Below, piece after piece: positions 1 to 29,658 of a DNA stretch of 29,658 nt. The stretch is from positions 1 to 29,658 of the IMG/VR virus record IMGVR_UViG_3300032267_000352; one strand, written 5' to 3'. A program made the translations under genes and the position numbers. A model generated the notes under the pieces. That model had not been told where the DNA came from, did no database searches, and was given only the letters and a program-made list of their open reading frames with translations. Position 1 is the first letter of the stretch, and the number at the start of each line of letters is the position of its first letter. This DNA is from a virus.

Positions 1-59
1 GTGGTCAGTTCAACCAACTCCTCAGCCAACTCTATTAGTTCATTTATTAGATTACTCAT
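1..59 (-). CDS. partial small hypothetical protein (N-terminus only)
   Basis: The ATG at 59-57 overlaps the stop of the upstream 56-aa gene as ATGA. The frame stays open to the window edge and encodes MSNLINELIELAEELVEL, a hydrophobic-heptad, probably alpha-helical start. An AGAGG ribosome-binding sequence sits just upstream, inside the end of the preceding gene. The rest lies outside the window, so no function can be given. Confidence 0.55.
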   Translation of the reverse strand, partial: MSNLINELIELAEELVELT

Positions 60-226
60 ACCTCTACCTCTTCTACATAACCTTCAGCTAATAGCCCTTC
101 AAAGAAATCCCATATTTGAGTAAGTCCTTCTCTCACTTCAGGCTCTCCCATATCTATTGCCATCATCTCAGCAAGCCTTAGCGTTGAACCAAAGCCTTGT
201 ATGTCTTTATATTTATATCCAAGCAT
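56..226 (-). CDS. small acidic hypothetical protein (56 aa)
   Basis: The ATG at 226 is preceded by a strong AAGGAAGG site at 240-233. The protein starts MLGYKYKDIQGFGSTLRLAE and ends GYVEEVEV; it is acidic and probably helical, and it is too short for most ORF callers. The stop TGA (58-56) overlaps the next start as ATGA, so the two are probably translationally coupled. I do not recognise the family. Confidence 0.7.
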   Translation of the reverse strand: MLGYKYKDIQGFGSTLRLAEMMAIDMGEPEVREGLTQIWDFFEGLLAEGYVEEVEV

Positions 227-292
227 TTTATTCCTTCCTTATTCGATTAGTTAGTGAGCAGTTTAACGACTTGCTCAGGTCGGGTTTGCTAG

Positions 293-715
293 CTAGAGAT
301 AGCGAGCAATACTATTGTAAGTGCTGGTGTTGATAACTTCTTCATCACTCATCTGAAGAATACGGATAGCATTTTCTATCTCTTCCACAATCTCCTTGTA
401 TGTGTGGTCGTGCATTACATTACCCTCACGCTCAGGCTCTTTAGGCATATCTTGTCCTGTTATAGTTAAATCAAAATCTATATTCAGGGTGTTATTCCAA
501 GAGCGATAATTGGTGCGGACATTTTCAGCCTTAGTAAAATTAGCAGTAGCAAACTTTACTAACTCCTTCTTCCACTTTTCCATTTCCTTCTCATACTTAC
601 CTTCATTAACCTTCTCATTAGCTTTATCAGCCTTAACTGTTGCTAACTTTACTTCTAGTGCGTTGATTACCTTCTCTTTTCTAATCTTCACACTAATCGC
701 TTTCCCTCTAGCCAT
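293..715 (-). CDS. hypothetical protein, Lys/Glu-rich helical (140 aa)
   Basis: This is the longest gene of the minus-strand block. Residues 10-60 are Lys/Glu/Ala-rich (KADKANEKVNEGKYEKEMEK) and look like a coiled coil. The C-terminal half is acidic, with a helical stretch around KEIVEEIENAIRILQMSDEE. The start ATG at 715 has an AGGAAA site about 7 bases upstream. A perfect 6-bp hairpin (744-760) lies just upstream in the leader. The middle (NNTLNIDFDLTITG) suggests a short beta segment. Function unknown. The overlapping plus-strand frame at 510-743 is a shadow. Confidence 0.8.
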   Translation of the reverse strand: MARGKAISVKIRKEKVINALEVKLATVKADKANEKVNEGKYEKEMEKWKKELVKFATANFTKAENVRTNYRSWNNTLNIDFDLTITGQDMPKEPEREGNVMHDHTYKEIVEEIENAIRILQMSDEEVINTSTYNSIARYL

Positions 716-743
716 TTTGTTTTCCTATCTCTTATTTATTTAA

Positions 744-760
744 GCGAGCTATCTGCTCGC
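744..760. other. perfect inverted repeat (6-bp stem, 5-nt loop)
   Basis: GCGAGC at 744-749 and GCTCGC at 755-760 flank the loop TATCT. It sits 29 bases before the start of the 140-aa gene, in that gene's leader on the minus strand. There is no T-tract on either side, so it is not a standard terminator; an attenuator or processing hairpin is possible. Confidence 0.45.
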
Positions 761-794
761 CCTCTCCTACTATTATTAGTTAGTAGAATACCAC

Positions 795-823
795 GCCACA
801 CTCCCCTAGACAAAGAGTGCGGC
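795..823. other. imperfect inverted repeat after a minus-strand gene
   Basis: GCCACACTC (795-803) can pair with GAGTGCGGC (815-823) with one A/C mismatch. It lies directly downstream of the 73-aa gene on the minus strand, where a terminator or processing site could be, but no U-tract follows. Confidence 0.35.
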
Positions 824-834
824 ATAGTTCGCCA

Positions 835-1056
835 CTAAATAAGTGCTTTAGCCCCGTTAGCTATCTCTAACATAGCGCATAACTGTTTGCTAGCTTCGGT
901 ATCTATTTTGTTAATCTCTTCTGAGTGCGAAGAATTAACCCAGTAGCACTCATCTTCTAAGAATATAGTTCCTGAGAAGTGCGCTTCCTCTACATCAGGC
1001 ACCCACTCCCAACCTTTAGCTGGGTTATATTGGACTACAAAATGGTGTTCGCTCAC
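835..1056 (-). CDS. hypothetical protein (73 aa)
   Basis: The best start is the GTG at 1056-1054: a GGGGGTGAG ribosome-binding sequence precedes it and it overlaps the stop of the upstream zinc-ribbon gene as GTGA. An in-frame TTG at 1101 would extend it but would run through that upstream gene. From the GTG the protein reads MSEHHFVVQYNPAKGWEW, continues with an aromatic, acidic beta-like stretch (HFSGTIFLEDECYWVNSS) and ends in a helix (ASKQLCAMLEIANGAKALI). This resembles a compact alpha/beta single-domain protein. No family recognised. Confidence 0.72.
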   Translation of the reverse strand: MSEHHFVVQYNPAKGWEWVPDVEEAHFSGTIFLEDECYWVNSSHSEEINKIDTEASKQLCAMLEIANGAKALI

Positions 1057-1199
1057 TTGCTCACCCCCTCTCTCTCTATTAGTGATAAGTTCATCTCGCA
1101 ATCATCACAAAGGTAATTGCCTTCATAATCTTTAGCTATATCCCACCACATAGGGTTAGTTATCTCCCACCCGCAGGACTTACATATAAACTTCTTCAT
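1053..1199 (-). CDS. zinc-ribbon miniprotein (48 aa)
   Basis: The protein starts MKKFICKSCGWEITNPMWW and has two cysteine knuckles: CKSC at residues 6-9 and CDDC at 31-34. The spacing of about 21 residues is typical of a four-cysteine zinc ribbon. Start ATG at 1199 with GAGGGGGAGAG upstream. It overlaps the upstream gene as TATGA and the downstream gene as GTGA. Small ribbons like this often bind nucleic acid or a polymerase subunit, but the target cannot be told from sequence. Confidence 0.78.
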   Translation of the reverse strand: MKKFICKSCGWEITNPMWWDIAKDYEGNYLCDDCEMNLSLIEREGVSK

Positions 1200-1357
1200 A
1201 CTCTCCCCCTCACTTGCTCTAAGTGGTAGCAATCAGGGCGCAAGCAATCACCGCAAAGGGTAAGCAAACCATTTTCTTTAACCCAGTTCGCCCCCTCTTG
1301 CTCGCACTTCTCACACTCCCACACTCGGCAGGTGTCCCAACTTGTATGCTCTCTCAC
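1196..1357 (-). CDS. cysteine-rich zinc-binding miniprotein (53 aa)
   Basis: The GTG start at 1357 has GAGGAGG about 8 bases upstream. The frame holds six ordered cysteines: CRVWECEKC (C-x4-C-x2-C, residues 10-18) and CGDCLRPDC (C-x2-C-x4-C, residues 35-43). The two halves are near mirror images, as expected of one or two zinc sites. It is coupled to both neighbours by 4-base overlaps. The length and overlaps, together with the preserved Cys pattern, argue that it is a real gene. Function unknown; possibly a small transcription or host-takeover factor. Confidence 0.75.
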   Translation of the reverse strand: MREHTSWDTCRVWECEKCEQEGANWVKENGLLTLCGDCLRPDCYHLEQVRGRV

Positions 1358-1527
1358 TTGCTCGCCTCCTCTCTCATAATCTGAGGCTGACCTAAAAACC
1401 TTCTCACTTGCGCGAGCTGGTCTAGTCTGCCCTGATAGTAATTACGATCATTAGCTTCAGCGTGGGTTGCTAATCTCTCTAATACCCACTCCGCCTCTAC
1501 ATTTAAGAATTGCTCTAGCTCTCTCAT
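1354..1527 (-). CDS. small helical hypothetical protein (57 aa)
   Basis: The ATG at 1527 is preceded by GAGGTGA with good spacing and overlaps the upstream stop as ATGA. The protein begins MRELEQFLNVEAEWVLERLA and is predominantly alpha-helical with amphipathic Leu spacing; the rest is RNYYQGRLDQLAQVRRFLGQ. It contains an internal GTG (within QVRR) in the same GCAAGTGAG context used as a start elsewhere in this operon, so a 17-residue internal product is conceivable but unproven. No family recognised. Confidence 0.7.
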   Translation of the reverse strand: MRELEQFLNVEAEWVLERLATHAEANDRNYYQGRLDQLAQVRRFLGQPQIMREEASK

Positions 1528-1682
1528 AGTTTCACCTCGTGTTCGCCCACTCCTTCATTAGTATTTTGTGGGCTTAAATCGCAACCAAAATCTCCTTCTT
1601 TAGTTGCCCAATGAGGGTCAATTCTGCGCCCACTTATGGCGTGTAAATCAAACATAATTTGCCCACAATAAACGCAATTCAT
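1524..1682 (-). CDS. CxxC zinc-finger-like miniprotein (52 aa)
   Basis: It starts MNCVYCGQIMFDLHAISGRR, so the CVYC knuckle is at residues 3-6. A conserved-looking RRIDPHW follows, then FGCDLSP with one further Cys. His/Cys residues could complete a zinc site (CxxC...H...C). Start ATG at 1682 overlaps the membrane-protein gene stop as ATGA; AAAGGTG lies upstream. Similar tiny CxxC proteins are frequent in phage early regions and usually uncharacterised. Confidence 0.75.
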   Translation of the reverse strand: MNCVYCGQIMFDLHAISGRRIDPHWATKEGDFGCDLSPQNTNEGVGEHEVKL

Positions 1683-1828
1683 AGCCCGCACCTTTCAATA
1701 GACCCAACGCACCAGCCCGTTCCGTTCCACCAAAAGCTAGTAGCGATTAGGTAAAGCCCTGCCAATAGTGCGAGCCAAAACATCACCCGCACCGCTCTCC
1801 TTACTCGGTAATAAGTAGCTGACCGCAT
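1679..1828 (-). CDS. small single-pass membrane protein (49 aa)
   Basis: It begins MRSATYYRVRRAVRVMFWLA. Four Arg residues precede one hydrophobic segment of about 20 residues (VMFWLALLAGLYLIATSF), followed by a Trp/Gly/Cys-rich tail (WNGTGWCVGSIERCGL). The positive-inside rule predicts a cytoplasmic N-terminus. The ATG at 1828 overlaps the upstream stop as TAATG, with AGAGGTGG as ribosome-binding sequence. It could be an inner-membrane early protein (superinfection exclusion or host takeover), but nothing in the sequence decides this. Confidence 0.7.
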   Translation of the reverse strand: MRSATYYRVRRAVRVMFWLALLAGLYLIATSFWWNGTGWCVGSIERCGL

Positions 1829-2190
1829 TAGAGCCACCTCTGATTTAACTTATACGCGCTAGCGTGGTCATACTTATCTGCACAAAATAAAATTGTGCTT
1901 AGGTTATAGACCAAATGAAAGCCCATATCCATACCGCAACCGCTCACCCTAATAGCGTTAAAGCCGTTAGAGCTTCTTATCTTGTCGCCCATAGCGATAC
2001 CCGCTAGATAAGTGATATTGGTGTCCTTGTAATATAAGGATATATCTCTACTCATACCACTAGCCGAACAATGGCGGAGAATTGTCCCTATTATGGGGCG
2101 TTCATCTCCCGCCATTAGAGCGCGTAATTGCTCTCTAGCCCTCTCTTGCTCTAGCTCTCTCTCTTGCTTCTTGCTTAGTGTTGCGTTCAT
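1828..2190 (-). CDS. conserved phage protein of unknown function (120 aa)
   Basis: The N-terminal 26 residues are a Glu/Arg/Gln-rich helix. The rest carries a pattern I recognise from many phage and prophage genomes: RHCSASGMSRDISLYYK (about 40-56) followed by GCGMDMGFHLVYNLS (about 84-98). The family is widespread and small, usually annotated as hypothetical, and I know of no assigned activity. The start ATG at 2190 lies below a short leader that shares motifs with the leader at 2895-3000. The last base of its TAA is the first of the next ATG. Confidence 0.85.
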   Translation of the reverse strand: MNATLSKKQERELEQERAREQLRALMAGDERPIIGTILRHCSASGMSRDISLYYKDTNITYLAGIAMGDKIRSSNGFNAIRVSGCGMDMGFHLVYNLSTILFCADKYDHASAYKLNQRWL

Positions 2191-2198
2191 ACCTTGCC

Positions 2199-2238
2199 CC
2201 TATCGTCTAGTTAAACCACTCACCAATTTAGGAGAGTG
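2199..2238 (-). promoter_or_regulatory. repeated leader module, copy A
   Basis: On the minus strand this leader runs CACTCTCCTAAA (2238-2227), then ACTAGACGATAGG, then the ATG at 2190. The same two blocks, in the same order, precede the first gene of the block at 2894. Two shared 12-13-base blocks ahead of two gene sets suggest a common operator, promoter element or RNA leader. No good -35/-10 pair is obvious in this copy. Confidence 0.4.
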
Positions 2239-2287
2239 CCACCGCCTACCCTAGCAGGATAAGCGATAGCAATCCACTATCTAAGCT

Positions 2288-2464
2288 CTATTCGTAATCA
2301 CAATCGCATAAGTGTCCGCAAGTAAAGCAGACATAGAGCTGGCCTAGCTGAGTGTGGTAGCCGTATTTCTTAGGCCTGCCCCTCTCTTTAGAGTAATATC
2401 TGCCCTCTTCATCTCTATTTATTGCCCCGTAAAGCTCGCGAGCACTCTCTAAGGTTAGCCCCAT
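2288..2464 (-). CDS. zinc-knuckle miniprotein (58 aa)
   Basis: The ATG at 2464 overlaps the upstream TAA as TAATG. The protein starts MGLTLESARELYGAINRDEE, has a basic middle (YYSKERGRPKKYGYH) and ends LYVCFTCGHLCDCDYE. That tail is a compact C-x2-C-x3-C-x-C cluster, likely to bind zinc. The basic middle would suit nucleic-acid binding. It is the last gene before a gap of about 97 bases. No named family. Confidence 0.72.
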   Translation of the reverse strand: MGLTLESARELYGAINRDEEGRYYSKERGRPKKYGYHTQLGQLYVCFTCGHLCDCDYE

Positions 2465-2721
2465 TAGAAGCCCGCCCCTACTACTATTAACCGCCCCTGC
2501 TCGCGCATAGCGCGGGCGGTGGCGTTAGTATCCAATACCGCGTTGATCTGCTCTAATTGTGCGGTGAGTTGATTAGGTGAGCCGTAAGGGGTTAGATCAA
2601 TTCCCGCCCGCTTATAGCTATTTATTACGCGCTTAACTTGTGTTTGGCTCAGCTCAGCCTCCACCCATACCGCCCCGCCCTTATCAGCTAAGAGAGTATG
2701 GGTTTTAATTACTTTAGCCAT
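2464..2721 (-). CDS. hypothetical protein (85 aa)
   Basis: The protein begins with a short beta-like stretch (AKVIKTHTLLADKGGAVWVEAEL), then helices (TQVKRVINSYKRAGIDLTPYG; NQLTAQLEQINAVLDTNATARAM), ending in a strand (RLIVVGAGF). It looks like a complete small alpha/beta protein. The ATG at 2721 is coupled as TAATG to the upstream 57-aa gene. Base composition is more GC-rich than the late genes. No function recognised. Confidence 0.75.
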   Translation of the reverse strand: MAKVIKTHTLLADKGGAVWVEAELSQTQVKRVINSYKRAGIDLTPYGSPNQLTAQLEQINAVLDTNATARAMREQGRLIVVGAGF

Positions 2722-2894
2722 TAGTTGGCCTCCAAACCTAGAGCCACTCTTAATTCTTTAAGCTCTTCAGTTAATCTCTTATTAACTCTTTTATACTCAT
2801 CACTTACGGGATCAGTTAAGCTCATTACTACGCCAGAATAAAGAGAGCTTAGAATATCCTCCACTTTAGCCTTATCTTTACGAGTTAAGTTCAT
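2721..2894 (-). CDS. small charged helical protein (57 aa), first gene of the minus block
   Basis: The ATG at 2894 is preceded by AGGAAT. The protein starts MNLTRKDKAKVEDILSSLYS and continues with a Lys/Glu-rich helix (DEYKRVNKRLTEELKELR), likely a short coiled coil. It is the first gene on the minus strand after the divergent control region, so its leader probably holds the promoter of the block. Its TAA overlaps the next ATG. Function unknown. Confidence 0.72.
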   Translation of the reverse strand: MNLTRKDKAKVEDILSSLYSGVVMSLTDPVSDEYKRVNKRLTEELKELRVALGLEAN

Positions 2895-2902
2895 TACTTA
2901 TT

Positions 2903-3000
2903 CCTATCGTCTAGTGCGAGCTGGTTTAGCTCACTAAGAGCAATTTACTACGGGCATCTCCCCTATGTCAAACACCAAACCAAACTATTTTAGGAGAGTG
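2903..3000 (-). promoter_or_regulatory. repeated leader module, copy B
   Basis: On the minus strand CACTCTCCTAAA (3000-2989) and ACTAGACGATAGG (about 2915-2903) flank a longer spacer than in copy A. The second block ends just before the ribosome-binding site of the 57-aa gene. Shared identity with copy A is visible by eye; a role in regulation is inferred. Confidence 0.4.
2942..2971 (-). promoter_or_regulatory. candidate sigma70-like promoter for the minus-strand block
   Basis: Reading the minus strand, a perfect TTGACA (2971-2966) is followed 18 bases later by TAAATT (2947-2942), a 4/6 match to TATAAT. It is correctly placed about 50 bases before the first start codon. The -35 is perfect but the -10 is only fair, so this is a candidate only. 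Confidence 0.4.
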
Positions 3001-3044
3001 TCGCGACCGGCAGACACGCCCGACCGCGTGGGGAGATATAGCTA

Positions 3045-3064
3045 CCAGCTTATTTTATAGCTGG
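3045..3064. other. inverted repeat CCAGCT/AGCTGG
   Basis: CCAGCT (3045-3050) and AGCTGG (3059-3064) flank an AT-only 8-base loop. The right arm runs into the GAGCTG repeat cluster. It could be an operator or initiator-binding site. Confidence 0.4.
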
Positions 3065-3119
3065 CGAGCTGGCGCGAGCTGGCAAGGCGTGAGAGCTGAG
3101 AGCTACGGGGTGAGAGCTG
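3064..3119. repeat. iteron-like GAGCTG repeat cluster
   Basis: Two perfect tandem 10-mers, GCGAGCTGGC, lie at 3064-3073 and 3074-3083. They are followed by two copies of GTGAGAGCTG at 3089-3098 and 3110-3119, with an extra AGAGCT at 3099-3104. All share the AGCT core in the same orientation. Spaced direct repeats next to an AT-rich region resemble initiator-binding iterons, but regulator binding sites would look similar. Confidence 0.5.
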
Positions 3120-3190
3120 GCAGATAGGGAGAGTTAATTAGTTAATGGGGAGAGCCGAAGGGAGAGCAAGCCCTCGCCTCTTTACCAATC

Positions 3191-3213
3191 CCCCTATCGG
3201 CTAGCGGTAGGGG
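3191..3213. other. strong hairpin, 9-bp stem with 5-nt loop
   Basis: CCCCTATCG (3191-3199) pairs with CGGTAGGGG (3205-3213) around the loop GCTAG; the only imperfect pair is a T/G wobble. No T-run follows on either strand, so it is not a canonical terminator. It could still insulate the divergent units or act as a structural signal. Confidence 0.5.
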
Positions 3214-3350
3214 CTATCAATCCGCAAAATATCGGTATCAGCCAAAAAACTTACCCCACATTTAACGATTTGCTAGCGTATAGTGTTATGTACCCATTAC
3301 AAATATTTTTCCTAAAGTCAATATTTTGGGTACCAATATAGCTATATATA

Positions 3351-3364
3351 GTGACTTACGTCAC
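3351..3364. promoter_or_regulatory. candidate operator GTGAC-TTAC-GTCAC
   Basis: Perfect 5-bp inverted half-sites (GTGAC, GTCAC) lie in an AT-rich stretch with TATATA-like boxes on both sides. The size and symmetry suit a dimeric repressor site overlapping a promoter. The binding protein is unknown and no repressor gene is visible in the window. Confidence 0.4.
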
Positions 3365-3389
3365 ATAATATAAAGTTTTTTACCAGAAA

Positions 3390-3414
3390 GCGGGAAATCG
3401 ATCAGATTTCCTGC
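3390..3414. other. 10-bp inverted repeat
   Basis: GCGGGAAATC (3390-3399) and GATTTCCTGC (3405-3414) flank GATCA. Nine of ten pairs are Watson-Crick and one is a G/T wobble. It starts the series of stem-loops running to 3573 ahead of the late operon. Confidence 0.5.
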
Positions 3415-3432
3415 CTTATATATAGTAGGGGA

Positions 3433-3573
3433 GTAAAACGGACTGTTATGAGTTTTACGACCTAGAAGTCGCTACGTCGAAGACTTCGCTCCTGGTAGCA
3501 TCCCTAAGGGATGATTACCAACTTACCCCTCACTTCGCTGTAGCTCGCTCGGGCGCTAAGCCCGTAAAGCGAG
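3433..3573 (+). ncRNA. candidate structured leader RNA of the late operon (four consecutive stem-loops)
   Basis: Four inverted repeats follow one another. GTAAAAC (3433-3439) pairs with GTTTTAC (3452-3458). GAAGTC (3465-3470) pairs with GACTTC (3482-3487). TGGTA plus CATCCC (3493-3504) pairs with GGGATG plus TACCA (ending 3520). CTCGCT-CGGGC (3544-3554) pairs with GCCCG-taa-AGCGAG (3560-3573). Such density in about 140 bases upstream of the terminase gene is unlikely by chance. It could be an untranslated leader, an antitermination RNA or a packaging RNA/DNA signal; I match it to no known class. Confidence 0.4.
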
Positions 3574-3656
3574 ATACACTTCGCGGCAGGTGTAATAGGT
3601 TATATCCGGTAAAGTTAAAATTCCCCTCCGGTCTAAAGATTTACGACAGGAGAAGT

Positions 3657-5519
3657 GTGTCCGAAAATTCAGCAGATATAGCTAAGCGAATCATCCTAAG
3701 TTGCGTCGCGCAAGGTATGACCATCGAGCAGGCTTGCGGTTCAGCCGGTAAGTCGATGAAGACCTATGAGTACTATCGTCGCACCGACAAAGTATTCTCC
3801 GATAAAGTAGATCGCACCCGCCTAGGTTTAAAAGACAAAGTCTTCGCATCCGGTGATGTCCACGACATCTCATTCGCTGAGTTCCGTGAGCGGTTCCTAA
3901 ATCAAAGAACCTTCCCCCACCAGCAAAACCTGGTAGATGTAATTGAGGGTCGGGAACCTTCTTGGCTACACCCCGCTATGAAGTGGGAAGCAGGTCTAGC
4001 CGATAACAGAATTTTAATTAACATCCCGCCAAACCACGCGAAGTCAATTACAATAACCGTTGACTACGTAACCTGGCAGGTATGTCGTAATCCTAATTTT
4101 AGAGTCTTGATCGTCTCTCAGACCCAGCGTCTTGCAGCAGACTTTCTATACGCCATCAAACAACGATTAACTCATCCTATGTATGAGAATCTGCAGCAAG
4201 CATACGCTGCTGGCGTAGGTTTTAATAGCAAGTCCGCTTCGTGGCAAGCTACCCGTATTACCTTTGGTGATGAGCTAAGAGAATCCTCTGAGAAAGATCC
4301 CAATATAGAAGCAGTCGGTATCGGCGGTCAGATCTACGGTAAACGTGCAGATATGATTATCATCGACGACGCAGTTACTCTAAGTAACGCCAATGACTTT
4401 GAACGTCAGATCAAGTGGCTAACCCAGGACGTCCGCTCTCGTCTTAACCCTACAGGTAAGTTGATTGTAATTGGAACCCGCGTAGCATCCGTTGATCTAT
4501 ACAGAGAATTGCGGAACCCCGATAGATATCCAGGCGGTTTAGTTCCTTGGAAGTATCTAGCTATGCCAGCGCTTTTACAGACAGATGAATCCCCTGAGAA
4601 GTGGGAAACATTATGGCCAGCATCCGATCAACCATTTGACGGACAAGGTGAAGATCAAAAGAACGAAGACGGCCTATACCCAAGATGGAATGGTCGTAAC
4701 CTATTTAACGAACGTCAATCTATGGACGCTTCAACCTGGGCTTTAATTTATCAGCAACAAGATATTTCAGATGACGCCATATTTGATCCGGTATGTGTTA
4801 GAGGATCTATTGATGGTATGAGAAAGTCGGGAGCTTTAAATGCGGGTTATCCAGGTCATCCTAAAGACCTTAATGGATTCACTTTCATTTGTGGCCTTGA
4901 TCCTGCTATGGTTGGTGACACTGCTGTTATTTGTTATGCTATTGATCGCGTCAGCCACAAGCGTTATATTGTGGACGCTCATAAGATTACTCGACCTACT
5001 CCGGCACAAATTAGGCAACTCATTTTTGACTGGACGGATCTTTACAAACCTAGTGAATGGATCGTCGAAAAAAACGCCTTCCAAGCTTTCTTAACCCAAG
5101 ACGAAGGTATCAAGATGCACTTAGCATCTCGCGGTGTAACTCTTAAAGAACACCATACCGGTTCTAATAAATGGGACTCTGGTTTTGGTGTGGCATCTAT
5201 GTCAACCCTATTTGGTACAAAGCAATTAGCTGATGGCAAACACCATCGAGATAACTTAATACATTTACCTAGTGATCAAACTGAGAACGTCAAAGCCCTT
5301 ATAGAGCAATTGATAACTTGGTCTCCGACTACTAAGGGTAAGACCGATATGGTAATGGCTCTTTGGTTCTGTGAAATTAGAGCAAGAGAGATGCTTAACT
5401 ACGGACAGTATGCAAAGCATCATATGAATAATCCGTTCCTATCAAGTTATGAAAAACAAAAACGAGTAGTAATCAATATCGATGATCTACTTGCTGAGAA
5501 GGATACACAGTTCATCTAA
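3657..5519 (+). CDS. terL: terminase large subunit (TerL)
   Basis: This is the ATP-driven DNA-packaging motor with endonuclease. The 620-aa length is a little above the usual 450-600. Residues 5-40 look like a helix-turn-helix (MTIEQACGSAGKSMKTYEYY), which may supply small-terminase-like DNA binding; no separate small terminase is seen. The ATPase domain has a Walker A variant PPNHAKS (124-130), Walker B MIIIDD (233-238) and coupling motif VIGTR (271-275). The RNase H-like nuclease carries GLDPA (D415), IVEKN (E471) and TDMVMALW (D564). The start is GTG at 3657 with AGGAGA upstream. It opens the late operon, after the structured leader. Confidence 0.95.
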   Translation: MSENSADIAKRIILSCVAQGMTIEQACGSAGKSMKTYEYYRRTDKVFSDKVDRTRLGLKDKVFASGDVHDISFAEFRERFLNQRTFPHQQNLVDVIEGREPSWLHPAMKWEAGLADNRILINIPPNHAKSITITVDYVTWQVCRNPNFRVLIVSQTQRLAADFLYAIKQRLTHPMYENLQQAYAAGVGFNSKSASWQATRITFGDELRESSEKDPNIEAVGIGGQIYGKRADMIIIDDAVTLSNANDFERQIKWLTQDVRSRLNPTGKLIVIGTRVASVDLYRELRNPDRYPGGLVPWKYLAMPALLQTDESPEKWETLWPASDQPFDGQGEDQKNEDGLYPRWNGRNLFNERQSMDASTWALIYQQQDISDDAIFDPVCVRGSIDGMRKSGALNAGYPGHPKDLNGFTFICGLDPAMVGDTAVICYAIDRVSHKRYIVDAHKITRPTPAQIRQLIFDWTDLYKPSEWIVEKNAFQAFLTQDEGIKMHLASRGVTLKEHHTGSNKWDSGFGVASMSTLFGTKQLADGKHHRDNLIHLPSDQTENVKALIEQLITWSPTTKGKTDMVMALWFCEIRAREMLNYGQYAKHHMNNPFLSSYEKQKRVVINIDDLLAEKDTQFI

Positions 5520-5530
5520 GGAGAAAACAA

Positions 5531-5722
5531 ATGGCAATAACACCAAGTTGGATTACCAACAAAGAAGGCGAAGAAGAATACATTGATAAAGGTGCAGTAA
5601 TGACACCTCAGATCAACCCATCAACAGATGCTAAGTATGTAGCAGGCAAAGCTCAAGCAGCCGCTATGGATAAAGTTGAATGGCCTACCAGCGTTGCTGG
5701 TCAAACCGATCAAGGTATGTAA
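5531..5722 (+). CDS. small hypothetical protein between TerL and portal (63 aa)
   Basis: ATG with a strong AAGGAG site directly after the TerL stop. The protein (MAITPSWITNKEGEEEYIDK...) is hydrophilic with no membrane segment; its middle (DAKYVAGKAQAAAMDKVEWP) could form a helix. Its place between terminase and portal is where short packaging accessory or virion proteins occur. Not recognised. Confidence 0.7.
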   Translation: MAITPSWITNKEGEEEYIDKGAVMTPQINPSTDAKYVAGKAQAAAMDKVEWPTSVAGQTDQGM

Positions 5723-5731
5723 GGACTTTAA

Positions 5732-7483
5732 TTGTTAAATATAAGAGAGATCACTGCTCTAGTATCTCGTCTACAAACTAAATATGCACAACGCGATGGA
5801 CGTATGCGTGATGTGCTATCAGTTCGTCAGGGCGATATATCTAAAGTTTATCCGTCGATGTTTTCTGAGGAATATCCAAAGCCTCTCATCGCCAACCTTA
5901 TTGACGTTTCTGCTCGTGATCTAGCAGAGGCAATGGCACCTCTACCAACATTTAGTTGCTCTGCTTCTAATATGGTTTCAGATGCCGCCCGTAAAGCAGC
6001 AGACACCCGTGCTCGTATTGCAAATTATTATGTAGGCCGTTCCGAACTTAGCGTTCAAATGTATACCGGTGCTGATTGGTATAACACTTACGGAATGATG
6101 ATTGGTATGATTGACCTTGACTATGAAGGCAATGAACCAACAATTAAACTTGTTAACCCATTTGGTGCATACCCAGAGATTGACCGCTTTGGTCGTTGCT
6201 TATCTCTAACACAAGTTGTCGGTATGGATGCACAGTCATTAGCATCAATGTACCCAGAGTATGCAGATCAGATTTTAAATAGAAATACATTTACACCAGG
6301 CTCTCCATATCTTTCTTTAGTTCGTTACCACGATAAAGATCAAGATGTAATCTATTTACCAGAGCGTAAAGATTTAGTTCTAGCCCGTACACCTAATCCA
6401 ATTGGAAAATGTATGGCTCGCGTTGCTATGCGCCCATCTATCGATGGTGAGGCTCGTGGACAGTTTGATGATGTACTAGCAGTTCAGTTAGCCCGTGCTC
6501 GCTTTGCAGTACTACAGATCCAAGCTGCTGAGAAATCTATTCAAGCACCTATTGCTATTCCACAAGATGTACAAGAACTTGCACTCGGTCCTGACGCAAT
6601 TATGCGTTCATCTAATCCTCAAGCAATCCGCCGTGTTCCATTAGAACTACCTGCTGGTGTATTCCAAGAGTCAGGTGTATTAGAGCGTGAACTTCGTATG
6701 GGTGCTCGTTACCCAGAATCTCGTTCTGGTCAGCTAGACGCATCCGTTGTAACAGGTCGCGGAGTTCAAGCACTACAAGCAGGCTTTGATACACAAATTA
6801 AAGCAGCACAAGCACAGTTTGCTAGAGTATTTGCTGAGTTAGTAAGTATGTGCTTTGAGGCAGATGAGAAATTATTTGGCAACAAGGTAAAAGAGATTCG
6901 CGGAATTGATGACGGTACTCCGTACACAATGAAATATGTTCCATCCCGTGCTATCAATGGTGATTACACTGTAGATGTTCGCTACGGAATTATGTCAGGA
7001 CTAGATCCTAACCGTGCAGTTATTGCATTACTACAGATGCGTTCAGACAAACTTGTATCTCGTGACTATGTACGCCGTGAGATTCCTGTTGAAATTAACG
7101 TTACTCAAGAAGAACAAAAAGTTGATATTGAAGAAATGCGTGATGCACTAAGAGTTGCTGTATCTCAATACGCTCAAGCAATTCCAGCGTTAGCAGCACA
7201 AGGACAAGATCCTTCACAGATCATTAACCGTATTGCCGAAGTAATTCAAGGACGGCAAAAAGGTATGCAGATTGAAACCATTGTGGAAAAGGCTTTTATG
7301 CCTGAGCCACAACCGCAGGCTCCTCAAGGGATGCCTCAGATGCCAGCAGCAGGTATGGCCCCCGTCCCTGCCTCGCAGCCTACTCCAGTTCAAACTGGCG
7401 GTGCGGCCCCTGCTCCTGGTCAACAACCACAAGGTAAACCTGATATTGCATCATTGCTCGCCTCAATCGGCGGCGCGGCATAA
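5732..7483 (+). CDS. portal protein
   Basis: The 583-aa protein follows TerL as portals usually do. It opens with the helix LNIREITALVSRLQTKYAQRD and a YPSMFSEEYPKPLIANLID stretch near the N-terminus, typical of portals of this lineage. The middle holds mixed alpha/beta wing/stem-like sequence, with helices near RARFAVLQIQAAEKSIQAP and GRGVQALQAGFDTQIKAAQA. The C-terminus (about 520-583) is Pro/Gln/Ala-rich and probably disordered. The start is TTG at 5732 with AAGGAC upstream; no better ATG is available. It forms the dodecameric ring through which DNA is packaged and released. Assignment rests on size, order and character rather than one diagnostic motif. Confidence 0.8.
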   Translation: MLNIREITALVSRLQTKYAQRDGRMRDVLSVRQGDISKVYPSMFSEEYPKPLIANLIDVSARDLAEAMAPLPTFSCSASNMVSDAARKAADTRARIANYYVGRSELSVQMYTGADWYNTYGMMIGMIDLDYEGNEPTIKLVNPFGAYPEIDRFGRCLSLTQVVGMDAQSLASMYPEYADQILNRNTFTPGSPYLSLVRYHDKDQDVIYLPERKDLVLARTPNPIGKCMARVAMRPSIDGEARGQFDDVLAVQLARARFAVLQIQAAEKSIQAPIAIPQDVQELALGPDAIMRSSNPQAIRRVPLELPAGVFQESGVLERELRMGARYPESRSGQLDASVVTGRGVQALQAGFDTQIKAAQAQFARVFAELVSMCFEADEKLFGNKVKEIRGIDDGTPYTMKYVPSRAINGDYTVDVRYGIMSGLDPNRAVIALLQMRSDKLVSRDYVRREIPVEINVTQEEQKVDIEEMRDALRVAVSQYAQAIPALAAQGQDPSQIINRIAEVIQGRQKGMQIETIVEKAFMPEPQPQAPQGMPQMPAAGMAPVPASQPTPVQTGGAAPAPGQQPQGKPDIASLLASIGGAA

Positions 7484-7500
7484 AGTAGAGGGGGTGAATA

Positions 7501-7641
7501 ATGAACAAAGGATCAAGAGCAGCAGCTCCTATGTCAAAGCCAGTTGAGGGCAAGAAGGATACTTCTAAGCCAGCAGGTGGCGCTGTAAAGTTTGGATATA
7601 CAGCAGCAGCACGTAAGGGAAACAAAGTAAAAAAGGGCTAA
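7501..7641 (+). CDS. tiny basic protein (46 aa)
   Basis: ATG at 7501 with GAGGGGGTG upstream. The product starts MNKGSRAAAPMSKPVEGKKD and ends RKGNKVKKG; it is rich in Lys, Gly and Ala and carries KFGYTAAARKG. It resembles in composition the basic miniproteins encoded at 18067-19262. A DNA-binding virion component is possible but unproven. Confidence 0.68.
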   Translation: MNKGSRAAAPMSKPVEGKKDTSKPAGGAVKFGYTAAARKGNKVKKG

Positions 7642-7666
7642 TTAATTATTAGATAGGTGGTCGGGC

Positions 7667-7891
7667 GTGGACGATAACAAAGATTTCGTACCGCGTCCGA
7701 TTCATCTCGCAGATGTATTAGTTGTAGTTGCAGGATTTTTTAATAACGTTGCACAGAGTGTAGTTGTGCTAACAGAAGAATTTTTAGAATTAACAGTTTA
7801 TAATGCAAATAGAGAAAGTAAAGTTAAAAAAGTTTGGGAAGACTTTACTAACGATTTAGAGAAGATTGAGGAGGACCAAGATGGCGCTTGA
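7667..7891 (+). CDS. small hydrophobic/acidic protein (74 aa)
   Basis: GTG start at 7667 with AGGTGG upstream. A hydrophobic stretch (VLVVVAGFFNNVAQSVVVL, residues 18-36) is followed by an acidic helical tail (VWEDFTNDLEKIEEDQDGA). The stretch could be a membrane segment or a buried amphipathic helix. The gene overlaps the start of the next by 11 bases. Not recognised. Confidence 0.65.
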   Translation: MDDNKDFVPRPIHLADVLVVVAGFFNNVAQSVVVLTEEFLELTVYNANRESKVKKVWEDFTNDLEKIEEDQDGA

Positions 7892-8297
7892 AGATTCAGT
7901 TAATCCGATTAAAGGAGCATCAGGTCCAGGTAAGTATGCAAAAAGAATTGATCGTATGCCAGCTAACGCTTATGGCGAACAAAAACAAACAGCAGAGATA
8001 GCATCAGGTGCGCCGTTGGCTAGAACTCCAGATGTTCGCCCAGCACCAGCATCAGAAGTAAAACAAGCAGCAACATCTATGGGTGAAGTAACCCCATTAT
8101 TTGCACCATCTCAACGTCCAACTGAACCAGTTACTCAAGGTGTAGATGTTGGCGCAGGTGCAGGATCAGATGCTCTTATGATGAAATCATTATATTCAAA
8201 CAACAAAGTTTCAGATTCTCTTGCTGCAATGCTTCCTTACGACACCACTGGTGAGATTGGTATTTTGTATCAACAAGCTCTTGCGCGGGGTATGTAG
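7881..8297 (+). CDS. hypothetical virion-associated protein, Ala/Pro-rich (138 aa)
   Basis: I choose the ATG at 7881 (MALEDSVNPIKGASGPGKYA) because GGAGG lies 6-10 bases upstream; an upstream TTG at 7866 would include that site in the coding sequence. The middle is low-complexity (PDVRPAPASEVKQAATSMGE) and probably disordered. The C-terminus (SDSLAAMLPYDTTGEIGILY) is helical. The last base of its TAG stop is the first base of the next GTG start. It probably works with the neighbouring large protein. Confidence 0.7.
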   Translation: MALEDSVNPIKGASGPGKYAKRIDRMPANAYGEQKQTAEIASGAPLARTPDVRPAPASEVKQAATSMGEVTPLFAPSQRPTEPVTQGVDVGAGAGSDALMMKSLYSNNKVSDSLAAMLPYDTTGEIGILYQQALARGM

Positions 8298-11200
8298 TGG
8301 CTAATCCAAATCTTGATGCTGCCGCTTTACAAGCAGGCATTACTGGTAAACAAAAAGAACAAGTTGATGGTCTAAGTAAACTATTAGATTCCCATCGCAA
8401 ACTTCTTGCTTTGCCAGAAAACCAAGCAAAGGCTTCTTTTGAGGAATTGCCTCAAGAACAACAAAAAGCACACACTTCATTTTTTAGCGGAAATAACCCT
8501 GCTGGTTGGTTAGGCGGAGCAGCCCATTATTTAGGCATTGGCGTTAAACAAACTATTGGTCGTGCTTTTAGTGCATTAAATGAAATATCAGATTTCTCAA
8601 CCCGTATTGCTCGTACCGGTTTAATTGCTGCAGATCAAGGCGTTGATTTAAGCACTGCTTTTAAAATAGCAAACGATAAGGGCGATAAAGTATTTAGCCC
8701 AGATCGTATTACCGCCGCTACAGATATATACGGTGAAGATATGATGTCAGTAGCAATGAAAGTTGCTAGTGGTATTACTTTAAGTGAAATTCAAGCAACA
8801 GGCTCAGATGCTGAAAAATTAATTGCATCTACTGCTGCTCAGAAAAAAGATCAAGATCATTTATTTACCAGCGCATTAGACGCAGCACAAAGAGCTAAAT
8901 ACTCTCCAGGTAGAGCAGTAGCAAATCTTATACTTCCAGAGTTCTTGGAAAAAACTGGTTTATACAAAGGTATCTCTGGTGTAGTTGATGCTGGATATCG
9001 AGTTTTTGCTGATCCAACACTTGCTTTAGGTAAGGCTAAAAAAGCCTACGATGCTGGTGATTTTTTGCTTTATAACATATTAGGTAAAGAAAAGTTTTCT
9101 TACGGTAGAAACTTAATGGCTGTTGCTGGTAATGCAGCACAAGTAGACCGAGTATTTTCTAATGCTGGAACTAGAAACCTTTTTGATCAATATGGCGCTG
9201 CTTTAGAAAAATTAGGAAATGCCCGTAAAGCAAAAGACAATATTGCCGGTGCTGAGGCTTATCAAGAAGCTAGACGTTTAATTCCAGAGTTTGGTCCTGC
9301 TGGAGTTGATCAACTTATTGTTGCTGGCGTTAAAGATGCTGATACCGCAGCAAATTTCTTAAAAAATCACGCTGACGTAAAAGATATTCTTAGCGGTCAA
9401 GCTGCTCGTAAAACACCTTTAGTTCCAACAATGACCCCTGCTCGTTTTGCAAGAGTTCAATTGTTTACTACAGCTAATAAAGTATTTAATATAGATAATG
9501 CTGGTCAATCTATTGTTAAAGCCATTTATGGTGATGCAGGTCAAGCACAAGATGTAGTTGGCGCCCTTACTAATAAAGTTGGTGAGATTGCTCAAAAAGA
9601 ATCAACAGTTGGTCGTACATTTGGTAAAGTAAGAGACGGATCTATTCGTTTTGGCGCTAATCAAATTAGTGGTCGTATTGATAGATTTGCTCGTAAATTT
9701 ACAACTATTCCTTATTTTAAAAATGGTTTCTTTGATGTGACGGAAGCAAACGCTTCTGAAAAAATTTACCAACTTGCCGCATTAACAAATACTCGTTATC
9801 ACTCTAGGGTTATTCAAGAAGCATTTGCCGCTGGTGATGAAGGTCAAAAGAAACAAATATTTACTGGTCTTTGGAACACTATTGCTGAGACCCGTCAAGT
9901 TACTAGAACCGCTGAAGGTAAAAACTGGGTAGATAATTTTACAGGCACAGCATTAGACTATAGCTACGGTGCTAGTATGGTAGTTGATAAAGTAGGTCCT
10001 GATGGAAAACCTTTATTAGATGAATTGGGTAACATAGTAAGAGAAGTAGTTAACCCTGCCAATTTTGATGGACAACAATTAGCCCTTCACGGATATCAAT
10101 TATCTACTGCAATAGCAGTTCCATCTATATTAGATCTTGATCGTTTATCTGCTCGCTCTGGTTTAATTAACCGGATGCTTGGTATCTCCCATAAAAGATG
10201 GGCAGATGATATGACCTCTGCTTGGACACTGGGTACCCTTGCTGGTCCTAAATTCCCTGTGCGTAACGCAGCAGAAGACTTAATGATGCACATTGCTATT
10301 GGAGATAAAACTTGGGGCATTACAAAAGGCCGTTTTATTTCAACCAAACTGCGTCAAGTTAAAGAAGCAGAAGCTGGTCTTACTACAGAACAAAGAAAAC
10401 TTGGCCAAGAGATTGCAGACCTTACTGCTCAAACTGATGAACTTGCCAAAGATCCACTTAAGGCCGCTCAAGTTAAAGCCAATAGAGATCTTATTAAATC
10501 AAAAACTGAAACTCTTAGCAATCTTGAAGGTAAGAAAATTAAATTTTATGAATCTAATCTTGGATTTGTTAACCGCTTAGTTAGCCGTAATCAAGTAAAA
10601 GGATTCCAAACCCGCCTTGCTGCTGCTGGAGATGATGTAAAGAAAATCCAACAAATTACTGCAGAAGCAGTTATGACTGGTAAATTATCTTCTCGTGCTT
10701 TGTCTAAAAGAGATAAACAATTTTTAGAAGAATTTGCTGCACACGGCAGAACTCAAGAGATGCTTGATGAAATTATAGAAGGCGGAAAAAATACTCTTAG
10801 CGGAGGCAGTTATTCTATCCAAGCTAGCAACGATGCTAAGAAATATGGAACCCTTCGCGCCCTTGAGTATGATGGCAAAAAATTTAAACAATCAGGTAGT
10901 ACATATACCGATATAGACCCTGTTGCTAATGATCAATCACGTCTATCTTGGCTTGTTAAACTTGCTATTCATACCAACGATGAAGTTGATAGTATCCTTA
11001 TTAAGAACCTTGATAATAAGAAACAAGCAATTGAAGATCTTGTAAAATATTTAGATGATAACCCTGCATTAAAAGGTCGTTTCCAATCCATATCCTCAGG
11101 TATGGCAACTACATACCAACACGCTGAACGTGCCTATATGGATGTACTTAACACTTTTAGTAAAGCAGATGGAACTTTAAACAAAGATCTTTGGAGCAAG

Positions 11201-13177
11201 GTTCGCAAGGTAAAACCTGATGGCGAAATTGTTTTATCAAGTAAGAACCTATCAGTAGATGATCTTCCTTTAAAATCTCAAAAAGATATGCACCCAAGAT
11301 GGATCTCTGGTCCAACTCTAGTACCAGTATCTGAAGGTCAGAGTATGACTGCTTCTATATCCGAAAGACTTTGGGATTATATGGGCGAGGCTAATGCTCG
11401 TTTTTCCCGCGAAGGTATTGTATTAGACGCAATGCTTGATGTTCGTGGTCAAATGGACGAAACTGGCTTTGCTGAAAGAATACTTAAACAATTTACCGAA
11501 GGTAAAACCGGTGATGATTTAATAAAGGCTGAAACAAGAGCGAGAGAACACATAACTTCTTTAGCTGAGGATATGGCTAAGAATAGAGTTCTTGCTTATG
11601 TAGATAATCCTGCAGTTCGTAGCCAATTAGCTATGTCTGCTCGTAACTTTGCACGGTTCTATCGAGCAACTGAAGACTTCTATCGTCGTCTTAGCCGTGT
11701 AGTTCGTTATAATCCAGAGGCTATTGTTAGAGCAAGCCTAACTTATGAAGGAATTGCTCATTCTGGTTTTGTACAAACTGATGAAAACGGAGATCAGTAC
11801 TTTTTCTACCCTGGTTTAACACCTGTTTACAAGGTAATGAACAAGGTTGGTAAGTTATTTGGTGTAAAAGATGCGTTCCAAATACCAATGCCAGTTGAAT
11901 TTGGTGCAAAACTTAAAATGATTACACCATCTTTAAACCCAGATTCATTATTTCCTACATTTGCTGGTCCTTTAGCGGCAGTTCCAATGAAGATGGTTGG
12001 AAATGTAATCCCACAGGTTAAAGACTTAGAACAATACCTGCTTGGTTCATACGCTGAAGATCAACCAATGGTATCTGCTATATTGCCAGCACACGTTAAT
12101 CGTATCTACCAAGCATTAAGCGGAGATGAGCGTAATTCTCAATATGCTTCTGCTTATCGCAAGGCAGCAACCTATCTTGAGGCTTCAGGTCACGGCATAA
12201 AACCAAGTTTTGATCCAGTAACCGGAGAAGAACTACCACCATCTCCTGGAGAATTAGCCGTTTACCAAGATAAATTACAAGCATCTACTTTTACTGTATT
12301 AAGTATGAGAGCACTTCTTGGTTTCATAGTACCTGCTTCACCATCTGTAACCTTAAAATCCGATATGGCTAAATGGGTAAGAGATAATGGAGAAATAAGT
12401 TACAAGTCAACATTTAATGCCCTTCGTAATAAATACAACGATCCAAATAAAGCAATTGAAGAGTGGATCAAGTATTATCCAGATCAAATGCCTTACACAA
12501 TATCTGAGTCTGATTCAAATGTAGTAGCAAATGTTAGAGCAGTAGATGGTGCTGTAGCTTGGGTTGACTCTAATCAAAAGTTACTGGCTAAGTACCCAGA
12601 AGCTGCATCTTTCTTAATGCCACAAGCTGGTGAATTTAACTTTGATGCTTATAAGTTATTATCTAAATCAGGTCTAAGATCAAATAAAACAGTTACTGAT
12701 TTTGTAAGAGAAGTTAGTACCGCTAAAGATCGTCAAATCTATTACGCTAAACGTAATGAGTTTGAGGAAAAAATGTCGTACACAACCGATACTAATCTAA
12801 AACGTCAACTTCGAGAAGAATGGCAAACTTGGGCTGATGAGTTTAAAGGCGCAAGACCATTACTACAAGAACAATTAGGTAAGTCTGCTGAAAATGCTAT
12901 CCAAAGAACTAGAGCACTTGATGACTTACGTAATATGTTAAATGATCCTGAAGTTAAAACTCAACCTAAGCTGCGTTCTATTCTTAATGAAATGGTTTCG
13001 GCTTATGATGATTATGTTAACCAAAGAGATTTTACCACAACTGTATCTTTTGGTAATAAACAAGACTACAAAGATCAATTAAAGTTAAACGCTAAGGCAA
13101 CATTAGAGTCATTAGCAGAGTCCGATCCAAACGCATTAGCGGCATACAGGTCACTGTTTGATCCGCTATTTAACTAA
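8297..13177 (+). CDS. very large probable virion protein (1626 aa)
   Basis: This is the largest gene in the window. It starts at a GTG sharing a base with the preceding TAG. It has no signal peptide and is largely alpha-helical, with coiled-coil-like parts (EAEAGLTTEQRKLGQEIADL, about residue 690) and long Ala/Lys-rich helices near the C-terminus. A region near residues 1130-1260 is richer in aromatic and hydrophobic residues (YFFYPGLTPVYKVMNKVGKL; FPTFAGPLAAVPMKMVGNVI) and might interact with membranes. I see no lysozyme, transglycosylase or protease motif. Its place between portal and scaffold, and its size, suggest an internal or ejected virion protein. It should not be called a tape-measure protein on length alone. 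Codon use matches its neighbours. Confidence 0.75.
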   Translation: MANPNLDAAALQAGITGKQKEQVDGLSKLLDSHRKLLALPENQAKASFEELPQEQQKAHTSFFSGNNPAGWLGGAAHYLGIGVKQTIGRAFSALNEISDFSTRIARTGLIAADQGVDLSTAFKIANDKGDKVFSPDRITAATDIYGEDMMSVAMKVASGITLSEIQATGSDAEKLIASTAAQKKDQDHLFTSALDAAQRAKYSPGRAVANLILPEFLEKTGLYKGISGVVDAGYRVFADPTLALGKAKKAYDAGDFLLYNILGKEKFSYGRNLMAVAGNAAQVDRVFSNAGTRNLFDQYGAALEKLGNARKAKDNIAGAEAYQEARRLIPEFGPAGVDQLIVAGVKDADTAANFLKNHADVKDILSGQAARKTPLVPTMTPARFARVQLFTTANKVFNIDNAGQSIVKAIYGDAGQAQDVVGALTNKVGEIAQKESTVGRTFGKVRDGSIRFGANQISGRIDRFARKFTTIPYFKNGFFDVTEANASEKIYQLAALTNTRYHSRVIQEAFAAGDEGQKKQIFTGLWNTIAETRQVTRTAEGKNWVDNFTGTALDYSYGASMVVDKVGPDGKPLLDELGNIVREVVNPANFDGQQLALHGYQLSTAIAVPSILDLDRLSARSGLINRMLGISHKRWADDMTSAWTLGTLAGPKFPVRNAAEDLMMHIAIGDKTWGITKGRFISTKLRQVKEAEAGLTTEQRKLGQEIADLTAQTDELAKDPLKAAQVKANRDLIKSKTETLSNLEGKKIKFYESNLGFVNRLVSRNQVKGFQTRLAAAGDDVKKIQQITAEAVMTGKLSSRALSKRDKQFLEEFAAHGRTQEMLDEIIEGGKNTLSGGSYSIQASNDAKKYGTLRALEYDGKKFKQSGSTYTDIDPVANDQSRLSWLVKLAIHTNDEVDSILIKNLDNKKQAIEDLVKYLDDNPALKGRFQSISSGMATTYQHAERAYMDVLNTFSKADGTLNKDLWSKVRKVKPDGEIVLSSKNLSVDDLPLKSQKDMHPRWISGPTLVPVSEGQSMTASISERLWDYMGEANARFSREGIVLDAMLDVRGQMDETGFAERILKQFTEGKTGDDLIKAETRAREHITSLAEDMAKNRVLAYVDNPAVRSQLAMSARNFARFYRATEDFYRRLSRVVRYNPEAIVRASLTYEGIAHSGFVQTDENGDQYFFYPGLTPVYKVMNKVGKLFGVKDAFQIPMPVEFGAKLKMITPSLNPDSLFPTFAGPLAAVPMKMVGNVIPQVKDLEQYLLGSYAEDQPMVSAILPAHVNRIYQALSGDERNSQYASAYRKAATYLEASGHGIKPSFDPVTGEELPPSPGELAVYQDKLQASTFTVLSMRALLGFIVPASPSVTLKSDMAKWVRDNGEISYKSTFNALRNKYNDPNKAIEEWIKYYPDQMPYTISESDSNVVANVRAVDGAVAWVDSNQKLLAKYPEAASFLMPQAGEFNFDAYKLLSKSGLRSNKTVTDFVREVSTAKDRQIYYAKRNEFEEKMSYTTDTNLKRQLREEWQTWADEFKGARPLLQEQLGKSAENAIQRTRALDDLRNMLNDPEVKTQPKLRSILNEMVSAYDDYVNQRDFTTTVSFGNKQDYKDQLKLNAKATLESLAESDPNALAAYRSLFDPLFN

Positions 13178-13193
13178 TTGTTAGGAAATTAAA

Positions 13194-14552
13194 TTGGCTT
13201 ATCCAAAACTCACAGGCAAAGCAAAGCTAAAGAATGATTTAGCACAGCTTAAAGTTCAAGTTACCCAGGCTCAAGACATTTTAAATTCCACTCGCAATGG
13301 CAAACCTTTATATGAAGTAGATAAAGCCGCTTATGATGCTGCAGACAAAAAATTTAAGGATGCAGTTCTTGCTCGTGATACAGCGCAAGCCGCTTTAGAT
13401 AATTACAAAGAACCTGAAAAGCCAAAGTCTGCAAAACAAATAGAAGCAGATCGTCAAAAAGCAATTCTTGAAGGTAAAGTTCCACCAGCCGGTGGCATTA
13501 TTAGTGGTGATGGCAATACCAATCAAACTAAACAGGTAGATGATTTTGCCGGTTTAATTAAAACAGCGCCTAATGCTCTAAGAAAAATGACCGATGACGA
13601 GCGTTTAGTATTAGCAACTCAATTAGTGGATGCTGGCTACGAAGTACCTAAGATAAAAGCATATAACGATGCGTTACTTGGTGCATACACTTCACTTATT
13701 AACGGAGCAAAAGCTAAAAACAAACAGTTTCCAGATGATATTAAAACTGTTGATGATTTTTTAACAGAACAAACAAATATAGCCGCTCAAATTAAAGCTG
13801 CTGGTGGCGGAAATGAACTTCCAAAACCTTTTGGTGAGCAAGCAATATACAACAAAAGCACCGCAGAAGGTGTTATAGATAACCTGTTTCAATCTTTCCT
13901 AAAGCGAGATGCTTCTCAATCAGAGATAGATTCTTTATACAAAGAGTTACAAGCTGAACAAAAGAAATTATCAAGTATCTCTAAAGGTACTTATAAAATG
14001 GTTAATGGCAGAAGAGTCCTTGTTCAAGAATCTGGTTTAGATCCTAAAGTATTTTTAGAAAACAAAATTAAATCACTTCCTGCTTATAAAGAAAGCCAAG
14101 CGGCTAAGGCAGAACAAAATAAACTATCACTTGCTACTACTGCTTTGGCTAACGGATATGATCTTGAAAGAGATTTTGGTACCCAATTACCTACCTGGTT
14201 AGATGCTATAAACAAAGGTGAAAGTATTTCTAAGTTTCAATCAACTATCCGTAACTCTGCTAGATTAGCATTACCAGAAGCTGTAAGAAACTCTATTGAT
14301 CCTAATGAAGATTTGACCACATCATTTGCTACATATATCAGCAATTTTGCAAAGACATTTGGTGTGCCAGCTAATCAAGTTTCCCTAAGCAAAATCATAC
14401 CTTTGGCTACAAACGAAAAAGGTTTTGTTCCAATCTATGATTTTGAAAAGAAGAAAAGACAACTTGCTGAATGGGATTATACTCAAGACGCAAGAACAGA
14501 AACTGCTAATGTAGTATCAACAGTCTTAAAAGACTTTGGATTTAAGGGGTAA
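13194..14552 (+). CDS. probable internal virion protein, helical (452 aa)
   Basis: The start is TTG at 13194 with AGGAAA upstream. The N-terminus is a coiled coil (LKNDLAQLKVQVTQAQDILN). A linker with PEKPKSAKQIE and a Gly-rich stretch follow. The C-terminal half is helical and charged (DASQSEIDSLYKELQAEQKK; LPTWLDAINKGESISKFQST). It has no recognisable enzyme motif. It sits between the 1626-aa and 422-aa proteins with tight spacing, and the three probably form one functional set in the virion. Not matched to a named family. Confidence 0.72.
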   Translation: MAYPKLTGKAKLKNDLAQLKVQVTQAQDILNSTRNGKPLYEVDKAAYDAADKKFKDAVLARDTAQAALDNYKEPEKPKSAKQIEADRQKAILEGKVPPAGGIISGDGNTNQTKQVDDFAGLIKTAPNALRKMTDDERLVLATQLVDAGYEVPKIKAYNDALLGAYTSLINGAKAKNKQFPDDIKTVDDFLTEQTNIAAQIKAAGGGNELPKPFGEQAIYNKSTAEGVIDNLFQSFLKRDASQSEIDSLYKELQAEQKKLSSISKGTYKMVNGRRVLVQESGLDPKVFLENKIKSLPAYKESQAAKAEQNKLSLATTALANGYDLERDFGTQLPTWLDAINKGESISKFQSTIRNSARLALPEAVRNSIDPNEDLTTSFATYISNFAKTFGVPANQVSLSKIIPLATNEKGFVPIYDFEKKKRQLAEWDYTQDARTETANVVSTVLKDFGFKG

Positions 14553-14555
14553 CGG

Positions 14556-15824
14556 ATGGCAACAGGAGATAGAGTAAAAGATTACGGAGCATTTAGCGAA
14601 CTTCCTGCTTCTACCGGCACACCATTTGGTCAAGCTGGTGGCGCCCCTGCACCAATTACACCTAATGAAAATCGTAATCTTGCCAAAGAAGCAGAAGCTA
14701 GAAGTGCTGGATATACTCAAGCTCAAATTGATGCTCGTGGTGGTATTAACTCTCAAGGATATTTTAACGATGTTCCAGCATCTCAACAATTAACTGCTGA
14801 AGAGTACAAATCTGTAACTAAACCAGATGGAACTATTGACAGTGATGCAATGCTTTCAATATTAAATAAAAAACAAAGTGATGCTGGTGGTGGTTTAAAA
14901 GGCAGTAACTCTGGTAGCGCTGCTACAGGAGGTGCTTCAAGTGAAGCTCAAAGAGCTGCGGGATCTGCATATGCTTTATTGTTGGCTGAGTTTAACAAAT
15001 ATGGATTAGGCGCTTTAGTATCTCCATTACAAGATTTAATTAAACAAGGTTTATCTGCAGGAGAGTTTTCATTAGCGTTGCAAAATACCGATGCTTATAA
15101 AAGACGATTTGCCGCTAATACTGATCGTATTGCTAAAGGACTTACCGCGTTAAGCCCCGCTGAATATATTGCTTTAGAAGATCAATACCAAAACATTATG
15201 CGTAACTATGGGTTACCCGCATCTTATTACACTAAAGGTGATCTAGGTATTCAAGAAGGATTTAATAAATTACTTGCTAATGATGTATCCGCTACTGAAT
15301 TAGAAGATCGGGTAATGACTGCACAAAGCAGAGTTATAAACGCTAACCCAGAGGTTAAGCAAGCACTTAGATCTTTTTATCCAGATATTACAGATGGCGA
15401 CATCTTGGCTTATTCTCTTGACCCAACTAAAGCATTGACTGATATTAAACGCAAAGTAACTGCTGCTGAAATTGGCGGAGCAGCGTTAGGTCAAGGACTT
15501 TCTACAAATCAAACGGCTGCTGAAGGATTAGCTGCTTATGGTGTAACTAAAGGTCAAGCACAACAAGGATACAGTTCTATTGCTGAGTTTTTACCAACCG
15601 GTCAAAAACTTTCACAGATTTATCAAGAGTCTCCTTATACCCAAACACAAGCAGAGCAAGAAATATTTAATCTTGCAGATTCTGCTGCTGCTGCTAAAAA
15701 GCGCAAGCGTTTATCTCAATTAGAAACTGGTACATTTAGTGGTTCATCAGGCGTAGGTGCCTTGAACCGAGATCGTCAAGTATCTAATTATATGATGGGA
15801 CAGCCTGGAGCTGGTTCCTACTAA
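14556..15824 (+). CDS. probable internal virion protein (422 aa)
   Basis: ATG with AAGGGG upstream. The N-terminal 140 residues are Gly/Ala/Ser-rich and probably flexible. Residues 140-260 carry a helical block (LSPAEYIALEDQYQNIMRNY, then GLPASYYTKGDLG and LLANDVSATELEDRV) that I recall as recurrent in phage structural regions, without assigned function. The C-terminal part has a basic KKRKRL patch and ends in a Gly/Ser-rich tail. A 129-base hairpin-bearing gap separates it from the scaffold gene. Confidence 0.72.
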   Translation: MATGDRVKDYGAFSELPASTGTPFGQAGGAPAPITPNENRNLAKEAEARSAGYTQAQIDARGGINSQGYFNDVPASQQLTAEEYKSVTKPDGTIDSDAMLSILNKKQSDAGGGLKGSNSGSAATGGASSEAQRAAGSAYALLLAEFNKYGLGALVSPLQDLIKQGLSAGEFSLALQNTDAYKRRFAANTDRIAKGLTALSPAEYIALEDQYQNIMRNYGLPASYYTKGDLGIQEGFNKLLANDVSATELEDRVMTAQSRVINANPEVKQALRSFYPDITDGDILAYSLDPTKALTDIKRKVTAAEIGGAALGQGLSTNQTAAEGLAAYGVTKGQAQQGYSSIAEFLPTGQKLSQIYQESPYTQTQAEQEIFNLADSAAAAKKRKRLSQLETGTFSGSSGVGALNRDRQVSNYMMGQPGAGSY

Positions 15825-15837
15825 ACAACTAAGCCTG

Positions 15838-15861
15838 CTAACGGGACGACTGGTCCGTTAG
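15838..15861 (+). other. stem-loop upstream of the scaffold gene
   Basis: CTAACGGGAC (15838-15847) pairs with GTCCGTTAG (15853-15861), with one bulged G and the loop GACTG. No T-run follows, so it is not a standard terminator. It may be a processing or stability element that sets capsid-gene expression apart. Confidence 0.5.
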
Positions 15862-15889
15862 AGTGATATCAAACCCCAGGAGTAGAAGC

Positions 15890-15916
15890 CATATAGAAAT
15901 CCCCCAAATCTATATG
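15890..15916 (+). other. stem-loop, perfect 8-bp stem
   Basis: CATATAGA (15890-15897) and TCTATATG (15909-15916) flank an 11-base C/A-rich loop. It lies about 37 bases before the scaffold start and 28 bases after the previous stem-loop. The pair suggests a structured 5' end for the scaffold/capsid transcript. Confidence 0.5.
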
Positions 15917-15953
15917 AGGTCTACGAAACTACAAACAGAATGGGAGATGGACA

Positions 15954-16424
15954 ATGTCCAATTTCGACTACGAGGATGAAGATGACGATTTCACACAGGA
16001 ATCTAATCAGAATAATGATCTCGTTAAACAGTTGCGTAAAGCAAACAAGCAGAAGGAAAAAGAGTTAGCTGAACTAAAAAGCCAGTTTGACGGACTTTCC
16101 AAAGCACAAAGAGAACGAGCTATTAAAGATGTCCTCGAAGCTCGTGGAGTGAATAAGAAAATTGCTTCTTTCATTCCTTCGGACATAGACCCAACTGAGG
16201 AGTCTTTGTCTAAGTGGTTAAACGAATACGGTGACGTATTTGGTGTAACTGCTGAACCAACCCAAGATATCGTAGACCCAGCTCAAGCGGCTGCGTATAA
16301 GAAAATGAATAGCGCTGTTGATTCCGGATTAACTCCTGATTCATCAGATGATATGCTAAAGAAGATTCTTAATACTAACAGCAAGGAAGAGTTGGACGAA
16401 GTTCTACGTCAATCTGGGTTATAA
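15954..16424 (+). CDS. capsid scaffolding protein
   Basis: The 156-aa protein has the usual scaffold make-up. An acidic N-terminus (MSNFDYEDEDDDFTQES) is followed by a charged coiled coil (about residues 22-60, LVKQLRKANKQKEKELAELK), then a helical tail with AQRERAIKDVLEARGVNKKI and FIPSDIDPTEESLSKWLNEY. It lies immediately before the major capsid gene. Scaffolds of this kind fill the procapsid interior and are released or degraded on packaging; no protease is fused here. ATG with GGGAGATGG upstream. Confidence 0.85.
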   Translation: MSNFDYEDEDDDFTQESNQNNDLVKQLRKANKQKEKELAELKSQFDGLSKAQRERAIKDVLEARGVNKKIASFIPSDIDPTEESLSKWLNEYGDVFGVTAEPTQDIVDPAQAAAYKKMNSAVDSGLTPDSSDDMLKKILNTNSKEELDEVLRQSGL

Positions 16425-16450
16425 CTTCTATCCGAAAGGCTAAACCCTAA

Positions 16451-17377
16451 ATGGCAATTCCAGGCGGTACGCTAACAGGTACCTCGGCAATCAGCAATTT
16501 AGTCCAGACCGCGTATGATCAATACGTCCGTATGGCACTACGTTCCATTCCAGTAATGAGAGCGCTTGCAGATGTCAAACCTGTTCAACAGGCAATGCCA
16601 GGATCATCAGTTGTATTCTCAATCTATTCTGATTTAGCACAAGCTACTTCAACTTTGACAGAATCACTAGATGTTTCTTCTATTGCTCTAGGTAACCCAA
16701 ACCAGGTTACAGTAACACTTCAAGAGTACGGCTCAGCCGTAACAACAACTAAGAAGTTAAACCTAACTTCTTTCAACGATGTAGATGCAGCACTTGCTGA
16801 TATCATCGCTTATAACGCTGCAGATTCTATCGATTCTGTTGTTGCTTCTGTTCTAACAGGCGGCACCAACGTAATTTACGCAGGAACTGCAACATCAACA
16901 GCTAGCATCACTGCTACACAAAAGATCACTGTTCAAGACATCCGTGAGGCTGTAACTGAACTACGTACAGGCAAGGCTTTGCCTCGTATTGGTGAGCTTT
17001 ATGCAGGATACCTACACCCACGTCAGACTGCTGACCTTCGTGCTGAAACAGGAACTGGTGGATTCCAGGAACTAACTAAGTACGTTGATCGCACTCCGTT
17101 CGTCGCTGGTGCTGTTGGCGTAATTGAAGGTGCTTTCATTGTTGAGACACCTCGCGTTCCTTACGCAACAAATGGAACAACTAACGTTTACAAGGCAGTT
17201 ATTGCCGGACGTGAAGCGCTTGCAGAAGCGCAAGGTCAAGATATCTCAACGATCATCGGACCTCAAATCGATGCTTTGCGTCGATACCACACAATCGGTT
17301 GGTACTACTTTGGCGGATGGTCACTACTTCGTCAAGCAGCTATCTACCGTGTGGAATCTGCTGCAACAAACGGCTAA
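16451..17377 (+). CDS. major capsid protein, N4-gp56-like family
   Basis: The 308-aa product forms the icosahedral shell. It starts MAIPGGTLTGTSAISNLVQT, continues into the helix QTAYDQYVRMALRSIPVMRA and a beta-rich domain (TVTLQEYGSAVTTTKKLNLT), and ends with WYYFGGWSLLRQAAIYRVES. The 'LQEYG...T.KL' and 'R...GWYYFGG' patterns, the length and the HK97-type layout fit N4-gp56-like capsid proteins. It follows directly after the scaffold gene. AAAGG lies about 14 bases upstream of the ATG. Sequence is balanced, with no sign of a propeptide. Confidence 0.9.
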   Translation: MAIPGGTLTGTSAISNLVQTAYDQYVRMALRSIPVMRALADVKPVQQAMPGSSVVFSIYSDLAQATSTLTESLDVSSIALGNPNQVTVTLQEYGSAVTTTKKLNLTSFNDVDAALADIIAYNAADSIDSVVASVLTGGTNVIYAGTATSTASITATQKITVQDIREAVTELRTGKALPRIGELYAGYLHPRQTADLRAETGTGGFQELTKYVDRTPFVAGAVGVIEGAFIVETPRVPYATNGTTNVYKAVIAGREALAEAQGQDISTIIGPQIDALRRYHTIGWYYFGGWSLLRQAAIYRVESAATNG

Positions 17378-17393
17378 TAAATCCGTTCGGTGG

Positions 17394-17413
17394 GAGGTGG
17401 GTCAAACCACCTC
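17394..17413 (+). other. hairpin after the major capsid gene
   Basis: GAGGTGG (17394-17400) pairs perfectly with CCACCTC (17407-17413) around GTCAAA. No U-tract follows. It could stabilise the 3' end of the capsid mRNA or partly attenuate read-through. Confidence 0.5.
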
Positions 17414-17434
17414 TCATCACTTAGAAAGGAAGTT

Positions 17435-17785
17435 ATGGCACAAGTATTAGTTGGTTACTCAATCAACACACCTTGGGAGTACCAGACGTGGGGAGCAGGT
17501 CAACCTTGGCCTGATAAATACTCTCGTCTTGCTGGTAGACCAATTACCGGTGGAACATCAACAGGAACTATTAACCCATTCCTAACTGATATTGCTCGTG
17601 GCAAAACTTTAATTATTAAAGACGGAGAAGTTGAAGAAACTTTATATCCGTATCAAAACACTTTAGCAGATGCTGACTACTATTTCCTCGGTGGTCACGT
17701 CTATAGTATTACAATAGCGCAGGGTGATTTTATGGCATCCAAAGGATACGGTAGTTATCTAACACCAATTTATGAGGAGCAATGA
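17435..17785 (+). CDS. hypothetical structural-region protein (116 aa)
   Basis: The ATG at 17435 has AAAGGAAG correctly spaced; a longer frame would read through the hairpin. The protein begins MAQVLVGYSINTPWEYQTWG, is aromatic and Gly-rich, and has beta-like sequence (KTLIIKDGEVEETLYPYQNT; HVYSITIAQGDFMASKGYGS). The position right after the capsid protein suits a decoration or head-completion protein, but I see no diagnostic motif. Its stop overlaps the next start as ATGA. Confidence 0.72.
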   Translation: MAQVLVGYSINTPWEYQTWGAGQPWPDKYSRLAGRPITGGTSTGTINPFLTDIARGKTLIIKDGEVEETLYPYQNTLADADYYFLGGHVYSITIAQGDFMASKGYGSYLTPIYEEQ

Positions 17786-18054
17786 GTAACTGTACATCAA
17801 GTTGTAAGACCCAAGATCACGAGTCATACGGAGCTTGTATTAGATCCAATATGCCTATGATCTCTGGTGGTGCTACTCCGTCTAGGACTGGAGCATCCCT
17901 TTCAGCAATTAAAAAAGATGAAAAAGAATTAACTTCTTATTACTCCGCTATAGCACAAGGCGTAGAACCTATATCAACCAAACAAAAAGATATTGACGCA
18001 GCACTTAAGTTCAGTAATGAAACAGGCGTTGCGTTCGATGGAAACAAAATCTAA
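17782..18054 (+). CDS. small hypothetical protein with N-terminal Cys cluster (90 aa)
   Basis: ATGA overlap with the upstream gene and GAGGAGC before the start. MSNCTSSCKTQDHESYGACI gives three cysteines (residues 4, 8 and 19) and a His that could bind a metal. The remainder is hydrophilic and helical (KKDEKELTSYYSAIAQGVEP; KDIDAALKFSNETG). I recall similar short proteins next to capsid genes of environmental phages, without a known role. Confidence 0.7.
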   Translation: MSNCTSSCKTQDHESYGACIRSNMPMISGGATPSRTGASLSAIKKDEKELTSYYSAIAQGVEPISTKQKDIDAALKFSNETGVAFDGNKI

Positions 18055-18066
18055 CAAGGAGAAACT

Positions 18067-18231
18067 ATGAAAAAGATGAAATCATCTGGTGGTGCTATGT
18101 CCACTAACGCCAAGAGTTTTGGCGCAGGTAGCAAGAAGGGTATTCCAGCATCAACTATGGGCGGAACTCCTGCTAAGACTAAGGGCAACAAAGCAACATT
18201 CTCAGGCGGTAAGAAGAAAGTAGGCAAATAA
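18067..18231 (+). CDS. tiny basic Gly/Ser/Lys-rich protein (54 aa)
   Basis: ATG at 18067 after AAGGAG. It starts MKKMKSSGGAMSTNAKSFGA and ends FSGGKKKVGK. It is strongly basic, low-complexity and probably disordered. It opens a run of seven very small genes joined mostly by TAATG or ATGA overlaps. Possible DNA- or RNA-binding virion cargo; unproven. Confidence 0.72.
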   Translation: MKKMKSSGGAMSTNAKSFGAGSKKGIPASTMGGTPAKTKGNKATFSGGKKKVGK

Positions 18232-18341
18232 TGTGTGCTAATTGCGGATGCGGTTACGTATCATATGACGATTTACAAACTGGTTCACCTGCTGGAAAAG
18301 TAGGCGGAGAGAACGAAGCAACAGAAGGCGGAGAAGCATAA
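18231..18341 (+). CDS. tiny Cys-containing acidic protein (36 aa)
   Basis: TAATG overlaps at both ends support translation. It begins MCANCGCGYVSYDDLQTGSP; the CANCGC knuckle may bind a metal. The tail is acidic (ENEATEGGEA), the opposite charge of its neighbours. It could be an adaptor to the basic miniproteins, but this is speculation. Confidence 0.6.
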   Translation: MCANCGCGYVSYDDLQTGSPAGKVGGENEATEGGEA

Positions 18342-18523
18342 TGAAAAAAGCACACCCAGGATTTAAAAAAGCAGCATCAATGATTGCTAAGAAGCAAGGT
18401 GTATCTAAAGAGCGTGCTGGTGCAATTCTTGCAGCAGGTGCTCGTAAGGCTTCTGCTAAGGCAGTCAAGGCTAATCCTCGCTTGAAAAAAGTTTCAGGGA
18501 TGAAATCTAAAAAAGGTATGTAA
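18341..18523 (+). CDS. small basic helical protein (60 aa)
   Basis: The sequence (MKKAHPGFKKAASMIAKKQG, then SKERAGAILAAGARKAS and KANPRLKKVSG) is histone-like in composition, with about a third Lys/Arg and many Ala. I recall this short pattern (AGAILAAG.RKAS...ANPRLKKV) from other phage structural modules. A DNA-associated role is plausible. Start and stop are coupled as TAATG to both neighbours. Confidence 0.75.
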   Translation: MKKAHPGFKKAASMIAKKQGVSKERAGAILAAGARKASAKAVKANPRLKKVSGMKSKKGM

Positions 18524-18678
18524 TGGCAAAAAAAGCAATAAAAAAAGAAGCTAAAGTAATGGGTGAGTTTAAAAGAGGAACTCTACATTCCGGTAGCAAA
18601 AAGGGACCAATAGTTAAATCCCGTAAGCAAGCAATTGCTATTGCTTTGTCTGAGTCTAAGAAAGCCAAAAAGAAATAA
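18523..18678 (+). CDS. DUF6496-like small basic protein (51 aa)
   Basis: The core GEFKRGTLHSGSKKGPIVKS followed by RKQAIAIALSESKKAKKK matches the DUF6496 pattern (short, with 'SRKQAIAIALSE'). The family is common in phages and bacteria and has no known activity. Strongly basic. TAATG overlaps on both sides. Confidence 0.82.
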   Translation: MAKKAIKKEAKVMGEFKRGTLHSGSKKGPIVKSRKQAIAIALSESKKAKKK

Positions 18679-18836
18679 TGTCATCTGGTAGTTACAAACG
18701 CCACGATGGTTTTAACTCAATCCAGATTAAAAATGGATTAGTAGTTCGTCTTAATAAAAATGGATCTATTAGAGCAGTATTAGGAAAGTACGGAGAATAT
18801 GGCAAGCAGTCCGGCGTGGCAACGCAAAGAAGGTAA
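18678..18836 (+). CDS. small hypothetical protein (52 aa), overlapping the next gene
   Basis: Its ATG overlaps the previous TAA as TAATG. The protein (MSSGSYKRHDGFNSIQIKNG...VVRLNKNGSIRAVLGKYGEY) looks like a small beta protein. The last 38 bases overlap the start of the 100-aa gene in another frame, an unusually long overlap here. It could be shorter in practice, but the coupled start supports it. Confidence 0.6.
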   Translation: MSSGSYKRHDGFNSIQIKNGLVVRLNKNGSIRAVLGKYGEYGKQSGVATQRR

Positions 18837-19101
18837 AAACCCTAAAGGCGGATTAAATGCTAAGGGTAGAGCCTCAGCTAAAGCACAAGGCAGTAATTTA
18901 AAACCACCAGTTAAATCTGGTGATAATCCACGCAGAGCATCTTTCTTAGCTCGTATGGGTAATATGCCAGGACCTGAGCGCAAACCAAATGGTGAGCCTA
19001 CAAGGTTATTACTTTCTTTACAGGCTTGGGGAGCATCAAGTAAAGCAGATGCTAAGTCTAAAGCCGCAGCAATTTCTAAAAGAAACAAAGGTAAGAAATG
19101 A
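18799..19101 (+). CDS. DUF6321-like basic protein (100 aa)
   Basis: The segments WQRKEGKNPKGGLNAKGRAS, LKPPVKSGDNPRRASFLARM and MPGPERKPNGEPTRLLLSLQ follow the DUF6321 pattern I recall from many phages, strongly conserved despite small size. It is basic (Lys-rich C-terminus SKRNKGKK) and has a ribosome-binding GGAGA before the ATG. Role unknown. A virion or DNA-associated protein is inferred from charge and position. Confidence 0.85.
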   Translation: MASSPAWQRKEGKNPKGGLNAKGRASAKAQGSNLKPPVKSGDNPRRASFLARMGNMPGPERKPNGEPTRLLLSLQAWGASSKADAKSKAAAISKRNKGKK

Positions 19102-19262
19102 AAAAGAAAGCATTTTGGGATACAAAGAATCCTAAGAAAACATCTAAGAAATTATCACCAGCGCAAAAATCTAGCGCTAAAGCAAGAGCAAAGGCGGCAG
19201 GCAGACCTTATCCAAACTTAGTGGATAACGCTGCAGTATCTAAAAAATCTAAAAAGAAGTGA
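19098..19262 (+). CDS. tiny Lys-rich protein (54 aa)
   Basis: ATGA overlap with the previous gene. It begins MKKKAFWDTKNPKKTSKKLS and contains a motif-like AGRPYPNLVDNAAV near the C-terminus, a pattern I have seen in small phage proteins near structural genes. Highly basic. It closes the run of tiny genes. Confidence 0.75.
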   Translation: MKKKAFWDTKNPKKTSKKLSPAQKSSAKARAKAAGRPYPNLVDNAAVSKKSKKK

Positions 19263-19271
19263 GGTAGATAG

Positions 19272-19558
19272 GTGTACTATGGTAATCCTGGTTCAACAGT
19301 TAATGCTGAATTAAATCGTTTGGCTAATGGTGGCACCTATCCTGCCCGTCAAAATTTTAAAGATGAAGGTGGCGCTGCTCAAGCTTGGGCTGCTGCTAGA
19401 GGAGTACCTCTAGGTAAGATCACCGATGTTGTTGGAGTTCTTAATTATATTAATGGTGTAACAGATCGTTCAAAGTTTTTAGATTTAGCAGGAGTTTGTA
19501 ATTCAATAGCTGGTACTGTTGGGTTAGAACCTTCTGCGTCATTGGCGCAGGTGGCTTC

Positions 19559-19562
<4 letters not shown>
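19272..19562 (+). CDS. hypothetical protein (96 aa)
   Basis: GTG start at 19272 preceded by GAGGTAG. It begins MYYGNPGSTVNAELNRLANG and has helical segments (GGAAQAWAAARGVPLGKITD; VVGVLNYINGVTDR). It ends with an Ala-rich tail overlapping the next start by 4 bases (TTGA). The place before a beta-sandwich protein and a fibre gene suggests a tail or fibre accessory. Not recognised. Confidence 0.7.
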
Positions 19563-21297
<1,735 letters not shown>

Positions 21298-21306
21298 ACT
21301 AGAGTG

Positions 21307-22368
21307 ATGAAAGTTGCTGTCTACGCAATAGCCTTAAATGAAGAAAAGCACGTCAAGAGATGGTATGAGTCAACCAAAGAAGCTGACTACCACGTTATAG
21401 CTGATACCGGTTCAACTGATAACACCGTTAAGATTGCTAAAGAACTTGGTATAGCAGTTCATACGATCTCTGTTAAACCGTTTAGGTTTGATGATGCTAG
21501 AAACGCAAGTCTTGCTTTAGTACCAGCCGATGCTAATTATTGTATCGCTATGGATATGGATGAGATTATGCGTCCAGGTTGGCGGCAAGAATTAGAGAAG
21601 GCTTACGCTGAAGGTATAGAAAAACCTCGCTATAGATTTGTAACAGATTTTAATCCCGATGGAAGCATCAAGGCAGAGTTTGATGGATTTAGAATCCACA
21701 CTAGAAACAACGTTAGATGGGTCTATCCAATTCACGAAGTACCGCAAGGGTATAACCGTGAAAAAGAAGAAACATCTAAGATGTTTAATATTGAATCTTG
21801 GCACTTACCAGATGGTGAGAAGTCAAGAGGCAACTACTTACCTATGCTTGAGAACGCAGCAAAGGAAAACCCTGATAGTAGAAACTTATACTATTTAGGA
21901 AGAGAGTATTTCTACCACGAAAGATTTACTGAAGCATTAGATACTTTAAAAAAGTATTTAGAGATTAGCGTATTCAAAGCAGAGCGAGGATTTGCTCTAC
22001 GGATTATGGCAAAATGTGATACTTCTAATGCTGAAGAATACTTAATAAAGTCTACTGAAGAATACCAAAGTAGAGAATCCGTCTTAGCCTTAGCTAACCA
22101 TTATTACCATACTAAACAATGGAAAGAATGTAATAAGGTAGCAAAGATTGCTTTAACCAAAACTGAGAAGGCTACAGAGTTTATGGTTGAGGCTTGGGCT
22201 TGGACTCATATGGCAGATGATCTTGTTGCAGTATCCGCTTGGAACTTAGAACAGTGGCAAGAAGCATATGAGTATGGCAAGAAGGCAGTAGAGATAACAC
22301 CGACAGATGAAAGATTAATAACAAATTTAAAGTTCTACAAAGAAAAGGTGGGTAATGACAACACTTAG
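21307..22368 (+). CDS. GT2-type glycosyltransferase with C-terminal helical repeats (353 aa)
   Basis: The N-terminal GT-A domain shows the nucleotide-sugar site: IALNEEKH (8-15), DTGSTDNT (33-40) and the metal-binding DMDE (83-86). WYRW-like aromatic clusters (NNVRWVYPIHEVPQGY) follow, as expected at the acceptor side. Residues about 190-350 look like TPR-type helical repeats (NLYYLGREYFYHERFTEALD; EQWQEAYEYGKKAVEI), common in protein-modifying transferases. A GTG at 21304 is an alternative start; the ribosome-binding site is weak either way. It lies between the collagen-like fibre and the connector gene. The target is inferred, not shown; DNA or host cell-wall sugar are alternatives. Confidence 0.88.
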   Translation: MKVAVYAIALNEEKHVKRWYESTKEADYHVIADTGSTDNTVKIAKELGIAVHTISVKPFRFDDARNASLALVPADANYCIAMDMDEIMRPGWRQELEKAYAEGIEKPRYRFVTDFNPDGSIKAEFDGFRIHTRNNVRWVYPIHEVPQGYNREKEETSKMFNIESWHLPDGEKSRGNYLPMLENAAKENPDSRNLYYLGREYFYHERFTEALDTLKKYLEISVFKAERGFALRIMAKCDTSNAEEYLIKSTEEYQSRESVLALANHYYHTKQWKECNKVAKIALTKTEKATEFMVEAWAWTHMADDLVAVSAWNLEQWQEAYEYGKKAVEITPTDERLITNLKFYKEKVGNDNT

Positions 22369-23257
22369 TCAGATGATATCTGAGGTTAGATCCAATCTTG
22401 CAGGCTATACGCTTCGCCAAGATCGCATTACTAACCTAGCCAACACTGGTGGCATTACCGCTACTGAGTTGTCTATTAAAATTGGATCAGCAGAAAACCT
22501 TGCTAAAGGTGTTGTTGAGATTGAAGATGAACTTCTTTGGATCACATCATTTGATAGAACTAACTTAACATTAAATGCAATACCAGGATTTGGCAGAGGA
22601 TACCAAGGAACTACCCCTGCTCCTCATCCTGAAAATGCTCAAGTCACTATGACCCCTACTTTTCCTAGAACAATTATTAGACAAGCAATCAACGATACGA
22701 TCAGTTCTTACTATCCAAAATTGTTTGGTATCTATTCAACTACTTTTACCTTTAATGCAGCACAAGTTGCATACAAATTACCAGATGATGCACGAGATGT
22801 ATTGTATATATCCTGGCAAACCGTTGGTCCGTCTAAAGAATGGCTACCTGTTAACAAATGGCGTATTGACAAAATGGCTAACGTAGCAGCATTTAATTCA
22901 ACAAAGACAGTAAATATCTATGACAAGATTATGCCTGGTCGTACAGTTCAGGTTTACTATTCAGCCCTACCTAATAACTTAACTAATAGTACTGATAACT
23001 ACACAACAGTTACAGGACTGCCAGAATCTACAAGAGATGTTACTACTCTTGGTGCTGCGTACAGATTACTATCTTATGTTGACACCGGTAGAATTAACCT
23101 TACCAGCGCCGAGGCAGATTTAGCTGACGCTAAGTTACCTTCAACATCTGGTGCTTCAGCATCTAAGTATGTCTTTGCTTTGTACCAACAACGCCTACAG
23201 GAAGAATCTGTTAAGTTGCAATCACTGTTCCCAATACGAACTCACTACTCCAAGTAA
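22355..23257 (+). CDS. probable head-tail connector / tail adaptor protein (300 aa)
   Basis: The ATG lies inside the end of the glycosyltransferase gene, with AAGGTGGG upstream. The protein begins MTTLSQMISEVRSNLAGYTL, then a beta region (VEIEDELLWITSFDRTNLTL...GFGRGYQGTTPA), a helix (RTIIRQAINDTISSYYPKLF) and a beta domain (VLYISWQTVGPSKEWLPVNK). The order resembles tail-tube A / adaptor proteins of podoviruses, which sit below the portal. A neck or fibre-linking role is the alternative. Confidence 0.6.
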   Translation: MTTLSQMISEVRSNLAGYTLRQDRITNLANTGGITATELSIKIGSAENLAKGVVEIEDELLWITSFDRTNLTLNAIPGFGRGYQGTTPAPHPENAQVTMTPTFPRTIIRQAINDTISSYYPKLFGIYSTTFTFNAAQVAYKLPDDARDVLYISWQTVGPSKEWLPVNKWRIDKMANVAAFNSTKTVNIYDKIMPGRTVQVYYSALPNNLTNSTDNYTTVTGLPESTRDVTTLGAAYRLLSYVDTGRINLTSAEADLADAKLPSTSGASASKYVFALYQQRLQEESVKLQSLFPIRTHYSK

Positions 23258-23267
23258 GGAAGAATAA

Positions 23268-24131
23268 ATGGCAAGAGTATATTCCTCAACCAGCGTAGCT
23301 ACTACTCTGGCTTCAACTCTATCAAATATAGCAACCAGTTTAACGGTTACTGCTGGCGGTGGTGGTCCACTAATCCAAGGAGCAGGTTTTGCTAATGGTG
23401 ATATCTTTACTATTGCTATTGATCCAGATACTCAGACCGAAGAGATTTGTTATGTTACCGCTAACTCTGGTGACGTATTTACAGTTACTAGAGCACAGGC
23501 TGGTACTAGTGCTGTGTCACACGCAAGCGGTGCAACAGTAAGACACGTACTTACTAGTGCTGATTTGGTTTATTTTAGAGATGGCGTGGTTACTGCTAAT
23601 GCTGCAATACCTGCATCTACCTTAACTACAAAAGGTGATTTATTAACTAGAACAACAGCAACTTTACAAAGATTAGCTATTGGTTCTAATGGAACCGTTC
23701 TTACGGCAGATAGCACAGCAACTACTGGCGTAGCTTGGACTGCAGTTCCTACAGAACTACCTTCACAAACTGGCAACGGTGGCAAATATTTAAAAACAGA
23801 TGGAACAAATGCTTCTTGGGGCAGTCCAACAGATGTAGTATTTAATGCTCAAACTGGAACAACATACACATTAGTAGCAACCGATCTTAATAAAATGGTT
23901 ACTCTTACTAATGCTAATCCAATTACTTTAACAGTGCCTAATGGTATCTTTACGGTTGGTCAACAAATTAACCTTGCTCAATTAGGGCTAGGTCAAGTTG
24001 AAGTTGTATCAGATGGAACAACAACAATCAATGCAAGTCCTGGTAAAAAAATCCGCGCTCAATATGCTATTGCTACTTTAATTTGCACAGCATCTAATAC
24101 ATTCCTACTAGTGGGAGACATAACAGCCTAA
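23268..24131 (+). CDS. tail fibre protein (287 aa)
   Basis: The N-terminal 100 residues (DIFTIAIDPDTQTEEICYVT...FTVTRAQAGTSAVSHASGAT) form a beta domain seen at virion-attached ends of fibres. The centre has the fibre motif TKGDLLTRTTATLQRLAIGS...NGTVLTADSTATTGVAW. The C-terminal domain from residue 193 (NAQTGTTYTLVATDLNKMVT ... LVGDITA) is repeated in the gene at 24451. ATG with GGAAG upstream. The stop overlaps the next start as TAATG. Confidence 0.85.
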   Translation: MARVYSSTSVATTLASTLSNIATSLTVTAGGGGPLIQGAGFANGDIFTIAIDPDTQTEEICYVTANSGDVFTVTRAQAGTSAVSHASGATVRHVLTSADLVYFRDGVVTANAAIPASTLTTKGDLLTRTTATLQRLAIGSNGTVLTADSTATTGVAWTAVPTELPSQTGNGGKYLKTDGTNASWGSPTDVVFNAQTGTTYTLVATDLNKMVTLTNANPITLTVPNGIFTVGQQINLAQLGLGQVEVVSDGTTTINASPGKKIRAQYAIATLICTASNTFLLVGDITA

Positions 24132-24451
24132 TGCCAACATATAAAGTCCTAGCTCAATCTGCACCTAGTGCAGCAACTGCGACCACTTTGCTTACAGCAA
24201 GTAGCGCAACAATTATCTCAACACTTAATGTATCTAACATAGGTGGTGCTGCAGACTTAATCCGCATAGCAGTACGTCCTGCTGCTGCAACTCTTGCTAA
24301 TCAGCACTACATTGCATACGGAGTACAAGTGCCATCAGGTGCTATATTTTCATTACAAGGTGGTGTTACACTAGCTAATACGGATGTTGTAACGGTATAC
24401 TCAACTACTGGCACTTCTTCATTCAGTGCTTTTGGATCGGATGGTAACTAA
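24131..24451 (+). CDS. small beta-rich fibre/baseplate protein (106 aa)
   Basis: MPTYKVLAQSAPSAATATTL...STLNVSNIGGAADLIRIAVRPAA...YIAYGVQVPSGAIFSLQG follows a pattern I recall from small structural proteins beside phage fibres. It has a beta-sandwich-like hydrophobic rhythm and no Cys. TAATG overlaps on both sides indicate coupled expression with the fibre genes. It could be a fibre-base or tip protein. Confidence 0.7.
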   Translation: MPTYKVLAQSAPSAATATTLLTASSATIISTLNVSNIGGAADLIRIAVRPAAATLANQHYIAYGVQVPSGAIFSLQGGVTLANTDVVTVYSTTGTSSFSAFGSDGN

Positions 24452-24819
24452 TGGCTGTTAATATTATAGGTGGAACCGTACAGGCTTCTGCCGCATTAGC
24501 AACAAATGCTCAAACTGGAACAACTTATACATTTGTTCTTTCTGATGCAAACAATACTGTAGTTGAATTTAACAACGCATCAGCAATTACGGCAACAATT
24601 CCATTAAACTCATCTGTTGCTTATCCAACAGGTTCTCAGATTCAGTTACTTCAAACTGGTGCTGGTCAAGTATCAATAGCGGTAACATCTGGTGTAACAC
24701 TTAACGTTAGTCCGTCAGCCGGAACTAACGCTGGAAAACTTAGAGCACAATGGTCTTTTGCTACACTAATTAAACGAGCAACAGATACTTGGGTGCTAGT
24801 AGGGGATGTGACTGCATAA
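24451..24819 (+). CDS. stand-alone fibre domain protein (122 aa), paralogue of the preceding fibre's C-terminus
   Basis: From NAQTGTTYTFVLSDANNTVV (residue 19) to LVGDVTA this aligns with the last 95 residues of the fibre gene ending at 24131: NAQTGTTYT, IN/IQ-LLQ-GAGQV, KLRAQ-ATLI and LVGD-TA all match. It lacks the N-terminal fibre parts. A split or duplicated tip domain is the likely origin. TAATG coupling at both ends. Confidence 0.78.
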   Translation: MAVNIIGGTVQASAALATNAQTGTTYTFVLSDANNTVVEFNNASAITATIPLNSSVAYPTGSQIQLLQTGAGQVSIAVTSGVTLNVSPSAGTNAGKLRAQWSFATLIKRATDTWVLVGDVTA

Positions 24820-25373
24820 TGCCAATTCCATTAGCACAAGGTTCACAAATGCACGGTGCGTTAATTCCTATTGCAAATTATGTTGCTGATGGAACAGCAA
24901 CGGGCGTGGGCTTTAATAGTATTCCACAAATATATCAAGATTTATTAATTGTCCAATACCTTCGTTCAAATCGTTCCGCAACAACTGAACAATTTTGGCA
25001 ACGACCATTAAACGATAGTGGATCAAATTATTCTTATACTAATCTTAATGGTAATGGATCATCTGCTTCATCTGCGCGTTTTTCAAATCAAACAGTAACT
25101 AATCGTTTTAACATACCAGCAGCAAGTGCAACTTCTGGAATATTTGGTTCATCAATTGTTCATATTCTTAACTATGCAAATACAACAACATATAAAACTT
25201 TAATTACAAGGTCTGCTTGTGACTTAAATGGTTCTGGTGATACCAACTTATCAGTTGGACTTTGGCGTTCTACATCTGCAATTACAAGCATAAATCTTGC
25301 AACTGAAAATGGTTCAAACCTTATAACAGGAAGTTATATTTATCTTTACGGAGTTAGGACGGTGGGTCAGTAA
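24819..25373 (+). CDS. tail-tip/receptor-binding-like protein 1 (184 aa)
   Basis: The ATG at 24819 overlaps the previous TAA; a longer upstream reading would overlap that gene in another frame. The protein has SIPQIYQDLLIVQYLRSNRS near the N-terminus, ILNYANTTTYKT and GLWRSTSAITSINLATENGS in the C-terminal half, and ends YIYLYGVRTVGQ. It shares this scheme with the next two genes. The composition (Asn/Ser/Thr/Tyr-rich beta) suits an exposed binding protein. The DNA is more AT-rich than the capsid genes. Confidence 0.75.
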   Translation: MPIPLAQGSQMHGALIPIANYVADGTATGVGFNSIPQIYQDLLIVQYLRSNRSATTEQFWQRPLNDSGSNYSYTNLNGNGSSASSARFSNQTVTNRFNIPAASATSGIFGSSIVHILNYANTTTYKTLITRSACDLNGSGDTNLSVGLWRSTSAITSINLATENGSNLITGSYIYLYGVRTVGQ

Positions 25374-25374
25374 T

Positions 25375-25917
25375 ATGTCTATGTATCCCTTAGCAAGTGT
25401 TGCTTTATCATCTGCTGATATAGATTTAACAAATATTCCGCAAACTTTTAATCATTTACAACTTCGCGTTTTTTCTAGAGATACTGGCAATCAATCTACA
25501 ACTAGTTATTCAGCAACTGGTTATATGAGCTTTAATAACGATACTGCTAGTATAAATTATTCAGTTCATTTTTTGTATGGATCAGGTTCAGTAGCAGGTT
25601 CTGGTTCTTATGCGCCTAATTACAATATTATGCAAGTTCCAGAGTTAGGCGGCCCATATTCAGGACAATTAGCAAATACTTATGCTTGCGCAATTATTGA
25701 TATTTTAGATTATACAAATACAAATAAATATAAAACTGTTCGTTTCATAAATGGTGTAGATATGAATGGTTATGGTCGTGTATTTTTCCAATCAGGTTTA
25801 TGGAGAAACACATCTGCTATAAATAGAATTAAAATTGCAAATGATGGTGGCACTTTTGCTGCTAATTCACGCATTGATCTTTACGGTATCTCTACTTCTA
25901 ATGCGACAGGGGCATAA
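25375..25917 (+). CDS. tail-tip/receptor-binding-like protein 2 (180 aa)
   Basis: ATG with AGGACGGTGGG in the end of the preceding gene. Shared scheme: DLTNIPQTFNHLQLRVFSRD, ILDYTNTNKYKTVRFINGVD, SGLWRNTSAINRIKIANDGG and the end RIDLYGISTS. The middle (FLYGSGSVAGSGSYAPNYNI) is unlike its paralogues, as expected of a variable loop. Probably duplicated from a common ancestor with its neighbours. Confidence 0.75.
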   Translation: MSMYPLASVALSSADIDLTNIPQTFNHLQLRVFSRDTGNQSTTSYSATGYMSFNNDTASINYSVHFLYGSGSVAGSGSYAPNYNIMQVPELGGPYSGQLANTYACAIIDILDYTNTNKYKTVRFINGVDMNGYGRVFFQSGLWRNTSAINRIKIANDGGTFAANSRIDLYGISTSNATGA

Positions 25918-25920
25918 ATA

Positions 25921-26457
25921 ATGAGCGTATTCTTACAACCTATTTATACTCAAACTGTTGGTAGTGGCGGAGTTAATACAGTTACATTTAATAATATTCC
26001 ACAAACTTTTACTGATTTACTTATTAAAGTAAGTGCGCGTGGAGATACGACCAATTCAGATATTGGTATTACTGGTTTTCAAACTCATTATTTAAGATTA
26101 AATAACAACCTTTCAAACTTACATACAAGTCGTTATTTATTAGCAGATGGATCAACTGTCTCATCAAGTGCGGCGGGAGCCGAAACTATTTGGCGCGCTC
26201 CTGGTTCTACTAATTCAAGTGACACATCAAATACATTTTCAAATGGTGAAATATATATTCCAAATTACACAAATTCTAATTTTAAATCTGCCATTGGAGA
26301 TATTGTTGGAGAAAATAATGGTAGCACATCTGGTATAATGTTAGGTTCTTATTTATTTCAATCAACTTCAGCAGTTACTAGAATAGATTTTTTAGCATCT
26401 TCTGGTAATTTTGTTCAATATTCAACTTTCTCACTATACGGAATCACGAAAGGATAA
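25921..26457 (+). CDS. tail-tip/receptor-binding-like protein 3 (178 aa)
   Basis: ATG after AGGGG. It has the same scheme: NTVTFNNIPQTFTDLLIKVS, IPNYTNSNFKSAIGDIVGEN, YLFQSTSAVTRIDFLASSGN and the end TFSLYGITKG. It is more divergent than copies 1 and 2 in the centre. The three genes could encode co-assembled tips or alternative tips. Confidence 0.75.
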   Translation: MSVFLQPIYTQTVGSGGVNTVTFNNIPQTFTDLLIKVSARGDTTNSDIGITGFQTHYLRLNNNLSNLHTSRYLLADGSTVSSSAAGAETIWRAPGSTNSSDTSNTFSNGEIYIPNYTNSNFKSAIGDIVGENNGSTSGIMLGSYLFQSTSAVTRIDFLASSGNFVQYSTFSLYGITKG

Positions 26458-26461
26458 ATAA

Positions 26462-26686
26462 ATGCCAACAGTAATAGAGGTAGACTGCTCTACTGGAATC
26501 TCGACAGAACGTGAGATGACAACAGAAGAAGTCGCAAGTATGGAAGCAATGCAAGCAGATGCAGAAGCACGTCGTGCTGAAGAAGAAGCACAAGCAGAAG
26601 CAACTGCTACTGCTAAAGCATCAGCAGAAGCAAAACTTACAGCTCTTGGTTTAACTGCAGAAGAAATTGCAGCACTAACTAAGTAA
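26462..26686 (+). CDS. small acidic coiled-coil protein (74 aa)
   Basis: It begins MPTVIEVDCSTGISTEREMT, then an uninterrupted Ala/Glu-rich helix (EEVASMEAMQADAEARRAEE...) and a short C-terminal helix (LTALGLTAEEIAALTK). Proteins of this form commonly follow fibre genes in phages and are often thought to be assembly chaperones or linkers. AAAGGAT precedes the ATG. Confidence 0.72.
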   Translation: MPTVIEVDCSTGISTEREMTTEEVASMEAMQADAEARRAEEEAQAEATATAKASAEAKLTALGLTAEEIAALTK

Positions 26687-26704
26687 TAAGTTTTAAGTTC
26701 CTCC

Positions 26705-26735
26705 TAAGCACCGAGGCTAAAAGGCTTACTTTTTT
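26705..26735 (+). terminator. weak intrinsic-terminator-like element
   Basis: TAAGC (26705-26709) can pair with GCTTA (26724-26728), followed by C and six T. The stem is short and the loop long, so it is at best a partial terminator or attenuator between the fibre genes and the large tail gene. Confidence 0.4.
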
Positions 26736-26758
26736 GTGTCCAAATCTAAGGAGAGCTA

Positions 26759-28717
26759 ATGGCTTATGGCGATGATATTACCGAGGCAATTCCCTATACC
26801 CTCTCGAACCCTCCAGTTAATTCATCATATAGCGGATCAACCGTTGCCTACGATATTGCTATTGGCGGACAACCATTCTTCCTAGAAACAAGTGATGAGT
26901 CACCATACCGTCGAGTAACAGCGCAGTATCGCAAGCAACAACTAGATACAACCAGAGAACCTGGTGAGCAGACTCTTACCGGTTGGTGGATACGTTCTCA
27001 ATCAACATTTCATTTAGGTCAAGGCATTAAGTTCTTTGAGCCAGCACAAGATGAAGGCCTTCGCTTTCAATACAAGTATTCTAAAGGTTGTGACATCTGG
27101 AGTAAGGGTCAAGTAACCCTACTTAAAGATGTTACTTCTAGCAATACAACCACTGGAACTATTAACGCTAACTTGCGTCCAGTTCAATATGCCAGATCTA
27201 TTCGTTGGTCAGGTACTGATGGCATCTTATTACACGATGATTACACTATTCGTAAGATCTCAGTTGCTGGAGCTTCTACTGCTTTCCAGACTAACGTATC
27301 AGGTACTGATTCAACTATATTCTCAGTCTGTGATGATGGCGTCTACGCTTATTGGATAACCAACGCAACTCTTGGTGGCAATTTATCACTTTATAAGAAG
27401 TTATTAACTGCTGATACAAGCACAGCAGCTACACTTATGTTTACCACTATTGGTACTACTGTTACTAATGCAGTTATTGAGTTTACTAAAGAGCGTCTTG
27501 TTGCTGCTATCAATAACAAGGTATATGAAATTGCTACAACTGCTTCAGTATTACCTAGCCCAGTTTATACACATCCTAATCCAAACATAATCTTTACTTC
27601 TATTACCTCATCAGGTGCTGCTATCTATCTTGCTGCCTATAGTGGTATCCAATCTAATATCTTAAAGTTCACCCTAGAAACTACCGGTGCTATGCCTACA
27701 TTAAGTAGCGCTATTACTGCTGCTGAATTACCAGTAGGTGAAAAAGTATTTAGAGTTGCTTATTACTTAGGTTATATGGCTATTGGAACCTCTAAAGGAT
27801 TACGAATAGCTAATGTATCGGACAATGGTTCCCTTGCTTACGGTCCTTTGTTGTTTGAGTCAGAGCAGGCTGTCTACGATGTAGCATTTAGAGATAGATA
27901 CCTTTGGTGTACTACCAATGTTGATGGTAACCCTGGCATAACCAGAGTAGATCTAGGTCAACAGGTAGGAACTAACCTAGTTTTTGCTTACGCTTGGGAT
28001 TTATATAAGCCTGGTGTTACAGGTCGTTTAACTACTGCCTGTGCTTTTAACGGTAACACTACTCAATTAACTTTTACAACTAACTATGTGGTTACTGCTG
28101 GTGCTGTCTATATTGAATCAGCCACTACCTTAGTACCTACTGCTACCTTAGAGACTGGTTTTATCCGTTACAATACTTTAGAAAATAAAATATTTAAAAC
28201 TCTAACGCCACGCTTTGACACTGCTAATGGTGGTATAACAATCTATTCTGTACAGGCTGATAATACACAAGTTATCCTTGGTACCTTCCCGCAATCATCA
28301 GTCTTAAATCAGATCGGTATTCCATATCCTTCCACACCTCAACAGTACCTAGGGTTCTTATTTGAGTTTGTTAGAGATGAACACGACTCTACCTTGGGAC
28401 CTAAGTTTACCGGATACCAAGTTAATGTTCTTCCATCTATCCCACGCCAGAGGTTAATTCAATACCCTGCTATGTGTTATGACTTTGAGATGGATAAGTT
28501 TAATAACCAAGCTGGCTATGACGGTGCTGCATATAACCGTCAGCAAGTGCTGGAACGAATAGAAGATATTGGAGATACTGTATTAGTACAAGATTTCCGA
28601 ACCGGTGAATCCTACTTAGGGCTAATCGAAGAGCAAGATTTCATTAACAAAACACCTACAGACAAGCGCTATTCCGGTTACGGCGGAGTGCTTCTTATAA
28701 CAATCCGAAAGGTATAA
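26759..28717 (+). CDS. large tail protein, nozzle/tail-tube-B-like (652 aa)
   Basis: Strong AAGGAG site before the ATG. The N-terminal third (AYGDDITEAIPYTLSNPPVN...QPFFLETSDESPYRRVTAQY) leads into repeated beta-blade-like units with Gly/Asn turns and regular 'DG.YAYWITN', 'KVYEIATTASVLP' and 'RVAYYLGYMAIGTSKGLRIA' stretches, suggestive of a beta-propeller. The C-terminus (YDFEMDKFNNQAGYDGAAYN...YSGYGGVLLITIRKV) is beta-rich. The size and propeller-like character, and its position before the lysis genes, resemble podovirus nozzle proteins. A large tail-spike-like adhesin is the alternative. Confidence 0.65.
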   Translation: MAYGDDITEAIPYTLSNPPVNSSYSGSTVAYDIAIGGQPFFLETSDESPYRRVTAQYRKQQLDTTREPGEQTLTGWWIRSQSTFHLGQGIKFFEPAQDEGLRFQYKYSKGCDIWSKGQVTLLKDVTSSNTTTGTINANLRPVQYARSIRWSGTDGILLHDDYTIRKISVAGASTAFQTNVSGTDSTIFSVCDDGVYAYWITNATLGGNLSLYKKLLTADTSTAATLMFTTIGTTVTNAVIEFTKERLVAAINNKVYEIATTASVLPSPVYTHPNPNIIFTSITSSGAAIYLAAYSGIQSNILKFTLETTGAMPTLSSAITAAELPVGEKVFRVAYYLGYMAIGTSKGLRIANVSDNGSLAYGPLLFESEQAVYDVAFRDRYLWCTTNVDGNPGITRVDLGQQVGTNLVFAYAWDLYKPGVTGRLTTACAFNGNTTQLTFTTNYVVTAGAVYIESATTLVPTATLETGFIRYNTLENKIFKTLTPRFDTANGGITIYSVQADNTQVILGTFPQSSVLNQIGIPYPSTPQQYLGFLFEFVRDEHDSTLGPKFTGYQVNVLPSIPRQRLIQYPAMCYDFEMDKFNNQAGYDGAAYNRQQVLERIEDIGDTVLVQDFRTGESYLGLIEEQDFINKTPTDKRYSGYGGVLLITIRKV

Positions 28718-28723
28718 CGCATA

Positions 28724-28924
28724 ATGTCTATCGCTGACTGGGCAACCACCATATCAGGCTTTTTAGCCGTAGTAGTATTTATTGGAGCAGGTATTAGATA
28801 CTTGATTAAAAATTATCTATCAGAATTAAAACCTGATGGTAATGGTGGACACAATTTAGAAGGTCGCGTTGCCCGTATTGAGCAGCGAGTAGACGATATC
28901 TACAAGCTGTTAGCGGAGCGGTAA
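28724..28924 (+). CDS. holin-like membrane protein with C-terminal coiled coil (66 aa)
   Basis: One hydrophobic segment (FLAVVVFIGAGIRYLI, residues 13-28) follows a short N-terminus. The tail (LKPDGNGGHNLEGRVARIEQ...DIYKLLAER) is a cytoplasmic helix of coiled-coil type. This layout is common in small membrane proteins next to phage endolysins. TAATG overlap with the endolysin gene strengthens a lysis role. A membrane-anchored accessory protein is the alternative. Confidence 0.7.
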   Translation: MSIADWATTISGFLAVVVFIGAGIRYLIKNYLSELKPDGNGGHNLEGRVARIEQRVDDIYKLLAER

Positions 28925-29376
28925 TGAGTGTAGTTGATATTGCAAAGTCTCAGTTAAACTACAAAGAGACCGGTAATAACGACACTATGTATGGCAAGTG
29001 GTTTGGTCTTAACAACCAACCCTGGTGTGCAATGTTTGTATCTTGGTGCTTTGATCAAGCAGGATTAGTATCTAAAGTAGCAGCCCAGACTAAGAAGGGC
29101 TTTGCCTCCTGCGATGCAGGACTTAAATGGTTTACTAAAAAGAACAAGATAGTCCCAGTTGGTCAGGCTCAAGCCGGTGATATTGTTTTCTTTCAGTTTG
29201 ATAAGGATCCTCAAGCGGATCACGTAGGTATTTGTGCAAGTAATGACGGTAAAGGTTTCCTTATGGTCTATGAGGGTAATACCTCTGGAGATAGTAAGGG
29301 AAGTCAATCAAATGGAGATGGAGTGTTTCTAAAGAAACGTTCCTACTCCCTGATTATGGGCGTGGCTCGCCCTTAA
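28924..29376 (+). CDS. endolysin, CHAP-type amidase/peptidase (150 aa)
   Basis: A single CHAP domain fills the protein. The catalytic Cys is in QPWCAMFVSWC (C35), the His in ADHVGIC (H100) and the third residue in VYEGNTS (E117). AGDIVFFQF (84-92) is the typical strand before the His. No cell-wall-binding domain or signal peptide is present, so export depends on a holin. It cuts peptidoglycan peptide or amide bonds at the end of infection. The ATG overlaps the holin-like stop. Confidence 0.9.
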   Translation: MSVVDIAKSQLNYKETGNNDTMYGKWFGLNNQPWCAMFVSWCFDQAGLVSKVAAQTKKGFASCDAGLKWFTKKNKIVPVGQAQAGDIVFFQFDKDPQADHVGICASNDGKGFLMVYEGNTSGDSKGSQSNGDGVFLKKRSYSLIMGVARP

Positions 29377-29385
29377 AGGATGGAT

Positions 29386-29592
29386 ATGAAAGATCTAATA
29401 GCTAAGTTAAAGAGCAAAGAGTTTAAGTGTATGGCTAAGTCCTATGCACGAGCAGTCCTTGCTTCAGCAGTAACTATGGGTGTAGCTCTGGCAGCAGATG
29501 TGGCACCTCAGTACGCAATTCTAATCGGTTCAATCGCAGCCCCTGCAGTTAAGTGGGCTGATAAGGCAGAGAAAGAGTTTGGTCGTAAGTAA
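29386..29592 (+). CDS. second holin-like membrane protein (68 aa)
   Basis: I choose the ATG at 29386 because AAAGG (29376-29379 region) is then about 6 bases away; the ATG at 29380 touches that site. After a basic N-terminus (MKDLIAKLKSKEFKCMAKSY) there are two hydrophobic segments (AVLASAVTMGVALAADVA; YAILIGSIAAPAVKW) joined by a short turn, then a charged tail. The small size, hairpin topology and position after the endolysin suit a holin. It could instead be the antiholin partner of the upstream membrane protein. Confidence 0.72.
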   Translation: MKDLIAKLKSKEFKCMAKSYARAVLASAVTMGVALAADVAPQYAILIGSIAAPAVKWADKAEKEFGRK

Positions 29593-29617
29593 CTTTTAGT
29601 TCACTGCGAGGTAAGAC

Positions 29618-29649
29618 AGAGGGGCGCTTAACGGCGCCCTTCTTTTTTT
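29618..29649 (+). terminator. strong rho-independent terminator closing the late operon
   Basis: GGGCGC (29622-29627) pairs with GCGCCC (29634-29639). The stem is extended by a G/T wobble and AGA/TCT, and the loop is TTAACG. A run of seven T (29643-29649) follows. It lies 25 bases after the last late gene. Confidence 0.9.
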
Positions 29650-29658
29650 GTGCCTACA

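Follow-up and report, generated by a model that had tools for sequence, protein, structure and literature searches.

The small genes that run leftward from the terminase (TerL) side of the window (the whole stretch of DNA analysed, 29,658 nt, a 29.7-kb virus fragment) are, taken together, best explained as an accessory operon in which hairpin-separated blocks of overlapping genes encode a reshuffled set of anti-host miniproteins, a reading to which we assign a probability of about 60%. The zinc-type and membrane miniproteins would each target a particular host protein or defence early in infection, and we propose that it is for this reason that their combination is reshuffled when hosts change. 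Within each block the genes would be co-translated by termination-reinitiation; the hairpins would insulate the polycistronic mRNA or process it, either by protecting 3' ends or through cleavage of the RNase III type, and their common sequence may supply the homology for cassette replacement.

Parts of this picture are known already, as mosaic small-gene blocks and start-associated repeats have been described in actinophages, best in cluster K (PMC3203893). New, as far as our tools and the open-access literature show, are the concentration of proteins with two CxxC pairs, the covarying hairpin spacer and the exchange of half-genes. The exchange of cassettes, the shuffling of half-genes and the hairpin spacers make a more interesting story than the first reading of the sequence, which had centred on a few tiny zinc-ribbon-like proteins. 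Mosaic blocks of tiny uncharacterised genes are familiar in phages, more so than the route by which they are exchanged or the purpose they serve. The lineage studied here offers many sequenced relatives, cultured cousins and a defined spacer element; its accessory genes are almost wholly replaced between backbones that are near-identical, and one kind of protein is strongly favoured; hairpin-driven exchange or expression, and the effect of some forty zinc-type families on hosts that are presumed to be among the most abundant freshwater bacteria, are thus amenable to testing.

A chain of small genes diverging from the terminase gene

The rightward late block of the window opens with the TerL gene at 3657 (PHROG 38); a capsid gene comes next, and an endolysin gene lies further along. 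The TerL protein shares 46% identity with its counterparts in OX376640 and OX376641, the Planktophila phages LanE43AprE7 and LanE43AprF5 (hereafter E7 and F5; PMC10202952), and about 42% with TerL proteins of Streptomyces phages, Immanuel3 among them; as in the Planktophila phage/Beephvirinae-like lineage, the homologous TerL heads a rightward late block from which a leftward non-structural block diverges. A relative with a TerL 87% identical to that of the window (G001, 40.6 kb) carries genes for WhiB (E 6e-16), a sigma-70 region 4 protein and a DnaB-like helicase as well as a Toprim gene, and a phage WhiB and a sigma factor have been reported for both E7 and F5; these cultured relatives infect Ca. 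Planktophila (PMC10202952). Scanning prokaryote genomes with the window TerL revealed no relative, and prokaryote genome contigs searched with a profile of the d1053 family described below (A1) gave no match. Given the TerL kinship to Planktophila and Streptomyces phages and the WhiB gene of G001, actinobacterial hosts are likely, and the isolated Planktophila phages point more narrowly to a freshwater actinobacterium. The virus is thus probably a freshwater actinobacteriophage related to E7 and F5 and, more distantly, to the Streptomyces Beephvirinae.

Twelve genes, all on the minus strand, follow one another from 2894 to 56, as far as the edge of the record. The operon begins with l2721 (2721..2894, 57 aa), k2464 (2464..2721, 85 aa, with homologues in 34 loci) and j2288 (2288..2464, 58 aa), which encodes the compact Cys cluster CFTCGHLCDC and recurs in 40 loci of a viral scan. 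It continues with i1828 (1828..2190, 120 aa; PHROG 12365 of unknown function, E 1e-17), h1679 (1679..1828, 49 aa), a single-pass membrane miniprotein with a GxCxG....C tail, g1524 (1524..1682, 52 aa), bearing a CVYC motif, and f1354 (1354..1527, 57 aa), which has no Cys. Then come two zinc-type miniproteins, the mosaic e1196 (1196..1357, 53 aa) and d1053 (1053..1199, 48 aa; CKSC/CDDC), the latter with 100 relatives in a viral scan, and finally c835 (835..1056, 73 aa; 14 homologous loci), b293 (293..715, 140 aa; an identical protein in loci L152 and L156) and a56 (56..226, 56 aa). The AF2 model of i1828 is confident (pLDDT 91); it has no PDB match at E <= 0.001, with VIA-align Z scores of at most 3.5, and its matches in BFVD are solely among uncharacterised phage proteins.

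Junctions computed from the starts that homologues support comprise 1-nt overlaps at l-k, k-j and i-h, five consecutive 4-nt overlaps from h-g through g-f, f-e and e-d to d-c, and gaps of 97 nt (j-i), 119 nt (c-b) and 66 nt (b-a). Overlaps or short gaps thus occur at nine of the eleven junctions, and both of the widest gaps house an RNA hairpin. The junctions indicate that the span from 1053 to 2464 holds real, tightly chained frames, as the original prediction of a minus-strand chain linked by ATGA, GTGA or TAATG overlaps had it. The picture drawn there needs amending in three respects: one gene lying within the span, i1828, is far longer than the 48-73 aa claimed for all frames, the chain is broken where a hairpin-bearing gap of 97 nt splits j2288 from i1828, and the operon reaches past both ends of the span proposed, from 2894 down to 56. 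The operon architecture itself is well supported, and we hold it with high confidence.

Comparison with homologues indicates that the frames are coding genes and demonstrates purifying selection on most of them. NG86 comparisons with tblastn homologues from viral contigs gave omega values of 0.04-0.11 for l2721 (against L073, L074 and L163), 0.045-0.20 for d1053, 0.06-0.23 for f1354, 0.09-0.22 for k2464, 0.10-0.21 for a56, 0.11-0.34 for j2288, 0.10-0.36 for h1679 and 0.20-0.44 for i1828; for e1196, where matches are partial, the range is 0.09-0.59, the upper figure coming from a weak match. Omega thus lies mostly between 0.04 and 0.44 over ten genes, higher and noisier in c835, e1196 and i1828 than in the others, and single values are rough, since dS is saturated in some pairs; b293 has solely identical copies. 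The least certain gene is g1524, for which neither the viral contigs nor an annotated phage collection yielded a detectable homologue, so that its status as a gene rests only on the ATGA overlaps at its two ends. Translated searches (tblastn) of the annotated phage collection with d1053, g1524, h1679 and j2288 gave no match.

The expectation that such ordered CxxC pairs would be unlikely in non-coding DNA is borne out by omega values well below 1 in the genes that allow a synonymous/non-synonymous comparison with relatives. Neither frameshifts nor uncompensated losses of the Cys pairs, either of which had been named as evidence against the frames, were encountered: all 15 aligned sequences of the d1053 family keep C6, C9, C31 and C34 unchanged, and all four Cys of j2288 are invariant in six of six homologues. 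The proposed membrane miniprotein is likewise real and widely conserved, as h1679 occurs in 45 loci and its GxCxG....C tail, which follows the membrane helix, is invariant in an alignment of 33 sequences; the basic N-terminus suggests that this tail would lie outside the cell. Chance occurrence of CxxC motifs in non-coding DNA is rejected by this selection and by the enrichment across relatives described next.

Enrichment and turnover of the cysteine-rich miniproteins

Four miniproteins with ordered CxxC pairs had been envisaged. This holds for d1053 and e1196, which alone encode two such pairs; g1524 has one CxxC and a lone Cys, and j2288 (C-x2-C-x3-C-x1-C) has a compact, knuckle-like cluster rather than a ribbon. 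Zinc binding is suggested for these proteins by their Cys patterns alone.

The two-CxxC type is strongly over-represented in the leftward block. In 70 related loci anchored on TerL, the region next to the terminase gene contains 1,349 minus-strand ORFs, and 127 of these have two CxxC pairs, as compared with 14 of 1,136 on the plus strand, with 4.6 on average (maximum 11) after amino-acid shuffling and with none among the 979 short ORFs that lie downstream of TerL. The corresponding strand of Immanuel3, Abafar and D29, a small control set, has no excess (0, 2 and 1 matches to the pattern). Grouping by BLAST (1e-4) yields about 25 clusters and 15 singletons, a figure of some forty families that is approximate because a few clusters contain merely a minority of pattern-bearing members; remote kinship among these families is possible. 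Three or more pattern-bearing members are present in 14 zinc-type clusters; four Cys columns are near-invariant in 12 of these, and the 13 for which omega was obtained have values of 0.06-0.40. No precedent for such a zinc array emerged from the literature on small zinc proteins of phages, a search confined to open-access texts and weak as evidence.

The gene content of the block changes much faster than the neighbouring terminase gene. Locus L001 has TerL DNA 96.7% identical to that of the window, yet it shares only three of the twelve genes, d (93%), f (72%) and h (75%); L006, with TerL DNA 96.1% identical, has two genes in common, at 42-50%, and L003, L004 and L006 each share one or two of the twelve. 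Conversely, in L156/L205 and L152, which come from one sample, the b and a proteins are identical to those of the window, c and d are merely 39-43% identical, and the genes upstream of b293 differ between the window and L152/L156 despite the identity of b293 itself. Homology at the DNA level breaks off where a gene or hairpin begins or ends, and in some cases within a gene: 69% of the ends lie within 12 nt of such an edge as against 16% expected, and with a limit of 10 nt none of 2,000 circular shifts reached the observed value, these counts being taken from related contigs that are not independent. Gain or loss of neighbours gene by gene, by any route, would produce the same edge pattern.

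Exchange below the level of whole genes is visible in e1196. Its C-terminal half (1196..1258, minus strand) is a mobile module of about 60 bp that encodes LCGDCLRPDCYHLEQVRGRV and has 95-98.5% DNA identity to L162 and L156; in three relatives, homology within e1196 breaks off at 1258. The module, LCGDCLR(P/S)DC(Y/I)HLE in its general form, is joined to four kinds of N-terminus, namely that of the window's own e1196, a j-type VCYTCGLLCNC (L205), a type with C-x2-C...CLHL or CFHL (L162, L206, L207 and L209) and, in L208, gene f, to which it is attached directly. It is these four partners that make the shuffling of half-genes apparent from the sequences.

As for function, the original prediction of a host-takeover module is plausible for a fast-evolving, non-structural, leftward block that adjoins TerL. 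The operon of G001 continues to genes for an SLT-like lytic transglycosylase (E 0.002, just under the gathering score) and a C5 DNA methylase, and the representative of a cluster from ten loci has an ArdC N-terminal domain (PF08401) above the gathering score. These neighbours favour host interaction, and some form of host interaction or counter-defence by the miniproteins is likely. A narrower version holds that the block is a counter-defence island, encoding mainly inhibitors of restriction, abortive infection or other defences, for which the zinc fold would be a cheap and stable scaffold. The PF08401 domain and the C5 methylase within the operons of relatives speak for it, as do the ArdA-type gene of E7 (PMC10202952) and the rapid turnover beside a near-identical terminase. 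The window miniproteins, however, have no match to any established anti-defence family of Pfam or NCBIfam, and we regard an island devoted to counter-defence as a serious contender that falls somewhat short of an even chance.

The R1 hairpin and a start-associated 13-mer

The hairpin in the two widest gaps, here called R1, is 57 nt long with a 21-pair stem. The copy between j and i (2227..2282, minus strand; z -4.4) scores 68.7 bits in cmsearch and belongs to the training set of the model, and the copy between c and b (779..841, minus strand; z -7.4), from outside that set, scores 41 bits (E 1e-9). The linker at 723..840, made up of hairpin and leader, is common to relatives with differing flanking genes; several loci in which the downstream genes differ retain 81-88% DNA identity along a stretch of about 110-120 bp. 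With a covariance model built on 11 close copies and a limit of E <= 1e-4, a set of 34 selected loci yielded 57 sites; confident matches are confined to the leftward block in those genome pieces that were searched. An Rfam search of the window gave no match above the gathering score.

In an alignment of 53 distinct R1 sequences, which was fitted to its own model, 98.3% of the pair cells are standard as compared with 78.9% (maximum 81.0) after shuffling, and 200 cells are changed on both sides as compared with 54 (maximum 76); when the partner is slid, 44-58% of the cells are paired. Covariation is modest on the close copies alone, and the clear signal comes from the broader set. Three positions of the stem retain a wobble pair in 42-51 of the 53 sequences, and as wobbles would mismatch in a DNA palindrome, RNA is likely the acting form of R1. 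The preceding gene typically has its stop codon in or beside the 5' foot of the hairpin, and the next start codon lies mostly 25-60 nt past it. As 55 of the sites precede 23 unrelated downstream families, simple common descent of whole loci is disfavoured.

A second repeat, the 13-mer ACTAGACGATAGG, precedes the ATG of unrelated genes by about 8 nt in nine loci, the window included. In the window it is found upstream of i (2199..2211, minus strand), and a second copy lies upstream of l (2903..2915, minus strand).

Another possible role of the hairpins is as transcription terminators, attenuating or intrinsic, by which expression would be stepped along the operon. A 21-pair stem at gene ends would suit such a role, but canonical R1 copies have no U-run and a start codon follows, mostly at the short distance given above; we consider terminators a tentative and somewhat unlikely explanation. 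We are slightly more doubtful still about the most far-reaching proposal, that R1 is a dedicated cassette-boundary element, which as RNA would end one translated block and protect or mature the next, and as DNA would guide the replacement of genes or blocks. If true, the operon would be an integron-like library without a recombinase, and every phage would draw from it a set of zinc miniproteins of its own, new ones arising also by the joining of half-genes.

The closest parallel to these repeats is the start-associated sequence (SAS) of cluster K mycobacteriophages, GGGATAGGAGCCC, situated 3-7 nt before starts, together with its extended form ESAS (PMC3203893). In both cases a short conserved sequence stands right before the starts of many unrelated non-structural genes, with an inverted repeat upstream of a subset of them, and the elements are dispersed over cassettes. 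The elements differ in that the sequence here is ACTAGACGATAGG instead of GGGATAGGAGCCC, which sets the window apart from the cluster K type, and in that R1 sits at the preceding stop codon, mostly without the 13-mer. The ESAS repeats, moreover, have little support as mRNA hairpins (PMC3203893), in contrast to the strong covariation and conserved wobbles of R1.

Weaker alternatives and related phages

The original prediction also held that the ribbons often bind nucleic acid or RNA polymerase, for which we found no specific support. One of the miniproteins, d1053, matches the profile of the Gin (CsfB) anti-sigma-G factor (PF10764), likewise a small protein with two CxxC pairs, at E 5e-4, but over only 15 residues and with 20.6 bits against a gathering score of 27, so that membership in the Gin family is rejected. 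The best, still weak, resemblance of d1053 is to the N-terminal zinc-binding domain of ClpX, with which it has in common a CxFCG...CDxC pattern followed by a helix and from which it differs in having no AAA+ domain. Foldseek with the AF2 model of d1053, of low confidence (pLDDT 64), gave a best E of 0.83; ClpX zinc-binding domains are the top structural matches, at a Z of 3.3 over 40-45 residues that for such a model is within noise. A single hhalign comparison with a ClpX zinc-binding domain, the sequence of which was entered by hand, gave 72%, as against 1-32% in control comparisons with four further zinc-type miniproteins from these phages. Searching the PDB with the family profile A1 brought up no ClpX up to E 10; the only matches were weak ones at chance level, such as C1 domains, and are disregarded. 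The resemblance to ClpX is therefore a lead, not a result.

A role of the miniproteins as modulators of transcription or proteostasis, binding host RNA polymerase, sigma factors or, with d1053 as a treble-clef decoy, the zinc-binding domain of ClpX, draws on the Gin and ClpX comparisons just described. Besides the shortcomings of these matches, namely the sub-gathering Gin score, the absence of ClpX from the profile search and a Z score within noise, it would account for just one of some forty families, and we deem it improbable. About equally improbable is neutral gene flux, in which the block would simply tolerate the arrival of small genes by lateral transfer, most of them dispensable and without common purpose: small orphan genes are common in actinophages, and turnover is rapid and the families are many, but omega is well below 1 in most families, zinc-type genes are enriched specifically on the leftward strand and in this region, and the architecture is ordered, with conserved hairpins.

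The anti-host operon favoured here has partial counterparts in cultured phages. The families of d1053, h1679 and j2288 and the R1 hairpin were searched for in phage F5 and none was found; F5 nevertheless has, in a small-gene block that adjoins TerL as in E7, a zinc-type family (cluster 24, E 8e-12) and the SLT-like protein (cluster 11, E 3e-43) in the same place, along with members of clusters 37 and 131. In the Streptomyces phages Immanuel3 (Beephvirinae) and Abafar, the leftward strand has no zinc-type excess, the profiles A1-A3 of the same three families are unmatched and R1 gives no significant match. Their overall layout is similar, with TerL opening the rightward late block and a leftward block of small non-structural genes, including an annotated anti-restriction protein, adjoining it. 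The early timing assumed above for the miniproteins is borrowed from this layout of the Streptomyces relatives.

The intergenic stretch and the i1828 fold

The non-coding stretch separating the divergent blocks (window 3278-3603), which contains a hairpin at 3390-3414, displays deep conservation at the DNA level, with parts being 82-87% identical across about 100 bp in many loci; it is a probable site of promoters or of a packaging signal. Within the leftward operon, the predicted fold of the i1828 protein (window 1828-2190) is confident (pLDDT 91) and common to uncharacterised proteins from phages of Sphingobium, Caulobacter, Microbacterium and Mycobacterium; it has no clear match in the PDB.

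Other proteins of the window

The 1,626-aa protein (window 8297-13177), for which no match was found in PHROG, may be a large virion protein, given that a hypothetical protein about as large is encoded in the equivalent position of the Streptomyces phage Immanuel3. A collagen-like protein of 461 aa with Gly-X-Y repeats (window 19912-21297) is followed by a glycosyltransferase (window 21304-22368; PHROG 13126).

Genes seen in relatives

In related viral loci, the leftward operon includes a protein with an ArdC N-terminal anti-restriction domain (L026, 471-833), whose cluster is found in ten loci, and a 73-aa protein with 14 cysteines (L009, 1829-2050) that has no match in Pfam. The 40.6-kb relative G001 encodes a proteasome-subunit-like protein (L211, 4990-5559) close to its replication genes.
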